Notes under the pieces: generated by a model
Told to the model about the DNA's origin: nothing
Seen by the model: the letters and a program-made list of their open reading frames with translations, nothing else
Database searches by the model: none
Source: Bacteroidota bacterium
GTDB taxonomy: Bacteria > Bacteroidota > Bacteroidia > Bacteroidales > JAAUTT01
Assembly: GCA_030706405.1 (NCBI GenBank)
Contig: JAUZOO010000002.1
Span: 129,167-193,166, forward strand
Direction of reading: 5' to 3'
DNA: 64,000 nucleotides
In this document: positions 1 through 64,000 of the stretch, one piece after another
Layout of the letters: every line of letters starts with the position of its first letter
Position numbering within the stretch: position 1 is the first letter of the stretch
Position numbers and translations under genes: made by a program

Positions 1-355
1 ATATAACGATGAAGCCGAAAGGGTGAAAATGCTTCTGAAGATGTCGGGAATAGTTACCGGACTGATGGTGCGGGTAGCTCCTGCAGCCCGGGTTGAATCC
101 GAAGATTATGTAGGTTCTCTTTTTCAATTAAAAGAAATAATTGAAATTCATCATATCGACGAAGTGGTGTTTTGTGCTCGCGACGTCAATTCTCAGGATA
201 TAATAGCAAACATGAAACAACTGGCTGATTTGCGTGTCAATTTTAAAATTGCCTCTCCAAACAGCCAATCGGTCATAGGGAGTAATTCATCAAATTCTTC
301 CGGAGATTTATATGTTATCAATATCGATACCAAATCCGGGAACTATAAAAGTTGA
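1..355 (+). CDS. C-terminal end of a probable glycosyltransferase (5' truncated)
   Basis: The frame is open from the window edge and ends with TGA at 353-355; codons upstream of the GTG at 23 continue in frame, so this is the tail of a longer gene. The visible residues contain an alternating beta/alpha pattern with IDEVVFCARDVNSQDII followed by a LRVNFKIASP strand and a Ser/Asn-rich IGSNSSNSSGDLY segment. That resembles the nucleotide-binding-like C-terminal extension found on some Bacteroidetes family 2 glycosyltransferases. The catalytic domain lies outside the window, so the assignment is tentative. The gene reads toward the PD40 cluster but ends about 85 bp before it. Confidence 0.45.
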   Translation, partial: YNDEAERVKMLLKMSGIVTGLMVRVAPAARVESEDYVGSLFQLKEIIEIHHIDEVVFCARDVNSQDIIANMKQLADLRVNFKIASPNSQSVIGSNSSNSSGDLYVINIDTKSGNYKS

Positions 356-440
356 GGATGATAGGTTTAACTCATTGGTTTTGTGGACGAAATAAATATC
401 TTTACTTTAAAAAATAAAAAACGTATTATACTAATTGGCA

Positions 441-2237
441 ATGTGTTATAAGCTTAAATATCGAATACTCTGGTCTTTTTTGTTCTTCTTTTTGGTGATA
501 AATTTAATGGCACAGGGGAAAACGCAAACTCCTAAAGAACGGTTTGTTGAAGCCGAATCTTATTTTCTTTATGAAGAATATAATGAAGCATTACCAATTT
601 ACGCTAAATTAAAGGATGAGTTTCCGGACAATTATTCGCTTGATTATCGCATAGGCCGGTGTTATCTCAATATTCCGTACGAAAGCAAGAAATCGGTTAA
701 ATATCTGGAGGCAGCTGTTAAGAACATGTCGGGGATATATAAAAAAGAAGGCCAATGGAATGATAAAAAACCTCCCCTTGATGCCTTGTTTTATCTTGCC
801 GAAGCATACCGGGTTAACAATCAGCTTGAAAAGGCTGTTGATACATACTTGGATTTTAAAATAAGGGCTTCGGGTCAAAATTATGACATTCCCTATATCG
901 ACCTTCATATAAGAAGTTGTAAAAGGGCTCTGGAATTTATGAAAAGCCCGATAGGATTGACTGAAACCAATGTTGGCCAGTTGGTTAATACCCGGTTTGC
1001 CGAATTAAACCCGGTTGTTTCGCGCGATGAGTCGGTGATGGTTTATGCTGCTAAACTACAATTTTATCAGGCCGTTTTTTCGGTGCGGAAAGTTGCCGGA
1101 AAGTGGGGAACACCCGTTAATATTATGCCCGAACTAGGCGTTGACGACGACTGTCTGCCTACCTGTATTTCCGGGGATGGTACCGAACTCTACCTTTATC
1201 GATCGGATCGGTTTAAAGGAGATCTATATGTATCCAATTATAAAAATGGACAATGGTCGAAAGTTCGTAAACTCAATGGCAATATCAATACTAAATATTG
1301 GGAGTCGCATGCATCCTTGTCGCCCGACGGCAAAAAGTTGTATTTTACCAGCAACCGTCCCGGAGGGTATGGAGGATTGGATATTTACGTATCTGAAAGG
1401 ACTTCCGGCGATAACTGGGGGCAACCCCGAAACCTTGGTCCGGTGGTTAATTCAAAATATAACGAAGATTGCCCGTTTATCACCAGCGACGGAAAGCGTC
1501 TTTTTTTTAGTTCCTACGGGCACGACAATATGGGAGGGTACGATATTTTTTATTCCAACCTTCAAACGGATGGTTTCTGGTCCGAACCTGTGAATATCGG
1601 TTATCCTGTTAACACTACCGGAGACGACTACTTTTATTGCCCGGTGGGTTCGGGAAATGTGGGTTACATGGCTAAAGTTCTTCCCAATGGTTATGGAAGA
1701 ACCGACATCGTTCGGTTGAATATTTCATTTGCTAAACCTGTAAAACCAACAGATACTAAAACTAAAGATATTGCTTCGGCCAATTTGTCGTCGGATAAGG
1801 TTCAGCTAATCAATAATAACCGGAAGGATAGTGCATTGTACCGGAATAACGGGAAATCGGGGATATTGGCTGAAAATGCAGGAGGAAGCGGACCCGACGC
1901 GAATCAAAAAGGATATTCGGGATTACCGTCGGGAACTATTGCCGGAAATGAGGCCGAGGCAGATGCCCGGAGTAAGTCCGATTCGACAACAACGGAAACT
2001 ACTCCAAAAAACCAATTGGCCAACGATTCCGCTTTGGCTAAAGGTTCGTCTAAAGCCAAGTCTGATAGCAGTTTGAAAGTAAGTAAAAGTAAAGAATTAC
2101 GTCCGGTTTTTGCGAAACTAATCCGTTTTGTTACTACCACCGGTCCTTTGGTTATTTCAGTAGGGTTGCTCATTTTGTTCTTGGTTTTGTTTATTATTTT
2201 TAAACGCAGACGCCGCAAAAACAATGAAAATAGCTAG
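441..2237 (+). CDS. TPR-PD40 (WD40-like propeller) envelope protein, C-terminally anchored
   Basis: A 598-residue protein starting at ATG 441; an in-frame TTG at 435 is a less likely start. A signal peptide (FFFLVINLMAQG) is followed by TPR-like helices at about residues 28-140 and a six-blade-like region at about 185-430. The blades carry PD40 signatures such as SPDGKKLYFTSNRPGGYGG and TSDGKRLFFSSYGHDNMGG. A Ser/Asn/Lys-rich low-complexity linker (about 430-555) leads to one transmembrane helix (about 565-588) and a basic RRRRK tail. Related Bacteroidetes proteins often end in an OmpA peptidoglycan-binding domain, which is absent here. It is the first of three tandem paralogues. A periplasmic scaffold or sensor role is inferred; the exact function is unknown. 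Confidence 0.75.
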   Translation: MCYKLKYRILWSFLFFFLVINLMAQGKTQTPKERFVEAESYFLYEEYNEALPIYAKLKDEFPDNYSLDYRIGRCYLNIPYESKKSVKYLEAAVKNMSGIYKKEGQWNDKKPPLDALFYLAEAYRVNNQLEKAVDTYLDFKIRASGQNYDIPYIDLHIRSCKRALEFMKSPIGLTETNVGQLVNTRFAELNPVVSRDESVMVYAAKLQFYQAVFSVRKVAGKWGTPVNIMPELGVDDDCLPTCISGDGTELYLYRSDRFKGDLYVSNYKNGQWSKVRKLNGNINTKYWESHASLSPDGKKLYFTSNRPGGYGGLDIYVSERTSGDNWGQPRNLGPVVNSKYNEDCPFITSDGKRLFFSSYGHDNMGGYDIFYSNLQTDGFWSEPVNIGYPVNTTGDDYFYCPVGSGNVGYMAKVLPNGYGRTDIVRLNISFAKPVKPTDTKTKDIASANLSSDKVQLINNNRKDSALYRNNGKSGILAENAGGSGPDANQKGYSGLPSGTIAGNEAEADARSKSDSTTTETTPKNQLANDSALAKGSSKAKSDSSLKVSKSKELRPVFAKLIRFVTTTGPLVISVGLLILFLVLFIIFKRRRRKNNENS

Positions 2238-2280
2238 GTTTATGGCATATCAATAAAAAAATGTCATTTTTGCAATAATG

Positions 2281-2328
2281 TTAAACCGGACGTTGAATAT
2301 CCTTAGGCATATTCGATTTCCGGTTTAA
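2281..2328 (+). terminator. Long inverted repeat between paralogues 1 and 2
   Basis: TTAAACCGGA at 2281-2290 pairs with TCCGGTTTAA at 2319-2328, and inner arms GAATAT (2295-2300) and ATATTC (2309-2314) extend the hairpin. It lies 44 bp after the first paralogue's stop. It is followed by an AT-rich stretch but no pure T run, so terminator function is probable rather than certain. Confidence 0.5.
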
Positions 2329-2338
2329 TATTATTTGT

Positions 2339-2346
2339 TAATTTTG
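2339..2346 (+). promoter_or_regulatory. Bacteroidetes-type -7 element
   Basis: TAATTTTG matches the TAnnTTTG consensus exactly and lies 20 bp upstream of the ATG at 2367. No clear TTTG -33 box is present at the usual spacing, so this is a moderate-confidence promoter for the second and third PD40 genes. Confidence 0.4.
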
Positions 2347-2366
2347 TTTCTGGCTCTAATTAATTT

Positions 2367-3668
2367 ATGATGAAACGGACTATTTTATTGGTTTTTATTG
2401 GTTTTTATTGCTTGGTGCAACCTGTGTCGTCTCAAACCGAAAATCACAATCTTAAATCACAGTTTTTAGATGCCGAATATTTTTTGGCTAACGAAAAATA
2501 CCTGGATGCATTATATGCTTATAACAGTATCTACAAGCAGGGATATTCTGACAATGCCAGCATTAATTTCAGAATTGGCCAATGTTTGTTGCATATTCCC
2601 GGGAGTAAATCAAGAGCCATTCCTTACCTCGAAAAAGCCGTGAAAAAGGCTCAAAAAGCGTATGTTGAAGGTTCTTTGACCGAAACGAATGCTCCGCTGG
2701 GTTCGTGGGTGTTGCTGGGCGATGCTTATCGGATAAACAACCAGTTTGCTAAGGCTATTGCTGCGTATCAAAAATACAAATCGATGGTAAAAGGCACCGA
2801 CAAGCGGTTAAAGTTTATTGACCAGGACATTGCTTCCTGCCGCATTGCTCCTAAACTTATTAAATCGCCGGTAGCTGTTACCATGACCAATCTGGCTTCA
2901 AATTTGGGCTATTCCGGCAAGGTGTTCAACCCGGTAGTTTCGCCAGACGAACAATTAATATTTTTTAATTCGGCCGAGAAGTTTTATGATGCCGTATGGT
3001 GCGCCCGAAAACAAGACTCCACATGGGCAAAGGGCGTTAATATAACTTCCGAATTGCAATCGAACGGAAATCAGTATGTAAGCTCAGTCTCGGCTTCGGG
3101 TAATGAACTTTTTCTTCGAAAAGAAGACGACATGGAAGCCGATTTGGTAATCGCTAAATTTGAGAATGGGCATTGGACACAAAGCCAACTATTGGATACC
3201 ACTGTAAATTCTGCATGGAAGGAAGGCAATGCCAGTATTTCCAGCGATGGAAAAACACTTTATTTTTCGAGCAATCGTAAAGGCGGATTTGGCGAAATGG
3301 ATATTTATAAGTCCGAGCGGTTGTCCAACGGACATTGGGGTGTGGCCGTTAATCTTGGAAAATCGATCAATACCGGATTAAACGAAGATGCCCCGTTCAT
3401 CACCAACGATGGAAAACGTCTGTATTTTGTGTCGCAAGGTCATAATTCCATGGGCGGGTTCGATGTTTTTTATTCCGACCTGAAACCGGACGGAACCTGG
3501 TCAAAAGCAGTGAATTTGGGCTTTCCGCTGAATACTACGGATGACGAGATGTTCTTTTGTCCGGTTAAAAACGGGTCTGCGGGATACATGTCTAAAGTAT
3601 CAAAGAACGAAGAAGGCGTTGAAGATATATTCCGTATCGAATTTTCGGTTTCAAAAATTCTTAAATAA
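2367..3668 (+). CDS. TPR-PD40 secreted envelope protein, paralogue 2
   Basis: A 433-residue paralogue of the preceding gene. Start ATG 2367 is followed by a second ATG. The signal peptide is LLVFIGFYCLVQPVSSQ. TPR-like helices span about residues 27-150, and PD40 blades span about 175-425, for example SSDGKTLYFSSNRKGGFGEMD and TNDGKRLYFVSQGHNSMGGFD. The protein ends right after the propeller, without the linker and membrane helix of paralogue 1 and without an OmpA domain. It is probably exported to the periplasm or cell surface. It is followed after 11 bp by paralogue 3, so the two are likely co-transcribed. The function beyond protein-protein scaffolding is unknown. Confidence 0.75.
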   Translation: MMKRTILLVFIGFYCLVQPVSSQTENHNLKSQFLDAEYFLANEKYLDALYAYNSIYKQGYSDNASINFRIGQCLLHIPGSKSRAIPYLEKAVKKAQKAYVEGSLTETNAPLGSWVLLGDAYRINNQFAKAIAAYQKYKSMVKGTDKRLKFIDQDIASCRIAPKLIKSPVAVTMTNLASNLGYSGKVFNPVVSPDEQLIFFNSAEKFYDAVWCARKQDSTWAKGVNITSELQSNGNQYVSSVSASGNELFLRKEDDMEADLVIAKFENGHWTQSQLLDTTVNSAWKEGNASISSDGKTLYFSSNRKGGFGEMDIYKSERLSNGHWGVAVNLGKSINTGLNEDAPFITNDGKRLYFVSQGHNSMGGFDVFYSDLKPDGTWSKAVNLGFPLNTTDDEMFFCPVKNGSAGYMSKVSKNEEGVEDIFRIEFSVSKILK

Positions 3669-3679
3669 TAGGCAAATAA

Positions 3680-5038
3680 ATGTTAGCCATGATAAAATTA
3701 TCCGGAAAAATTTTCAGCATCAATGGATTTTGGAGCCTTGTGTTATTATTGAATATGATTTTATCGGTTCAGGTTTGTGCACAATCCAATACAGAAAAGT
3801 TGAAAGAGATTTATCGAGATGGCGACGAATTCTTTCAGGATGAGGATTATAAAGAAGCATTGTATTATTTTTTGCAGTTACCTGATAAAGGATTTATCAA
3901 CGCTAACCTTCAATATAAAATTGGGGTTTGTTATTTAAATTTGTCCGGACAGGAAGTTAAGGCTGTGCCATATCTGGAGAGTGCAGCAAAGCGTATTTCA
4001 TTGAAATACAAGGCTAAAAATATCGACGAAAAGTCAGCTCCATTACACACCCTTTTTTATTTAGGTAAAGCTTATCGTATTGATAATCAATTAACAAATG
4101 CACTAAGAGCATATAAGAAGTTTTACAATAATCCGGAATTTGAGGAATTTTATAATTCTAAAATTGTAGAACGAGAAATTGAGTCGTGTGAGGAAGCTAA
4201 AATCATTCAGGACAGCCCAGTTCAGGTTGCTTGGCAAAATCTGGGTATTCCGGTAAATTCGGAACAGCCCGAAACTCACCCGGTAGTTTCCGGAAACGAT
4301 TCAGTTTTGGTATATCTTTTTCCGTTGAAATTTTATAATGCACTGTATTGTACCCGCAAAATTGATGGCAAATGGCAGCAGCCGGAGAATATAATTCCTC
4401 AGGTTATGGTCGATGGGGATTATTATCCTACAGCTTTGTCGTATGACGGAAAGGAATTGTTCCTCGTAAAGAAAAACGGTTCAAACTATGACATATTCAT
4501 GAGCCATTTTGCGGAAGGTAAATGGTCGCCGGTTTGTTTGCTGAATAAAAATGTAAACTCAACGAAGGACGAGACTTACGCTTCAATCTCTAAAGATGGT
4601 AAAGTACTTTATTATTCGAGTAATCGCAGAGAGAGCAAAGGCGGTTTCGATATCTTTTATTCAGAAAAAGGGCCTGATGGAGAATGGGGACCGGCTCAAA
4701 ACCTCGGAAAGATAATAAATACCCGTGAGGATGAAGTTGCGCCAAGTATTGCTGCTGATGGTAAAACCCTTTATTTTAGTTCAAAAGGTCATTTTAATAT
4801 GGGAGGTTTTGATATTTTTGTTTCTACCCAAAGCAATGATAAAACATGGAGCGAACCGCGTAATATTGGCTATCCGATAAATACTACCAACGATAACCTT
4901 GGCTTTCAGGTTGTAGGCGATGGCAAAACAGGTTATCTAGCCCGCATAATGCCAGAAGGGTTGGGAAAGGAGGATATTTACAAGCTGGAAATCCGTTCAG
5001 ATTTTGTGCCTAAACGAAAATTAAAAAAACGGGAATGA
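3680..5038 (+). CDS. TPR-PD40 secreted envelope protein, paralogue 3
   Basis: A 452-residue third paralogue; ATG at 3680 or at 3689 could serve as start. The hydrophobic export signal is SLVLLLNMILSVQVCAQS. TPR-like repeats (about 35-160) are followed by PD40 blades including SKDGKVLYYSSNRRESKGG and AADGKTLYFSSKGHFNMGG. The short basic end (KRKLKKRE) has no anchor or OmpA domain. The stop codon overlaps the start of the following acetyltransferase (ATGA), implying translational coupling. Shared blade wording across the three genes shows tandem duplication, while low identity in the TPR part suggests divergent partners. Confidence 0.75.
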   Translation: MLAMIKLSGKIFSINGFWSLVLLLNMILSVQVCAQSNTEKLKEIYRDGDEFFQDEDYKEALYYFLQLPDKGFINANLQYKIGVCYLNLSGQEVKAVPYLESAAKRISLKYKAKNIDEKSAPLHTLFYLGKAYRIDNQLTNALRAYKKFYNNPEFEEFYNSKIVEREIESCEEAKIIQDSPVQVAWQNLGIPVNSEQPETHPVVSGNDSVLVYLFPLKFYNALYCTRKIDGKWQQPENIIPQVMVDGDYYPTALSYDGKELFLVKKNGSNYDIFMSHFAEGKWSPVCLLNKNVNSTKDETYASISKDGKVLYYSSNRRESKGGFDIFYSEKGPDGEWGPAQNLGKIINTREDEVAPSIAADGKTLYFSSKGHFNMGGFDIFVSTQSNDKTWSEPRNIGYPINTTNDNLGFQVVGDGKTGYLARIMPEGLGKEDIYKLEIRSDFVPKRKLKKRE

Positions 5039-5562
5039 AACTTCTGGAAGGAACGTTAATTCGGTTGCGTGCTCCGGAACCGGAGGATTTGGAATATTTC
5101 TATAAATGGGAAAATGATTCGGATATATGGTTGATTAGTAATACTATTACACCATTTTCACGCTATATCCTCAAGGAATATATTGCTACAGCTCATCTTG
5201 ATATTTATGAAAACAAACAGCTCCGTTTGATGATTGAAATGTTGGACGGAAGCGGTACGATAGGTTCTATCGATCTGTTTGACTTTGATCCGTATCATAA
5301 CCGGGCAGGCGTAGGAATTCTCATAGGCGAAGAGTCGGACCGGGGAAAAGGCTATGCCGATGATGCCTTAAAAGTGTTGATAAACTATGCTTTTGCTGTT
5401 TTAAAATTACATCAGTTATACTGTAATATAGGCTCAGAAAACCAGAAAAGCTTGCGACTGTTTCAAAATAATGGTTTTTCTGTCGTTGGGGAAAAGAAAG
5501 AGTGGAACAGAGGAATACGCGGATGGCAAAATGAATATTTATTGCAGTTAATTAACTGTTAA
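5035..5562 (+). CDS. GNAT-family N-acetyltransferase (RimJ/RimL-like)
   Basis: A 175-residue protein of normal length for a single GNAT domain. The acetyl-CoA-binding region is GVGILIGEESDRGKGYADDAL (about residues 90-112), with the R-G-K-G-Y pyrophosphate-binding loop, followed by LHQLYCNIGSENQKSLRLFQNNGF, the typical RimJ/L asparagine and phenylalanine region. The opening LIRLRAPEPEDLEYFYKWEND is also typical. It should transfer an acetyl group to an amine, either a protein N-terminus or a small molecule; the substrate cannot be read from sequence. The start overlaps the third PD40 gene by 4 bp, and its end overlaps the opposite-strand HsdR-N gene by 11 bp. Confidence 0.85.
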   Translation: MKLLEGTLIRLRAPEPEDLEYFYKWENDSDIWLISNTITPFSRYILKEYIATAHLDIYENKQLRLMIEMLDGSGTIGSIDLFDFDPYHNRAGVGILIGEESDRGKGYADDALKVLINYAFAVLKLHQLYCNIGSENQKSLRLFQNNGFSVVGEKKEWNRGIRGWQNEYLLQLINC

Positions 5563-6010
5563 TTAGTATTTCGAAAGCAGGAATTTCTTTTAAGAATCCG
5601 GTGGTATTCGATTCGTGGTTCAGTCGGCAGCAATAGTGTTGAAGTCCATTGGTTACAATCAAAAAGTTGAGCTTAAATTTTAGGTTATAACGGATTATTT
5701 GTTCAAATACTTCGCGGGTTATAGGAACTTCGGGAGCTTTGCATTCCACCATGGCAACCGGATTGCCGGCACGATCAAAAATTAATATATCGGTGCGTTT
5801 ATTTAATTTATAGAGCGAGAATCCAGCTTCAACCGCTATTAGCGAAAGAGGGTATCGTTTTTCTTCGTTCAGGTAACGGATAAAGTTTTGACGAACCCAT
5901 TCTTCGGGTGTTAAGGTCACAAATTTTCGGCGTATTACATCAAGAATGTATTTTCTTCCACCTTCCGATTTTATATTAAACAAATATGTTGGTAAATTTA
6001 GCGCCTGCAT
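5552..6010 (-). CDS. Stand-alone HsdR N-terminal-domain protein (PD-(D/E)xK fold)
   Basis: A 152-residue protein matching the N-terminal nuclease-type domain of type I restriction HsdR subunits. Residues D74 (KRTDILIF) and E89-C-K91 (AMVECKAP) form the PD-(D/E)xK pattern. A following Gln-containing helix (REVFEQIIRYNLKF) and the strand NFLIVTNGLQHYCC complete the fold. No helicase motor, HsdM or HsdS is nearby, so this is not a restriction system. Such short proteins occur next to holA in Bacteroidetes, which suggests a DNA-maintenance role, but that is inference. It is divergent from holA with only 34 bp between starts. Confidence 0.8.
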   Translation of the reverse strand: MQALNLPTYLFNIKSEGGRKYILDVIRRKFVTLTPEEWVRQNFIRYLNEEKRYPLSLIAVEAGFSLYKLNKRTDILIFDRAGNPVAMVECKAPEVPITREVFEQIIRYNLKFKLNFLIVTNGLQHYCCRLNHESNTTGFLKEIPAFEILINS

Positions 6011-6044
6011 ACATCAGTAAAATTGCAGTAAAAATAGGGATTTT

Positions 6045-7049
6045 ATGGAGTTCGACCAGATATTGACCGAGTTAAAGAGTAAAAAATACAGGCCTGTTTA
6101 TTTTTTGATGGGGGAGGAGCCGTTTTTTATCGACGAAATAACCAATTATATAGCTAATAACGTCCTTACCGAAACCGAAAAAGTATTTAACCAGGTGATG
6201 CTTTATGGAAAGGATGTTGATGCTATTGCCGTAATTGATGCTTCGCGCCGTTTCCCGATGATGGCCAGCCATCAGGTGGTGATTGTGAAGGAAGCCCAAA
6301 ACATACGGAATATCGAGGAACTTATCCATTATACCCAGAAGCCATTGAACTCGACCATTTTGGTGATTAGCTACAAATATAAATCACTCGATAAACGCAA
6401 AAAGCTTTACGGAACCATCGAGAAAAACGGAGGTGCGGTTTTGCATTCCGACAAACTTTATGACGATAAAATTCCAAGCTGGATTACGAAATATCTTACG
6501 CAGAAAGGTTATTCTATTGCACCGGAAGCCGGAGCTTTACTTACTGAATATCTTGGCAACGACTTGGGAAAGGTAGTGAATGAGCTGACTAAGCTGCTGC
6601 TAACCATACCCTCGAATGTTAAGCGTATAACTGTCGATATGATTGAGAAAAATATCGGTATCAGTAAGGAATTCAATACTTTTGAGCTTCAAAAAGCTTT
6701 GGTGGCTCGCGACGTTTTGAAGGCAAACCGCATTATCGATTATTTCGACAAAAATCCCAAGGATAATCCCATCATTGTTACCATCTCGTTATTATTCACC
6801 TTTTTTAGTAAGATTTTTACCTATCATTTTCTGAAAGATAAATCCAAGGGAAGCGTAGCTTCGGCATTAAAAGTAAATCCTTATTTTGTAAGCGAATACG
6901 AACTGGCAGCCAAACGTTATAATCCGGCAAAGCTTGTTGAAATTATTGCACTACTCCGTGAGTTCGACCTCAAATCAAAAGGTGTGGGCAACTCATCAGC
7001 TTCTGATGGAGAGTTGCTTAAAGAATTGATATTTAGAATTATTCATTGA
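6045..7049 (+). CDS. holA: DNA polymerase III subunit delta
   Basis: A 334-residue protein of typical length for the clamp-loader delta subunit, which opens the beta clamp during loading at the replication fork. The N-terminal region YRPVYFLMGEEPFFIDEI is the family's degenerate AAA+ opening. DASRRFPMMASHQVVIVKEAQ follows, and the middle LTEYLGNDLGKVVNELTKL is a highly characteristic signature. The C-terminal helical collar domain covers about residues 210-334. It starts at ATG 6045 in the narrow divergent gap with the HsdR-N protein. Confidence 0.92.
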   Translation: MEFDQILTELKSKKYRPVYFLMGEEPFFIDEITNYIANNVLTETEKVFNQVMLYGKDVDAIAVIDASRRFPMMASHQVVIVKEAQNIRNIEELIHYTQKPLNSTILVISYKYKSLDKRKKLYGTIEKNGGAVLHSDKLYDDKIPSWITKYLTQKGYSIAPEAGALLTEYLGNDLGKVVNELTKLLLTIPSNVKRITVDMIEKNIGISKEFNTFELQKALVARDVLKANRIIDYFDKNPKDNPIIVTISLLFTFFSKIFTYHFLKDKSKGSVASALKVNPYFVSEYELAAKRYNPAKLVEIIALLREFDLKSKGVGNSSASDGELLKELIFRIIH

Positions 7050-7066
7050 ACATCTAAACTTTATTC

Positions 7067-7687
7067 ATGATAACTATCATCATCGTTGCTGTTACATCGG
7101 CCATTTCCATGATTGCTTTTAATAATCAGTTGGTTTTCTCAAAACTTCAGTTTAGTCCTTACCAGGTTTATCACCGGAAAGAGTATTACCGGCTTTTGTC
7201 GCACGGGTTTATTCATGCCGACTGGACTCACTTGATTGTGAACATGTTTGTGCTTTATTCGTTTGGTATAGCCGTCGAAAAATGGTTTCTCCGTTTGGAA
7301 ACCGAAGGGTTGATGCGATATGCTGAAGTTTGGTTTGTTGTGATGTATCTGGTATCTATTGTGGTATCGTCATTAACTACGCTTAAAAAACAAAAAGATA
7401 ATGTCTATTATAATGCCGTTGGTGCATCGGGTGCAGTTTCGGCGGTTTTGTTTTGTTCTATCTTTTTTTCGCCGTTTAGCACTATCGGGCTTTACCTGGT
7501 AATACCCATGCCAGCAATAGTTTTTGGAGTGTTGTATCTGGTTTATTCGCAATATATGAGCCGGAAAAATACCGATAACGTCAATCACGATGCGCATTTT
7601 GTGGGCGCTGTTTTCGGATTTTTATTTCCTTTACTGATAAATGTAAAGTTTATTTATATATTTATTGAGCAATTATTTAATCGATAA
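7067..7687 (+). CDS. Rhomboid family intramembrane serine protease
   Basis: A 206-residue polytopic protein with about six membrane segments. The HGFIHADWTHLIVNMF motif supplies the oxyanion-hole Asn (N59). The catalytic serine is S121 in GASGAVSA, and the catalytic histidine is H177 in HDAHFVGAVFGF. All key residues are present, so it should be an active protease cleaving membrane-spanning substrates. It begins 17 bp after holA and is followed after 5 bp by a HAD phosphatase, so it probably belongs to the holA transcript. The substrate is unknown. Confidence 0.9.
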   Translation: MITIIIVAVTSAISMIAFNNQLVFSKLQFSPYQVYHRKEYYRLLSHGFIHADWTHLIVNMFVLYSFGIAVEKWFLRLETEGLMRYAEVWFVVMYLVSIVVSSLTTLKKQKDNVYYNAVGASGAVSAVLFCSIFFSPFSTIGLYLVIPMPAIVFGVLYLVYSQYMSRKNTDNVNHDAHFVGAVFGFLFPLLINVKFIYIFIEQLFNR

Positions 7688-7692
7688 TATTA

Positions 7693-8178
7693 ATGACTAA
7701 AGTAGTTTTTCTGGATCGTGACGGTGTGGTAAATGTAGAGCGGGGAGAATATACCTGGAAAGTGGAGGATTTTAAGCTCACTGTGGGCTTAGTAGGGTTT
7801 ATTCGTGCCGTTCAGGAGAGAGGTTATAAGGTTATTATTATTTCCAATCAGGGAGGTATTGGCCGGGGATTATTTACCATGGACGATGTTGAAAAAGCCC
7901 ACCAGTATCTTAAAGATGAACTTGCTAAAGAAAACCTTTGGTTGACTGATATTTATTACTGCCCACATCATCCTGCCTCGGGGAAATGCTTTTGCCGTAA
8001 ACCAGAGCCTTTATTGCTTGAAAAAGCAATAGCCCGCTACCAGGTAGATGTTACTCAATCGTATTTTATAGGTGACAGCGAACGCGATATTGCTGCAGGT
8101 AATAAAGTGGGAGTGACCTCTATTTTGATAAAGTCTAACGATAACCTGTGCGACTACCTTTCGCTCATTAACGATTAA
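7693..8178 (+). CDS. HAD-IIIA phosphatase, GmhB-like (heptose 1,7-bisphosphate 7-phosphatase type)
   Basis: A 161-residue protein with the HAD motif I FLDRDGVVN (D8, D10), motif II serine ISNQGG, a Lys/Arg region and motif III GDSERD (about 127-132). A zinc-binding loop CPHHPASGKCFC (C90, H92, C99, C101) is diagnostic of the GmhB subgroup, which dephosphorylates heptose 1,7-bisphosphate for LPS core sugar synthesis. Histidinol-phosphate phosphatases are close relatives, but a HisB fusion is already encoded at 38749-39882, so GmhB-like is preferred. Its stop overlaps the opposite-strand YqgE gene by 4 bp. Confidence 0.8.
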   Translation: MTKVVFLDRDGVVNVERGEYTWKVEDFKLTVGLVGFIRAVQERGYKVIIISNQGGIGRGLFTMDDVEKAHQYLKDELAKENLWLTDIYYCPHHPASGKCFCRKPEPLLLEKAIARYQVDVTQSYFIGDSERDIAAGNKVGVTSILIKSNDNLCDYLSLIND

Positions 8179-8762
8179 TTTTGCCCCGGATTTTCAGGGA
8201 AATTAGCCCATATCTTGTATTTATTGCCCAGTTGGCTTAGCGTTTCTTTCCAGTCGTTCATCTCGGGGTACATAATTTTATTGGGTTCCAGTTCGGTTAT
8301 CACCCATGAGTTTTGTTCCAGTTCGGTTTCGAGTTGGCCTGCTTGCCAACCGGAGTAGCCGAGAAAAAAACGTATCTCATGACTGGAAAGGTTTCCTCCA
8401 TGAATCAAATCTTTTATAAAATCAAAATCTCCTCCCCAATAAATGTTATTGTAAACATGTACCGAGTCAGGGATTTTTGTTCCCAAAGTATGAATGTAAT
8501 GGATCGTATGCGTGCTTACCGGTCCGCCTATTGATACCGGCATTTCCATGTCGGGAAAGTCATTCATTACCTCGCTAACCTTTAAATCGAGTGGCTTATT
8601 AAGGACAAAACCAACCGCGCCTTCTGACGAATGTTCCGTGAGAAGAACAATGGACCGTTTAAAGTAATTATCCTGCAAAAACGGCTCGGAAACAAGGATT
8701 CTTCCTTTCTTTGGAGCCACCTTGTTATATTCTATTTTGAAAATATTGAAGTCTAGTTCCAT
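8175..8762 (-). CDS. YqgE/AlgH family protein
   Basis: A 195-residue protein with the family hallmarks: GRILVSEPFLQDNYFKRSIVLL near the N-terminus, GAVGFVLNKPL, then VSIGGPVS and the RFFLGYSGWQAGQLE segment. The fold is known, but the biochemical role is not established. The gene is convergent with the HAD phosphatase and faces away from the 7TM-HD gene across an AT-rich gap. Length is normal for the family and no residues look missing. Confidence 0.9.
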   Translation of the reverse strand: MELDFNIFKIEYNKVAPKKGRILVSEPFLQDNYFKRSIVLLTEHSSEGAVGFVLNKPLDLKVSEVMNDFPDMEMPVSIGGPVSTHTIHYIHTLGTKIPDSVHVYNNIYWGGDFDFIKDLIHGGNLSSHEIRFFLGYSGWQAGQLETELEQNSWVITELEPNKIMYPEMNDWKETLSQLGNKYKIWANFPENPGQN

Positions 8763-9073
8763 AACTTTATAACTGATAAGTTTGACAATAAGTTACAAAA
8801 AAAAATGATAAGTAGTTATCAAACAATAAGTTTTTTCACCAAAGAACTCATTCTTGTTTATGCTTTAAAACAATTATATTTAAATTCTTGTTTATAAAAA
8901 TGTTAAAATAATGATCTGGGATTTTAATACAGACAAATGAGTCATGTACAATTAAGTCTATTATGGATGATAATTTTGTTGAGATAATTGTTTGCTATTT
9001 AGCGCAAGGCTTTATTGTCGCACATCCCATAGTTTTTTATTACCTTAGCTGAACCGTTTTCAAAAGAGCTTTC
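8763..9073. other. AT-rich divergent intergenic region
   Basis: This 311-bp gap lies between the YqgE start (minus) and the 7TM-HD start (plus) and should hold both promoters. Near the YqgE side there are repeated ATAAGTT words. TACCTTAG at 9041-9048 is a one-mismatch match to TAnnTTTG and could be the -7 element of the 7TM-HD gene. No open frame or strong hairpin is visible. Confidence 0.4.
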
Positions 9074-11224
9074 ATGAGAAAAATTATTATATTTTTAGGA
9101 AAACACTTCCAAATTGTTTACCGGTTATTTCTGTTCATCGCAAGTACGGCTTTATTGGTTTATCTCTTTCCTCGCGAAGGTAGTTTTCCGTATGAGTTTC
9201 AGAAAGGAAAGCCATGGCTCCATGCCGATTTATATTCAACGTTTGACTTTCCCCTGCGGAAATCGAACCGGGAAATAAACTTCGAGAAAGATAGCATTTT
9301 GAAGGAGTTTAAACCTTATTATAACTATCAGAAAGAAATTCCTAGGGAACAGGAGGCAAAACTTAATAAAGCGTTTGACGTGCTTTGGGCAAAATATGCC
9401 GGAGGTCGTGGAAAATCAATCATTCCAGACGATATGACCTTGGCGTTTAAGAATGCGGACTCTCTTACCAAATCAAACTACCTCGTTATTTTAGATACGC
9501 TTCTTCAAAATGTGTATAATGTTGGGATTATTCAATTTGCTGAGCAGATTGGTCAATTGCCTTCAAAAGATTTTACACTTGTTATTATCCGTGATAATGT
9601 GGGCGAAGAATTTGATTTTTCAGATGTTTTTACCCAGAAGATTGCATATGAGTTTATTATAAATAAATTAAATAAATCCAAAGGCAATGCCAAGTTTGAT
9701 CATATTATTTATAAATCGGGCTTTTTTAAAGATTTGAACCTTAATACGTTTCTTATTCCTAATCTGATATATAACGAGGATGCCTCTAAAAATATTAAGG
9801 ATGAGATGATTAAAAAGATTTCGCTAACCAAGGGGATGTTTCTATCCGACCGTAAAATTGTTGGAAAAGGCGAAATTGTTAACGAGGACAAGTATAACGT
9901 TTTGATGTCGCTTAAGTATGAGTATGAGAATAAATTAGGTCATTCCGAAAAGCTTATCTATATTCTTGCCGGTCAAGTATTAATTGTGGGTAGTTTGCTG
10001 ATTTTACTGATGGTTTTTGTAGTTAGTTTCCGTCGCGAAATCTATCAGAATAACATGCGTTTTACCTTTATTTTATTGCTGATTATAATAGAGGTGGGAG
10101 GTTCGAGCCTTGTGGCTGGTAGAGATTTGTTTAACTTGTACATCATTCCTTTTTCGCTTTTACCCATCATCATCCGCACGTTTTATGATGCTAGGCTTGC
10201 CTTGTCGATACATACCATTGCCATTCTTCTGGTTGGTTTTTTGGCGCCTAACGGTTTTGAGTTTGTTTTTTTTAATTTTTCGGCCGGGGCTATTGCCATT
10301 ATTAGTTTAACCAATTTATACAGACGAGGAAAGCTCTTTAATACTGCCCTTTATGTATTTTTAACGTATTCGAGTCTTTACTTGGCTATGTTTTTAACTC
10401 AGGGAAATGATTTTTCTAAGCTAACAGAACAGTATTTTATCTATTTCGCAGTTAGTAGTTTTCTGTTGTTAATGGCTTATCCGCTTATTTTTGTGTTTGA
10501 AAAGATGTTTGGTTTTTTATCCGATATGACACTGATGGAGCTTTCGGATACCAATCAGCCCCTTCTTCGGAAACTTAGCGAAAAAGCTCCGGGAACATTT
10601 CAGCATTCATTGCAAGTGGCGAATCTTGCCGAAGAAGCCGCCATTAAGATTGGGGCTAACCCATTGTTGGTAAGGGTTGGGGCTTTGTATCACGACCTCG
10701 GGAAGATTTACAATCCTATGTTTTTTATTGAGAATCTTAGTACCGAAAAAAATCCGCACAGCGCACTTTCCAACGAAACCAGTGCCCGCGTTATCATTGA
10801 ACACGTTATGAGAGGTGTTGAAATTGCCCAGAAACACCGGCTACCCGACCAGATTGTCGATTTCATCAGGACCCATCATGGGGCTTCTACGGTTCAGTTT
10901 TTTTATCGTTCTTATCTAAAGGAACATCCTGAAGAAGACGTAGATAAGAGTAAGTTTACGTATCCAGGCCCAATTCCTCACTCTAAAGAAATGGCTTTGG
11001 TTATGATGGCCGATTCTGTCGAGGCTGCTTCCCGAAGTTTACGCGAAATAAACCAGAATACGATTAATGATTTAGTTGATAATATTATTTATTATCAGAT
11101 GGTTAACGAGCAGTATAATAATTCGAATATTACCTACAAGGATATTGGGATGGTTAAGACAATCTTTAAACGTAAGCTTTTAAATATTTACCACGTTCGG
11201 GTTGAATATCCCCAGGGAACGTAA
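9074..11224 (+). CDS. 7TM-HD family phosphohydrolase (PgpH/YqfF-like)
   Basis: A 716-residue membrane protein. After an N-terminal membrane segment (about 15-32) comes a large extracytoplasmic domain (about 35-290), then a block of about seven helices (about 295-475), and a cytoplasmic HD domain. The HD metal site includes H511 (FQHSLQVANLAEEA) and the H540-D541 pair (ALYHDLGKIYNP), with the later HRLPDQIVDFIRTHHG region. Family members such as Listeria PgpH hydrolyse cyclic di-AMP, so that activity is likely but inferred. The gene stands alone and is closed by a strong hairpin terminator. Confidence 0.88.
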   Translation: MRKIIIFLGKHFQIVYRLFLFIASTALLVYLFPREGSFPYEFQKGKPWLHADLYSTFDFPLRKSNREINFEKDSILKEFKPYYNYQKEIPREQEAKLNKAFDVLWAKYAGGRGKSIIPDDMTLAFKNADSLTKSNYLVILDTLLQNVYNVGIIQFAEQIGQLPSKDFTLVIIRDNVGEEFDFSDVFTQKIAYEFIINKLNKSKGNAKFDHIIYKSGFFKDLNLNTFLIPNLIYNEDASKNIKDEMIKKISLTKGMFLSDRKIVGKGEIVNEDKYNVLMSLKYEYENKLGHSEKLIYILAGQVLIVGSLLILLMVFVVSFRREIYQNNMRFTFILLLIIIEVGGSSLVAGRDLFNLYIIPFSLLPIIIRTFYDARLALSIHTIAILLVGFLAPNGFEFVFFNFSAGAIAIISLTNLYRRGKLFNTALYVFLTYSSLYLAMFLTQGNDFSKLTEQYFIYFAVSSFLLLMAYPLIFVFEKMFGFLSDMTLMELSDTNQPLLRKLSEKAPGTFQHSLQVANLAEEAAIKIGANPLLVRVGALYHDLGKIYNPMFFIENLSTEKNPHSALSNETSARVIIEHVMRGVEIAQKHRLPDQIVDFIRTHHGASTVQFFYRSYLKEHPEEDVDKSKFTYPGPIPHSKEMALVMMADSVEAASRSLREINQNTINDLVDNIIYYQMVNEQYNNSNITYKDIGMVKTIFKRKLLNIYHVRVEYPQGT

Positions 11225-11230
11225 TTTCAT

Positions 11231-11272
11231 AAAAAAGGCGTAGAATCTGAATTCTACGCCTTTTGGGTTTTT
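11231..11272. terminator. Bidirectional intrinsic terminator
   Basis: A perfect 14-bp stem: AAAAGGCGTAGAAT at 11233-11246 pairs with ATTCTACGCCTTTT at 11251-11264 around a 4-nt loop, with A and T runs on both sides. It separates the convergent 7TM-HD and DedA genes and should work on both strands. Confidence 0.88.
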
Positions 11273-11283
11273 AAACGAATTCC

Positions 11284-11907
11284 TTATTTACCGTTTTTAT
11301 TATTTTTTTTCATACCCTGAACTATCAGGTAGACCACAAAAATACCACCCACTACTAATAACGCCAACGATAATTCCTTGGCATATTTTCCAAGCATATC
11401 TTGTTGGGTATAAAGAACGTATCCTAATATCGCCAGAATGATATTCCAAATACCGGCACCAAGTACAGTGAAGGTTATAAAATCGCGAAGAGGCATCTTA
11501 GCCAATCCGGCAGGAATGGAGATGAGATGGCGGATGCCCGGCACCAAACGTCCAATGAACGTTGAGCTACGACCATGTTTTACAAAATATTGTTCTGCTT
11601 TTTCAATTTTTTCAGGTGTTACAAGGCACATACGTGCAAAACGGGTATTTGCAAAAGCATAGACAATTTTAGGACCGAGAAAATATGCCAGTGTATAATT
11701 TATCAGAGAACCAATGAGAGCCCCGAGGGTTCCAAATATCACGATCAGTATAATGTTCATAGAGCCTTTGTCGAGGGCAAACCATACAGCCGGAGGTACT
11801 ACCGCTTCGGAGGGCAAGGGTAAAAATGTACTTTCTATAGTCATACACAGCATTATTGTTGCATAGCTGATGTGTGCTTTGTACCATTCAAGAATAAAAC
11901 TAAACAT
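11284..11907 (-). CDS. DedA family membrane protein
   Basis: Start chosen at the ATG at 11907 (MFSFILEWYK), giving 207 residues, the usual DedA length. The frame extends upstream to 12027, but that 40-residue extension is atypical. Family signatures are ESTFLPLPSEAVVPP (E34), GALIGSLINYTLAYFLG, and FIGRLVPGIRHLISIPAGLAKM with the essential arginines R120 and R126. DedA proteins are polytopic inner-membrane proteins now linked to lipid carrier (undecaprenyl-phosphate or phospholipid) flipping; which lipid applies here is unknown. It is the last gene of a minus-strand run. Confidence 0.88.
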   Translation of the reverse strand: MFSFILEWYKAHISYATIMLCMTIESTFLPLPSEAVVPPAVWFALDKGSMNIILIVIFGTLGALIGSLINYTLAYFLGPKIVYAFANTRFARMCLVTPEKIEKAEQYFVKHGRSSTFIGRLVPGIRHLISIPAGLAKMPLRDFITFTVLGAGIWNIILAILGYVLYTQQDMLGKYAKELSLALLVVGGIFVVYLIVQGMKKNNKNGK

Positions 11908-12057
11908 AAGGTTGAATTTAAAAGTTTGTAAAATTAACCATCTCGGGTTAATAGGCAAACTTAGTAAAAGAATTGCCGATAATTTATGATGGAAAGAAAA
12001 TAAAAAGCCATGAAACCGAAGTCTCATGGCTAAATATAGTGAGCGTTTTGTGTTCTT

Positions 12058-12489
12058 TTAGTTTTCTTCGTTCTTTACTGGTTCGGCCTCTTCTTGTGGA
12101 TCTTCTTCGAGGTCTATCATATTCTCGGCCAGAAGAGTGTTATACCAGGTAAATACTTTTTTCATATCCGATACGTAAACTTTTTCGCGATCGAAATCGG
12201 GAACAATTTCTTCAAAATATTTTTTTAATTTGTCGTTTGCCGATTTGGGATCGATGGTTTGGCCTCCATTTTCTTTCTGGAAGATTCTACGAAAAATTTC
12301 TTTTAGGGGAATTTCCTTGTCTTCTGTATAGATGGCTATGTCCTCGAGGGCACTGATGCGCGCCGAAGCTGCAGCATTCATACGTTTTTTGTCGGTTAAA
12401 CCTTCTACGATAACTCCATTGCGTCCTTGCGAAACGAAACGGAACAATCCTCCATAACCCGAAATCGCTAAAATATCTTTAAAGTTCAT
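12058..12489 (-). CDS. DUF5606 domain protein (Bacteroidetes-specific)
   Basis: A 143-residue protein whose first 70 residues (MNFKDILAISGYGGLFRFV, then GVIVEGLTDKKRMNA and ISALEDIAIYT) match the DUF5606 family conserved in Bacteroidetes. The first half looks like a small beta barrel with a KH-like or SH3-like pattern. The tail is acidic (EEDPQEEAEPVKNEEN). The biochemical function is not known. It follows the DnaJ/TerB gene by about 48 bp and probably shares its transcript. Confidence 0.82.
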   Translation of the reverse strand: MNFKDILAISGYGGLFRFVSQGRNGVIVEGLTDKKRMNAAASARISALEDIAIYTEDKEIPLKEIFRRIFQKENGGQTIDPKSANDKLKKYFEEIVPDFDREKVYVSDMKKVFTWYNTLLAENMIDLEEDPQEEAEPVKNEEN

Positions 12490-12537
12490 GTTTTAAATCA
12501 GCTTTTAAAAATTTGAGGAGCAAAGTTAAAAACTTCT

Positions 12538-13257
12538 TTAAACCATACCACGTTCTTTTTTGATTTTTTCATACGCAGAGTTAAGCTTCTGAAATTTTTC
12601 GTTGGCAGCATTTTTTACATCCTCGCCTAAATAAGCCACTTTGTCGGGATGGTATTTTACAGCCATTTTCCGATAGGCTTTCTTAACATCTTCGTTACTT
12701 GCCGTAGAGTCTATTTCCAGTATTTTATACAGGTCCTCGACGGTGTTTTTAAACATCGAGCGGATAGATTCGGTGTCTTTTTCGGTAATTCCCAATGAGT
12801 TGGCTATAACCTCGATAAGCCGTTCTTCAACCGGTTCCATGCGGCCGTCGGCATAGGCTAATCCAAAGAGAAAATGCAACAGTTGTAATCTTGAGGAATA
12901 ATCGACGTGGTCGGCAATTTGTCCGCAAACATCCTGTACGGGGATTTCCTGTTTCAGCAGGTCTTTTAATATGGCAAGGGCTTCTTGTGCACCATCAACA
13001 CCGAAATTCTGAACCAGGAACCGTTTTACGAAATCGAGTTCGGAGCGCATTATTTTTCCGTCAGCTTTAATCACTGCGGCTATTAAAACCAAGAGACTCA
13101 TAGCATAATCGCCCTGCGTGGTTTTTCCGTGTGTTGACAGGTTTACCACTTCGGCGCTATCAACCATAGCTCCGAATAAAAAGCCCAATAAGCCACCAAT
13201 AGGTCCTCCAAACGCAAAGCCCAGACCTCCTCCGATCCATTTGGCAAACTTTCCCAT
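12538..13257 (-). CDS. TerB-like plus DnaJ-domain co-chaperone (DjlA-like)
   Basis: A 239-residue protein. It opens with a glycine-rich hydrophobic segment (GGGLGFAFGGPIGGLLGFLFGAMV), a likely membrane-associated helix. Next is a TerB-like helical domain (about 50-160) with acidic KADGKIMRSELDFV and YADGRMEPVEERL motifs. The C-terminal J domain (about 175-239) carries the HPD signature in AVKYHPDK. It should stimulate a DnaK-type ATPase at the membrane. The layout matches DjlA in Proteobacteria, but equivalence is inferred. It sits 1 bp from coaE, indicating coupling. Confidence 0.85.
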   Translation of the reverse strand: MGKFAKWIGGGLGFAFGGPIGGLLGFLFGAMVDSAEVVNLSTHGKTTQGDYAMSLLVLIAAVIKADGKIMRSELDFVKRFLVQNFGVDGAQEALAILKDLLKQEIPVQDVCGQIADHVDYSSRLQLLHFLFGLAYADGRMEPVEERLIEVIANSLGITEKDTESIRSMFKNTVEDLYKILEIDSTASNEDVKKAYRKMAVKYHPDKVAYLGEDVKNAANEKFQKLNSAYEKIKKERGMV

Positions 13258-13258
13258 T

Positions 13259-13849
13259 TTAATTATTTCTTGAAATTAGATTGTTGTGAATTTTAAATAC
13301 CTGTTCCATTATACTTTGTTTGTTGTCATTGTAAATAACAAAGTCGGAACGTTTTATTTTTTCTTCATCAGGAAGCTGGTTATTCATCCGAGCCTCAACT
13401 TGCTCTCGTGTTGCAGAATCGCGTTGAATAACGCGTTTCAAACGTATTTCCGCAGGAGCAAAAACCGTAATCATTATGTTCATATTTTTATAGGCACCGC
13501 TCTCGAAATGTAGGGCCGCCTCTTCAATAACATAAGGCTCGGACTGATATTGCCGGGTCCAAGCAATGAAGTCGGCCTCTACTGCCGGATGTATCACCGA
13601 ATTTACAAATCCGATGGCCTGTTTATTCTCAAAAATTATTCCGGCTAACATTTTTCTGTCAAGTTGACCATCTTTATAAATATTGGAGCCAAACCTTGCG
13701 GAAAGTTTGTCGATGATTTCCTGATTTTCAGTCATTAATGCTTTTGCACGAGCATCGGCGTCATAGACAGGGATGCCCAGACGATTGAATAACTGGCAAA
13801 TTACTGATTTACCACTACCAATACCCCCTGTAATTCCTACTTTAATCAT
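13259..13849 (-). CDS. coaE: Dephospho-CoA kinase
   Basis: A 196-residue protein that catalyses the last step of coenzyme A synthesis, phosphorylation of dephospho-CoA at the ribose 3'-OH. The P-loop GITGGIGSGKS lies at residues 5-15, VYDADARAKAL supplies the catalytic Asp, and the lid and base region is IVFAPAEIRLKRVIQRD-like (ITVFAPAEIRLKRVIQRD). Length is normal. The start overlaps the upstream ybbR-like gene by 4 bp (ATGA), indicating translational coupling in the nusB-coaE run. Confidence 0.93.
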   Translation of the reverse strand: MIKVGITGGIGSGKSVICQLFNRLGIPVYDADARAKALMTENQEIIDKLSARFGSNIYKDGQLDRKMLAGIIFENKQAIGFVNSVIHPAVEADFIAWTRQYQSEPYVIEEAALHFESGAYKNMNIMITVFAPAEIRLKRVIQRDSATREQVEARMNNQLPDEEKIKRSDFVIYNDNKQSIMEQVFKIHNNLISRNN

Positions 13850-14841
13850 TTTTCAATGAGACATTCGACGTTACGAGGATAGAAACGGATATTTTTTGCA
13901 TTGGAAGGTTTTTTGGTCAGAGTTACTCTGATTTTCCCCGAAGTGTTGGATATTAGTGAATTATAATCGATGATTGCCCGAAACATAGAAGGTGTCATTT
14001 TGTCGTAGTCTGCGAGTCCTACCCAGCACGATAGGGTTATGGTTGCGGGAAAAGTTTTGACATTTAAACCCTCCGGAGCATTTATGGTTTCAACTGGGAT
14101 ATTAAGTGTTAATTCGGTATATTTTTCAACGGGAACTAAAACCCATACTCTGGATTTGCTGAAATTTAATCTATTGATGGGGATAAGGTCAACTTCCCGA
14201 AGTATCGAGTCTTTAACGTTTGTCTCTTTGATTTCGCGTGTCGATATAAATTTGAGGGTATCGATATAAATCTGGGGACCACTGACTAAAACACAATCGG
14301 GGCTTACAATGGCTTTGCCTCGTTGGATATATTGTTTCGCATATTGAAAATTTAGAGAAGGCTTCACTGGTATTTTTTTCTCAATAACATCGGCAAACAA
14401 AAAGCGTAATGTGTCGGGACTAATGTTGTTGAGTTGAATTTCGTTTCCAAGTTGTTCGGCTACAATATCTTTAGCGTAACGTGTTAAAAGATAATATTCA
14501 TATCTTTTTTCCGAACGGAGAATGTCTAAACGGAATTTGCTTAAAGGCAGCGATACTGGCTTCAGATAACTGGATAACTTATACCTGAGAATGTTAAATC
14601 CGAAGCCTTTTACATTAAGTTGAAGCGTCGTTGGTTCGTCCGAAACCAAAACTTTTCCTTTGGGAAGCTGCTCGTATTTAACTGGGATATTTATTACGGT
14701 GGTATATTCCTTGCTTAATGCATTGAGATACCAAAGGATAATTGAGATAAATAAAAAAAACAGATAGACCAAAAGGTTCCTGTTAGGGTTGACTTTCGGT
14801 CTATCTGTGAGATTTTTAGTACTTTTTTGTTCTGGTTTCAA
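13846..14841 (-). CDS. YbbR-like domain protein
   Basis: A 331-residue protein with one N-terminal membrane helix (about residues 24-42, LLVYLFFLFISIILWYL) followed by extracytoplasmic beta-rich YbbR-like repeats. Repeat features include INIPVKYEQLPKG, LQLNVKGFGFN, VSGPQIYIDTLKFI and LTLNIPVETINAPEG. In Firmicutes the YbbR protein (CdaR) regulates the diadenylate cyclase CdaA. That link is not demonstrated here, although a 7TM-HD c-di-AMP-type hydrolase lies 2.6 kb away. The position upstream of coaE and downstream of yajC is a conserved Bacteroidetes arrangement. Confidence 0.85.
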   Translation of the reverse strand: MKPEQKSTKNLTDRPKVNPNRNLLVYLFFLFISIILWYLNALSKEYTTVINIPVKYEQLPKGKVLVSDEPTTLQLNVKGFGFNILRYKLSSYLKPVSLPLSKFRLDILRSEKRYEYYLLTRYAKDIVAEQLGNEIQLNNISPDTLRFLFADVIEKKIPVKPSLNFQYAKQYIQRGKAIVSPDCVLVSGPQIYIDTLKFISTREIKETNVKDSILREVDLIPINRLNFSKSRVWVLVPVEKYTELTLNIPVETINAPEGLNVKTFPATITLSCWVGLADYDKMTPSMFRAIIDYNSLISNTSGKIRVTLTKKPSNAKNIRFYPRNVECLIEK

Positions 14842-14880
14842 CGTTAAACGAATTAAATTCGTACTACCAGCTCCGTTTAA

Positions 14881-15210
14881 TTATTTCTGTTGGTTGCCCA
14901 AGTCAGAAGGATCTTTAATTACGGCGCTTTTGTCAACCCTAAGGTGAACATTGTTGTCAACTTCGAGGGTGATGGTTGAATCGCTCACGTCACTTACTTT
15001 TCCGTAAATTCCGCCAGTGGTTATAACTTTATCGCCTTTTTTTAAAGAACTGCGGTAATTGGTTAATTCTTTCTGACGTTTTACCTGTGGACGAATCATG
15101 AAAAAGTAGAAAACTACGATAATAAGTACCAGTGGAAGTAAGGATACCCATGGACTTTGACCAGAGGCGGCAGGAGCCATCAGCAGGATGTTTGATACAA
15201 TTGTTGTCAT
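14881..15210 (-). CDS. yajC: Preprotein translocase subunit YajC
   Basis: A 109-residue single-pass protein. The membrane helix (about 21-41, SLLPLVLIIVVFYFFMI) ends with the diagnostic RPQVKRQKE motif. It is followed by KKGDKVITTGGIYGKVSDV and a beta-rich cytoplasmic tail. YajC associates with SecDF and SecYEG in Sec-dependent export. Its start overlaps the DUF1573 stop by 4 bp. It is in the conserved order nusB, DUF1573, yajC, ybbR, coaE. Confidence 0.93.
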   Translation of the reverse strand: MTTIVSNILLMAPAASGQSPWVSLLPLVLIIVVFYFFMIRPQVKRQKELTNYRSSLKKGDKVITTGGIYGKVSDVSDSTITLEVDNNVHLRVDKSAVIKDPSDLGNQQK

Positions 15211-15647
15211 TCTGTTATTGAGTTTTTATTTGGTAAAACAACTTCACAATTTATAGTTAAAATTTTTGTGCTTGGTTCGGCATTCGAAACTACGGTTACG
15301 GTTTTGGTTTGTTGACCAAGTTTACCGGCCGAGTTGAAAACAACTTCAATAGGTGATGATTTGCCGGGAGCAATGGGTTTTTCATCGTATTTAGCCACGG
15401 TACATCCACAACTGGCTGTTACCGATTTTAGCTGAAGAGCTGATTTTCCGCGGTTTTCAACAATGAATGCGTAAGAAACCTTTTCGCCCTGGATAACTTT
15501 TCCTAAGTTATGAGCTTCTTCATTAAAATACATATAGGGCTTTATTGAGTCGTTTTCAGCTGTTTGGGATGAAGAACCCGAACTCGGTCTGCCTTGGCAT
15601 GAGAATAAAACAACCAATAATCCCGCTAAAATACCTATCTTTTTCAT
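15207..15647 (-). CDS. DUF1573 lipoprotein
   Basis: A 146-residue protein with a lipoprotein signal (MKKIGILAGLLVVLFSC, lipobox cysteine C17), so it is probably anchored in the envelope. The mature part is one Ig-like/ASPM-type beta domain: YFNEEAHNLGKVIQGEKV, YAFIVENRGKSAL, then VTASCGCTV and IAPGKSSPIEVVFNSAGK, all hallmarks of DUF1573. The SCGCT cysteine motif is typical. The molecular role is unknown. It overlaps yajC by 4 bp. Confidence 0.9.
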   Translation of the reverse strand: MKKIGILAGLLVVLFSCQGRPSSGSSSQTAENDSIKPYMYFNEEAHNLGKVIQGEKVSYAFIVENRGKSALQLKSVTASCGCTVAKYDEKPIAPGKSSPIEVVFNSAGKLGQQTKTVTVVSNAEPSTKILTINCEVVLPNKNSITE

Positions 15648-15706
15648 AAAGATTTTTAAGATGAACGCAAAGTAAGTAATTTTTTGTGTTCTGCAAAAGA
15701 AAACAT

Positions 15707-16669
15707 TTAGGCTTGAATGGTAGGCTCTCCGAGCAATCCACGTCCTGTTTTTACAATTTTGTTTTCTTTGCGTAAATCAATTAATATTTTATCAAGTATT
15801 CCGTTTACAAATTCGTTGCTCTTTTGTGTCGAATAGAAACGGGCAATATCTATATATTCGTTCAAGGTAACTTTTATAGGGATACCTGGAAATTCAAGCA
15901 TTTCGGCCAGGGCAACTTCCATAATCAACACGTCGAGGACGGCAATACGGTCGAGTTCCCAGTTTTTGGTGTACTTGTCAATCATTTCGCGGTAGTGCTG
16001 ATGCTTAAGGATAACCTTGTGCAACAGAGTTTTACCAAAGGTGCGATCTTCGTCGTTTTTGTAAAGAGCCATCAAAGCCGGGGCTTGAGCCAACTCTTTG
16101 AACCGCTCGATGGTTTTAATAATCATACTGATAACAAACTCAATATCGTCGTTCCAGTAAATAGATTGCTCTTCAAGTAATTGATAAAAAAAGTCCCATT
16201 CTTCCAATTCGTTGGAAAGAATATCAATAATTAATTTTTTATCAGCTTCGTAATTATTCGTATCCGAAGCCATGTAAATCTTGTAGTAATCAGATTCGGT
16301 TACTTTCAGGTACAGTTTTTTAATAAGTTCCGGATTTTCGACCCACGAAAGCTTCGTAGCGGCTATATAGGCTTCGAATTGTGTATTGTTTCTTAATTGG
16401 GCAATAACTTTATTATTTACAAAACGTGTATTGGGGTTTAAATCTTCGTGAGTAGGAAGGTTTTTGTTACGGGCAATTTCAATACGTTCATTGGCATAAT
16501 CAGCAACATTGACTATCAGAAGAATGAGGTAGTGGTATAAGTCGTAAGCTTTTTTAATACTTTGGGTTAACTCTTTGTCCGACTTCTCAATCGACGAATT
16601 GTCGTCGGTAAAATACGCATACAACACCTGGACAATCTTAATCCTAATTAATCTTCTGCTAATCATCAT
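15707..16669 (-). CDS. nusB: Transcription antitermination factor NusB (long Bacteroidetes form)
   Basis: A 320-residue protein, about twice the E. coli NusB. The N-terminus MISRRLIRIKIVQVLYAY resembles the usual RxxALQALY opening. The C-terminal half contains ELDRIAVLDVLIMEVALAEML and IPIKVTLNEYIDIARFYS, followed by KSNEFVNGILDKI, the family core that binds boxA RNA and NusE. A roughly 150-residue helical insert lies between, as in other Bacteroidetes. It acts in rRNA transcription antitermination. It heads the minus-strand run down to DedA. Confidence 0.9.
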   Translation of the reverse strand: MMISRRLIRIKIVQVLYAYFTDDNSSIEKSDKELTQSIKKAYDLYHYLILLIVNVADYANERIEIARNKNLPTHEDLNPNTRFVNNKVIAQLRNNTQFEAYIAATKLSWVENPELIKKLYLKVTESDYYKIYMASDTNNYEADKKLIIDILSNELEEWDFFYQLLEEQSIYWNDDIEFVISMIIKTIERFKELAQAPALMALYKNDEDRTFGKTLLHKVILKHQHYREMIDKYTKNWELDRIAVLDVLIMEVALAEMLEFPGIPIKVTLNEYIDIARFYSTQKSNEFVNGILDKILIDLRKENKIVKTGRGLLGEPTIQA

Positions 16670-16848
16670 ATAAAGAACCTGTTACAATTATACAATCGTA
16701 TTGTTAATACTTTCTAATACAGGTGCAAAGTAAAGGAAAAAATACCAAGGATTGATACTGCTGCTCGATATTTTTCCAAATCCGATGAAGGTAAGAGGTT
16801 TATAACATAAAAACCCGTAAATGATGAACGTTATACAAAATATTTTTC

Positions 16849-16856
16849 TATTTTTG
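16849..16856 (+). promoter_or_regulatory. Bacteroidetes-type -7 element for the DUF3276 gene
   Basis: TATTTTTG is an exact TAnnTTTG match, 39 bp upstream of ATG 16896. The -33 position does not show a clear TTTG, so only the -7 box is supported. Confidence 0.45.
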
Positions 16857-16895
16857 GCTGAACCAATTACTAATAGCTAACTTAAACCAATAGAA

Positions 16896-17300
16896 ATGGA
16901 AGATGAATTTGGGAACAAGGAATTATCTCAAAATTATGAGAATAATAATTTTCCTTTTAAGGTAATCAGGGCCGGAAAACGTACCTATTTCTTTGATGTT
17001 AAGACAACTCAGTACAACGATTTTTATCTTACCATTACCGAGAGTAAAAAACGGTATGGCCGCGATGGAAAGTATGTGTACGAAAAACACAAAATCTTTT
17101 TGTATGATGAAGATTTTGAATCGTTTGCCGAAGGTATGACGGAGATGATGGATTTTATCCGTAGCCAACAAGGCCGTAAACAACCAGTTGGTAATGAACA
17201 CCATTCCGAAGAGGCTTTATTTTTTGATTCTCCGGAGGATTTGCAGGAACAAACATTAGAACCTGCCAATAGTTTTGATGAGCTTGAAGTCAAATTTTAA
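16896..17300 (+). CDS. PUR-alpha-like nucleic-acid-binding protein (DUF3276)
   Basis: A 134-residue protein. The core (about 20-95) FPFKVIRAGKRTYFFDVK, TQYNDFYLTITESKKRYG and KHKIFLYDEDFESFAEGM matches the DUF3276/PUR family found in Bacteroidetes and spirochaetes. A single beta-beta-beta-beta-alpha PUR repeat is visible, and members dimerise to bind single-stranded DNA or RNA. The tail is acidic. It stands alone, and a hairpin terminator follows the stop codon. The target nucleic acid is unknown. Confidence 0.87.
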   Translation: MEDEFGNKELSQNYENNNFPFKVIRAGKRTYFFDVKTTQYNDFYLTITESKKRYGRDGKYVYEKHKIFLYDEDFESFAEGMTEMMDFIRSQQGRKQPVGNEHHSEEALFFDSPEDLQEQTLEPANSFDELEVKF

Positions 17301-17305
17301 TATAG

Positions 17306-17341
17306 AAAGCGGGTGTGATACTTATTGTTTACACCCGCTTT
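17306..17341. terminator. Bidirectional intrinsic terminator
   Basis: AAAGCGGGTGT at 17306-17316 pairs perfectly with ACACCCGCTTT at 17331-17341. It lies between the convergent DUF3276 and unknown 248-residue genes, with a short T-rich 3' side on each strand. Confidence 0.85.
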
Positions 17342-17345
17342 TAGT

Positions 17346-18092
17346 TTATAATTCGGAATCGGATTCACCCGGGAGATGTGAAGTCTCTAAAAAATGTTCA
17401 ATTTCTTCAAACGTTAAAGCTTTAACGTTTGTGATAATGAAATTCTGTTGTAAAAAATCGCCGAACTGATTGCAGTTGTCCACCAACTCTTCAAACAAAT
17501 CATACAGATTTACTTCCATCGAAATTAAAATCTTTATCGTAACAAACCGATCGGAATGATTAATTTCTTCGAGTTCCGCTTCGCATTTTTTAGATAAGAA
17601 AGCCAGTTCGGTTTCGATTATTTTTAGCTGTAAATCGTCGATAGTTGAGCTTTCGTTGGCAAGAAGTACAATAAAATATCGCAGTTTATGCCCTTTCCCT
17701 CCCATTCCGGTGGAGATGACAATCTGGTTTTCTTCGAGTATGGAGCTTTCCATTAACAGTTTGCTTTCCTGAAAAGCCAATGTAGCCCATTCTTTTAATT
17801 CTGGTTCGGGGGCTTGGTGATATTGCTCGAGTATCCGAAAGGCTTCTGTTTTGTCGATGGAAGCCAGACTATTCAATAATATTTTTTTTTCGTCCAAAGA
17901 GGTATCACTGGAAAACAAAGAATCTTTGCGAGCAAGTATTTGGTCTGCATCAACTTTATCTTTAATAGCTTTAGAGGCTTCGTAATATTCTACTTGAATA
18001 TTTAAATCTATCTGTTCCTCAAGAATATTAAGATTCCCTTTAAAGTCCCCGAGTATATCCTGTATTTTTCTAAATAAGTTCTCTTGCTCCAT
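17346..18092 (-). CDS. Uncharacterised 248-residue protein, probably conserved in Bacteroidetes
   Basis: I do not recognise a named domain. The N-terminal third is helical and charged (ILGDFKGNLNILEEQIDL). The middle (ILLNSLASIDKTEAFRILE, then EPELKEWATLAFQESK) has the look of one or two HEAT-like helical repeats. The C-terminal half has a beta-rich stretch with VISTGMGGKGHKLRYFIVLL and a second FVTIKILISMEVNLYDLF strand. No signal peptide or membrane helix is present, so it is likely cytoplasmic. A perfect 24-bp palindrome lies inside the 3' part of its coding sequence. It is convergent with the PUR-type gene. Confidence 0.7.
   Translation of the reverse strand: MEQENLFRKIQDILGDFKGNLNILEEQIDLNIQVEYYEASKAIKDKVDADQILARKDSLFSSDTSLDEKKILLNSLASIDKTEAFRILEQYHQAPEPELKEWATLAFQESKLLMESSILEENQIVISTGMGGKGHKLRYFIVLLANESSTIDDLQLKIIETELAFLSKKCEAELEEINHSDRFVTIKILISMEVNLYDLFEELVDNCNQFGDFLQQNFIITNVKALTFEEIEHFLETSHLPGESDSEL
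17408..17431. repeat. Perfect 24-bp palindrome inside a coding sequence
   Basis: The 12-base half CAAACGTTAAAG is followed immediately by its exact reverse complement, with no spacer. It encodes part of the TNVKALTFEE region of the preceding uncharacterised protein. A chance perfect 24-mer palindrome is uncommon, so it may be a protein-binding dyad or a hairpin in mRNA. Confidence 0.8.
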
Positions 18093-18243
18093 ATTTATTG
18101 TTTGATTTACAGTCTTATAGGTTGTAAATATTTAAAGCTACAGATTTACCCGCACAGAAGCAAAACCTTTATATGTATTGCATCGGACTATAAATCAATT
18201 TACTGACAAATAAGAAACAACTGCAAAATAACAATAAACTTTT

Positions 18244-18275
18244 ATTGACATTTCAAATGGAAACATTTAATATTG
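18244..18275 (+). promoter_or_regulatory. Probable feoAB promoter
   Basis: ATTG at 18244-18247 and TAATATTG at 18268-18275 are separated by 20 bp, approximating the Bacteroidetes TTTG / TAnnTTTG layout with one mismatch in each box. It lies 43 bp upstream of the feoAB ATG. No Fur-type operator could be assigned with confidence. Confidence 0.4.
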
Positions 18276-18318
18276 CAGGTTGTTAAATTATTTAAATTAA
18301 GTTTAAATAAAGAGGTTG

Positions 18319-20847
18319 ATGAAGCTGGCGGATTTGCAAACAGGGGAGTATGGGATTATTACCAAGGTTATGGGAATTGGGGCATTCCGCAAACGAATCA
18401 TGGAAATGGGGTTTATCAAGGGCAAGAAGGTTTACGTTGTAAAAAATGCCCCGCTAAACGATCCTGTCGAATATAACATAATGGGTTACGAAGTTTCGTT
18501 GCGCCGTTCTGAGGCTAACCTTATCGAAGTTATTTCGTTACAGGAAGCCCGCCGACTTGAACCGGAGAGTTTGAGCAGTACTTACAACGGTGTGTTTACG
18601 GAAGAAAAACTGCGTAAAACGGCTCTTGAGAAAGGTAAAACCATTGAAGTGGTGATGGTTGGTAATCCTAACGCAGGAAAGACTACCATTTTTAATATTG
18701 CCTCCAATTCGCGTGAGCATGTTGGTAATTATTCGGGCGTTACCGTCGATTCCAAGACTGCCAGCGTAAACTATAAAGGATATACCTTTAATCTTACCGA
18801 TCTTCCCGGAACATATTCGCTTACAGCATATTCGCCTGAAGAAATTTATGTTCGTAAATACATTGCCGAAAATCATCCCGATGTGGTTGTCAACGTGGTG
18901 GATGCATCCAACCTTGAGCGGAACTTGTACCTCACCACCCAGCTTATTGATATGGACGTGAAGGTGGTGATGGCTCTTAATATGTACGACGAGCTGCTAC
19001 AGAAAGGTCACGTGTTTGATTATCAAAACATGGGGCAGATGATCGGTATTCCTATCGTTCCTACGATTGGTTCCAAAGGCAAAGGTATTCCCGAGCTTCT
19101 TAACAAGGTTATCAACCTTTATAACGATAAAGACAAGACCCGCCGGCATGTTCATATTAACTATGGAGAGGACGTTGAAAAATCTATACTTAAGCTTCGT
19201 TCTAGGATTAAAGCGGATGTGAATCATGACGTTACCCTCAATTTTTCGTCGCGTTTTTTGGCTGTTAAACTGCTTGAAAATGATCCGGACGTACATCAAA
19301 CCCTTTCGGTTTGTAATAATTATCCTGAAATAAAAATGCTGGCCGCTCAGGAAAGCAAACGTCTCCAATCAGTTTTTGGAGAGGATAGCGAAACCATTAT
19401 TACCGACGCCAAATATGGGTTTATAGCAGGCGCGCTGAAAGAAACTTATCAGGGAAAGTTTCGTACTGGAAAGATAAAATCTGTCATTATCGACCGCTTT
19501 CTTACCAATAAATACTGGGGGTTTCCGATATTTTTGTTTCTGCTTTGGACTATGTTTGAAGTAACATTCTCGCTTGGACAATATCCGAAGGATTGGATAG
19601 AACAAGGCGTTGGTCTGCTTTCTCAGCAATTGCATCACTATTTTCCGGATGGCTCGCTGAAAGATTTGCTATCCGATGGAATTATCGGCGGGGTAGGGGG
19701 CGTGCTCGTCTTTCTTCCTAACATTTTGATTTTGTTCTTTTTTATATCCATTATGGAAGATTCAGGGTATATGGCCCGGGCAGCTTTTATTATGGATAAG
19801 ATAATGCATAAAGTCGGGCTTCACGGAAAATCGTTTATTCCGCTCATCATGGGCTTTGGCTGTAATGTGCCTGCCGTGATGGCTACCCGCACTATTGAAA
19901 ATCGTACCAGTCGACTGGTAACCATGCTCATTAATCCATTGTTTTCATGTAGCGCACGGCTTCCGGTTTATGTATTGATAATATCTGCCTTTGCCCCGAA
20001 ATATCCGGGGTTGATACTCTTTTCCATTTATATTTTCGGAATTGTGTTGGCTGCTATTATGGCATTGATATTTAGAAAATTTATATTTCGTCGTAACGAA
20101 GTGCCTTTTGTGATGGAACTTCCGCCTTACCGCGTTCCCAACCCTCGCTCAACTGTTATGCACACCTGGCATAAAGGGCAACAATATCTGAGGAAGATGG
20201 GCGGTGTTATCCTAACGGCATCCGTGATTATTTGGGCGTTGGGGTATTTTCCACGGAATGCGGAAAATGCTAAAGTCTTTGATAATAAGGTTATTTCCAT
20301 CGAAAATACATATCTGCAAAAAGCTTCACAAGAAAATAATATACAAACGGTTTCTCAGTTGAAAAAAGAAAAACAACAACTTGTAAATGAGGTTGTTGCT
20401 CAAAAGGAAGCCAATCGTCAGATGAATTCGTATGCCGGTCGTATCGGTCGTTTTATTGAGCCGGTAATGGCTCCGCTTGGTTTCGACTGGCGTATGAGTG
20501 TGAGCCTTCTCTCGGGTATTGCTGCCAAAGAGGTGATTATTAGCACGATGGGTATTCTTTATCAGGCAGATAAGAATGATAATAGTAATCATCAGTTAAT
20601 ACATAGGTTACAAGAACAGAAATATGAATCGGGTACTCATGTTGGTCGGAAAATATTTAATCCGTTAACCGCCCTTTCTTTTTTGACGTTTATTTTGATC
20701 TATTTTCCATGTGTGGCAGTAGTCACGGCCATTGGTAATGAATCTGGCAGTTGGAAAATTGCTGCTTTTGAGGTTGGATACACCACCGTTCTAGCATGGT
20801 TTTTGTCGTTTCTGATATATCAGGGAGGAACTCTAATTTTTGGATGA
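18319..20847 (+). CDS. feoB: FeoA-FeoB fusion, ferrous iron transporter
   Basis: An 842-residue fusion starting at ATG 18319 (MKLADLQTG); TTG at 18316 is rejected. An SH3-like FeoA domain covers residues 1-75 (GIGAFRKRIMEMGFIKGKKV). The FeoB G domain has G1 GNPNAGKTTIFN (about 115), G3 DLPGTYSL and G4 ALNMYDE. The membrane part contains the two gate regions, including MGFGCNVPAVMATRTI and GIAAKEVIISTMG. It imports Fe2+ across the inner membrane with GTP-dependent control. The FeoA-FeoB fusion is common in Bacteroidetes. A small Cys-rich partner follows directly. Confidence 0.95.
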   Translation: MKLADLQTGEYGIITKVMGIGAFRKRIMEMGFIKGKKVYVVKNAPLNDPVEYNIMGYEVSLRRSEANLIEVISLQEARRLEPESLSSTYNGVFTEEKLRKTALEKGKTIEVVMVGNPNAGKTTIFNIASNSREHVGNYSGVTVDSKTASVNYKGYTFNLTDLPGTYSLTAYSPEEIYVRKYIAENHPDVVVNVVDASNLERNLYLTTQLIDMDVKVVMALNMYDELLQKGHVFDYQNMGQMIGIPIVPTIGSKGKGIPELLNKVINLYNDKDKTRRHVHINYGEDVEKSILKLRSRIKADVNHDVTLNFSSRFLAVKLLENDPDVHQTLSVCNNYPEIKMLAAQESKRLQSVFGEDSETIITDAKYGFIAGALKETYQGKFRTGKIKSVIIDRFLTNKYWGFPIFLFLLWTMFEVTFSLGQYPKDWIEQGVGLLSQQLHHYFPDGSLKDLLSDGIIGGVGGVLVFLPNILILFFFISIMEDSGYMARAAFIMDKIMHKVGLHGKSFIPLIMGFGCNVPAVMATRTIENRTSRLVTMLINPLFSCSARLPVYVLIISAFAPKYPGLILFSIYIFGIVLAAIMALIFRKFIFRRNEVPFVMELPPYRVPNPRSTVMHTWHKGQQYLRKMGGVILTASVIIWALGYFPRNAENAKVFDNKVISIENTYLQKASQENNIQTVSQLKKEKQQLVNEVVAQKEANRQMNSYAGRIGRFIEPVMAPLGFDWRMSVSLLSGIAAKEVIISTMGILYQADKNDNSNHQLIHRLQEQKYESGTHVGRKIFNPLTALSFLTFILIYFPCVAVVTAIGNESGSWKIAAFEVGYTTVLAWFLSFLIYQGGTLIFG

Positions 20848-20848
20848 T

Positions 20849-21013
20849 ATGGTACAGGATGTCATTGTTTTAGCGTTGATAATTGCAGCAGTTTTGAATG
20901 TTATAATTCATGGTGTCAAGTTGGTTTCTAGTAAAGCTGGAACCAATTCCGCATGTGGTACGTGTGGCCACTGCGATTTAAAGAAAACCATAATCAAACA
21001 TGGAGCAAGCTGA
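20849..21013 (+). CDS. FeoB-associated Cys-rich small membrane protein
   Basis: A 54-residue gene, ATG 20849 to TGA 21013, starting 1 bp after the feoB stop codon and overlapping the next gene by 14 bp. It has one N-terminal membrane helix (VIVLALIIAAVLNVIIHGV) and a Cys-rich tail ACGTCGHCDLKK with three cysteines. This fits the FeoB-associated Cys-rich family, proposed to support FeoB function (FeoC-like role or metal/redox). Its position makes the call strong despite its size. The exact biochemical role is unknown. Confidence 0.85.
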   Translation: MVQDVIVLALIIAAVLNVIIHGVKLVSSKAGTNSACGTCGHCDLKKTIIKHGAS

Positions 21014-21683
21014 TTTTTGGGTTAATATCCACGCACATCAAGTTTTAAACATTCAAAGTATAACGGTATTGAATGTTTATACAGGTGCAGAATGGGATTT
21101 AGAACTGAGTCGGGATTTTTTTGCTGACGATATTGTGTTTTATTCCGTAGGCATTCATCCCTGGAATATTGGAAAATTGGAAAATCAAAGTCAAACGCTT
21201 AATCAGCTTGCCGCACATCCTAAAGTCATTGCCATTGGCGAATGTGGGTTTGATATTAATACGCTATCCCCTTTATCTTTGCAGGAAACTGTTTTCAGGC
21301 AGCATATTGAGTTATCCGAAGCGTTGCATAAACCTCTTATCATACATTGTGTCAGAGCATTTAATGAGTTAATACGAATTCGGAAAGAGTCGCGGTCTGT
21401 TCAACCTTGGATTGTTCACGGGTTTAATGCAAATGAGACAATTGCGCACCAATGTCTTCAGCATAATATGTTGCTATCGTTTGGAAAAAGTTTGTTGAAT
21501 GAAAATTCAAAAGCCGCAGTTGTGGCTCGCTGGATTCCTGAATCGGAGGTGTTTTTGGAAACCGATGATACGGATTTGGATATTCTGCTGATTTATAAGG
21601 CTTATGCTTCAATAAAACAGGTTTCTGTTGATAAATTAAAAATTATTATTGCCGATAATTTTTGTAAATATTTTAAGATTTAG
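21000..21683 (+). CDS. TatD family metal-dependent hydrolase
   Basis: A 227-residue TIM-barrel type hydrolase. Metal-ligand motifs are NIHAHQV (H11, H13), GECGFD with its Glu, PLIIHCVRAFNELI and LETDDTD near the C-terminus. TatD proteins are 3'-5' exonucleases or DNases acting on DNA ends and in quality control. The opening differs from the usual IDTHCHL, and a slightly short C-terminus is seen (typical about 250-260 residues). It overlaps the Cys-rich gene by 14 bp, so translational coupling is likely. The role in this operon is not obvious. Confidence 0.82.
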   Translation: MEQADFWVNIHAHQVLNIQSITVLNVYTGAEWDLELSRDFFADDIVFYSVGIHPWNIGKLENQSQTLNQLAAHPKVIAIGECGFDINTLSPLSLQETVFRQHIELSEALHKPLIIHCVRAFNELIRIRKESRSVQPWIVHGFNANETIAHQCLQHNMLLSFGKSLLNENSKAAVVARWIPESEVFLETDDTDLDILLIYKAYASIKQVSVDKLKIIIADNFCKYFKI

Positions 21684-21727
21684 TTTTATAATAATCATAT
21701 TATTAGCTTGTTATAAATAGATAACGG

Positions 21728-22477
21728 ATGCAGCAAATAGATTGGCTTTCACGTACTGAACTTTTGGTAGGTCCTGAGAAAATTAAAAAATTAAAAAAAT
21801 CGCATGTATTGATTGTAGGGCTTGGCGGAGTTGGAGGATATGCTGCAGAAATGATATGCCGTGCCGGAGTTGGCCGGATGACCATTGTTGATGGCGACTC
21901 AGTGAATGCCTCGAACCGCAATCGTCAACTTATAGCTTTGACCAGTACTACCGGAAAACCCAAAGCGTTGGTGCTAGCCGACCGTTTAAAGGATATTAAT
22001 CCCGACATTAAACTCACTGTTATTGAAGAATTTATTCGTGATGAGGCCATGAATGATATTCTTCAGGAAAAGTACGATTACGTGGTCGATGCTATCGATA
22101 CCTTGTCGCCCAAGATTTATTTAATTTATCATAGTATTCAAAATAATCTCCGTATTGTAAGTTCCATGGGCGCAGGTGGCAAGTTTGCTCCTGAGTTGGT
22201 GCATATCGACGATATTTCTAAGTCACACAATTGTAAATTGGCTTATGTGCTACGTAAACGCCTTCGGAAGCTTGGTATAAGCTCTGGCTTTAAAGTGGTT
22301 TATTCGAAAGAATTGGTTGACAAAGAAAATGTTATTCCGTGCGATGATGAGCCAAATAAGAAATCGATAATTGGCACTATAAGCTATATGCCCCCGGTAT
22401 TTGGCTGTTTCATTGCTTCTATAGTGATTAGAGATTTACTTGAAGATGCAGCCGAACCCAAACTAACTGAATTATAA
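21728..22477 (+). CDS. tcdA: tRNA threonylcarbamoyladenosine dehydratase
   Basis: A 249-residue ThiF/E1-like protein. The nucleotide-binding loop is GLGGVGGYAAEMICRAGVG, the substrate-contact region is VNASNRNRQLI, and YDYVVDAIDTLSPK carries the catalytic region. The GLGGVG and RNRQ motifs with LARTE-type opening LSRTELLVGPE identify the TcdA (CsdL) branch, which cyclises t6A to ct6A at tRNA position 37. Length is normal. Together with TatD and the following MutS-like gene, it forms a plus-strand run. Confidence 0.85.
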   Translation: MQQIDWLSRTELLVGPEKIKKLKKSHVLIVGLGGVGGYAAEMICRAGVGRMTIVDGDSVNASNRNRQLIALTSTTGKPKALVLADRLKDINPDIKLTVIEEFIRDEAMNDILQEKYDYVVDAIDTLSPKIYLIYHSIQNNLRIVSSMGAGGKFAPELVHIDDISKSHNCKLAYVLRKRLRKLGISSGFKVVYSKELVDKENVIPCDDEPNKKSIIGTISYMPPVFGCFIASIVIRDLLEDAAEPKLTEL

Positions 22478-22478
22478 T

Positions 22479-24257
22479 ATGACCCCGCATTGTTATTATC
22501 AGGAACGTGTTGATGTTTTTCAAAAATCGTTGGATGTTATTCTGAAAAGTGAAAAAAAGTATTCCGTATTGCGCCTCGTTTCATTCTTGGGAACTTGGAT
22601 GCTGTTTTATTTCATTTTTAATCTGAATGTTACGTTGGCGTTTGTGCTACTTGGCTTGGGACTTGTTGTTTTTGCTTTTATTTTGAAGACGCATTTTAAA
22701 CTGACCCGGCAAAAACAACATTATCAAATTCTTTTGAATATCAATTTAAAAGAAATAAAAAGTCTTGACGGTGATTTTTTTGGTTTTGCAGACGGAACGG
22801 AGTTCTGCGATAAAAATCATCCGTACAGTTCTGATTTGGATATTTTTGGGAAGGCTTCGCTTTTTCAGGCTGTCAACCGTACCACAAGCAATCCTGGTAA
22901 AGTAAAATTGGCAAGCTGGCTCAACCAACCTGCCGAAATAGCCGAAATTAACCGGAGACAGCCAGCTGTTGCGGAGTTGAAAGAAGCTTCCGAATGGCGT
23001 CAACAGCTTATGACCATTGGGTATAAGTATGCTGATGCCTACAATAATCCAGAAACTATACTTGACTGGGTGGTGAAGAAACCGCAATTTTTGCATAAAA
23101 AATATTTGCCATGGCTGATCAATGCGCTGTCAGTCCTACTGTTTTTGCCTGTCGTATTAAGACTCCCGTCGGGATATTTTCTTTTAGGAGTCGTTGTTAA
23201 TCTTAGTTTTTATTATCTATTTATAAATAAAATAAATAAGATTCATCAGGATGTTTCTAAGACTATAGATTTGTTAAAAGCGTATAGCGAAATAGTTGTT
23301 ATTATTGAAAATAAAACGTTTAAATCTGAAAAATTAGTTTACCTGCAAGCTAAATTTTCAGCTAATGGAGAGAAGGCATCCGAACAAATTCGAAGACTTT
23401 CCGGCATCGTAAACCGGCTTGATTTTCGGCTTAATATTATCGTAGTAGCTTTCTTAAATATTTTTTTGTTGTGGGATATTCGTCAAATCCTGCAACTAGA
23501 GAAATGGCAGCAGCGCAACCAGACAAATATTAAGGCCTGGTTTGACGCTATGGCTGAATTTGAGGCGTTGTGCAGTCTGGCTAATGTTGGTTATAATAAT
23601 CCGGAGTGGATTTTTCCGAATGTTTTGTCCGACCATTTCAGGCTAAGTGCCGTCAATATTGGTCATCCACTTATTCCGGCAAACCGGCGGGTCAGTAATT
23701 CAATCGAAATTAAGGATACCGGCAAGGTGGTATTGGTTACAGGATCTAATATGTCGGGCAAAAGTACTTTTTTGCGAACTTGTGGTGTAAATATCGTTAT
23801 GGCTATGGCTGGAGCCCCGGTTTGTGCACAAAAGTTTGAGGTGTCGCATGTGATGGTGTATACCAGTATGCGGATTATTGATTCGCTCGACGAAAATACC
23901 TCTTCATTTTATGCCGAATTGAAGCGTTTGGCGGGTATTATCCAAACTATTGAGCGAAAGGATAAAGTCTTTCTTTTGCTTGACGAGATTCTGCGAGGTA
24001 CCAATTCCAACGACCGGCATATAGGGTCGGTAGCCCTCATCAATCAACTTATAAAGCACCGGGCAGCAGGCATCATTGCCACACACGATCTGGCATTATC
24101 GCAGCTCAAAGATGAATTTCCGTCTGAAATAGATAATTACAATTTTGACGTGAAGGTAGAGAATGATGAACTGTTTTTCGATTACCGGCTAAACCTTGGA
24201 ATCTGTAAAAGCTTGAATGCATCTATTTTAATGAAGAAAATGGGAATTGAGATATAA
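22479..24257 (+). CDS. Membrane-associated MutS-family ATPase
   Basis: A 592-residue protein with two hydrophobic helices near the N-terminus (about 35-75) and a further hydrophobic pair (about 215-255). The MutS clamp/lever part is degenerate. The C-terminal ABC-type ATPase is intact: Walker A VTGSNMSGKSTFLRT (about 418-432), ENTSSFYAELKRLAGI as the signature-like helix, Walker B VFLLLDEILRGTNSNDR and the THD switch (IIATHDLALSQL). No mismatch-recognition N-domain is present. This is the Bacteroidetes membrane MutS-like branch. The function is unknown; a role in repair is inferred only from the ATPase. Confidence 0.85.
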   Translation: MTPHCYYQERVDVFQKSLDVILKSEKKYSVLRLVSFLGTWMLFYFIFNLNVTLAFVLLGLGLVVFAFILKTHFKLTRQKQHYQILLNINLKEIKSLDGDFFGFADGTEFCDKNHPYSSDLDIFGKASLFQAVNRTTSNPGKVKLASWLNQPAEIAEINRRQPAVAELKEASEWRQQLMTIGYKYADAYNNPETILDWVVKKPQFLHKKYLPWLINALSVLLFLPVVLRLPSGYFLLGVVVNLSFYYLFINKINKIHQDVSKTIDLLKAYSEIVVIIENKTFKSEKLVYLQAKFSANGEKASEQIRRLSGIVNRLDFRLNIIVVAFLNIFLLWDIRQILQLEKWQQRNQTNIKAWFDAMAEFEALCSLANVGYNNPEWIFPNVLSDHFRLSAVNIGHPLIPANRRVSNSIEIKDTGKVVLVTGSNMSGKSTFLRTCGVNIVMAMAGAPVCAQKFEVSHVMVYTSMRIIDSLDENTSSFYAELKRLAGIIQTIERKDKVFLLLDEILRGTNSNDRHIGSVALINQLIKHRAAGIIATHDLALSQLKDEFPSEIDNYNFDVKVENDELFFDYRLNLGICKSLNASILMKKMGIEI

Positions 24258-24299
24258 AAACAACGGGCGTTTTCCTATAACGAAAAACGCCCGTTGTTT
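24258..24299. terminator. Bidirectional intrinsic terminator
   Basis: AAACAACGGGCGTTTT at 24258-24273 pairs perfectly with AAAACGCCCGTTGTTT at 24284-24299. It sits right after the MutS-like stop and before the convergent RRM gene, so it serves both strands. Confidence 0.9.
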
Positions 24300-24314
24300 C
24301 ATAAGGCTATTGAT

Positions 24315-24569
24315 TTAAACCGCCTCTTTTTTTGGATTAGCCCTGCTTACTTTAACTTTTCTGCCGCCCAGATCCTGACTGTTTAAGGCCTCAATGGCTG
24401 TAAGCTCATCAGCTTCGTTGTGCATTTCTACGAAACCATAGCCTTTTGAGCGCTTCGTTTTTTTGTCGATGATCACCTTTGCCGATTCAACCGGCCCGAA
24501 CTCCTGAAATACGTCTATCAGATTCTGTTCTTTCATGGTGTACGGAATGTTACCAATGTAGATAGTCAT
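24315..24569 (-). CDS. RRM RNA-binding protein
   Basis: Start chosen at ATG 24569 (MTIYIGNIPY), giving 84 residues; the frame extends 11 residues upstream but the shorter form matches the family. RNP2 is IYIGNI (3-8), RNP1 is KGYGFVEM (42-49), and the basic C-terminal tail is KVKVSRANPKKEAV. A single RRM binds single-stranded RNA. Small single-RRM proteins of this type are numerous in Bacteroidetes and are often cold-responsive, which here is inference. It sits convergent to the MutS-like gene across a strong terminator. Confidence 0.9.
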   Translation of the reverse strand: MTIYIGNIPYTMKEQNLIDVFQEFGPVESAKVIIDKKTKRSKGYGFVEMHNEADELTAIEALNSQDLGGRKVKVSRANPKKEAV

Positions 24570-24892
24570 AAGTGAGAGATTAAGAATTAGATCGTAAAAC
24601 AAGATACTAATTAATTCTTAAAAAAGCAATCGTTGTAAGCTTTTGTGACAAAAGTGTGATTATTGGGTATGAACTAATTAATATTGACCATTAAATTACT
24701 GCCCTGGCTTAAAAAATGAGTACAATGTTCAATTAATCAATTATTTAATTATTTTAGCATTAATAATGAATACTTTTGAAAGAGTTTGGGATATATTTTC
24801 TAATTTTAAAGGCCCTGCATTATTGCAATGTATTGAACTATAATAGTTTAGCTATGATATTTTTCAGGTGGCGATAAAACACTAAAAATCTG
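24570..24892. other. Intergenic region with divergent promoters and a dyad
   Basis: This 323-bp AT-rich gap separates the RRM gene (minus) and a lipoprotein gene (plus). A 15-bp dyad CTTTTGTGACAAAAG occurs at 24640-24654 and lies upstream of the RRM gene. On the minus strand an ATTG box, 20 bp and TATCTTGT are arranged like a Bacteroidetes promoter. No coding frame is visible. Confidence 0.4.
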
Positions 24893-25630
24893 ATGTTTAG
24901 ATGCATGTTTCAATCTGATGGTCTTATAAATTTTAAGAAACTATCGGTATTTAAAAGTAAAGTCGCCATTCTAATTCTGTTGATTATTACCTCTTTAGGG
25001 TGTAGGAGTCATAATCATAAAGTATTGAAGGACGGGATAATTCTGTTCGACGTTGATTATACTACCAACCATCCTTCGCGTAACTATCCAGTACGGTTGC
25101 TTCCGAGATCAATGGAAATGAAATTTAACCAGAATTTTATCTCTTATACCTTAAAAGATGGGGTTGGACTGTTTAATTTAAGTACTATTTCTAATTTGAA
25201 GGAGCGAACCACAACTGTTCTTATCAAGGTATTTGATAAAAAATATGTTTATACAGGCCCAATTGAGGATGGTTCTATTTTTTTTCGCAGGGCTAATCCT
25301 TATACCGTCATTTCGGGCAAGGATACCATACGGTTGTCCGGAATTCTTTGTCAAAAGGCACGTGTAACCGATACCATGTCGCACCGGACGTTTGAAGTTG
25401 CATATGTCGAAGGGGTTGACATAGACAATATAAATGAATATACGCCTTATAAAGATATTGACGGCTTATTAATGAAGTTTGTGGTTCAAATGGAAAATTT
25501 GGAAATTCTGTTTACTGCAAAAAGGTATATAGAGAAAGAAGTTCCGGATCAGGCTTTTGTAATTCCGGATGGCTATAAATTTATATCTAAGGAACAGACA
25601 ATAAAAATTATTTCTTCACTGTTACCTTGA
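24893..25630 (+). CDS. Uncharacterised lipoprotein
   Basis: A 245-residue protein. A positively charged start with a hydrophobic helix (KVAILILLIITSLGC) ends in a lipobox cysteine (C37). The mature part is beta-rich: ILFDVDYTTNHPSRNYPVRLLPRSMEMKF-type strands, VLIKVFDKKYVYTG and ISGKDTIRLSGILCQKARV. The arrangement resembles the DUF4412/GLPGLI-like lipoproteins that fold as a LolA-like half-barrel, but I could not confirm a family. It sits 72 bp before ftsK, with its own apparent transcription. Confidence 0.65.
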   Translation: MFRCMFQSDGLINFKKLSVFKSKVAILILLIITSLGCRSHNHKVLKDGIILFDVDYTTNHPSRNYPVRLLPRSMEMKFNQNFISYTLKDGVGLFNLSTISNLKERTTTVLIKVFDKKYVYTGPIEDGSIFFRRANPYTVISGKDTIRLSGILCQKARVTDTMSHRTFEVAYVEGVDIDNINEYTPYKDIDGLLMKFVVQMENLEILFTAKRYIEKEVPDQAFVIPDGYKFISKEQTIKIISSLLP

Positions 25631-25638
25631 AAAGTGGT

Positions 25639-25668
25639 TTTGAAATATCGGCCTTAAAGCTAATTTTG
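25639..25668 (+). promoter_or_regulatory. Bacteroidetes-type promoter for ftsK
   Basis: TTTG at 25639-25642 and TAATTTTG at 25661-25668 are exact -33 and -7 consensus matches separated by 18 bp. The ATG at 25703 lies 35 bp downstream of the -7 box, leaving a short leader. Confidence 0.6.
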
Positions 25669-25702
25669 CACTCAATACGTTATTCTTTTAAAAAAGCGGC
25701 TG

Positions 25703-28087
25703 ATGTCGGGAAAAAAGACAAAAAATAAAGACAATAAACAAAGTTCCTGGAAGATTGTAAAAGATGAGAAATTCAGGATTACGGTAGGCTTACTTACCAT
25801 TTTTTTTGCAGCATTGCTCACGCTTGCATTTGTTTCCTATTTTTTTACCTGGAAAAGTGACCAGAGTTTTGAGTGGGGACAAGTTGTGTCGGGTTCATCG
25901 GTACAGGTCGAAAACTGGTCGGGGAAGATAGGAGCAAAGTTGGCATTCATTTTTATAACTAAAGGTATCGGAATTTCGGCATTGGGCATTCCGTTTGTTC
26001 TTTTTATTTTGGGTTTCAGGCTAATGAGCATTCGGTTACTTCCTTTGCGTAAATATTTTCGCATAACCCTTATTGCTGCAATACTTTTTTCGTTAATACT
26101 TGGGTTTATCCTTGGAAATACAGGAGGGTATCTTGGTAGTGGTTTAGGCGGCAGCCACGGTTTTTTTGTGGTCCAATGGCTTAACTCTGTGTTGGGGAAA
26201 ACGGGAACGGCTTTTCTTCTTTTGTTATCAACACTTACATTCGTCTTTTTTACCTTTCCTAAGTCAGCACCATGGTTTAAGGCCAAAGTAGCTTCTGCTG
26301 TATCTAATAAAACTTTTGTGGCTCCAGCTACTCCATTTAAGGTCGAAGATCAAGCCACAGAAAAGTGGAATGAATCAGAGAAATCACCTTTTATCGAGGA
26401 TATTGATGATAAGGAAGATGAGGATTTGGATACAAACTTTAGGGTTGTCCCAACAATTCCAGAAGAAAAGATTGTTGATGACGATGTTGAACTAACCATT
26501 GAGCAACCAGTAATTAGGGAAGAAGCAGTTCCCGAAATTGGTCGTCCTGTTGAGCAGGAAGTGGTAGTAATGGGCAACTATGACCCCACACTTGATTTGT
26601 CGCATTATAAACTTCCACCCCTTGAACTACTCGAAGACCATAAATCGAACAATTCGGAAGTTAGCAACGAAGAACTTATCAGCAATAAGAACAAGATTGT
26701 TGAAACACTAGCTAATTATAAGATTCAGATTGATAAGATAAAGGCTACTATCGGGCCTACCGTTACCCTTTATGAAATAGTGCCGGCACCCGGAGTGCGC
26801 ATTTCGAAGATTAAAAGTCTCGAAGACGATATTGCCCTTAGCCTTTCAGCGCTGGGTATCCGTATTATTGCGCCTATGCCTGGTAAGGGTACCATCGGGA
26901 TTGAAGTTCCTAACCTGAAACCGGAAATTGTATCGATGCGTTCAATAATTTCTTCTCGTAAGTTTCAGGAATCGAATTTTGAACTAGCCATTGCCCTTGG
27001 TAAAACTATCTCGAACGAAACTTATGTGTTCGACCTCACCAAGATGCCTCACCTTTTAGTTGCCGGTGCCACCGGTCAGGGTAAATCGGTTGGGTTGAAT
27101 GCTATTATAACCTCAATACTTTATCGCAAACATCCTTCGCAGGTTAAGTTTGTACTTGTCGATCCCAAAAAGGTTGAGCTTACCTTATATTCTAAACTTG
27201 AACGACATTTTCTTGCCAAACTTCCTGATACTGAAGAGGCTATTATTACGGATACTCAGAAAGTTATCAACACGTTAAATTCGCTTACCATCGAAATGGA
27301 CAACCGTTACGAATTGCTTAAACATGCACAGGTACGGAATATTAAGGAATATAACGAACGTTTTATAGCCAGAAAGTTAAGCCCGCTCCATGGCCATCGG
27401 TTTTTACCATATATAGTGGTAGTCATCGATGAGTTTGCAGACTTGATTATGACGGCAGGCCGAGAGGTAGAAACCCCCATAGCTCGTCTTGCTCAGTTGG
27501 CGCGAGCTATTGGTATTCACCTCATTATTGCAACTCAGCGTCCTACCACCAATATTATTACCGGTGTAATCAAGGCGAACTTTCCGGCACGTATAGCTTT
27601 TAGGGTTACCTCGATGATCGATTCCCGTACAATACTTGATTCTCCGGGAGCCAATCAGTTAATTGGTCGTGGAGACCTGCTTTTCGCTCCGGGGAGTGAT
27701 ATGGTTCGTATTCAATGTGCATTTATTGATATTCCTGAAATTGAACATATTACTGATTATATAGGCTCGCAGCAAGGTTATCCGGAAGCAATGCCTTTAC
27801 CTGAATATAAAGGAGAGGATCCTAAATCAGATGTTGGCGATGTTGATCTGAATAAGAGGGATGATTTGTTTGATGATGCTGCCCGTCTGGTAGTAATGCA
27901 CCAACAGGGATCTACCTCATTAATTCAACGTAAGTTTTCCATTGGATATAACCGTGCCGGTCGGATTATGGATCAACTCGAAAAGGCCGGGATTGTTGGC
28001 CCCTTCGAAGGTAGTAAAGCCCGTCAGGTAATGTATGTAGATGAAGTGTCTCTGGAGCAATTCTTGAGTAATATGTCGAAAAATTAA
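25703..28087 (+). CDS. ftsK: DNA translocase FtsK/SpoIIIE
   Basis: A 794-residue protein that pumps chromosome ends through the division septum and activates dimer resolution. Four membrane helices lie in the first 190 residues. A short acidic linker (about 210-290) precedes the motor: alpha domain PTVTLYEIVPAPGVRISKI, Walker A GATGQGKSVGLNA (about 454), Walker B VVVIDEFADLIM (about 575) and IATQRPTTNIITGVIKANFPARIAF. The C-terminal gamma winged helix (about 725-794, VVMHQQGSTSLIQRKFSIGYNRAGRIM) recognises polar DNA motifs. Length is typical for Bacteroidetes. Confidence 0.95.
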   Translation: MSGKKTKNKDNKQSSWKIVKDEKFRITVGLLTIFFAALLTLAFVSYFFTWKSDQSFEWGQVVSGSSVQVENWSGKIGAKLAFIFITKGIGISALGIPFVLFILGFRLMSIRLLPLRKYFRITLIAAILFSLILGFILGNTGGYLGSGLGGSHGFFVVQWLNSVLGKTGTAFLLLLSTLTFVFFTFPKSAPWFKAKVASAVSNKTFVAPATPFKVEDQATEKWNESEKSPFIEDIDDKEDEDLDTNFRVVPTIPEEKIVDDDVELTIEQPVIREEAVPEIGRPVEQEVVVMGNYDPTLDLSHYKLPPLELLEDHKSNNSEVSNEELISNKNKIVETLANYKIQIDKIKATIGPTVTLYEIVPAPGVRISKIKSLEDDIALSLSALGIRIIAPMPGKGTIGIEVPNLKPEIVSMRSIISSRKFQESNFELAIALGKTISNETYVFDLTKMPHLLVAGATGQGKSVGLNAIITSILYRKHPSQVKFVLVDPKKVELTLYSKLERHFLAKLPDTEEAIITDTQKVINTLNSLTIEMDNRYELLKHAQVRNIKEYNERFIARKLSPLHGHRFLPYIVVVIDEFADLIMTAGREVETPIARLAQLARAIGIHLIIATQRPTTNIITGVIKANFPARIAFRVTSMIDSRTILDSPGANQLIGRGDLLFAPGSDMVRIQCAFIDIPEIEHITDYIGSQQGYPEAMPLPEYKGEDPKSDVGDVDLNKRDDLFDDAARLVVMHQQGSTSLIQRKFSIGYNRAGRIMDQLEKAGIVGPFEGSKARQVMYVDEVSLEQFLSNMSKN

Positions 28088-28160
28088 TTTTTAATAAAAC
28101 AATAATTATAGCTGCCAAACGTTTTATTTTAAAGCGATTGGCGATTTAAAATAAGAAAGC

Positions 28161-28826
28161 ATGAAAAAGAGTATCCTTGCCATCGTGTTAATTAGCCTTA
28201 TCGGGCTAAAGGCTTCTGCCCAAAATGATCCAGCGGCACAAGCTATTCTTGACAAAACCTCAGCAAAGAACAATTCTTACAAAACAATCAAGGCCAATTT
28301 TAAGTTTATTTCCTCATCATTGAAAAATAACCAATCGAAGACTGAGTTGGGCAAAATATTGATTAAGGGCGAAAAATACCATCTTACGTACGGGAACTCA
28401 GATATTTATTTTGATGGAAAAAATGTGTATAACTATCTTAAGTCAGCTAATGAATTAAATATTTCAAAACCTGAATCTTTCAAAAAAGATAAGGGAAGTG
28501 TCTTTTTTTCTAATCCCCGCGACATTTTTAGGCTTTATAGTAAAAATTTTAAATCCAAACTCATTGGAGATAACACGGTAGGAAAACAGGTTTGTTATGA
28601 AATAGACCTTTATCCAATTGATATAAAAGTTCAATATACTAGGATTCGCGCCCATATTGAAAAAAATTCCTTACAAATTGTAGGCTTGAAGGTCTTTTAT
28701 AAAGACGGAGCTCAATACGAAATTGAAATATCGAATTTTGGAGCTAATCACGATATTCCGGAAAACGAATTTGTATTTGATTCTAAAAAATATCCTGGTA
28801 TACAAGTAAATGACATGAGATTTTAA
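28161..28826 (+). CDS. LolA-like outer-membrane lipoprotein carrier
   Basis: A 221-residue secreted protein with the signal SILAIVLISLIGLKASAQ. The mature domain shows the LolA half-barrel pattern: KTIKANFKFISSS, GKILIKGEKYHLTYG, IYFDGKNVYNYLKSANELNIS and IEISNFGANHDIPENEFVFDSKKYPGIQV at the end. LolA-type proteins ferry lipoproteins across the periplasm to the outer membrane. It directly follows ftsK by 73 bp, a pairing commonly seen in Bacteroidetes and Proteobacteria. The substrate spectrum is inferred from the family. Confidence 0.82.
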   Translation: MKKSILAIVLISLIGLKASAQNDPAAQAILDKTSAKNNSYKTIKANFKFISSSLKNNQSKTELGKILIKGEKYHLTYGNSDIYFDGKNVYNYLKSANELNISKPESFKKDKGSVFFSNPRDIFRLYSKNFKSKLIGDNTVGKQVCYEIDLYPIDIKVQYTRIRAHIEKNSLQIVGLKVFYKDGAQYEIEISNFGANHDIPENEFVFDSKKYPGIQVNDMRF

Positions 28827-29143
28827 GATAGAGGATTTATTTTATTCAAGTAACTGATGAAATTCAAATATTTTGTATGTTGGCAGTCTCAAAAAAAGTA
28901 ATAACTTGCAACTTTAATAGAATTGGTTATTGTATTAATAATGACTAAATTATGATAGAATAGAAGTAAAGGTTTCCGGCGAGAAAAGTTAAAGTCTGGA
29001 AAATTTTGAAAAAGGAAATTAAAAATAGTAAAACATAGAAGCTAACACTATGTTGTTTGCTTAACAATATTACATTTGCATCTTAAATAAAAAAGAGAAT
29101 AACAATAGCTATTAACAAAAATTAAACATTTAAATTTTAAGTC
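28827..29143. other. Intergenic region with exbB leader
   Basis: This 317-bp AT-rich gap holds TACATTTG at 29071-29078, an exact -7 match, 65 bp upstream of the exbB ATG. Its -33 partner is not clear at 18-21 bp spacing. No other feature or open frame stands out. Confidence 0.45.
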
Positions 29144-29953
29144 ATGAAAAATAATCAAAATGAATTAGCAAAAAGCCTTAAGTCGGTTTTCGCAGCAACA
29201 GTAATTCCTGTAGCTTTAATAGTTGCAGTTTGTGTATTTAAGTATATTATGGGTGCTCCTGCAAATTTTCAGGGTGGAAATCCTGAAAATCTTCCATTAC
29301 CAGGAAACTACTTAGGTACAATTTACAAAGGGGGATTCATCGTTCCGATTCTTATGACATTTTTGCTTACCGTTATCACTTTTTCATTCGAAAGATTTTT
29401 TACCCTGACTCGTGCTGCTGGTAAAGGTTCTGTTACCAAATTTGTACAGTCTGTTAAAAAATTATTAGATCAACACAAAATCGACGAAGCTGTTGCTTTA
29501 TGTGACAAACAAAAAGGTTCGGTTGCTAATGTAATTAAATCTGGTTTGGAACGTTATAAAGGAGTAGAAGGTGAAGATTTGTTAAAAGACCAAAAAATTC
29601 TGGCTATCCAGAAGGAAGTTGAAGAAGCTACTTCTTTAGAATTGCCAAGCCTTGAAGCTAACCTTGTGATTCTTTCTACTTTAGCTTCGGTTTCTACACT
29701 TATGGGTTTGCTCGGAACTGTAATGGGTATGATTCGTGCATTCTCCGCTATGGCACAAGCAGGTGCTCCTGACTCGGTAGCATTATCTGTTGGTATTTCT
29801 GAAGCTCTTATCAATACGGCTTTTGGTATCGGTACTTCAGCTTTGGCAATTATCATGTACAACATCTTTACTACCAAAATCGATAAACTTACCTTTAGTA
29901 TTGACGAAGCCGGATTTAGCATTGCTCAAACTTATGCTGCTAACCACAAATAA
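29144..29953 (+). CDS. exbB: MotA/TolQ/ExbB proton channel protein
   Basis: A 269-residue inner-membrane protein with four predicted helices: an extra N-terminal one (about 13-32), then FIVPILMTFLLTVITFSFERFF and two further ones around the conserved LVILSTLASVSTLMGLLGTVMGMIRAF and LINTAFGIGTSALAIIMYNIF. The TM3 and TM4 motifs with Thr and Gly are the MotA/ExbB signature. It forms the stator-like channel with ExbD that powers TonB. It is followed within 13 bp by exbD, so an operon is clear. Confidence 0.9.
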   Translation: MKNNQNELAKSLKSVFAATVIPVALIVAVCVFKYIMGAPANFQGGNPENLPLPGNYLGTIYKGGFIVPILMTFLLTVITFSFERFFTLTRAAGKGSVTKFVQSVKKLLDQHKIDEAVALCDKQKGSVANVIKSGLERYKGVEGEDLLKDQKILAIQKEVEEATSLELPSLEANLVILSTLASVSTLMGLLGTVMGMIRAFSAMAQAGAPDSVALSVGISEALINTAFGIGTSALAIIMYNIFTTKIDKLTFSIDEAGFSIAQTYAANHK

Positions 29954-29966
29954 TAAGTAGTGCATT

Positions 29967-30575
29967 ATGCCAAAAGTAAAAATACCGCGTAAAAGTACAG
30001 CAATTGATATGACTGCCATGTGCGACGTGGCATTCCTATTGCTAAACTTCTTTATGCTAACTTCAAATTTTATCCAAAAAGCACCAGTTCAGGTTGTGAC
30101 ACCTTCGTCAATATCTGAAATCAAAATTCCGGAAACAAACATTATGACGATTCTTGTTGATAAAACAGGTCGAATTTTTTTCGGAATTGATGGCCAGGAT
30201 AAAAGAGTAGAGTTACTTCAGGAAGTTGGAAAGATTTATAATATCACTTTTACTAAGAGTGAATTAAAAACTTTCAGTGTAATCGGCTCGTTTGGAGTTC
30301 CCATCGAAAAAATGAAAACTTTTTTAGCATTGACGCCTGAACAACGTGATTCTAAAGAAAGTGCCGTTGGGATTCCGATAGACTCTACTAATAATCAGTT
30401 TAAGAACTGGGTTAAAGTTGCAAGAACGGTAAACCCAAAAATCACTATTGCTGTTAAAGGAGACCAAGGGTGTTCTATTAAAGTAATAAAGAATGTGATG
30501 GGAACTTTACAGGATTTACGTGAAAACCGGTTTAACCTGATTACAGCTTTGGAAGAAGTTCCTGGTGAAAAATAA
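29967..30575 (+). CDS. exbD: ExbD biopolymer transport protein, copy 1
   Basis: A 202-residue protein with a short cytoplasmic N-terminus, one membrane helix and a periplasmic domain. The helix region AIDMTAMCDVAFLLLNFFMLTSNF contains the essential proton-path Asp in MCDVAF. The tail ends with TIAVKGDQGCSIKVIKNVMGTLQDL, the ExbD periplasmic core. It has an insert of about 50 residues, making it longer than E. coli ExbD (141). It pairs with ExbB to energise TonB-dependent transport. Confidence 0.9.
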   Translation: MPKVKIPRKSTAIDMTAMCDVAFLLLNFFMLTSNFIQKAPVQVVTPSSISEIKIPETNIMTILVDKTGRIFFGIDGQDKRVELLQEVGKIYNITFTKSELKTFSVIGSFGVPIEKMKTFLALTPEQRDSKESAVGIPIDSTNNQFKNWVKVARTVNPKITIAVKGDQGCSIKVIKNVMGTLQDLRENRFNLITALEEVPGEK

Positions 30576-30586
30576 AATTTATAATC

Positions 30587-31201
30587 ATGGCAGAATTAAA
30601 TACCGAAGCGAAACCTCAAAAAGGTGGGAAAAAGAAACCTAAAAAACTATCAACCCGTGTGGATTTAACCCCCATGGTTGACTTGGCATTCCTTTTACTT
30701 ACTTTTTTTATGTTGGCTACCTCAATGATAAAACCGCAAACTATGGAAATTGCGTTGCCAACAAAAGATAAAGACCAAACTAATACTCCAGTAAAGGCCT
30801 CAAAATCTATTACTATAGTTATGGGGAAAAATAATAAATTGTTTTATTATTTTGGAACAAAAGAGAATGGGGTAAATCCGGAAGTTATTACTTCCAATTA
30901 TTCGGCTAATGGGATCCGACAGATTTTGTTAGATCGGAATAAATACGTAGTAAGTTTAGTTAAGAAATTGAAGGCTCAACGAGCAAATGGGAAGATTAGT
31001 GAAGAACAGTTCAAGAAACTTGCCACTGAAGCTCGGGGAGATAAGGATTCACCTGTTGTTTTAATTAAAGCTACAGACGAGGCAAGCTATAAAAACTTGG
31101 TTGATATTCTCGATGAAATGGCTATTTGTAACATTGGACGATATGCAATCGTTGATGTTAAAAAAGAAGATCGTGAATATATAAAGGACAAAGACATCTA
31201 A
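30587..31201 (+). CDS. exbD: ExbD biopolymer transport protein, copy 2
   Basis: A 204-residue second ExbD. A lysine-rich N-terminus (KPQKGGKKKPKKLSTR) precedes VDLTPMVDLAFLLLTFFMLATSM, with the essential Asp in MVDLAF. The periplasmic part ends with VVLIKATDEASYKNLVDILDEMAICNIGRYAIVDV. It is a paralogue of the previous gene and diverged in the periplasmic domain. Two ExbDs with one ExbB are common in Bacteroidetes and suggest a heteromeric ExbD pair. Confidence 0.9.
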   Translation: MAELNTEAKPQKGGKKKPKKLSTRVDLTPMVDLAFLLLTFFMLATSMIKPQTMEIALPTKDKDQTNTPVKASKSITIVMGKNNKLFYYFGTKENGVNPEVITSNYSANGIRQILLDRNKYVVSLVKKLKAQRANGKISEEQFKKLATEARGDKDSPVVLIKATDEASYKNLVDILDEMAICNIGRYAIVDVKKEDREYIKDKDI

Positions 31202-31256
31202 TGTTTATGTTTGCCAACGGATTAATTGAAACTCACGATGTAAATAAAAAATTCAA

Positions 31257-32054
31257 ATGACAGGAAAAATTAATATCTACACAGAAGAATGGTGTGATCT
31301 TGTATTTGAAGGGAAAAACAAAGAATACGGGGCTTATGTAGACCGTAAAAAATCATCGAAACGACATGCTGTTGCACTTTTGATTTCGGTGGTTTTGTTT
31401 ACCCTGGGAGTTAGTGCGCCTGTAATCTTGAAAGCGCTTGCACCCAAGAAAAAGATCCAAAACACCGAGATAACTAGATTGGTCGATGTGAAAATCGATA
31501 AGCCTAAGGAGAAGCAAATAGAAGAAGCTCCTCCTCCTCCTCCGGTAAAAACTACCATCAAATTTACTCCTCCGGAAGTAAAACCTGATGAAGAAGTTAC
31601 CGAAGAACTGAAAACAATGGATGAAATCAAAGAAAACAAAACTGCGATTTCTATTGCTGATGTTCAGGGTTCGGATGATGCCAATGCTGTTGATGTGGCA
31701 GATCTAAAGGTTAAAGAGGTTGTTCAGGAAAAGGAAGAAATATTTCAACAGGTAGAACAAATGCCTGATTTTCCTGGAGGTACCGAAGCTCTTAGTAAAT
31801 TTCTCAGCGATAATTTAAAGTATCCCCCTACAGCTTCTGAAATGGGAATTCAAGGTAGGGTTTACGTTAAATTTGTGGTAAATAAGAGAGGGGAAATAAG
31901 CAATGTTACCGTACTTCGCGGTATTGGTGGCGGTTGCGACGAAGAAGCTATTCGTGTTGTTAAAAAGATGCCTGCCTGGAAACCGGGTAAGCAGAATGGA
32001 CAACCTGTAATGGTTTATTTTACCTTGCCAGTTCTCTTTAAATTAAGTGAATAA
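31257..32054 (+). CDS. tonB: TonB energy transducer
   Basis: A 265-residue protein with a short cytoplasmic segment, one membrane helix (about 37-62, AVALLISVVLFTLGVSAPVIL), a proline/glutamate-rich span (EEAPPPPPVKTT, then PPEVKPDEE) and a C-terminal TonB domain. The domain reads GGTEALSKFLSDNLKYP, VYVKFVVNKRGEISNV and MPAWKPGKQNGQPVMVYFTLPVLFKL, which is the typical TonB_C. It couples the ExbBD proton motive force to outer-membrane SusC-type transporters. Confidence 0.92.
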   Translation: MTGKINIYTEEWCDLVFEGKNKEYGAYVDRKKSSKRHAVALLISVVLFTLGVSAPVILKALAPKKKIQNTEITRLVDVKIDKPKEKQIEEAPPPPPVKTTIKFTPPEVKPDEEVTEELKTMDEIKENKTAISIADVQGSDDANAVDVADLKVKEVVQEKEEIFQQVEQMPDFPGGTEALSKFLSDNLKYPPTASEMGIQGRVYVKFVVNKRGEISNVTVLRGIGGGCDEEAIRVVKKMPAWKPGKQNGQPVMVYFTLPVLFKLSE

Positions 32055-32069
32055 TTTTTAAAACAACCC

Positions 32070-32291
32070 ATGAAGAATTCGATAATTAGCATTTTTCCTA
32101 AGATATTTAAAGGTGTAATGGCAGTTATTTATCTCTTTGTGGGTTGTTTATTCTTGTTTAGCGATGTATATCCCGGATCAATGGGGCAGTTAAGGAATAT
32201 CCTTGGCGTTATTATTTTAATTTATGGGCTTCTTAGGGCTTTTCAAGCGTATCAATCTTTTTTTACGAAGGAAAATGAAGACAATTATTAA
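32070..32291 (+). CDS. Small two-helix membrane protein
   Basis: A 73-residue protein with two hydrophobic helices (GVMAVIYLFVGCLFLFSDV and LRNILGVIILIYGLLRAFQAY) and a short polar end. I do not recognise a family; small genes of this kind sit between tonB and the PstS-like gene in related Bacteroidetes operons. It overlaps the following gene's start by 17 bp, so translation is coupled. The role in the TonB machine is unknown. Confidence 0.7.
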   Translation: MKNSIISIFPKIFKGVMAVIYLFVGCLFLFSDVYPGSMGQLRNILGVIILIYGLLRAFQAYQSFFTKENEDNY

Positions 32292-33219
32292 ACTTTCTGT
32301 TTATTTTTTTCTGTTTATCCTTGCATATAGCTGCCAGCAAGGGCCTAAAGGGAATACCGATACTCCTACTACGGGAACTATTAAAATTGTTGTAGATGAG
32401 ACATTTAGTCCCATTTCAGAAGCTCAAGTTGCTGTATTTCAAGGTATTTATAAATATGCACATATAAATCCTATTTTTTTACCTGAAAACGAAGCTTTTA
32501 AATTTTTATTACGAGATAGTGTCAGACTGCTGATAGCTTCGCGTAAGTTGACTAAAGCGGAAGAAGAATATTTTCATTCTCAAAAAATTTATCCTCATCA
32601 GACATTAGTTGCTATTGATGCTGTTACGTTATTGGTTCATCCTCAGAACAAAGACTCTCTACTTAGTCTTAAAACAATTAAAGATATTTTTACTGGGAAA
32701 ATACAAAACTGGAACCAGATTAGCCCTTCTTCTAAATTAGGTGCTATTCAGGTCGTATTTGATAACCCTAATTCCAGTACCCTTCGTTTTGTTGTAGACT
32801 CTATTACCAAAGGTGAGAAATTAGCTAAAGATTTGTCGGCTTTGGATTACAATAAGGATGTTATTGACTATGTGGCTAAACATCCTAACTCTTTAGGTGT
32901 TATAGGTGTTAACTGGGTTAGCGACCGGGACGATACTACCTGCCTGACATTTATAAAAAAAGCCAGGGTGGTTGCCATTAGTTTGGAACATCCTGCCATG
33001 TCTTTTAATAGCTATAAACCATATCAGGCTTATATTGCTCAGGGATTATACCCTTTACGTAGAGAAATCTACGCCATTAATGCAGATCCACGTTCGGGTT
33101 TGGCAGGCGGTTTTGCTGCTTTTTTGGCAAGCGACCGGGGCCAGCGCATCATTCTTAAATCAGGGCTGCTGCCAGCTACGCAGCCTTTAAGGATAATTCA
33201 AGTAAAAGAAGACTTATAA
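32275..33219 (+). CDS. PstS-like periplasmic binding lipoprotein
   Basis: Start set at ATG 32275, since an upstream in-frame ATG at 32224 would overlap the neighbour deeply and spoil the signal peptide. The 314-residue product begins MKTIIKLSVYFFLFILAYSC, a lipoprotein signal with C20. The mature part is a PBP-like type 2 fold: GTIKIVVDETFSPISEAQV, LLIASRKLTKAEEEYF, LKTIKDIFTGKIQNWNQI and SSTLRFVVDSITKGE. This matches phosphate ABC transporter PstS proteins. No pstCAB genes are adjacent, so a role with the TonB operon is possible but unknown. Confidence 0.82.
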   Translation: MKTIIKLSVYFFLFILAYSCQQGPKGNTDTPTTGTIKIVVDETFSPISEAQVAVFQGIYKYAHINPIFLPENEAFKFLLRDSVRLLIASRKLTKAEEEYFHSQKIYPHQTLVAIDAVTLLVHPQNKDSLLSLKTIKDIFTGKIQNWNQISPSSKLGAIQVVFDNPNSSTLRFVVDSITKGEKLAKDLSALDYNKDVIDYVAKHPNSLGVIGVNWVSDRDDTTCLTFIKKARVVAISLEHPAMSFNSYKPYQAYIAQGLYPLRREIYAINADPRSGLAGGFAAFLASDRGQRIILKSGLLPATQPLRIIQVKEDL

Positions 33220-33235
33220 AAATAACTATACCATT

Positions 33236-34894
33236 ATGAGAACAAATCGTGTTACTTTCGCAATTTTGTTATTCTTGTTCGCATATTTAGCTTATCCTGT
33301 AGCGGGACAAGATTTAACTGCCGGTAAAAAATTGATTGAGACAGCTCAATGGGGCCGGGCAAAAGCATATTTTAAGAATTTATTGAACAGTCAGCCTAAC
33401 GACCCTCAGGTTAAGTTTTACTTTGCTGAAACTTTGTTAGGAACCGGAGCGTTGGATTCTGCGGCTACTTATTATCAGGCTGGAGCTTCTGCAGATCCAG
33501 CATTACCATTTAGTGTTGCTGGTTTAGGTCGGGTATATTTACAAAAAGGAGATACTTTGAAAGCAAAGGAAACCTTTGATAAAGCGATAAAGCTGAATAA
33601 GAAAAACGTAGACCTTTATGCCTATATTGCTGATGGCTGTGTTACTGCAAAGTATCCCTCAATAGCCAGTGCTTATATTTTAAGAGGTAAGGATGTAAAT
33701 TTGAAGAATGCAAATTTACAGTTGGCTGATGGCAATCTTTGGAGACTTAAGGGAAACACCGGCGAAGCAGCAAACAGTTATGAGAGAGCGTATTTTTTTG
33801 ACAAAAATTGTATGCTTGCTTATCTGAAGGTTGGTATGATTTATTATGAGGCTAAGAACAACGAAGCAGCAATAGAGAATTATAAAAAGGTTTTGTCTCT
33901 GGATTCGTTGTATTCTCCTGCTTATCGCGAACTTGGCGATGTTTATTACCGACGTAATGAGTTTGCAGACGCAAGTGCTATGTATAAACAATACTTCAGA
34001 TTGTCTGAAACGTCTATTGATGATAATTATCGTTTTGCTTATATTCTGTTCTTTAATAAGGAATATAACGAAGCTACTAATGTTATCAAGAAGTTACTTG
34101 TTAGCGATGCCAAAAACCCGATTTTACTTCGATTGAATTCTTATATTTCTTATGAATTGTCTGATTATAAGAATAGTTTGGATTATATGAACAAGTTTTT
34201 TGCAGTTAATGATAAGAATATCAAACTGCTTTCAAGCGATTACGAATACTTAGCAAAATCGCAGGCAAGAAACGGATTGGATACATTAGCTGCTGAAAAT
34301 TTTGTTAAGGTATTTAAGATGGACTCTACTCAGTATACCTATCTAGATTCCGCTGCAAGAGCTAATATCAAAGCGGGCAAGTATGCCAAGGCGGCTCAAA
34401 ACTATGATATGTTAACCAAGGTTAAACCAAATGATCCTTTTAACTTCTTTAATTTAGGAAGACAATATTATATTATAGGAAAGGCTGATACAGCTATCGC
34501 TGATACCGCAATTCGTAAAATTACATTAATCAAGGCTGATTCAGCATTTAGTAAGGTAGCTCAATTAAAGGCCGATTCACATTTAGGTGTTTTATGGCAA
34601 GCTCGGACTAACTCTATTATAGATAAAACGCTTGAAAAATCAAAGCCATTTTATGAGCAGGCCGCTCAGATTATTGTAAATAATGGCTCAAAGAATAAAC
34701 GGGAATTGATAGAATGCTATCAGACTTTGGGTATTTATTATTTGAATAAAGCTTATAGTTACAAAAAAGAAAACCCCGCTGAGTTTTCCACTGTTAAAGA
34801 GTCTTCAATCTCTTACTGGAAAAAAGTTCTGGAATTAGTTCCTAATGATCCTACAGCTACTCAGGCCATAAGTGAACTTGAAAAATTGAAATAA
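33236..34894 (+). CDS. TPR-repeat secreted protein
   Basis: A 552-residue protein with signal peptide AILLFLFAYLAYPVAGQ. It consists of about 10 or more tetratricopeptide repeats, for example PNDPQVKFYFAETLLGTGALDSA and YSPAYRELGDVYYRRNEFADAS, and ENYKKVLSLDSL. The end of the gene is closed by two consecutive hairpins. It is the last gene of the exbB-tonB operon (16 bp after the PstS-like gene). It probably acts as a periplasmic protein-binding scaffold; partners are unknown. Confidence 0.85.
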   Translation: MRTNRVTFAILLFLFAYLAYPVAGQDLTAGKKLIETAQWGRAKAYFKNLLNSQPNDPQVKFYFAETLLGTGALDSAATYYQAGASADPALPFSVAGLGRVYLQKGDTLKAKETFDKAIKLNKKNVDLYAYIADGCVTAKYPSIASAYILRGKDVNLKNANLQLADGNLWRLKGNTGEAANSYERAYFFDKNCMLAYLKVGMIYYEAKNNEAAIENYKKVLSLDSLYSPAYRELGDVYYRRNEFADASAMYKQYFRLSETSIDDNYRFAYILFFNKEYNEATNVIKKLLVSDAKNPILLRLNSYISYELSDYKNSLDYMNKFFAVNDKNIKLLSSDYEYLAKSQARNGLDTLAAENFVKVFKMDSTQYTYLDSAARANIKAGKYAKAAQNYDMLTKVKPNDPFNFFNLGRQYYIIGKADTAIADTAIRKITLIKADSAFSKVAQLKADSHLGVLWQARTNSIIDKTLEKSKPFYEQAAQIIVNNGSKNKRELIECYQTLGIYYLNKAYSYKKENPAEFSTVKESSISYWKKVLELVPNDPTATQAISELEKLK

Positions 34895-34911
34895 AAGATC
34901 TTATCTATAAT

Positions 34912-34938
34912 AAAAGGGAGGCCAAAAGCTTCCCTTTT
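34912..34938 (+). terminator. Intrinsic terminator of the exbB-tonB operon
   Basis: AAAAGGGAGGC at 34912-34922 pairs with GCTTCCCTTTT at 34928-34938 with one G-T wobble, ending in a T run. It lies 17 bp after the TPR stop. Confidence 0.8.
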
Positions 34939-34957
34939 TGTTTTGGTCTATGACGAA

Positions 34958-34991
34958 AAAAGGGAGAATCTCAACTGAGATTCTCCCTTTT
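34958..34991 (-). terminator. Intrinsic terminator of the histidine operon
   Basis: A perfect 16-bp inverted repeat, AAAAGGGAGAATCTCA at 34958-34973 and its complement at 34976-34991, followed on the minus strand by TTTTTT. It sits just beyond the hisIE stop and closes the his operon. Confidence 0.9.
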
Positions 34992-35009
34992 CTATGCGTT
35001 TTGTTTTGA

Positions 35010-35603
35010 TTATTTGTGTCTCGATTGTAAAACCTTCACCACATCGTTTATGTGGTATCCTTTGGCTGTTAAAAGAACCAATAGGTGGTACATCAGGTCG
35101 GCAGCCTCGTTAAGGAACAACTCTTCGTTGTCGTCTTTCGATTCAATCACCAGTTCTACGGCTTCTTCGCCTACTTTCTGGGCAATTTTGTTGATGCCTC
35201 TCTGGAAAAGTTTTGTGGTGTACGAACCTTCAGGCATGGTTTCCTTGCGGTGCTGGATGAAATCCTGCAAATAGCCCAGAAAAGCAACCGGGTTGGCATT
35301 GATTTCATTGAAGCAGGTGTCTGTTCCGGTATGGCAAACGGGTCCGCGGGGATTGACTTTAATTAAAACGGTGTCGTTGTCGCAATCGGGAGTGATTTCC
35401 ACAACATCGAGGCAGTTTCCGCTTTCTTCGCCTTTGGTCCACAAACGGTTTTTGGTGCGGCTGTAAAAGGTTACTAATTTCTCGTTTACGGTTTTTTCAT
35501 AAGCTTCTTTATTCATGAAGCCTAACATCAGAACTTTGTTAGTTGAATTGTCCTGAATGATAGCAGGAATCAATCCGTTGAGTTTGTCAAAATCAATGTT
35601 CAT
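35010..35603 (-). CDS. hisI: Bifunctional phosphoribosyl-AMP cyclohydrolase / phosphoribosyl-ATP pyrophosphatase
   Basis: A 197-residue HisIE fusion. The N-terminal cyclohydrolase domain (about 1-110) has LMLGFMNKEAYEKT, GEESGNCLDVVEITPDCDND and the metal-site VCHTGTDTCF. The C-terminal pyrophosphatase domain (about 115-197) has TTKLFQRGINKIAQKVGEEAVE with the catalytic Glu cluster and DLMYHLLVLLTAKG. It performs steps 2 and 3 of histidine synthesis. Last gene of the his operon. Confidence 0.95.
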   Translation of the reverse strand: MNIDFDKLNGLIPAIIQDNSTNKVLMLGFMNKEAYEKTVNEKLVTFYSRTKNRLWTKGEESGNCLDVVEITPDCDNDTVLIKVNPRGPVCHTGTDTCFNEINANPVAFLGYLQDFIQHRKETMPEGSYTTKLFQRGINKIAQKVGEEAVELVIESKDDNEELFLNEAADLMYHLLVLLTAKGYHINDVVKVLQSRHK

Positions 35604-35656
35604 ATCTCGAATTCTTTCTTTGTGTTCTTATTAATTTGAGGCAAAGGTAATTAATT

Positions 35657-36412
35657 TTATAACCTTACCGGGATGTTATTGTCGGTAAGGTATTTTTTCA
35701 GGTCGGGGATGGCGATTTCTTTAAAGTGAAAAATGCTCGCTGCCAGACCTGCATCGGCTTTACCTTTGGTGAAAACATCCTTGAAATGTTCCATGTTTCC
35801 GGCCCCTCCTGAGGCGATAACGGGTATTGATAGGCTTTCGGACAGCTGGGCGAGGGCCTCGCAGGCAAAACCGGTCTTTACGCCGTCGTGGTTCATAGAG
35901 GTGAACAGGATTTCTCCGGCTCCGCGTTCCTGGGCTTCTTTGGCCCACGAGAAAAGTTCCTTGTCGGTAGCAATCCGGCCTCCGTTTACAAATACGGTCC
36001 ACTTGCCGTTTTCATATTTGGCATCGATGGCGGTTACTACGAACTGGCTTCCGAAACCTTTTGCCATCTGGTCGATTAATTGAGGGTTGCGTACTGCTGC
36101 CGAGTTGATGGAGAGTTTATCGCAACCGGCCGCCAACAGTGCATCGGCATCAGAGAGTTCACTAACTCCTCCGCCCACGGTAAACGGGATGTTGATGTGA
36201 CGTGCTATGCGTTGAACAAGTTCTACCAGCGTCTTGCGCTTTTCGTGCGAAGCGGTGATGTCGAGAAAAACGAGTTCGTCAGCTCCTTGTTCTGCATAGA
36301 GTGTCCCTAATTCTACAGGGTCGCCTACGCTTTTTATATCGAGGAAGTTTACCCCTTTAACTGTTTGCCCGTCTTTAATGTCGAGGCAGGGGATGATTCG
36401 TTTTGCAAGCAT
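35657..36412 (-). CDS. hisF: Imidazole glycerol phosphate synthase, cyclase subunit
   Basis: A 251-residue TIM barrel with the catalytic Asp in [16 protein letters not shown] and the second in AIDAKYENG. The phosphate-binding loops [10 protein letters not shown] and [10 protein letters not shown] are intact. It cyclises PRFAR with ammonia delivered by HisH to form IGP and AICAR. Length matches the family. It is preceded by hisA with a 77-bp gap. Confidence 0.96.
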
Positions 36413-36489
36413 GTTTTATTTGATGTGCTATACGCAAATTGCAGAAAACAATTGGCTCAGTGCCAACTGAAATCTGCTTTTGCTAGCTA

Positions 36490-37209
36490 TTAACAAAATT
36501 TCTCAAGTTCTTTTAAGGTTATGGTACCTTCGTAAATGGCCTTGCCAATGATGACTGCAAAAATGTTCTTTTCATTTAAAACATCTATCTCGTCGGCTTT
36601 TGCTACACCACCACTGGCTATGATATTCAGGTCGGGAAAACGGTTGGCCAGCTGTACGTAAAGGTCAATGGCTGTTCCCTGTAACATTCCGTCGCGGGAG
36701 ATGTCGGTGCAGAGTACATATTTTACCTGTTTCTTCTGATATTCTGCAAAGAAGTCGAAGATGTCCACATCGGTAACGTCCATCCATCCGGATACGGCTA
36801 TCTTGCCGTTTTTTGCGTCGGCTCCGAGTATCATCTTCTCTGCGCCATACGTTTTTATCCACGACTCGAACAAATCGGGGTTCGTGATGGCCACACTGCC
36901 GATAGTTGCCTGCTTGGCACCACTTTCAAAGACTAATTTCAGGTCTTCGTCGGTCTTGATTCCACCTCCAAAGTCGATGGAGAGGCTGGTGTTCGATGCA
37001 ATCCGTTCCAAAACTTTATGGTTTATAACATGTTTCTGCCGGGCGCCGTCCAGATCGACCAGATGGAGATGTTTAATCCCGTGGTCTTCGAACATTTTGG
37101 CTACTTCGAGCGGGTCTTCGTTATAAACTTTCTTCTGAGCATAATCGCCCTGGGTTAACCTTACACATTTGCCGTCAATTAAATCGATGGCGGGGACGAT
37201 ACGGATCAT
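36490..37209 (-). CDS. hisA: ProFAR isomerase
   Basis: A 239-residue TIM barrel starting MIRIVPAIDLIDGKCVRLTQGDY with the first catalytic Asp. The second catalytic region is LCTDISRDGMLQGT, and the phosphate loop IDFGGGIKTDEDL is conserved. It isomerises ProFAR to PRFAR. Its start overlaps the hisH stop by 4 bp, indicating coupling of HisA to the HisHF complex. Confidence 0.96.
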   Translation of the reverse strand: MIRIVPAIDLIDGKCVRLTQGDYAQKKVYNEDPLEVAKMFEDHGIKHLHLVDLDGARQKHVINHKVLERIASNTSLSIDFGGGIKTDEDLKLVFESGAKQATIGSVAITNPDLFESWIKTYGAEKMILGADAKNGKIAVSGWMDVTDVDIFDFFAEYQKKQVKYVLCTDISRDGMLQGTAIDLYVQLANRFPDLNIIASGGVAKADEIDVLNEKNIFAVIIGKAIYEGTITLKELEKFC

Positions 37210-37805
37210 AATTCAATAAAGTTTTTAAGTATTTTGGCACCAACAGGCCCGCTTTTCTCCGGGTGAAACTGGGTGGCATAGAAATTATCTTTATGCAGAG
37301 CGGCACTAAACGGCTGGGTATATTGAGTTGCCGCAGCGGTGTGAGGACCTATGGCTGCATAAAAACTGTGGACAAAATAGACGTATTGATTATCCAGAGA
37401 GGGATCGAAGATGCCTGATTTCAGGTTCGTGATGGTGTTCCAGCCCATGTGCGGAACCTTATGGATGTTTTCTTCGCCCGGAGCGGGGATAAAACGTTTT
37501 ACTTCTTCGTCGAAGATGCCCAGACAGTCGGTATTTCCTTCTTCCGAATGTTTGCACATTAATTGAAGCCCCAGGCAGATGCCTAAAACGGGCTGTTTCA
37601 ACGAAACAATCAACTGGTCGAGTTTGGTTTCCCGAAGATAATCCATGGTTGTGGAGGCTTCGCCAACTCCCGGGAAGATAACTTTATCGGCTGTTTTGAT
37701 GGCTTCAGGATCGGCAGTGATTACCGGTTCAACGCCCAGCCGTTGTAAGGCAAACTGGACAGAGCGGATATTTCCTGCATTATATTTGATGATGACAATG
37801 TTCAT
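37206..37805 (-). CDS. hisH: Imidazole glycerol phosphate synthase, glutaminase subunit
   Basis: A 199-residue class I glutamine amidotransferase. The nucleophile Cys lies in LGICLGLQLM, and the His-Glu pair is in FHPEKSG near the C-terminus. FPGVGEAS holds the oxyanion strand region. It hydrolyses glutamine and channels ammonia to HisF. The start at 37805 lies 58 bp after purU. Confidence 0.96.
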   Translation of the reverse strand: MNIVIIKYNAGNIRSVQFALQRLGVEPVITADPEAIKTADKVIFPGVGEASTTMDYLRETKLDQLIVSLKQPVLGICLGLQLMCKHSEEGNTDCLGIFDEEVKRFIPAPGEENIHKVPHMGWNTITNLKSGIFDPSLDNQYVYFVHSFYAAIGPHTAAATQYTQPFSAALHKDNFYATQFHPEKSGPVGAKILKNFIEL

Positions 37806-37863
37806 TTTGTATGCATTATCTGTAAAGAGATATTAATTCTCTGAACATCCGTTTCAAAAATGG

Positions 37864-38739
37864 TTAACTAAAGATGACAGTCCGGTTTCTGAATGCCAAA
37901 ACCTTACGTTGAAGGTGTGCATATACGGCCCGGGAGAGCACAATCTTTTCAAGGTCTTGTCCTTTGCGGATAAGATTTTTAATAGAGTCGGTGTGACTGA
38001 TGCGGACAACATCCTGTTCGATAATCGGGCCTGCGTCGAGGTCGGCGGTTACGTAATGACTGGTGGCTCCGATAATTTTAACCCCGCGTTCGTGTGCCGA
38101 ATGGTATGGCTTGGCTCCCGGAAATGCCGGGAGAAACGAATGGTGTATGTTGATGACTTTATTGGGGAATTTCCTGATAAAATCTTCCGAAAGTACCTGC
38201 ATATACCGAGCAAGTACGATAAGGTCGATGTTATTTTCCTTTAAAAGTTTTATTTCTTCGGCTTCTTGTTCTTTTTTGTTGGTTCCGTCAATCGGGAAGA
38301 TATAATAGGGAATGCCAAATTGCTTGGCAACCGGCTCCATGTCGGGATGGTTGCTTATAATCATCGGTATTTCAACGTTCCATTCACCGGCCTGATAGCG
38401 GGAGAGGATATCGAACAGGCAATGTGACATTTTCGAAACAAAAATGGCCATGCGCGGTGTCTGATCGGAGAAATAAATATTCCAGGTCATCCCGTAACGT
38501 TGGGCTATCAGCGTGTCGAAATAATCGGCAATTTTATCTTCGGGGATGGCAAATTTGTCGAGGTCCCATTCAATACGCATGAAGAATTCTCCGATTTCAT
38601 GGTTTACATGCTGCTCGAGATATAAGATATTCCCGTTATTTTCGGTCAGAAATTCGGTTACTTTGGCAACAATCCCCTGTTGGTCGGGACAGTGCATGAG
38701 AATGGTGGCGGTATTTTTCCCGTTTAAAGCGTTGTTCAT
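37864..38739 (-). CDS. purU: Formyltetrahydrofolate deformylase
   Basis: A 291-residue protein. An N-terminal ACT domain (about 10-85, ATILMHCPDQQGIVAKVTEF) precedes the formyltransferase-type catalytic domain. The catalytic core is INIHHSFLPAFPGAKPYH, then HERGVKIIGATSHYVTADLDAGPII with the essential Asp. It hydrolyses 10-formyl-THF to formate and THF, balancing one-carbon units and feeding formate for purine synthesis. Placement between hisB and hisH is unusual. Because hisHF release AICAR, which needs 10-formyl-THF to become IMP, a metabolic link is possible but inferred. Confidence 0.93.
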   Translation of the reverse strand: MNNALNGKNTATILMHCPDQQGIVAKVTEFLTENNGNILYLEQHVNHEIGEFFMRIEWDLDKFAIPEDKIADYFDTLIAQRYGMTWNIYFSDQTPRMAIFVSKMSHCLFDILSRYQAGEWNVEIPMIISNHPDMEPVAKQFGIPYYIFPIDGTNKKEQEAEEIKLLKENNIDLIVLARYMQVLSEDFIRKFPNKVINIHHSFLPAFPGAKPYHSAHERGVKIIGATSHYVTADLDAGPIIEQDVVRISHTDSIKNLIRKGQDLEKIVLSRAVYAHLQRKVLAFRNRTVIFS

Positions 38740-38748
38740 AGATAACTA

Positions 38749-39882
38749 TTATAAAACTCCTTTGGTTGATGGCAAAGCGTCGCTGAAAACGTCGCGGCGG
38801 ATTGCGTTTTTGATTGCCTTTGCAAAGGCTTTAAAGATACCTTCTATTTTGTGATGTTCGTTCGTTCCTTCGGCTTTTATATTAAGGTTCATGCGGGCAG
38901 CATCGCTCAACGACTTGAAGAAATGATAGAACATTTCAGTGGGGACATCGCCGATTTTTTCGCGTTTGAACTCGGTTTCCCACATTAGCCAAGCGCGACC
39001 TCCAAAATCGAGGGCAACCTGTGCCAGACAGTCGTCCATGGGTAACACAAAGCCGTAACGTTCAATGCCGCGTTTGTCTCCCAAGGCTTTCAGGAGTGCT
39101 TCGCCCAGTGCAATTCCCGTATCTTCAACAGTATGGTGTTCATCCACGTGTAAATCGCCTTTTACTTTAACTACGAGGTCTATTCCGGAATGGCGGGCAA
39201 TCTGGTCGAGCATGTGGTCGAAGAAGCCAAGGCCTGTCGATATCTGAGCCTTGCCCGAACCGTCGAGATCCACTTCAATATGGATTTCGGTTTCGTTGGT
39301 TTGGCGGCTTACCACAGCTTTGCGTTCCTTGGTCGAGAGAAAAGCATATACTTTTTCCCAATCCGGGGTAATTAACGCGCATACTTCGGTGAGGCCGTTT
39401 TCTTCAATTTCTTTGATACGGTCTTCGGTGCCCAGTAAAATTCCTTTAGCGCCTAAGTTCTTGGCTAAAAAGATGTCGGTGAGCCTGTCGCCGATGACAA
39501 AGGAATTGGCCAGGTCGTACTCGTCCGAAAAATATTCGGTTAACATGCCTGTTCCGGGTTTGCGCGAAGGTGAATTTTCGTGCGGCATCGATGGGTCGAT
39601 GTGGATGGCATCGAAAGTAATCCCTTCGTTTTCTAAAGCCTGGAGCATTTTATTTTGTGCCGGCCAGAATGTTTCTTCCGGAAACGAAGCCGTGCCAAGT
39701 CCGTCCTGGTTGGTAACCATGGCGAACACGAAATCGAGTTTTTGGCGGATATAATAGAGGTTGCGGAACACACCGGGATAAAATTCCAGCTTTTCCAACG
39801 AATCTACCTGGAAATCGACGGGTGGTTCCTTAATAAGCGAGCCGTCACGGTCGATGAACAATACTCTTTTCTTGGAAGACAT
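38749..39882 (-). CDS. hisB: Bifunctional histidinol-phosphatase / imidazoleglycerol-phosphate dehydratase
   Basis: A 377-residue HisB fusion. The N-terminal HAD phosphatase (about 1-165) has the motif [12 protein letters not shown] and a later [13 protein letters not shown]. The C-terminal dehydratase (about 185-377) has [16 protein letters not shown] and [17 protein letters not shown], the two His-rich metal motifs, and a final [17 protein letters not shown]. It catalyses steps 6 and 8. The fused form is like that of E. coli. It is 9 bp from purU and 4 bp from hisC, so translation is tightly packed. Confidence 0.96.
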
Positions 39883-39886
39883 AATC

Positions 39887-40924
39887 TTATTTGTCGAATT
39901 TTTTTAAGGCTTTGATTAAAGCTTTGTTTTCTGTTTCGGTGCCAACGGTGATACGCAGACATCCTTCGCACATAGCCACTTTGGAGCGGTCGCGGATGAT
40001 GATTTTTTGTTCAATCAGATGGTCGTACGCTGCTTTTGCATCCGGAACTTTCACCAGGATAAAGTTTGCATCCGTTGGGTAGATTTTCTGGATAAGTGGC
40101 ATATTCTGGAATGCTTCAATCAGGAATTGCCGTTGTCCGAGGATTTCTTTTACCCATTCTTCTTTCTCATCAACATCTTCCAATGCATCGAGTACCAGTT
40201 TTTGGGTCATTATGTTGACATTGTACGGATACTTGATTTTATTGAGGATGGAAATAATTTCTTCGGAAGCATAAGCAATACCCATGCGTAATCCTGCTAA
40301 TCCCCAGGCTTTGGAGAATGTCTGCAAAATAACGAGGTTGGGATGATTATCCAGTTCGCTCACAAGGCTTGGCAGGGCAGAGAAGTCGATATAGGCTTCG
40401 TCAACCACTAAAAGACCGTCGAAACCATCGGCAAGAGTCAGCATTTCGTTTAAGCTGAAACTGTTTGCGGTTGGATTGTTCGGCGAGCAAAGCATGATAA
40501 GCTTTGTGTTTGCATTTACCGCACTGCGGATAGCCCCGGCATTGAGCGTGAAGTCTTCGTTCAGGGGTACTTTTACGAATTCAACCGCGTTGATGTCGGC
40601 AGCCACCTGGTACATTCCGTACGATGGGTGGATGGATATGATATTGTCGCGGTGCGGTTCGCAGAAGGCCCGCATTAAAAGGTCGATGGCTTCGTCGGAA
40701 CCATTGCCGAAAAAGATTTGTTCGGGCCGTACCCCTTTTATCGAAGCGAGCTTTTCTTTCACTTCGCGTTGAAGCGGGTCCGGATACCGGTTGTACGGAT
40801 TGTTGAAAGGGTTCTCGTTAGCATCGAGAAATACCCCTTCGTTGCCTTTGAATTCGTCGCGGGCTGATGAATAGGGGGTCAGCACCTTTATATTTTCGCG
40901 GACGATATTGTTGATGTTAAACAT
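39887..40924 (-). CDS. hisC: Histidinol-phosphate aminotransferase
   Basis: A 345-residue PLP-dependent class I/II aminotransferase. [37 protein letters not shown] and the PLP lysine in [14 protein letters not shown] are in the expected order. It converts imidazole acetol phosphate to histidinol phosphate. Length is standard. It begins 6 bp after hisD. Confidence 0.96.
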
Positions 40925-40930
40925 AGCGAT

Positions 40931-42223
40931 TTAACTTTCTTTTTTTATAGCATTTAACCGCACGGTAGCGGCATTTTTGTGGGCAAAGAGTTCTTCGGCT
41001 TCGGCCATTACTTCGATAACCGGTCCGAGGGTAAAGAACCCCTGCGGGTTAATTTGCTGGAAGGTAATTTTCTTGATAAAGCTGTCAAGGTTTACACCAC
41101 TGTAGCTTTTGGCATATCCGGCTGTAGGCAGGGCGTGGTTGGTTCCTGAAGCATAATCGCCGGCGCTTTCGGGAGAATAGTTCCCGATGAACACCGAACC
41201 TGCATTGACGATTTGTTCGGCCACTTCTACCGCATTTTCCAGTGCAATTATCAAGTGTTCGGAGGCATATTCATTCACAATTTCGAGCATTTCATCCATC
41301 GATTTTAAAATGATGGTTTTGCTGTTCGTTAGTGCTTTTACGGCTATTTCCTTACGGGGAAGCTGGTTCAGCTGAATGTCCAATTCTTTGTTAATGGCTT
41401 CCAAAATTTCTTCCTGACAGGTAAAGAGGATTACCTGGCTGTCTGGCCCGTGTTCTGCCTGCGACAGGAGGTCGGCAGCGATGAACGCCGGAACAGCGGT
41501 ATGGTCGGCCATGATGGCTACTTCCGAAGGACCGGCAGGCATGTCAATGGCCACCCCGTGCGTGGTAACCGCTTGTTTGGCGGCTGTAACCCATTGGTTT
41601 CCGGGACCGAAAATTTTGGATACTTTGGAAATACTTTCTGTTCCAAAGGTCATCGCAGCAACTGATTGTATTCCGCCAATTTTATAAACCTGTGTCAAGC
41701 CAATAAGTTTGGCGGTATAAAGGATTGCCGGATGGATTTTTCCTTCTTTATTAGGGGGCGTGCAAAGGATAATCTCCTTGCAGCCGGCCATGATGGCAGG
41801 GATGCCAAGCATCAGCACCGTAGAGAATAAAGGCGCTGAACCTCCGGGGATATATAAGCCCACCTTCTCGATGGCTACGCTTTTTTGCCAGCAGAAAACA
41901 CCCGGGGTTGTTTCAATAACCTTGCGGGTCATTTTTTGGGCGGAGTGGAATTTTTCAATGTTTATTTTGGCAACCTGGATGCTCTGTTTGAGGGCATCAT
42001 CTACCTGACATTCGGCTTCATTGAATTCCTCTTCCGAAACCAGGAGGTTTTCAACACGTACTTTGTCGAATTTCTCTGTGTATCGGCGGACGGCTTCGTC
42101 GCCGTTTACCTTCACATCGTTCAATACCTCGGCCACCGCCTTGTTTATGGTGTCGCTGCCATGTGACGGACGTTCCAGGATTTTATTCCAGTCCTTTTTT
42201 TCGGGGTATCTTATTATGTTCAT
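40931..42223 (-). CDS. hisD: Histidinol dehydrogenase
   Basis: A 430-residue zinc- and NAD-dependent enzyme performing the last two oxidation steps. Signatures are GLYIPGGSAPLFSTVLM, KIFGPGNQWVTAAKQAV, IDMPAGPSEVAIMAD, LSQAEHGPDSQVIL (zinc ligands His and Gln) and the C-terminal DYASGTNHALPTAGYA. Complete and of normal length. It is separated from hisG by 225 bp containing two palindromes. Confidence 0.97.
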   Translation of the reverse strand: MNIIRYPEKKDWNKILERPSHGSDTINKAVAEVLNDVKVNGDEAVRRYTEKFDKVRVENLLVSEEEFNEAECQVDDALKQSIQVAKINIEKFHSAQKMTRKVIETTPGVFCWQKSVAIEKVGLYIPGGSAPLFSTVLMLGIPAIMAGCKEIILCTPPNKEGKIHPAILYTAKLIGLTQVYKIGGIQSVAAMTFGTESISKVSKIFGPGNQWVTAAKQAVTTHGVAIDMPAGPSEVAIMADHTAVPAFIAADLLSQAEHGPDSQVILFTCQEEILEAINKELDIQLNQLPRKEIAVKALTNSKTIILKSMDEMLEIVNEYASEHLIIALENAVEVAEQIVNAGSVFIGNYSPESAGDYASGTNHALPTAGYAKSYSGVNLDSFIKKITFQQINPQGFFTLGPVIEVMAEAEELFAHKNAATVRLNAIKKES

Positions 42224-42333
42224 ATCAAATTGACTTTAAAGGATTGCGATGTTGTGTTATTTCAAAACAAAGCTCGCACACGTTTGTTTCGAGGGCGTTT
42301 TGTATTTGAGGCTGTTTTAGAAGTCGAATCGTA

Positions 42334-42356
42334 AGGCGGAATTGCAAATTCCGCCT
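42334..42356. repeat. REP-like palindrome 1
   Basis: AGGCGGAATT at 42334-42343 and AATTCCGCCT at 42347-42356 form a perfect 10-bp stem with a 3-nt loop, between hisG and hisD. It shares the GAATT...AATTC core with a second palindrome 33 bp downstream, so the pair looks like a REP/BIME-type unit. Confidence 0.65.
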
Positions 42357-42388
42357 AGCACAATAACTAAATTATAAAATAGAGCGCT

Positions 42389-42411
42389 GAGCTGAATTTG
42401 TAATTCAGCTC
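42389..42411. repeat. REP-like palindrome 2
   Basis: GAGCTGAATT at 42389-42398 and AATTCAGCTC at 42402-42411 form a perfect 10-bp stem with a 3-nt loop. No transposase of the RAYT type lies in the window. It may also act as an mRNA-processing or stability hairpin between hisG and hisD. Confidence 0.65.
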
Positions 42412-42448
42412 TATTACCGGACTTTTAAACTCCTTCAAATTACGCTAC

Positions 42449-43306
42449 TTATTCAATCATTTTTTCGATAGGCATTACCAGGATACCTTCGGCACCGCAT
42501 TCTTTCAGCTGGTCGATGATGTCCCAGAAACGGGATTCTTCCAATACCGAATGAACCGATACCCAGCCTTCCTGAGCCAGTGTGACTACGGTTGGACTTT
42601 TCATTCCGGGGATAACATTCACAATTTTATCCACGTTTTCTTTGGGCGCGTTTAATACGACGTATTTATGGCGTTTTCCTTGTTGTACCGAGCGGGTACG
42701 GAACAACAGCTTGTCGAGGATTTCTTGTTTTTCGGCTGAAAGGTTCGGGTCGCCGATGATAACGGCTTCCGATTTAACAACCACTTCTACTTCGCGAAGA
42801 CCGTTGCTGATTAAGGTGCTGCCGGAGCTTACAATGTCGAAGATCCCGTCGGCCAATCCGATGCCCGGGGCAATCTCAACAGAACCGCTGATTTCGTGGA
42901 TTTCGCAGTTGATTTTATTTTCGTCGAGGAATTTTTGCAGGATGTTAGGGTAGGAGGTTGCAATCTTTTTGCCGTTAAGGTACGATGGCCCTGTGTAGTT
43001 CTCTGATTTAGGAATAGCTATTGAAAGACGGCATTTGGCCCATCCCAGCTTCTCAACCACACGTATCGGCGATTTCTTTTCGAAGATAACGTTCTCGCCA
43101 ACAATACCTATGTCGGCAACACCATCGGCTACATATTGCGGGATATCGTCATCGCGCAGGAACAATAGTTCGATAGGGAAGTTGGTAGCCTGGGTAATCA
43201 GCTTGCGGTCGCTGTTGTTGAATGAGATTCCGGCTTCGGAAATTAAACCGAGCGATTTTTCGCTTAAGCGACCTGATTTCTGGATTGCAATTCTTAATAT
43301 GCTCAT
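42449..43306 (-). CDS. hisG: ATP phosphoribosyltransferase (long form)
   Basis: A 285-residue enzyme that commits ATP and PRPP to histidine. N-terminal LRIAIQKSGRLSEKSL, then DDIPQYVADGVADIGIVG and the PRPP site EISGSVEIAPGIGLADGIFDIVSSGSTL are conserved. The C-terminal ACT-like domain (about 205-285) with SPTVVTLAQEGWVSVHSVL marks the long, histidine-inhibited form. Transcription is likely controlled by the tandem leader elements ahead of it. Confidence 0.97.
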   Translation of the reverse strand: MSILRIAIQKSGRLSEKSLGLISEAGISFNNSDRKLITQATNFPIELLFLRDDDIPQYVADGVADIGIVGENVIFEKKSPIRVVEKLGWAKCRLSIAIPKSENYTGPSYLNGKKIATSYPNILQKFLDENKINCEIHEISGSVEIAPGIGLADGIFDIVSSGSTLISNGLREVEVVVKSEAVIIGDPNLSAEKQEILDKLLFRTRSVQQGKRHKYVVLNAPKENVDKIVNVIPGMKSPTVVTLAQEGWVSVHSVLEESRFWDIIDQLKECGAEGILVMPIEKMIE

Positions 43307-43331
43307 ATGCTATTATAAATGTATTTTAAAC

Positions 43332-43364
43332 AAAAAAGGTTTGCAGGATTCTGCAAACCTTTTT
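43332..43364 (-). terminator. His attenuator terminator 2 (proximal to hisG)
   Basis: On the minus strand, arms at 43351-43364 and 43333-43346 form a perfect 14-bp stem with a 4-nt loop (43347-43350), followed by a T run (43337-43332). It lies 39 bp after the stop of the second His-rich leader and 26 bp before hisG. It is almost identical to the terminator of leader 1. Confidence 0.9.
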
Positions 43365-43403
43365 AATATTTTGGTTTTTATACATACTCCTGCCTGGCGA
43401 CTT

Positions 43404-43460
43404 TTAGTCACAATGGTTTAAATGCCCGTGATGATGTTCTATGTTGTGATTAAAAGTCAT
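43404..43460 (-). CDS. hisL: His-rich leader peptide 2
   Basis: An 18-residue frame from ATG 43460 to TAA 43404, peptide MTFNHNIEHHHGHLNHCD, with six histidines including a run of three. Its coding sequence is enclosed by complementary arms (43444-43458 and 43399-43413, 14 of 15 pairs). Ribosome stalling at the His run would open this stem, which matches the logic of a classical His attenuator. An intrinsic terminator follows at 43332-43364. Confidence 0.85.
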   Translation of the reverse strand: MTFNHNIEHHHGHLNHCD

Positions 43461-43483
43461 TGTTGTTGCTTGGTTTTGAAATT

Positions 43484-43514
43484 AAAAAAGGCTTGCAGAA
43501 TTTGCAAACCTTTT
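43484..43514 (-). terminator. His attenuator terminator 1 (distal)
   Basis: Arms at 43503-43514 and 43486-43497 form a 12-bp stem with one wobble pair, followed on the minus strand by six T residues (43489-43484). It sits between leader 1 and leader 2, 23 bp after the leader 1 stop. The upstream flank and stem are near-copies of terminator 2. Confidence 0.88.
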
Positions 43515-43537
43515 AATATTGTTTACGCTTCTGCATA

Positions 43538-43597
43538 TTACCGACAGTTCATCGAATGATGAATACCGTGATGGCCGTATGCGAAGTGTTTGTTCAT
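43538..43597 (-). CDS. hisL: His-rich leader peptide 1
   Basis: A 19-residue frame from ATG 43597 to TAA 43538, peptide MNKHFAYGHHGIHHSMNCR, with five histidines in two adjacent pairs. Complementary arms at 43578-43589 and 43525-43537 (with one bulge and one mismatch) enclose the His codons. It is followed by terminator 1 and then by a second, independent leader and terminator, giving a tandem attenuator. Confidence 0.83.
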   Translation of the reverse strand: MNKHFAYGHHGIHHSMNCR

Positions 43598-43617
43598 GTC
43601 TTTTTTTATTTTCGGTG

Positions 43618-43649
43618 CAATGATAGCTATTTTTTTGTTATTACACAAA
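43618..43649 (-). promoter_or_regulatory. Bacteroidetes-type promoter of the his leader
   Basis: On the minus strand, TTTG (43649-43646) is followed after 20 bp by TATCATTG (43625-43618), a one-mismatch TAnnTTTG. Predicted transcription start is near 43611, just 14 bp upstream of leader 1. This is consistent with both leaders lying in the transcript. Confidence 0.55.
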
Positions 43650-43754
43650 CAAAATATGCTAAATATCATGTTTTTTATGGATAGAACGGATTTAAACGGG
43701 ATTTATTTATTTTTAAATCTGTTCTGATCTGTTAATTATCTGTTATATAACATA

Positions 43755-45083
43755 TTAAATATCTTTTATTAACACGTTCTCTGGCATAGTTTCCAGGTTT
43801 TTAAAGAATTTATCGTGAATCTGAATGAAATTATGCGTTGTCTCCGAGTTTAGGTTAATCAGGTAATCTTCACCAAGTCTGTCGAGCTTTTCGATAATAT
43901 ATTTAATAGAATACCGCTCGATGTACTGAGCCGGTTGAAATGCATTTTCCTGCGGATTATTGGTAAGAACTTCGGAAACGATCGATGTTTTTACTAAATC
44001 GGAAAGAATCATTTTAATCATGCGGATGGGTATTTTCAGATCTTGGGATAATTGATGTGCCGTTAAGGGCGGTTCGCCTTCTTTAAAATTATGGATAATA
44101 CGGTGGGCAACCAGTAAGCCAACAATACGCCGCGAATAGTCGCTCATCTGGACGGTTTCGGTTTCAAACTCGTACATTTCGAGGTGTTGGGTGGCGTAGC
44201 ATAGCTTTGCACCAAAAAGTACAATGAGCCAGCTTATTTGAATCCAGATAATGAATAAGGGCAAAGCTGCAAAACTACCGTAGATGGCATTATAGTTTGA
44301 GACTCCTACCTGAAAATGAATATACGCCCATTGGGTAAGCTGAAAAGCAGTTCCGGCAAGAATACCTCCCACTAATGCAGCCCTAAATTTTACCCTTGTG
44401 TTAGGCATTATGATGTAAATAGATGTAAAAAGCAGGATGATGAGCAGAAAGGGGAGTAATTTCAGCAGGACAAATAAAAATGGGCTAAATAAACTTACGA
44501 TATTAGCATGTTTCTGGGCATTAAGCACCATTTGATAAATGTAGATGTTGATAGCATTTGCGCTGATGAAGAAAAGGGGCGAAATGAGCATGAGCGAAAG
44601 ATAATCGCTGAATTTGCGGACATAAGATCGGTGTTTTTTAACCTGCCAGATATCGTTAAACGATGTTTCGATGTTGCTGAATACCTTCATTACCGTATAG
44701 AACAAAACGGCAAGCCCAACTCCGGCAATAAGACCACCCTGGGTTTTCTGAAGCATTGAGTGCGAGAAGGTGATAAGTTTGTCGGCCAGATCTTCATATC
44801 CTTCCAGTTTTTCGTACACCAGTTTTTCGAGTTTTTTGTCGAAACCGAAACCTTTGGCAATACCAAAACCCATAGCAAGTACCGGTACTACCGAGGTTAT
44901 TGAATAAAGCGTAAGAGCAGAGGCCCGGTGTTGAATCTGGTCTTCGTTTACTCCGCGAATACCAATCAGGAATATCCGGATAGCTTTGATAACTCTTGCC
45001 TTGCGTTCCGGAAGCTCACTCAGCCGCAAACTCCATATACCTTTAGTGAGGAATTCTTGAAGAAAAAATATTTTGTTTAACAT
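43755..45083 (-). CDS. YihY/BrkB family membrane protein
   Basis: Start set at ATG 45083 because the exact -7 box TATATTTG lies at 45108-45101 and would leave the GTG at 45101 untranscribed. The 442-residue product has six membrane helices; family signatures include RASALTLYSITSVVPVLAM, DKLITFSHSMLQ, NDIWQVKKHRSYVRKFSDYL and GILAGTAFQLTQWAYIHFQVGVSNYNAIYG. A cytoplasmic C-terminal domain (about 320-442) looks like a winged helix (LTAHQLSQDLKIPIRMIKMIL). Older 'ribonuclease BN' labels are mistaken for this family; the function is unknown. Confidence 0.88.
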   Translation of the reverse strand: MLNKIFFLQEFLTKGIWSLRLSELPERKARVIKAIRIFLIGIRGVNEDQIQHRASALTLYSITSVVPVLAMGFGIAKGFGFDKKLEKLVYEKLEGYEDLADKLITFSHSMLQKTQGGLIAGVGLAVLFYTVMKVFSNIETSFNDIWQVKKHRSYVRKFSDYLSLMLISPLFFISANAINIYIYQMVLNAQKHANIVSLFSPFLFVLLKLLPFLLIILLFTSIYIIMPNTRVKFRAALVGGILAGTAFQLTQWAYIHFQVGVSNYNAIYGSFAALPLFIIWIQISWLIVLFGAKLCYATQHLEMYEFETETVQMSDYSRRIVGLLVAHRIIHNFKEGEPPLTAHQLSQDLKIPIRMIKMILSDLVKTSIVSEVLTNNPQENAFQPAQYIERYSIKYIIEKLDRLGEDYLINLNSETTHNFIQIHDKFFKNLETMPENVLIKDI

Positions 45084-45100
45084 AATAGCAAATTTTAACA

Positions 45101-45108
45101 CAAATATA
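45101..45108 (-). promoter_or_regulatory. -7 element of the YihY/BrkB gene
   Basis: The minus strand reads TATATTTG, an exact TAnnTTTG match, ending 18 bp before the ATG at 45083. No good -33 box is seen, so the call rests on the -7 match and its position. Confidence 0.4.
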
Positions 45109-45249
45109 GTATAATGTAATAAGTTTTTGGGGAACCTTGCTGTGGACAGCGAATTTATTGCCGAGTTTTCAGTTTTTTTAATTGGCTTAGATAGTAAATT
45201 AATCAGAAACCATTGTTTAAATTTGTAAATCTGTTTTTAAAGTATAGCT

Positions 45250-45939
45250 ATGGAAGTTCACATTTTACAACTACTCGACGGCGCTAAAAAAGCCGAAGGG
45301 CTGACGGTGGTTATCGATGTTTTCAGGGCTTTTTCGGTGGCCTGCTATCTTGTCGAAAACGGGGCTGACGAGATTTTACCTGTGGGTGATATTGGCCATG
45401 CGTACGATCTGAAGCGTGCTAATCCCGAGTATATTCTTGTGGGCGAACGAAACGAGCGAATACCCGAGGACTTTGATTATGGCAATTGTCCTACCCATTT
45501 GTTAAATGTTGATTTCTCCGGAAAAACAGTTGTTCACACCACCAGTGCCGGAACACAGGGCTTAGTGAATGCCATCCATGCCAACGAACGCATTACCGGA
45601 AGCTTTGTTAATGCCCCGGCTATCGTTCGGTATATTAAAAATCAGAAGCCGTCCAAAGTATCGTTGGTTTGCATGGGCTATTCGATGAAACAGCCCACCG
45701 AAGAAGATACTTTTTGTGCCGAGTATATTAAAGCCAGTCTCGAAAATAGGCCTGTGGATTTTGAAAAGATGAAGGAAGTAATCCGTAATACTAGTGGACT
45801 GCGGCTTTTTGCGCCCGAAAACCAATCGTTTTCGCCTTCGTCGGATTTTGACTTGTGTACCGATCTTGGCCGGTTTAACTTTATACTGAAAGCCGAAGAA
45901 AAAGATTGTTTGTTACGGCTTCGTAAAATTGATGTATAG
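45250..45939 (+). CDS. comB: 2-phosphosulfolactate phosphatase family protein (ComB)
   Basis: A 229-residue protein with ComB signatures: VVIDVFRAFSVACYLVENGA (catalytic Asp), VGERNERIPEDFDYGNCPTHL, VVHTTSAGTQGLVNA and LVCMGYSMKQPTEEDTFCAEYI. ComB dephosphorylates 2-phosphosulfolactate in coenzyme M synthesis in archaea. Bacteria have many ComB homologues without coenzyme M, often tied to sulfolactate or sulfonate metabolism. No other sulfolactate genes are adjacent, so the substrate is uncertain. Confidence 0.88.
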   Translation: MEVHILQLLDGAKKAEGLTVVIDVFRAFSVACYLVENGADEILPVGDIGHAYDLKRANPEYILVGERNERIPEDFDYGNCPTHLLNVDFSGKTVVHTTSAGTQGLVNAIHANERITGSFVNAPAIVRYIKNQKPSKVSLVCMGYSMKQPTEEDTFCAEYIKASLENRPVDFEKMKEVIRNTSGLRLFAPENQSFSPSSDFDLCTDLGRFNFILKAEEKDCLLRLRKIDV

Positions 45940-45965
45940 CATTTCCCTTAACGATAATTTAATTT

Positions 45966-46358
45966 ATGAAAAGGATTATAGTTTTTTGTTGGTTAGTAAT
46001 GGCTTGTTTTATGGTAAACGGCCAAACTTCCGAGATTGTAAGTCTTAAACCTGTGGAGTTTAGCTCGTGGCTAAAAAAGTCTAATAATGTTCAATTAGTT
46101 GATGTTCGTACCTCGGAAGAATTTGGAACAGGGCACCTGCGAAATGCTCAAAATATGGACTTGAAATCGGACGACTTTAAAAAGATGATTCTGCGGTTGG
46201 ATAAGAAACGGCCTGTATTGGTTTATTGCCGCAGTGGAAAACGTAGTATGAAAGCCGCCGAGATACTAAAAAACGAAGGCTTTGTAAAAATAATTAATCT
46301 CGAAGGCGGAATTCTCGAGTGGGAAAATTCCGGGTTTCCCTTAGAACGGAAAAGGTAG
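45966..46358 (+). CDS. Secreted rhodanese-domain protein
   Basis: A 130-residue protein with the signal IIVFCWLVMACFMVNGQ, then one rhodanese domain: VQLVDVRTSEEFGTGHLRNAQN, and the active-site loop VYCRSGKRSMKAA with catalytic C88. Such periplasmic single-domain proteins handle sulfane sulfur or serve as redox partners. The end is marked by a hairpin with arms overlapping the stop codon. The link to the neighbouring comB is not established. Confidence 0.85.
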   Translation: MKRIIVFCWLVMACFMVNGQTSEIVSLKPVEFSSWLKKSNNVQLVDVRTSEEFGTGHLRNAQNMDLKSDDFKKMILRLDKKRPVLVYCRSGKRSMKAAEILKNEGFVKIINLEGGILEWENSGFPLERKR

Positions 46359-46384
46359 CAGAAAAGATAATTACCCTTCTGCTA
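46356..46384 (+). terminator. Hairpin after rhodanese gene
   Basis: TAGCAGAA at 46356-46363 (including the stop codon) pairs with TTCTGCTA at 46377-46384. The T content after it is modest, so terminator function is only probable. Confidence 0.4.
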
Positions 46385-46428
46385 TTGTTCGATTTATTGG
46401 TATGAGCCAGGAAAATCTTACTTTATAA

Positions 46429-46971
46429 TTACTTCACCAATTTTGAAATTGCTTTAAAAGCATCCGTGCCAGCCGCACGTGTAAGCTCAAAAAGTATCGA
46501 CTCGCAGGTTGTGATGATTCCTCCAGCCTTCTCAATCCGGGCAAGCGCAATTTTTTTGTCATTAGCTTTACGCGACGAAACACAGTCCTCCACCACTACC
46601 GGAATAAATCCGCTTTGCAATAAGTCCAGAGCTGTTTGCAAAACGCAAACGTGAGCTTCAATTCCGGTGATAATCACATATTTTTTTGAAGTTTGTCGGA
46701 GGGCTGCTTCGATAGCTTTGTCATCGCAGCAACTAAAGGTTACCTTTTCAAAAGGCTGAAAAGTGCCGAACAAAGTTTTTACAGGCTCAACGGTAACACC
46801 TAAGCCTTTGGGATATTGTTCGGATATCAGAACAGGAACATCTAAAATCTGAAGTCCCTTAATCAGTATTTCGTTATTGGCCAAGATCGTTTCTTTTTCG
46901 AACATGTGGGGCAATAACCGTTCCTGTATATCGATAATAAGTCCTACACAATTGTCTTTTAAAATACGCAT
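46429..46971 (-). CDS. Isochorismatase-family hydrolase
   Basis: A 180-residue cysteine hydrolase. The catalytic triad is D14 (LIIDIQERLLP), K76 (FQPFEKVTFSC) and C109 (EAHVCVLQTALDLL), with the cis-peptide region at ITGIEAH. It belongs to the nicotinamidase/isochorismatase superfamily; the family includes YcaC-like hydrolases, and the substrate is unknown. A hairpin separates it from the upstream PfkB kinase gene on the same strand. Confidence 0.88.
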   Translation of the reverse strand: MRILKDNCVGLIIDIQERLLPHMFEKETILANNEILIKGLQILDVPVLISEQYPKGLGVTVEPVKTLFGTFQPFEKVTFSCCDDKAIEAALRQTSKKYVIITGIEAHVCVLQTALDLLQSGFIPVVVEDCVSSRKANDKKIALARIEKAGGIITTCESILFELTRAAGTDAFKAISKLVK

Positions 46972-46986
46972 GATGGAATATTTTAA

Positions 46987-47020
46987 AAGACCCGACGGGT
47001 TTTAAAGTCTGCCGGGTCTT
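46987..47020 (-). terminator. Terminator after the PfkB kinase gene
   Basis: AAGACCCG at 46987-46994 and CGGGTCTT at 47013-47020 form an 8-bp stem, followed on the minus strand by TTTTAAAA. It ends the kinase gene just downstream of its stop codon. Confidence 0.6.
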
Positions 47021-47024
47021 GTGG

Positions 47025-47948
47025 TTATCTTTCGGTTACAGTTTTGGCAAATTCAGCAGAAATATAGTTGTCGTAAGACATGCAAACTTCCGACGCAAAT
47101 TCTACGCCATAGCCTATGAGCGTTTGCCATGTTTCGAGTGGAAGCGAGGCGATATCCTTGTTGAAAAGCTCATGCCTGAAGATGCCATAAACAACGCCCG
47201 AATTAAATGTGTCGCCGGCACCAATGGTACTTACCGGTTGTATTTTCTTTACCGGAAACTGGCCGCTTACATGGGCTGTCCGCAGGTATACGGCGTTGGA
47301 GCTCGAAGTGTAAAGCAGGTTCGGACAAAGCGGTTTTACGGCTTCGTAAGCTGCATCAAAATCTTTAGCTCCGAAAATCATCTCCAAGTCTTCATCGGAA
47401 GTGCGAACGATGGTTGCCATCGACATGTTTTCGAGAATAGCCGGCTTCAAAACATCGAGTTCAAAAAGGTGCGACTTCCGGAAGTTGGGGTCATAAATAA
47501 TTACGGCGTTACGGCTGCGGGCATGAAGCAGAAACTGGCGCAGAATATCGCGGATTTCGTAAGTTACTCCGTAAAAAGACCCAAACATGATGATGTCGCC
47601 ATCGTTAATTTCAGGAAAAGTTACATCGAGCCGTTTCTGGGGGTATGCTTTGTAGAAACTGTAATTGGCATTGTTCTTTTCATTGAGAAAAGCCAGTGCC
47701 AGTGCTGATTTTCCATCGGTATAATGATATACATAACGCGTATCGATGCCGTTGGAAGTAAGAAAACCATCAATCATCTCCCCAACCTGGTCGGTTCCGT
47801 ATTCGGAAATGAAATGAACGGGAAGTCCAAGTCTTCCGAGGCTCACAGCTGTATTTAACATCGAGCCACCAGCTTTCGAGGCTACCGGTTGTCCGTTCTT
47901 AAACACTATGTCGAGAACGGTTTCGCCAATGGTGTATATTTTGCGCAT
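47025..47948 (-). CDS. PfkB-family carbohydrate kinase (fructokinase-like)
   Basis: A 307-residue kinase. The N-terminal segment ETVLDIVFKNGQPVASKAGGSMLNTAVSLGRLGLPV holds the sugar-binding Gly-Gly motif, and STIGAGDTFNSGVVYGIF (near residue 245-262) is the PfkB signature with the catalytic Asp in GAGD. It phosphorylates a hexose or similar sugar, probably fructose. It neighbours a phosphohexomutase and a SIS isomerase, all on the minus strand, suggesting a sugar-phosphate group. Confidence 0.88.
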   Translation of the reverse strand: MRKIYTIGETVLDIVFKNGQPVASKAGGSMLNTAVSLGRLGLPVHFISEYGTDQVGEMIDGFLTSNGIDTRYVYHYTDGKSALALAFLNEKNNANYSFYKAYPQKRLDVTFPEINDGDIIMFGSFYGVTYEIRDILRQFLLHARSRNAVIIYDPNFRKSHLFELDVLKPAILENMSMATIVRTSDEDLEMIFGAKDFDAAYEAVKPLCPNLLYTSSSNAVYLRTAHVSGQFPVKKIQPVSTIGAGDTFNSGVVYGIFRHELFNKDIASLPLETWQTLIGYGVEFASEVCMSYDNYISAEFAKTVTER

Positions 47949-48046
47949 GATTTCTGAAATTAGAAAGTTATAAAAGTCAAAAGAAGATAGAGAATTAATC
48001 TTTAACTACTCATATCTTCTTTTGATCTGGAAAGGGATTCCGGATA

Positions 48047-49585
48047 TTAAATTCCTTTTTTTAATGAAGTTTTATCCAGTTCAGAATCGTTATACCGTTC
48101 GAGGAAAGCGTTGATTCTGCTGGCAATTTCAACGATGCCTCCGGTTTTTTCGGACTCTATGTTGAGCGGGATGACCGGGTCGTGGAGCGAGAGGCGAAGC
48201 AGGAACCAACCATAGCCAACGCAGGGATCGCACGAAACACGAATGCCTTCGTAGTTATTAGGAACAATCTGCCAACCTGGAATGGTTTTCACGTATTCGC
48301 CGAGGTCGGTAATCACCTGGTTTCCGTAAGACTTAAAGTCGGGCACAAGAATTTTTAAACGAAATTCCTTGCTTTCAGCCGGAACACGCAGTTTCGAAGT
48401 GAGGTCGAGCAGGGTTTTGCCGCCTTCGAGCCGCAAACGGGCTGCTTTAATTAATATTTTGGTAATTAGGTAAGCGCCGTCATCGAGGAAATAATTTTCC
48501 TTCAACGCTGCATGTCCGCTGGTTTCGATGGCGAGCCAACAATCCTGACCTTCGGCATTGAGGCGGAGCGCTTCGTTAATTACGTTTTTATAACCACGTT
48601 TAAAACGGTGGTGTTTTCCTTTGAGGTCGTTTTCGATGAATTCGGCCAACCCGTCGGAAGTGATGGAATCGGTAACAATAGCCGTTCCCGGATGTTCTTC
48701 GAGGGTAATGGCTCCAATTAAAGCAATCAGGTTATTGCGGTTGATGTTGTTGCCAAGGTGGTCAACCGCGGCAGCCCGGTCAACGTCGGTATCGAAGATA
48801 ATGCCAATATCGGCCTTGTTGGCAAGTACCGCCTTCTGGATAAATTCCATGGCAGTTTCGTCTTCCGGATTGGGAATATGATTGGGGAACATACCGTCCG
48901 GATCGAGGAACTGGCTTCCGGTAGTATCGGCACCCAATGGCTTTAATACCTTTTTGGCAAAGAAACCTCCGGCCCCGTTTCCGGTATCAACCACGATGCG
49001 AAATCCGGCAAGCGGAGTGTTATATTGCGCAGGATGGTTCACATCTTTACGAATCTTTTCAATCAAAAATTCTGAATACCGCGAAATTAAATCGAACGAT
49101 TCGATGTTTCCGCGTGTTCCTGTTGGCGATGCTACAACCGAAGCAGTTTCGAGGATACGGGTAATATCGGGTTTGTCCAGACCTCCGTTTTGGGTGAAAA
49201 ATTTTAACCCGTTACGGTTAAATGGAAGATGGCTTGCTGTCAGCATCACTGCTCCGTCGAATAGCGTATCGTTAAAAACGGTACCCATGTACATGGCAGG
49301 AGTTGAGGCAATGCCACAATCGATAGCTTTTACGCCCGATGCAACCAAGCCTTCGATAAAAGCCGACATTAAAGCCGGTCCGGAGATGCGTGAATCGCGT
49401 CCTACTGCAACCGAAAGCTGATTAGCCGGTTTGCCTGTTTTTTCGGACAACCATGAAACAAATGCCAAGGCAATGGTTTCGGTAATTTGAGGGGTTAAAT
49501 TTACGGCTTCGCCAGCGATGCCCTCGGTGGCAATACCCCGAATATCAGAGCCGTTCTGAAGTGATAGAAATTTTTTTGAATCCAT
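48047..49585 (-). CDS. Phosphomannomutase/phosphoglucomutase family protein
   Basis: A 512-residue alpha-D-phosphohexomutase. The phosphoserine is S118 in TASHLPFNRNGLKFF. The metal loop is IIFDTDVDRAAAVD, and the substrate loop is IETSGHAALKENY. The C-terminal phosphate-contact region NNYEGIRVSCD is intact. It interconverts 6-phospho and 1-phospho sugars for glycan synthesis. It is longer than ManB (about 460), which could mean a GlmM/PMM-like subgroup. Mannose or glucose specificity is not readable. Confidence 0.88.
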   Translation of the reverse strand: MDSKKFLSLQNGSDIRGIATEGIAGEAVNLTPQITETIALAFVSWLSEKTGKPANQLSVAVGRDSRISGPALMSAFIEGLVASGVKAIDCGIASTPAMYMGTVFNDTLFDGAVMLTASHLPFNRNGLKFFTQNGGLDKPDITRILETASVVASPTGTRGNIESFDLISRYSEFLIEKIRKDVNHPAQYNTPLAGFRIVVDTGNGAGGFFAKKVLKPLGADTTGSQFLDPDGMFPNHIPNPEDETAMEFIQKAVLANKADIGIIFDTDVDRAAAVDHLGNNINRNNLIALIGAITLEEHPGTAIVTDSITSDGLAEFIENDLKGKHHRFKRGYKNVINEALRLNAEGQDCWLAIETSGHAALKENYFLDDGAYLITKILIKAARLRLEGGKTLLDLTSKLRVPAESKEFRLKILVPDFKSYGNQVITDLGEYVKTIPGWQIVPNNYEGIRVSCDPCVGYGWFLLRLSLHDPVIPLNIESEKTGGIVEIASRINAFLERYNDSELDKTSLKKGI

Positions 49586-49623
49586 AAGTAAGTTTGATTA
49601 GTTTCTGGTTTCAAGGTTAAGGT

Positions 49624-50232
49624 TTATTTTGATGCAGCTGCTTTGCGCGATTTTTCGCCGAGATAACCGCCGTGGTGCCGTTTGGCATATTCTTCAACCG
49701 AGAATTTGATACGTTTCATCATCATCACCACCAATACATCACCAATAACGGTCATTACCGTGGTAGATGTGGTAGGAGAGAGGCCGAGGATACAAACTTC
49801 GTCAGGCCCACCGGTGTTAAGAACTACATCGGCATCTTCGGCCAATTCACTGGCTGGGTTTCCGGTAAGTACGATGAGGGGAATATTGTCGTACAGCTTG
49901 GCTGTGAGTTGAACCAGCTCAACAATTTCGCGGGTTTTACCCGAATTTGAGATGAGCAGCAAAACGTCGTTAGGCTGCATTACACCCAAATCGCCATGCT
50001 GGGCATCGGCGGGGTGCAAAAACACCGCAGGGGTACCGGTAGAACTAAAGGTGGTGGCAATGTTTATAGCAATTTGCCCGGCTTTACCCATGCCGCTTAC
50101 AATAAGTTTACCGTGTTTTTGATGTACCCGCTCGTAAATTATATCGAGCGCTTTTTCGATGGAATCATCAACCGGAATGTTTAAAATGGCTTGAGCTTCA
50201 GCCTGAATTACTGCTTTAATTTCTTCTTTCAT
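49624..50232 (-). CDS. SIS-domain sugar-phosphate isomerase (KpsF/GutQ-like, no CBS domains)
   Basis: Start set at ATG 50232 (MKEEIKAVIQAEAQ), giving 202 residues. The open frame extends to 50457 but through the dyad-repeat array. The SIS core reads KLIVSGMGKAGQIAINIATTFSSTGTPAVFLHPADAQHGDLG and LLISNSGKTREIVELV, as in KdsD/KpsF arabinose-5-phosphate isomerases. Those usually add two CBS domains, which are absent here. Arabinose-5-phosphate isomerisation for KDO synthesis is likely but inferred. Confidence 0.85.
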   Translation of the reverse strand: MKEEIKAVIQAEAQAILNIPVDDSIEKALDIIYERVHQKHGKLIVSGMGKAGQIAINIATTFSSTGTPAVFLHPADAQHGDLGVMQPNDVLLLISNSGKTREIVELVQLTAKLYDNIPLIVLTGNPASELAEDADVVLNTGGPDEVCILGLSPTTSTTVMTVIGDVLVVMMMKRIKFSVEEYAKRHHGGYLGEKSRKAAASK

Positions 50233-50334
50233 GTTATTATAAAAAAGGAGTCCAAATGTAATACAGATTTTTGAAAAGAGCCTTACCGAAAAGGGGGAAC
50301 TTGAATAAATCGGAGGTAGGGATGCCCGATCGGG

Positions 50335-50602
50335 AGAGTATTGTGTTGTGAAAGTTCGCTCAAACCTTTGGCAAGCTTTCACACGCTTGTGAAAATGATC
50401 CCAAACCATCGGGCAAGGTTTCACATTCTTGTGAGAATGCCCCTGAATTTTTGGCATGGTTTCACACGCTTGTGAAAGTATCCCTGAATTTCCGGCAAGG
50501 TTTCACATACCGGTGAAAGGTCCCCCGAACCATTGGACAGGGTTTCACACTCATGTGAAGGTTTCCCCAAACCATTGGGCGACATTTCACCAACCGTAGA
50601 AA
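50335..50602. repeat. Array of degenerate 41-42 bp dyad repeats
   Basis: Five full units begin with TTTCAC at 50377, 50419, 50460, 50501 and 50543, with partial units near 50335 and at 50585 (spacings 42, 41, 41, 42, 42). Each starts with a dyad close to TTTCACA-N4-TGTGAAA. The rest of each unit is also similar, ending near TTGGCAAGG. It fills most of the 458-bp gap between two divergent genes (minus SIS isomerase and plus TPR protein). The remainder of the gap holds no open frame or other clear feature. Confidence 0.85.
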
Positions 50603-50690
50603 ACAGCTATAGCTTTTCAAAAGAATCTTAACTCATCTCTATTTTTAAAAAAGAGTATCTTTATCCCTTCTTTTAAAGGCGATCAACCAA

Positions 50691-51884
50691 ATGCTCATTA
50701 ACCGAATTATAGCATGTGCTTTAGGCTTGGCTTTACTGGCTTCGCCCCTCTATTCTCAACGTTTATTGAATAAGATTGCCAAACAGGCCTGTAATTGCAT
50801 CAACCAAAAGGATAGTAGTTTTACCGGACCCAAACCGGCACTTTTTCACGGATGTATTATGGGCGCTGTCAATATGTACCAGAAGGATCTTGAGAAGAAA
50901 TATGGCAAAGAATTTTTTACGCCCGGAAGTACCACCTCAATTACGGTAAATAACGAAATAGGTCGTATTTTGGCCGACAGGTGTCCGATTTTTCTGGCTT
51001 ACTTTTCAGAAGAAATTCGAAGAAACAGTACTTCAATCCGCACCCTTAGCTCCCAAGCCAAAGGCGAAATGGAAACAGGCGATTTTGTGGAGGCTATAAA
51101 GAGTTTTACGACTGTGGTAGAAAAAATGCCTTCGGACTTTGACGCTTATAACTCGCGTGGATATTGCTATTTCCTTCTCGATGATTATTACCGTGCTATT
51201 GCCGACTATGTGCGTGCCATCGATATCAATCCCGCATTTGCCCCGGCCTATTCGAATATGGCTTTGGCCAAAATTAAACTTTACGACTGGGTTAATGCCC
51301 TGGCCGACGCTAACGCCGCTATCGGCTGCGACTCAACCTTAGCCATTGCTTACAATAACCGAGGCGTCATCTATTATAATACCGACCAGCCGGAGCTTGC
51401 CTTAAAGGATTTTACCAGAGCGCTTGAACTCGACTCCATAAACGGTTCGTTTGCCTACGATTGTGGAGCCGTATTGTACGATTTGCAACGATACCCCGAG
51501 GCGATCAATTATCTGAACCGTGCCCTTGGGTTGAATGACATGAGCGCTGCTACCTATAATTATCTGGGTATGGCACATTATAAATTGCAGCAATACAGCG
51601 ATGCCAGAAATTATTTCTCAATGGCTATCGATGCCGATACGTCGGTGGTCTCATATTGGGGTAATCTCGCCGATACGTTCGAGAAACTTTGTCAATACGA
51701 AAATGCTGCTGAAAATTATGAAATTGCAATAAAGTTGGCGCCTAACGATTGTGAACTTTACCAGAAACGCGGCAACGTTTTCCTGAACCTTAATCGTAAG
51801 AATGACGCTTGTGCCGATTTTAAAAAGGCACTCGAATTAGGATGTGTAGAGGTTAAAAATGCCATTAAAAAGAATTGTAAATAA
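50691..51884 (+). CDS. TPR-repeat secreted protein
   Basis: A 397-residue protein with the signal IIACALGLALLASPLYSQ. An N-terminal cysteine-containing segment (QACNCINQKDSSF and LFHGCIMGAVNMY) is followed by about seven TPRs, for example DAYNSRGYCYFLLDDYYRAIADY and AIAYNNRGVIYYNTDQPELALKDF. It is likely a periplasmic protein-interaction scaffold. The gene starts 88 bp after the dyad array, which may regulate it. Partner unknown. Confidence 0.85.
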   Translation: MLINRIIACALGLALLASPLYSQRLLNKIAKQACNCINQKDSSFTGPKPALFHGCIMGAVNMYQKDLEKKYGKEFFTPGSTTSITVNNEIGRILADRCPIFLAYFSEEIRRNSTSIRTLSSQAKGEMETGDFVEAIKSFTTVVEKMPSDFDAYNSRGYCYFLLDDYYRAIADYVRAIDINPAFAPAYSNMALAKIKLYDWVNALADANAAIGCDSTLAIAYNNRGVIYYNTDQPELALKDFTRALELDSINGSFAYDCGAVLYDLQRYPEAINYLNRALGLNDMSAATYNYLGMAHYKLQQYSDARNYFSMAIDADTSVVSYWGNLADTFEKLCQYENAAENYEIAIKLAPNDCELYQKRGNVFLNLNRKNDACADFKKALELGCVEVKNAIKKNCK

Positions 51885-51893
51885 TATATCGAA

Positions 51894-52928
51894 ATGAAAG
51901 CAATGCAATTGACCGGAATACGGCAAATGGAAATGTTTGAGGTTCCTGCCCCGGAGATTATCAACGATACCGATGTGCTGATTAAGATGACTCATATTGG
52001 TGTTTGCGGTTCCGACGTACATTATTATGTTTCTGGAAAAATCGGAAGCCAGGTTGTTCAATATCCGTTTACAGTAGGGCACGAAGGCGCTGGTATAGTC
52101 GAGAAAATTGGCAAAGCAGTAACTCTTGTAAAGCCTGGCGATCGCATAGCGATAGATCCGGCCATGCCATGTTGGGAATGCGACCAATGCAAAGCCGGAC
52201 GCTCTCACACCTGCCGGAATCTTAAATTTCTGGGTTGTCCCGGTCAGGCCGAGGGTTGCCTCTCCGAATATCTGGTGATGCCCGAAACCAGTTGCTTTCC
52301 TATTTCTAAAGAATTAACGCTCGAAGAAGCAGCCCTTTCCGAACCACTTACTATTGGTGTTTATGCGGTAAAGTTATCGCAGATGAAACCTGGTATGAAT
52401 ATTGGGATTCTAGGCAGCGGACCTATCGGATTAAGCGTGTTGACGGCCGCTTCGGTGCATTCGCTCGGAAATATTTATGTTACCGACAAACTCGATTACC
52501 GTCTTAACCTTGCAAGTAAGTCTGGGGCAACATGGATTGGTAATCCTTTAAATGAAGATGTTGTTGCCGAAATTAAAAAAGCAGAACCGGGAATGCTTGA
52601 TATGGTTTTTGAATGCTGCGGAAAACAGGAAGCCATCGATCAAGCCATCGAATTGCTTAAACCCGGTGGAAAGCTCATGATAATCGGCATCCCCGAAGTT
52701 GACCGTTATTCATTCGCTATCGATGATCTTCGTCGTAAAGAAATATGCATCCAGAATGTTCGTCGTCAGAATGAATCGCTGCACGACTGTCTCTCGTTGT
52801 TAAACAGCCAAAAGGTAAATATTAAACCTTGGGCTACACATCATTTTAAATTAAGCGAAACCAAACAAGCCTTTGATCTTGTTGCCGCGTATCAGGATGG
52901 TGTGATAAAAGCAATGATTGAAATATAA
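51894..52928 (+). CDS. Zinc-dependent polyol-type alcohol dehydrogenase
   Basis: A 344-residue MDR dehydrogenase of the sorbitol/xylitol dehydrogenase branch. The catalytic zinc motif is GVCGSDVHYY and GHEGAGIVE. The structural-zinc Cys cluster CWECDQCKAGRSHTC is complete. The NAD-binding loop IGILGSGPIGLSVL is intact. It likely oxidises a polyol such as sorbitol to a ketose. It starts 9 bp after the TPR gene, so co-transcription is likely. The exact substrate cannot be told. Confidence 0.88.
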   Translation: MKAMQLTGIRQMEMFEVPAPEIINDTDVLIKMTHIGVCGSDVHYYVSGKIGSQVVQYPFTVGHEGAGIVEKIGKAVTLVKPGDRIAIDPAMPCWECDQCKAGRSHTCRNLKFLGCPGQAEGCLSEYLVMPETSCFPISKELTLEEAALSEPLTIGVYAVKLSQMKPGMNIGILGSGPIGLSVLTAASVHSLGNIYVTDKLDYRLNLASKSGATWIGNPLNEDVVAEIKKAEPGMLDMVFECCGKQEAIDQAIELLKPGGKLMIIGIPEVDRYSFAIDDLRRKEICIQNVRRQNESLHDCLSLLNSQKVNIKPWATHHFKLSETKQAFDLVAAYQDGVIKAMIEI

Positions 52929-52960
52929 CAGTAGATAGTCTATGGATCATCCACGATGGT

Positions 52961-53947
52961 CTATAGATTTCCTACGATTTCTTTTGCAGAAATATCGGAA
53001 CAATTAAAATGACCTTTAGGACAAGCTTGGTAGCCATGAAGTCCGCAGGGACGGCAATCGAGAATGCGGTTAACTTCCACCACCCGGGAACGGGACGACA
53101 GCGGACCGAAGCCAAACGCGGGAACCGTGGAACAGAAGATTGCTGTTACCGGAGCATCTACAGCCGAGGCCAAGTGCATGGGAGCCGAGTCATTCACGTA
53201 GTTCATCTCGGCATTTTTCATTAAAGCTGCCGAAGCCAGGAAATCAAGCTGACCGGCTTTAACTACAACGTTTGGATGTGAGGTTTGTGCTTTTATCTGT
53301 TCGCAGGCTTCTCCATCGCTTTTTCCACCCAACAGAAAAACGGTAAAATCGGACGGAACAAGGTTTACAACCTCAACCCATTTTTCCAACGGATACTGTT
53401 TGGTAAACCATACCGATGTGGGCGACATGGTAACGTATTTCCCTTCATGTTTTACCAGTTCGAAATCGTTGGGACGAGGGTACAACCGGGGATTGACCCG
53501 TTCGTTTACATCGGTAAGTCTGGACAGAAGCGATAAGTTACGGTCAACCTCGTGGATGTTGCCTTTTTCGGTATCAATTATATGCGGGTAACGATATGAG
53601 AAAAATGATGATAGTGGATTTTTGTCAAAACCAATAGTTTTTGTGCCTCCGGAAAGTACCGTAATTAGTCCGGTTGTAAAAAAACGCTGAAGATTAATCA
53701 CATAATCGTATTGTTGGGCTCTTATTTCGCCTATTAGTTTTCGTAACTGTGCATATTTGCCCTGCTTCTTGTCCCAGATAAGTACCCGGTTCAGGAAGGG
53801 ATGTCCTTCGAGAAGGCCTTCGTTACCTTTGCGGAGCATAAAATCGATAATAAGTTGAGGGTATGCTTGGTGTAGCTTTTCAATTACCGGGGTAGCCAGT
53901 ATGACATCGCCAATAAAAGCGGTTTGAATAACAAGGACTCTTTTCAT
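52961..53947 (-). CDS. Glycosyltransferase family 9 (heptosyltransferase-like)
   Basis: A 328-residue protein with GT9 features: N-terminal VLVIQTAFIGDVILATPVIEKLHQAYP, the KYVTMSPTSVWFTKQYPLEKW donor-binding region, and the C-terminal NDSAPMHLASAVDAPVTAIFCST region. These transfer heptose from ADP-heptose to LPS inner core. A GmhB-like phosphatase at 7693-8178 would provide heptose precursor. The gene is alone and divergent from the propeller-type kinase. Confidence 0.87.
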   Translation of the reverse strand: MKRVLVIQTAFIGDVILATPVIEKLHQAYPQLIIDFMLRKGNEGLLEGHPFLNRVLIWDKKQGKYAQLRKLIGEIRAQQYDYVINLQRFFTTGLITVLSGGTKTIGFDKNPLSSFFSYRYPHIIDTEKGNIHEVDRNLSLLSRLTDVNERVNPRLYPRPNDFELVKHEGKYVTMSPTSVWFTKQYPLEKWVEVVNLVPSDFTVFLLGGKSDGEACEQIKAQTSHPNVVVKAGQLDFLASAALMKNAEMNYVNDSAPMHLASAVDAPVTAIFCSTVPAFGFGPLSSRSRVVEVNRILDCRPCGLHGYQACPKGHFNCSDISAKEIVGNL

Positions 53948-54215
53948 AGTGGTTCTCCGAAACTTAGTAAGTTAAAATACGTTTAAATGATTAAAATAGA
54001 TTTTCAGTGTAATTACCATCTGCAAAAATAACTTTCTTATTGAAGAACGAAGAAGTGTTGTAACTACTTTCTTTAACAAAAAACGTTCCGAATTTAAAAA
54101 AATAGCTATATTTAATAAAAACCCTTAGATAGTTTACTTGAGGAATATAAGATTAAAAAGTGAATCTCAGGAGCGTTTGCAAAATAAACGATTGTTTTAC
54201 CATTACCAGAAGAGG

Positions 54216-57200
54216 ATGATTTACAAACCACTCGCAGCTATTCTTTGGGGTTTAATATTCTCCAGTTTTCTATTGGCCCAACCTGTTTCTTATGATTTTT
54301 TACGTATTGGTAATGAACAAGGGCTGTCAAACAATCAAATTACCAGTATTTTTAAAGATAAACAGGGATTTATGTGGTTCGGGACTATTTCCGGGCTTAA
54401 CAGGTTTGATGGATATAAATTTAAAATTTTTAGAAATAATCCTCAGAATGCCAATTCTATAATCGATAATAGTATAGGTAATATTATCGAAAATTACGAT
54501 GGAAAGCTTTGGGTGCAAACGAGCTCGGGCTTTAACCTTTACGATCCTCAAATTGAAACTTTTAACAGGGATATATTATCGCTTTCACACAAGCTTTCGC
54601 TCTATCATTCAAATATTTCAAATATTTCAAATATCTTTAAAGACCGGCAAAATAACATGTGGTATGCCGTGCCTTCCCTTGGGCTTTACAAGTATATACC
54701 TTCCACTAACAAATCGATACACATAAGTCATTTAAAAGGTGATACTTCTTCATTGTACAGCAATGATATATCCGGAATGGGGCAGGATGACAAGGGAAAT
54801 TACTGGATAATTTATGATGATGGTGTCTTTGAAAAACTTGATGAAAAAAATAATAAAATAATTTATCGCAATACAGCTTTACGGAATATCTATAAAGCGC
54901 AAAGAAATAAGTTTGAGGTAAAGGTCGATTCCCGTAATGATGTTTGGATATGGCTAAAGAACTATCCCGGAGGTCTTTATTATTACAACCCTATCAGTAA
55001 ATTGTTTTTGCATTTCAATCAGAATTCAGGAACCTTTAAGTTAAATAACAATATTGTTTCGGCAGTTGAAGAGGATACTCATGGCAAGATTTGGGTTGGC
55101 ACGGACCATGGGGGAATTAACATTATTAACAAGAAAAATTTTTCCATTCAATATTTTACCAATAACGAATCACCCAATAGTTTGAGCCAAAATAGCATCA
55201 CCAGTATTTATAAAGATAATGGTGGAACGATGTGGGTTGGTACTTTTAAAAATGGAATCAGCTATTACCACGATGATATTACCAAATTCAAGCATTTCAG
55301 TCATATTGCCTCTGATGCCAATAGCTTGAGTTTTGACGATATTAACTGCTATGCCGAAGACGATAAAGGAAACCTGTGGATTGGATCTAATGGCGGAGGT
55401 TTAATTTACTATGACCGGCAGCACGAAACATTTAAACAGTTTAAAAACGAATCGGGAAACGCCAACAGCTTGAGCAATAATGTTATTGTTTCATTATTGA
55501 TGGACAAGCAGCACCATTTATGGATTGGTACTTATACGGGTGGACTTAATTGTTTTGACGGCAAACGGTTTATCCGCTATCAGCACGATCCTTCCAAACC
55601 GAATAGCCTTGCCGACGACCGGATAATGAAGATTTTTGAAGATTCGAAAGGTAATCTTTGGATAGGCACACTATCCGCCGGTCTTGACCGTTTTGACCGG
55701 CAAACGGGGACTTTTTATCACTATACCAAAGGAGGCTTAAATTCCATACAGTCGAATTTTGTACCCGTTATAACAGAAGATAAAGAAGGAAATCTTTGGC
55801 TTGGCTCTTTAGATGGCATCGACATTTTGGATAAGAACTTGAAACAGATAAAATCATTTGTAGCCCGTTCCAACAACAGCAAAGGATTAAGCAATTTTAA
55901 TGTTACTGATATTTTAAATGATAGCCGGGGACTGATGTGGGTAGCCACCCGGAATGGGTTGAATCTGTACGATAAAACAACCCGAAAATTTCGGTCATTC
56001 ACCGAAAAAGATGGCCTGCCCGATAATACTATCATTTCCATGCTGGAGGATAATAATGGAAACCTGTGGCTCGCGACACTTAATGGGATATCGAACCTCG
56101 TTATAACCGCTCAGACTAATAAAAAAGGTTATTTGGTTTCATTTAACAATTTTGACCAGGCAGATGGCTTGCAAGGAAAGGAATTTAACGGAAATTCAGC
56201 CTTCAAGACCCGGACGGGAGAACTTATTTTTGGAGGCGCTAACGGGTTTAATATTTTTCGCCCCGAGGATGTTAAAACTATTCTGAATCATCCCAAAGTT
56301 ATTCTTACCGATTTTCTTTTGTTTAACCAGTCTGTTCCAATAGGAAGAGATACGGAAGGTCGGCTTATTCTGGATGAGCCTATTTCACAAACCTCAGAGA
56401 TTACATTAAAATATCAGGAAAACATCTTCTCCATCGAGTTCTCGGCTCTTAACTATTTCTTTCCCGAGAAAGATCAATACCGTTATATGCTTGAAGGTTT
56501 CGATCACGACTGGATTACAACCGACGGTAAAAATAACCGGATAACCTATACCAATCTCGACCCCGGCGAATATATCTTTAAAGTAAAAGCAGCCAGTAAT
56601 GACGGGCAATGGAATAATCCGGAAACCCGGCTAAGCATCAAGATACTTCCTCCGTGGTGGCGGTCGTGGTGGCTTTATTTTATCGTTTTAGTCATTGTTG
56701 TAACGTTGGTTTACTCCATCTATTTTTTGCGGCTTACCATTTATCGAAACCAACAGGCCAACCTTACCAAATTGGTAAAACAGAGAACTCATGAACTTCT
56801 GCAAACCAATGAACTTTTGCTTGATCGGCAAACCAAAATTGAGGAACAATCAGAAGAGTTGAAAGCTCAAACTGAAAGCCTGAAAAAGATTAATGATTTG
56901 TTATTGGATAAACAAAAGGTAATTCAATCACAAGCCGACGAACTGCAAAAAACAAATCAGGAACTTTCGTTACAAATGTCCACAAAAGATAGGTTATTGT
57001 CGATTATTGCTCACGACCTGAGAAACCCATTCCATGTAGTTGGAGGTTTTGCTGAAGTTTTACAGAGAGACCTGAATAAACTTCCGGAGGATAAAGTACG
57101 GCGATTTCTTGCGCTTATGCAGTCTTCGACTATGAATGCTAATAATTTGTTGGAGAATCTTTTGCAATGGACAAGGACACAAACTGGCCGTATCTCCTTC

Positions 57201-57677
57201 AATCCGAAAAATTTGAACCTTCATAAACTGGTACAGGAAACAATAGATGTAATGGAAGCGGAAGCTTCGCGCAAAAATATCGGTTTTAATATTAATATTG
57301 ATCCATCGCTAAATACAATGGCTGATGAGAACATGCTCCGCACTATCCTGCGAAATCTTATATCAAATGCCATAAAGTTTTCGTTTGAAAATGGGCAAAT
57401 TTCTATCGCTGCGCAAATTATCAACAACGAAACCGAAATTGTAGTTTCCGATAACGGTACCGGCATTTCTCCCGAAAACCAAAAGTGCCTGTTTCATTTG
57501 GATACAAACATCTCGACAGAGGGGACCATGAAAGAGAAAGGTACCGGACTTGGATTAATCCTGTGTAGCGAATTCGTTGAAAAACATAACGGTAAGATTT
57601 GGGTTGTCAGTGAGCCGGAAAAAGGCAGCGAGTTCAGGTTTACCTTGCCCTTTTCTATTAATTCAACTGATAATTGA
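54216..57677 (+). CDS. Two-component propeller sensor histidine kinase (no DNA-binding output)
   Basis: Start set at ATG 54216 (MIYKPLAAILWG, then a signal peptide); the frame opens at a TTG at 54138. The 1153-residue product has about 14 regulator-propeller repeats (for example NQITSIFKDKQGFMWFGTISG), a Y_Y_Y domain, a transmembrane helix (WWLYFIVLVIVVTLVYSIYFL), a coiled coil, then HisKA with H933 in IIAHDLRNPFHVVGG and an HATPase with GTGLGLILCSEF. It ends without the REC and AraC-type HTH that hybrid (HTCS) relatives carry. A partner regulator must be encoded elsewhere. The ligand is unknown, probably a sugar or glycan. Confidence 0.9.
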   Translation: MIYKPLAAILWGLIFSSFLLAQPVSYDFLRIGNEQGLSNNQITSIFKDKQGFMWFGTISGLNRFDGYKFKIFRNNPQNANSIIDNSIGNIIENYDGKLWVQTSSGFNLYDPQIETFNRDILSLSHKLSLYHSNISNISNIFKDRQNNMWYAVPSLGLYKYIPSTNKSIHISHLKGDTSSLYSNDISGMGQDDKGNYWIIYDDGVFEKLDEKNNKIIYRNTALRNIYKAQRNKFEVKVDSRNDVWIWLKNYPGGLYYYNPISKLFLHFNQNSGTFKLNNNIVSAVEEDTHGKIWVGTDHGGINIINKKNFSIQYFTNNESPNSLSQNSITSIYKDNGGTMWVGTFKNGISYYHDDITKFKHFSHIASDANSLSFDDINCYAEDDKGNLWIGSNGGGLIYYDRQHETFKQFKNESGNANSLSNNVIVSLLMDKQHHLWIGTYTGGLNCFDGKRFIRYQHDPSKPNSLADDRIMKIFEDSKGNLWIGTLSAGLDRFDRQTGTFYHYTKGGLNSIQSNFVPVITEDKEGNLWLGSLDGIDILDKNLKQIKSFVARSNNSKGLSNFNVTDILNDSRGLMWVATRNGLNLYDKTTRKFRSFTEKDGLPDNTIISMLEDNNGNLWLATLNGISNLVITAQTNKKGYLVSFNNFDQADGLQGKEFNGNSAFKTRTGELIFGGANGFNIFRPEDVKTILNHPKVILTDFLLFNQSVPIGRDTEGRLILDEPISQTSEITLKYQENIFSIEFSALNYFFPEKDQYRYMLEGFDHDWITTDGKNNRITYTNLDPGEYIFKVKAASNDGQWNNPETRLSIKILPPWWRSWWLYFIVLVIVVTLVYSIYFLRLTIYRNQQANLTKLVKQRTHELLQTNELLLDRQTKIEEQSEELKAQTESLKKINDLLLDKQKVIQSQADELQKTNQELSLQMSTKDRLLSIIAHDLRNPFHVVGGFAEVLQRDLNKLPEDKVRRFLALMQSSTMNANNLLENLLQWTRTQTGRISFNPKNLNLHKLVQETIDVMEAEASRKNIGFNINIDPSLNTMADENMLRTILRNLISNAIKFSFENGQISIAAQIINNETEIVVSDNGTGISPENQKCLFHLDTNISTEGTMKEKGTGLGLILCSEFVEKHNGKIWVVSEPEKGSEFRFTLPFSINSTDN

Positions 57678-57700
57678 CTATCCGTCGAATTGATACGGCT

Positions 57701-58861
57701 TTAAACCGTTCTATTAAACAGATCCTTTTCTCTTCCTATTTCGTTGTAAATCCGGAGAATATGGCTCGCCATGGCACGCCACGAAAACTCTGCTGACCGG
57801 CTATGACCAAGTTGTATTAATTTAGTGGCCAGGTTTTTGTCAGTTAATAGTTTTTCAATAGCCCGACCAATTTCATCGGGTTGGGCAGGATTGACCAATA
57901 AGGCTGCATCTCCGGCTACCTCGGGCATGGACGTAGTATTTGAAGTTATCACAGGCACACCGCAAGCCATGGCTTCGAGTACCGGAAGTCCGAAACTTTC
58001 GCGCAAGGAAGGGTAGAGCATAATCTCTGCCAGGCTGTAAACAGAAGGTAGTTCGGCATTAGGAATATAACCCGTTAAAATAATATGATCGGGCAAATGT
58101 TCATCGTTAAGTTCTCGGGCAATTTTTAGCAAATCATCTTTTCCATAATCGAGCATCACTAAAGGCAATTTTTCGGCGGACTGGCTATAGTACATCGAAT
58201 AACCGGCAAGGGTGTTGCGCACATTTTTTTTTGGATCGGTATTTCCTAGAAAAAATATAAATTTATCAGGTAACTGGTATTTTGCTTTAATGTATTCTAA
58301 TTCAGCAGGGCGGGTAATTTTTTTAAAGTGTGTTCCTACCCCATTGTAAACAGCCATAAGCTTGTGGGAATCAAGCTGGAAAAAATTGCCAATATTTTCC
58401 TTTTCATATTCCGAAACCGTAACTATTCGCTCACTTCTCCGCACAGCCCTCGGAACAACATAACGTCGATAGAGGTTTATCGTTTTTTGTTCGCGGGTAA
58501 ATGCCTGTTGAAACAAACCGTTACTCTCCATGTAAATTATATCGTGAAGGGTAATGATGAGTGGCATTTTACAATACATGGGGGCGGTGTTACTGGTGCA
58601 GTGAAGAATGTCGCATTTCTCCAGAGCAGCAGCCTCGGGAAGGTAAAATTGTTCCCAGATGGGATGTGGAGCTGGAGGAAGATCGATAATTCGAAAATTG
58701 TCGGTTTCGCTCAAACACCGGTCAATATCGGGCTTTACAAAGATGATGTATTCATTTTCCTTGTCGAGCTCCTGTAAATTCCGAATAAGCTCCAATGCCA
58801 CCAAATCCATGCCGTGTTTTCTGTGTCTGAAAATCCGTTGAGCCTCAATTCCGATACGCAT
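57701..58861 (-). CDS. Glycosyltransferase family 4
   Basis: A 386-residue GT-B enzyme. The N-terminal domain has RIGIEAQRIFRHRKHGMDLVA and a LHDIIY region. The C-terminal nucleotide-sugar site has FFLGNTDPKKNVRNTLAG, LYPSLRESFGLPVLEAMACGVPVITSN and MPEVAGDAALLVNP with the E-x7-E motif. It likely builds LPS or capsular glycan. It is convergent with the propeller kinase and divergent from the hybrid kinase. Confidence 0.9.
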   Translation of the reverse strand: MRIGIEAQRIFRHRKHGMDLVALELIRNLQELDKENEYIIFVKPDIDRCLSETDNFRIIDLPPAPHPIWEQFYLPEAAALEKCDILHCTSNTAPMYCKMPLIITLHDIIYMESNGLFQQAFTREQKTINLYRRYVVPRAVRRSERIVTVSEYEKENIGNFFQLDSHKLMAVYNGVGTHFKKITRPAELEYIKAKYQLPDKFIFFLGNTDPKKNVRNTLAGYSMYYSQSAEKLPLVMLDYGKDDLLKIARELNDEHLPDHIILTGYIPNAELPSVYSLAEIMLYPSLRESFGLPVLEAMACGVPVITSNTTSMPEVAGDAALLVNPAQPDEIGRAIEKLLTDKNLATKLIQLGHSRSAEFSWRAMASHILRIYNEIGREKDLFNRTV

Positions 58862-59107
58862 AGTCTTAATATTTAAATGTATTTACCTCCGGTGTTGCAG
58901 TCTTCATGTATCTTTAAATCAGTCTATTAATGAAGTGTTCGGGGAGTCCGGATAAGGTTGGTACGTCTATTAAATTTAATAAAATACACGGTATATTTAA
59001 ACAATAAGCTTCATTAATTATATAGAATTTGAGCTGAAGGTCTAATCCTTTTTTTAACTATTTTAGTACACTTTTATAACCGAAGTAATATCATTTATGC
59101 TTATTTT

Positions 59108-62100
59108 ATGAATTCTGACAAAAAAATTAAAATTCTTTTGGTTGAAGACGACTCTGCCCAGGCGGAGCTTGTGTCCTACCTTCTGTCGGAATATGAAATT
59201 ACGGTTATAGAAAATGGAAAAGAAGCTCTCGATTACCTGTTAAACCATAACGAAGATGAGATCGATATTGTTATTTTGGACAATATTCTTCCGCTTATGA
59301 ACGGTATTGATATCATTCGCGAACTTCATAAACGGGAACGCGAATATTCCATAATATTTGCTTCGGCTGATTCAGACATCCGTACGGTAATAAGGGCTAT
59401 GCGCGAAGGGGCTATGGACTTTATCCTTAAAACCTCGCCCAATTTTAAGGAAGAGTTAACCATTGTAGTTGAAAAAATTTATAACATTCAGTCTCAGAAG
59501 AAAAAACAAATTATACTCGAAAACCAGATACGAGTTAGCGAAGAAAACTATCGAAATCTTCTTGATAATATTGAGGACTTTCTTTATGTGCTCGACGAAA
59601 AAGGACATCTTCTGCAAGTAAATAACACTCTTTTAGGCCGACTTGGCTTTGATGCAGCCGAAGTTTTGGGCAAGCACTTTGCTATTTTATACCCCGACGA
59701 CAATCAAAATGAGCTCGAATTGATGCTTGAAGAGATGTTTGCCGGTAATGTCCATTCTTCGTTTATTCCATTACAAACGCGAACTAAAGAACGGGTGTTG
59801 GTAGAAACCCGGGTAAACCGAAGCATCTGGAACAGACAGAATGTAATCTTTGGCATAAGTAAAGACATAACCAGCCTGCGCAACTCCGAGGAAAAATTTG
59901 CCAAAGCATTTGGCACTAACCCTTCGGGAATGACTATAACCCTGCTGAACAATGGGAAATTCATTGACGTAAACGACAGTTTTTGCAAGCTTTTGGGTTA
60001 TGAACTTGACGAAATTATAGGGAAAACTTCCAAGGATATTGATGTGTACAGTAATTATTCCGAGCGGAATAGTCTGATAAATGAGATATTAACCAGAGGT
60101 TTTATCCGTAATGTTGAGTTGCCTCTGCGCCGCAAGGACCAAAAAATAATCTATTGCAATGTATCAGCCGAAGCATTTAACATAGGTAACGATCTTTGTC
60201 TGCTTACGGTGATAAATGATATAACCGATCGCAAAAAAGCCGAAGAAGAAATTATTTCTATGCACGCTATCGATGTGTTGCTCAAAGATATTTCTTCGAA
60301 TTTTCTTAGTTTGTCGTTTAATGAAACAAATAAAGGTATAAACGATACGCTTGAAATGGCTGGTCTTTATGTTGGAGCCGAACATGGGTATATCATTTAT
60401 TTTAATGAAGATCAAGAAGCATTAAATAGTTGTAACGAATGGCACCGGAACGATATTGACGCGCGAGAGGAAGGATTTTCATATATCATAAGACAAAGCG
60501 GAAATTTGGGGTTGCACATATACTTTAAGGAACGGGATTATCTACTCATAAATAATTCACTTGAGGTGCCCGAAAGTATTACTGAGTTACAATCCATCAT
60601 CGGACAGTTACAGATAAAGTCCTTGATTATGGCTCCCCTTATATCTGACGATAACTCAATTATTGGAGCTATTGGCTTTGATTCGTCCTCCGAATATAAA
60701 TATTGGGGAAAGAACATTCGTAATTTGATTGTTAAAATTGCCGACATTATAGCCCATGCTCTAGAGCATCAAAAATGGAGAATATCGATTGAATCAAGTG
60801 AAAACCGGTACCGGCAATTAGTTGAAAATGTAAACGACATCATCTTCAAAACCGACAATAACGGCAATTTTAGTTATATAAATCCAATTGCTGCAAGAGT
60901 TGTGGAATATCCGGAAGAGGAATTATTGCAAATGAATTTCAGGCAATTGATAATCCCTGAATATCAGGATAAAGTCTATTCTTTTTATTTTGAACAAATT
61001 AAAAATCAAACGCCGAGTTCTTACCTCGAATTTCCGATTTATACCAAGTCGGGTAAATTACGATGGATTGGACAAAATGTGCAGTTAATTAAATTTGAAG
61101 ACCAGATTATTGAGATAACGGCTGTTGCCCGTGATATTACTGATCGTAAACAGGCCGATGATATTATCCGTCAGAAAGAAGAACGGTTACAAATTGCCTT
61201 GAAAAGTGGTAACAACGGTTTATGGGACTGGAATTATCAAACTGGCGAAATTTATCTTACAGATTCGTCGCTTGAAATGCTTGGATTTAAGTCGGGTAGC
61301 GAGATAACCAATATTGACGAATGGTTTAAATTGCAGCATCCGGACGAAACCCACCTTGCAGAACAAAACCTCCAGAAACATATTCGCGGAGAATCGGAAT
61401 ACTACGAAGTTGAACATCGTATGCGTACTGCTTCCGGAATGTATAAATGGGTGCTTACCCGGGGTAAAGTAATGGAATGGGACAGTAAAGGACACCCTGT
61501 GCGGATTATGGGCGTTAATACCGATATTGACCAGATTAAACAAATGGAATCGGAGCTTATTGCGGCCAAGGCCGAAGCTGAACGCGCCAATATTGCCAAA
61601 AGCCGTTTCTTGGCTAATATGAGTCATGAAATTCGTACCCCGATGAACGGTATTATAGGTCTGAGCAAATTGCTTCGAAAAACTAAGCTCGATGATACGC
61701 AGGGAAATTATCTGGATGCCATTATTACGTCGGCCGATAACCTGTTGGTAATTATCAACGACATTCTCGATTTGTCAAAAATAAACGAAGGAAAACTCCA
61801 ACTCGAAAAAATACCATTTCAGCTAAATAAATTATTGTCTAATCTTATAAAATCTCTCGGTTATTCGGCAAAAGACAGAGGTTTAACGTTGAGTTATGTA
61901 CTTGGCGAAGATCTTGCTTATACTTATATAGGAGACCCTGTTCGCATTAATCAGGTGTTACTAAATCTGTTAGGAAATGCACTTAAATTTACTCACGAAG
62001 GGTTTGTAAAATTGGTAGTGAGTCTCGATAAAAAAGATGATGATATCGATTTTGTTAAATTTGAGGTAATTGATACCGGCATTGGCATTGATAAAGACAA

Positions 62101-63130
62101 ACAAAAGTTAATTTTCGAAAACTTTAGCCAGGAAGATGAAAGTGTAAGTCGAAAATTTGGAGGAACAGGTCTTGGCCTCGCTATTTGCAAACAACTCACC
62201 GACATGATGGGCGGTCATATTGAAGTTGAAAGCATTAAAGGAATGGGATCTAAATTTTTCTTTACACTCGCGTTGACCAAAGGAACAACTTCATTGGATG
62301 CCGAGCCGCTCAGTGAAGATATGCAATCGGTAGACCTTTCCAACCTTAATATTTTAGTAGCTGAGGATCACAAGGTAAACCAATACCTTATAAAATCAAT
62401 ATTGAAAGGTTGGAATTCGGTTCCCGATATTGCTGAAAACGGATTTATTGCCGTTGAAATGGTAAAGAAAAAGCAGTATGACATTATATTGATGGACAAA
62501 CAAATGCCTGAAATGGGAGGCATTGAGGCTACCAAGATTATTCGCCAGCATCTCAAACTCTCAATACCCATCATTGCCCTTACGGCTGCGGTTCTTAACG
62601 ACTCCAAAGATGAAGCACTCCAATCCGGAATGAACGATTACGTTACCAAGCCTTTTGTGCCCGAAGACCTGCTACGCGTAATCCTTAAATATACCAACTC
62701 TTCAAAAATCAAAAAACAGTCTCCTGAAAAGGCTGTGACAAAAAAAGTTACGAAAAAAATGGAAATTATTACGAAAAAGCTTTACGGACAAAGAGGGTTA
62801 AACGATATGTTTGGCTCCGATTCTCAAACGATTACCGAAATGGTTAAATTGTTTATTTCTACTACACCTCCGATATGGAATAACCTTTGTGAAGAATTTA
62901 AACAAGGAAACTTAAAAAAGGTTGGAGATATAGCTCATAAACTCAAACCCTCAATCGACATTTTGGACATTACTACTATCCAGCAGACTATCCGTGATAT
63001 CGAAAAACTGGCTAAAAAAGAAGCTCCGGTAAATGAAATCGAGCCTCTGATAGATTATTGTGCCAAGGTTCTCGATAAAGTATACATTCAACTAAAAGAA
63101 GACCTCGACACAGGTATCTTTACTGATTAA
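59108..63130 (+). CDS. Hybrid sensor histidine kinase with N-terminal REC and C-terminal REC-HPt
   Basis: A 1340-residue cytoplasmic multidomain kinase with no membrane helix. Order: REC1 (8-125, phosphoacceptor D58 in VILDNILPLMNG); PAS (about 155-260), PAS (about 265-385), GAF (about 390-555), two more PAS (about 560-810, DRKQADDIIRQKEERLQ between); HisKA with H840 in MSHEIRTPMNGIIG; HATPase with GTGLGLAICKQL; REC2 with D1130 in LMDKQMPEMGG; and a C-terminal HPt with H1277 in DIAHKLKPSI. This is a full phosphorelay in one protein. The input signals are unknown, but GAF/PAS suggests small ligand or redox sensing. Confidence 0.92.
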   Translation: MNSDKKIKILLVEDDSAQAELVSYLLSEYEITVIENGKEALDYLLNHNEDEIDIVILDNILPLMNGIDIIRELHKREREYSIIFASADSDIRTVIRAMREGAMDFILKTSPNFKEELTIVVEKIYNIQSQKKKQIILENQIRVSEENYRNLLDNIEDFLYVLDEKGHLLQVNNTLLGRLGFDAAEVLGKHFAILYPDDNQNELELMLEEMFAGNVHSSFIPLQTRTKERVLVETRVNRSIWNRQNVIFGISKDITSLRNSEEKFAKAFGTNPSGMTITLLNNGKFIDVNDSFCKLLGYELDEIIGKTSKDIDVYSNYSERNSLINEILTRGFIRNVELPLRRKDQKIIYCNVSAEAFNIGNDLCLLTVINDITDRKKAEEEIISMHAIDVLLKDISSNFLSLSFNETNKGINDTLEMAGLYVGAEHGYIIYFNEDQEALNSCNEWHRNDIDAREEGFSYIIRQSGNLGLHIYFKERDYLLINNSLEVPESITELQSIIGQLQIKSLIMAPLISDDNSIIGAIGFDSSSEYKYWGKNIRNLIVKIADIIAHALEHQKWRISIESSENRYRQLVENVNDIIFKTDNNGNFSYINPIAARVVEYPEEELLQMNFRQLIIPEYQDKVYSFYFEQIKNQTPSSYLEFPIYTKSGKLRWIGQNVQLIKFEDQIIEITAVARDITDRKQADDIIRQKEERLQIALKSGNNGLWDWNYQTGEIYLTDSSLEMLGFKSGSEITNIDEWFKLQHPDETHLAEQNLQKHIRGESEYYEVEHRMRTASGMYKWVLTRGKVMEWDSKGHPVRIMGVNTDIDQIKQMESELIAAKAEAERANIAKSRFLANMSHEIRTPMNGIIGLSKLLRKTKLDDTQGNYLDAIITSADNLLVIINDILDLSKINEGKLQLEKIPFQLNKLLSNLIKSLGYSAKDRGLTLSYVLGEDLAYTYIGDPVRINQVLLNLLGNALKFTHEGFVKLVVSLDKKDDDIDFVKFEVIDTGIGIDKDKQKLIFENFSQEDESVSRKFGGTGLGLAICKQLTDMMGGHIEVESIKGMGSKFFFTLALTKGTTSLDAEPLSEDMQSVDLSNLNILVAEDHKVNQYLIKSILKGWNSVPDIAENGFIAVEMVKKKQYDIILMDKQMPEMGGIEATKIIRQHLKLSIPIIALTAAVLNDSKDEALQSGMNDYVTKPFVPEDLLRVILKYTNSSKIKKQSPEKAVTKKVTKKMEIITKKLYGQRGLNDMFGSDSQTITEMVKLFISTTPPIWNNLCEEFKQGNLKKVGDIAHKLKPSIDILDITTIQQTIRDIEKLAKKEAPVNEIEPLIDYCAKVLDKVYIQLKEDLDTGIFTD

Positions 63131-63137
63131 TTTATTT

Positions 63138-63170
63138 ATAGCTGTCAGAATATTAAATTCTGACAGCTAT
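63138..63170 (+). terminator. Hairpin after hybrid kinase gene
   Basis: ATAGCTGTCAGAAT at 63138-63151 pairs perfectly with ATTCTGACAGCTAT at 63157-63170. It lies just past the kinase stop codon. The T tract after it is weak. Confidence 0.6.
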
Positions 63171-63238
63171 GTCCTCCAACTCTTTGAATGGCCTGTGTAC
63201 TTTATCTTTTCTTCCTGCTATTTCACGATTCAAAATTG

Positions 63239-63246
63239 TATTTTTG
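63239..63246 (+). promoter_or_regulatory. Bacteroidetes-type -7 element for mutS2
   Basis: TATTTTTG is an exact TAnnTTTG match, 26 bp upstream of the GTG start at 63273. There is no clear TTTG at -33, so moderate confidence only. Confidence 0.4.
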
Positions 63247-63272
63247 CGGCACGAAGTTAAAATATTGCCATT

Positions 63273-64000
63273 GTGATTTATCCCCAAAATTTTGAAGATA
63301 AAATCGGGTTTGACAAAATCCGTGAAATGCTTAAAGATACCTGCCTTTGCGACCTTGGACGGCAGAAAGTGGAAGAAATAGCGTTCAGCCCATCATTCGG
63401 GAATATATCCAAACAGCTTAATCTTGCCGAAGAGTTTCGCCAGATTTGCCTGATGGAACCTAATTTTCCGTTACAATATTTCATTGATGTTACGCCGGCA
63501 CTTAAACGTATCCGTGTGGTTGGTACTTTCTTAGAAATCAATGAGATTGGCGATATTCGCAAGTCGCTCGAATCCATTCATGCCATCCTCAATTTTTTCA
63601 AAAATAAGGATGAAAGCCTTTATCCAAATCTGCGCGGGCTTACACGCGATATTCAGTCGTTTCCGCTCATATTAAACCGTATCGACGCCATTCTTACCAA
63701 AAATGGAGTTATTAAAGATAATGCCTCGCCCGAGCTGGCGGCCATTCGACTGTCTATCAGTGAAAAAGCCTCGTCGATAGGTCGTATCATGCAACGTATT
63801 CTTAAACAGGCGCAAAGCGAGGGTTATATAGATGAAGGAACCTCTCTTTCGATGCGCGAAGGCAGAGCCGTAATACCCATGAATTCTACGTATAAACGTA
63901 AAGTACAGGGAATTGTGCATGACGAATCGGCTACCGGGAAAACTTCGTTCATCGAACCCGCTGAAACTGTAGAGATTAATAATGCCATCCGAGAACTGGA
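63273..64000 (+). CDS. mutS2: MutS2 (partial, continues past window)
   Basis: The gene starts at GTG 63273 (VIYPQNFEDKIGFDKIREML), since an in-frame TAA at 63258 excludes upstream starts and no ATG is available. It is open to the window edge (over 242 residues). The visible part is the MutS2 core/lever N-domain with CLCDLGRQKVEEIAFSP, FLEINEIGDIRKSLESIH, EGYIDEGTSLSMREGRAVIPM and KRKVQGIVHDESATGKTSFIEP. MutS2 acts at stalled or collided ribosomes and against recombination intermediates in other bacteria. The ATPase and Smr domain lie outside the window. Confidence 0.92.
   Translation, partial: MIYPQNFEDKIGFDKIREMLKDTCLCDLGRQKVEEIAFSPSFGNISKQLNLAEEFRQICLMEPNFPLQYFIDVTPALKRIRVVGTFLEINEIGDIRKSLESIHAILNFFKNKDESLYPNLRGLTRDIQSFPLILNRIDAILTKNGVIKDNASPELAAIRLSISEKASSIGRIMQRILKQAQSEGYIDEGTSLSMREGRAVIPMNSTYKRKVQGIVHDESATGKTSFIEPAETVEINNAIREL

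Follow-up and report, generated by a model that had tools for sequence, protein, structure and literature searches.

The enterobacterial his operon attenuator, catalogued as Rfam RF00514, is among the closest described systems. It resembles the locus considered here in having a leader peptide with a run of His, a terminator before hisG and an alternative antiterminator. It consists of one unit, whereas the window (the whole 64-kb stretch of DNA that was analysed) contains two, neither of which matches an Rfam family at gathering score. T-boxes differ in that they bind tRNA directly, while in the window sensing is proposed to be by a translating ribosome and a leader peptide. Some predicted Bacteroidetes attenuators were reportedly listed by Vitreschak in 2004. 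Strong indications of attenuation by leader peptides ahead of amino-acid operons have been presented for Flavobacterium, together with a structured 5' element before hisG in Flavobacteriaceae that has no match in Rfam (PMC9723704). The element is from the same phylum as the window, and single hisG attenuators are therefore not new in Bacteroidota; a tandem arrangement is not mentioned in the accessible part of that text. Leader-peptide-like sORFs are also described in Bacteroides (PMC7366714). According to a paper from 2010, leader-peptide systems had until then, with the exception of ermC, been demonstrated in Proteobacteria and Actinobacteria only, and that paper extended them to Firmicutes (PMC2965389), while in a paper on Bacteroidota his genes the term 'leader' occurs 0 times in the main text (PMC8305728).

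Paired sensors or paired leader peptides have been described in other settings. The mgtCBR leader of Salmonella has tandem attenuators, which sense ATP and proline, and its authors present the case as singular, a single attenuator being normal (PMC3641672). As in the window, where a single transcript is probable, two leader-ORF attenuators lie in series on one mRNA, but they respond to two different signals, whereas both leaders in the window are His-rich. Double T-boxes for one amino acid (PMC9413887) likewise place two sensors for the same amino acid in series. The ermB gene has two leader peptides, ermBL and ermBL2 (PMC8274638), so that it too has two leader peptides before one gene and one inducer. 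However, this is translational attenuation of an erythromycin-induced resistance gene, and the accessible text does not mention serial transcription terminators, which are predicted in the window. No serial leader-peptide attenuators for one amino acid were found among the matches listed from the open-licence literature, mostly titles and the starts of abstracts. The pair before hisG would be a natural repeated experiment on why the same sensor sits twice in series.

On the minus strand of the window, two complete attenuator units lie in series between a promoter-like site and hisG, each composed of a His-rich leader ORF, a putative protector hairpin, a mutually exclusive antiterminator and a U-tailed terminator. 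The features are as follows.

43618..43649, minus strand: promoter-like site of Bacteroidota type, read from the sequence (TTTG at 43649-43646, a 20-nt spacer, and TATCATTG at 43625-43618, with 1 mismatch to TAnnTTTG)
43597-43538, minus strand: leader ORF 1, MNKHFAYGHHGIHHSMNCR, 5 His codons of 19; His-bearing counterparts in 5/5 genus genomes
43525..43589, minus strand: putative protector (1:2) hairpin in unit 1, from the MFE fold (unit z -6.3)
43494..43535, minus strand: antiterminator 1, UGCAGAA/UUCUGCA plus GUAAAC/GUUUGC, fold -12.6 kcal/mol, z -3.8
43514-43486, minus strand: terminator 1, 12 pairs, -14.0 kcal/mol, followed by a U run
43460-43404, minus strand: leader ORF 2, MTFNHNIEHHHGHLNHCD, 6 His codons of 18; His-bearing counterparts in 5/5 genus genomes
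43399..43458, minus strand: hairpin across the leader of unit 2, GACUUUUAAUCACA/UGUGACUAAAAGUC, MFE fold, z -4.5 for the unit
43343..43393, minus strand: antiterminator 2, GCAGGA/UCCUGC plus AACC/GGUU, fold -14.0 kcal/mol, z -4.0
43364-43333, minus strand: terminator 2, 14 pairs, -18.1 kcal/mol, followed by a U run
42449-43306, minus strand: hisG, the first gene of the operon (NCBIfam TIGR00070 and others)

The promoter-like site was named by comparison with TTTG...TAnnTTTG, which we take to be the Bacteroidota promoter consensus. The first-pass annotation had proposed a promoter, two His-rich leaders, each with its own U-tailed terminator, and then hisG. Its leader positions are exact, both terminators were located, and the order is as it described, with one promoter-like site. 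The genes after hisG are hisD, hisC, hisB (bifunctional), purU, hisH, hisA and hisF; purU (formyltetrahydrofolate deformylase, 37864-38739, minus strand) lies within the his operon between hisB and hisH.

In the MFE fold of unit 1, a segment directly after the stop codon, UAUGC-A-GAAG (UAUGCAGAAG), is paired with the leader codons CUUCGCAUA, and the resulting protector hairpin sequesters the antiterminator strand. In that of unit 2, the strong leader hairpin stops 5 nt short of the antiterminator strand. Each antiterminator excludes its own terminator: in unit 1, GUUUGC lies in the 5' arm of terminator 1, and UUCUGCA spans its loop and 3' arm. The duplex between linker and terminator has z -3.96 (p 0.005) for antiterminator 1 and z -2.53 (p 0.025) for antiterminator 2. 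The first-pass annotation had mentioned neither the antiterminators nor the hairpins that extend into the leader codons.

We conclude, with a probability of about 0.82, that the his leader comprises two serial ribosome-mediated transcription attenuators, both of which would respond to how much charged His-tRNA is available. The sequences themselves show the parts, the mutual exclusion of their pairings, the closeness of the antiterminator strand to the stop codon, and conservation and covariation. We infer that both units lie on one transcript from the single promoter-like site, that the leaders are translated without a strong Shine-Dalgarno site, that stalling at the His codons senses His-tRNA, and that the read-through of the two units multiplies. 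When histidine is plentiful, the ribosome would reach the leader stop codon and cover the antiterminator strand, so that the terminator forms and RNA polymerase halts. When His-tRNA is scarce, the ribosome would stall on the His codons and sit on the upstream arm of the protector hairpin, releasing a segment that would pair with the terminator and let transcription proceed. Polymerase would thus be tested twice before hisG, at 43514-43486 and again at 43364-43333. Since it has to pass two tests, the read-through probabilities should multiply, which predicts a lower basal leak and a steeper induction than with one unit; the first-pass annotation likewise expected a stepwise or steeper response.

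The antiterminator pairing was examined in the units of 172 hisG loci, which number 142, or 139 distinct ones once 3 identical units are set aside. The linker was taken to begin 18 nt ahead of the leader stop codon and to extend up to the terminator, and dinucleotide-shuffled linkers served as control. The real linkers pair with their own terminators better than the shuffled ones do, with a mean z of -1.65 and p<=0.05 in 56/139 units against about 7 expected, although close relatives are included in all these statistics and the units are not independent. The test had been widened to the whole hairpin after the data were seen, inspection having indicated that most units pair with the 5' arm; the narrower first test, restricted to the loop and 3' arm, gave a mean z of -0.72 and 28/139 units. 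Among all terminators, a linker's own stands at a median of the 17th percentile, and falls within the best 5% for 18.7% of units. The antiterminator strand overlaps the stop codon or lies within 15 nt of it in 55 of the 56 significant units, a nearness to which the design of the search contributes, since its linker starts 18 nt ahead of that codon.

Covariation points in the same direction. In the GCAG class of 18 units, which was picked after the window units had been seen, includes them, and has one row (L003 unit 2) in the wrong register, the bases beyond the GCAG:CUGC core covary, with 1.94 extra pairs compared to 0.89 when terminators are permuted (5000 permutations, p 2e-4). Between the two copies in the window, GCAGAA:UUCUGC becomes GCAGGA:UCCUGC, one pair being altered on both sides (A:U to G:C). 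Further pair types in relatives are GCAGUGC:GCACUGC in L006, GCAGGAC:GUUCUGC in L004 and GCAGUA:UACUGC in L029. Over 180 units, the longest pairing with the 5' part of the unit's own terminator averages 6.66, compared to 5.90 with swapped terminators (sd 0.078, 60 permutations).

The window's genus is represented by five genomes including the window's own, the genus and family searches giving the same five. Two His leaders are found in 5/5, each followed by a hairpin under a looser hairpin rule, where leader 2 of L005 (genome G001), which has only HH, was missed by the usual rule and added by hand. The pair therefore probably predates the genus. Leader 1 retains its start codon, at least three His codons including a run of two or more, and its stop codon in 5/5 genomes, while the peptide diverges across the genus (for example MNRQFAYGHHQVHQLIG with MNYLHHHRFNHHSV in L002, and MVRILAIENNRHHHHG with MKKQHHHLHHHLLQK in L004); a clear hairpin follows it in 4/5. 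The first-pass annotation had called for a comparison with relatives for conserved His runs and twin terminators, and had described peptides that diverge while keeping their His runs. The His-bearing leaders and the divergence around the His runs are borne out in all five genomes. A hairpin follows each leader in 5/5 by the looser rule, but that of unit 1 is poor in one genome (G004), as detailed below. Its central proposal of two consecutive His attenuators is supported by the anatomy, the exclusive antiterminators and this conservation.

The two units could alternatively be tuned to different levels of His-tRNA charging and so act in stages, rather than as equal multipliers. The arrangement of the His codons is compatible with this, in that unit 1 has 5 His spread over 11 codons while unit 2 has HHH.H..H, and in G001 the contrast is between HHHH in unit 1 and HH in unit 2. 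However, the richer run does not stay with one unit across the genus (G002 has HHHH in unit 1 and HHHLHHH in unit 2), implying no fixed division of labour, and we regard staged tuning as possible but doubtful.

It would be a different matter if only one unit regulated, most likely unit 2, which adjoins hisG, and unit 1 were a leftover or leaky duplicate in the process of being lost. Terminator 2 is indeed the stronger (-18.1 vs -14.0 kcal/mol), and unit 1 has no clear antiterminator in two of the genus genomes. In G003 (L002) its antiterminator is no better than chance (z -1.0). In G004 (L003) it has z +0.8, a value which partly reflects a badly placed hairpin in the automated placement; the unit-1 hairpin there is poor, with no strong terminator 1, and the stricter hairpin rule detects neither terminator at this locus. 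Units have also been gained and lost, to judge from family f33, where 12 of the 28 scorable loci have one unit. Against this, the His codons of leader 1 have been kept in all five genomes despite the divergence of the peptide, with a clear hairpin in four, and within the window it is unit 1 that has the stronger antiterminator signal (z -3.96 vs -2.53). Control by one unit alone is thus improbable. Against the serial reading itself stand the facts that most relatives examined manage with one unit (63/90 loci in the order sample described below) and that the Trp and Arg leaders of the same genome are single.

A start site between the units, which would make unit 2 a separate, alternative leader on a second transcript, is very unlikely: stem 1 is separated from the second ATG by 25 nt, and no promoter-like (TAnnTTTG-like) site was seen by eye in the region between units 1 and 2. 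At the position matching the window's promoter-like site, TTG...TAATATTGCA-like sites are present in L002, L004 and L005.

Chance was assessed with a unit rule that requires an ORF opening with ATG, 7-45 aa long and having 3 or more His within 8 residues, and after it, within 140 nt, a U-tailed hairpin of -8 kcal/mol or better. Applied to both strands of the window, the rule finds the two hisG units only. When the 448-nt intergenic region was dinucleotide-shuffled 1000 times, 999 of the shuffles contained no unit, 1 contained one, and none contained two. Hairpins resembling terminators are frequent, with 107 counted in the window by rule, but the idea that the hairpins and His-rich ORFs are fortuitous, or that the terminators just end an upstream transcript, is hardly credible given that their combination is unique in the window and never arose twice in a shuffle, that the His leaders are conserved in the genus, and that 73/89 order-sample and 71/78 named loci have a His-dense ORF no more than 350 nt from hisG.

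A covariance model was built from 59 hisG units, with window unit 1 in the training set and window unit 2 outside it, although the genus orthologues of unit 2 were inside. In the 4.9-Mb genome, of which 34 of 2711 first-look candidates were fully scored, the two window units are the best matches listed, at 71.7 and 60.6 bits (rough E-values 6.5e-13 and 2.5e-10); the next match listed, at 38.2 bits, lies before argG. Rfam gives 0 matches in the window at gathering score. A known Rfam element was considered and rejected: between 43250 and 43750, the 16 sub-threshold matches at E<=1 include no His leader family, and the best, Thr_leader, scores 27.5 bits against a cut-off of 55. These matches are taken as chance or a generic leader resemblance. 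Given that the window has no match at gathering score, such elements probably go unannotated.

The spread of the arrangement was followed in the upstream regions of hisG loci, where tandem pairs were counted directly and not from the covariance-scan match list. The detector looks for ORFs with 3 His in 8 residues over 650 nt upstream, so that a locus scored as having one unit may conceal a second (L174 perhaps); ten loci in which hisG was not matched at E<=1e-3 were positioned through a weak similarity to the short piece of hisG that they contain. In a sample spread evenly over the order, hisG was found in 96/198 genomes, and 90 of the 96 upstream regions were counted (G015, G021, G029, G131, G157 and G176 being left out). 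One was under 250 nt, 17 had no unit, 63 had one and 9 had two. The nine tandem loci fall in five families, namely f1 (that of the window), f14, f41, f48 and f33. Among 80 named loci, 2 were too short, 24 had no unit, 50 had one and 4 had two, the last being Salinivirgaceae bacterium (L112), Carboxylicivirga (L119, L123) and Marinilabiliales bacterium (L145). L145 is not a new tandem case, because its HisG is identical to that of L029. A single predicted His attenuator before hisG is thus common in Bacteroidota. In family f33, hisG was found in 32/47 genomes, and of 30 loci 16 had two units (2 of these are also in the order sample), 12 had one and 2 were too short. Three units were found in no locus examined within 650 nt.

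In genus g154 of f33 (L173, L175-L177 and L179) the starts of the tandem leaders are spaced by about 180-200 nt and lie as far as 590 nt from hisG, and four of the five second leaders end in CRKN. This tandem lineage is separate from genus g33 on the HisG tree.

The first-pass annotation took the shared terminator core as a sign that the unit had been duplicated. On its own GGTTTGC/GCAAACC is not sufficient for this: most of the 59 aligned hisG units contain a GGYTTRC...GYAARCC core, and because it is a widely shared consensus, similar cores are weak evidence of duplication. Terminator-core similarity was accordingly rejected as proof. If one unit had recently been copied from the other, the two units of a genome should resemble each other most. 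In the window's genus (g1), taken over the whole unit, they are less alike than position-matched units of relatives, with identities of 0.68 across species for both unit 1 and unit 2, and 0.64 between units within a genome. The rule fails for the terminator hairpin alone (0.71 within a genome; across species, 0.64 for unit 1 and 0.70 for unit 2), so that the signal of positional orthology in the genus is modest for the whole unit and absent for the terminator hairpin. Units 1 and 2 are also less alike than position-matched units in f14 and f41 together (3 genomes), in genus g33 of f33 (11) and in g154 (5), while in Carboxylicivirga (2 genomes) position-matched units are more alike for unit 1 only. 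As position-matched units are mostly the more alike, recent duplication or gene conversion is not supported, and it is possible that neither unit originated as a copy of the other.

A HisG tree was made from 138 distinct rows, 27 of them tandem (L005 by eye). The tandem label changes at least 10 times on this tree, and the starred branches force at least 5 changes (quick tree). A tree constrained to put every tandem row in one clade is rejected (p-AU 1.75e-121). The tandem arrangement thus seems to have arisen several times, with the changes on the tree being gains and losses undivided. As this is a gene tree, vertical descent and a transfer of operon and leader together look alike on it. The tandem families f14 and f41 form a group with the window's genus (support 90), and the genus's tandem pair may therefore be older than the genus. 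We suggest tentatively, at rather less than even odds, that serial His attenuators are a recurrent design in Bacteroidales, in which a second unit has been added independently several times, has diverged fast in peptide and terminator, and has been selected for repression ratio and steepness. If so, two leaky ribosome-gated terminators would give a ratio and steepness beyond those of one, and transcription and translation would be tightly coupled in the phylum.

Leaders of other kinds are present in the same genome. The leader MTTAIFHRQYPCRPSVFRD, with 3 Arg of 19, and a terminator lie before argG (contig C1, L204), and the WWW leader MNNISLNRNWWWRLLYSISRNEE and a terminator before trpE (contig C2, L206). 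Both are single, so leaders in this genome are not tandem as a rule. They belong to 20 weaker covariance matches chosen from the list, for which gene names came from translations read by eye. Another seven have a residue-matched leader before or near an amino-acid gene (L208, L209, L210, L211, L216, L218 and L223), and the other 11 of the 20 have no clear one. The seven comprise an Asn-rich leader (asnB), NNNNNN (asnA), WWW and WW (trpE, the second 1.2 kb upstream), YYYYY (an aminotransferase adjoining tyrA), Ile/Leu (leuA) and Phe/Tyr (pheA). Candidate His leaders stand before hisG across Bacteroidota, and in several genomes leaders matched to the residue precede genes for other amino acids. 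Peptide attenuation needs a ribosome close behind the polymerase, and such leaders would therefore make coupling testable in this phylum.

A further group of His leaders before hisG ends in ...HHSS. It comprises L108, L111, L113, L121 (which ends in HHSSF), L135, L136, L137 and L140, from Cytophagales and relatives. The unit rule finds no terminator unit at the ...HHSS loci. In all eight, pairing of ATTCCTC with a GAGGAA-like segment could produce a small hairpin that straddles the stop codon or lies just after it. This looks like a different variant of hisG control, Rho-dependent or translational. The same ...HHSS peptide ending is also seen in L141, L168 and L170.
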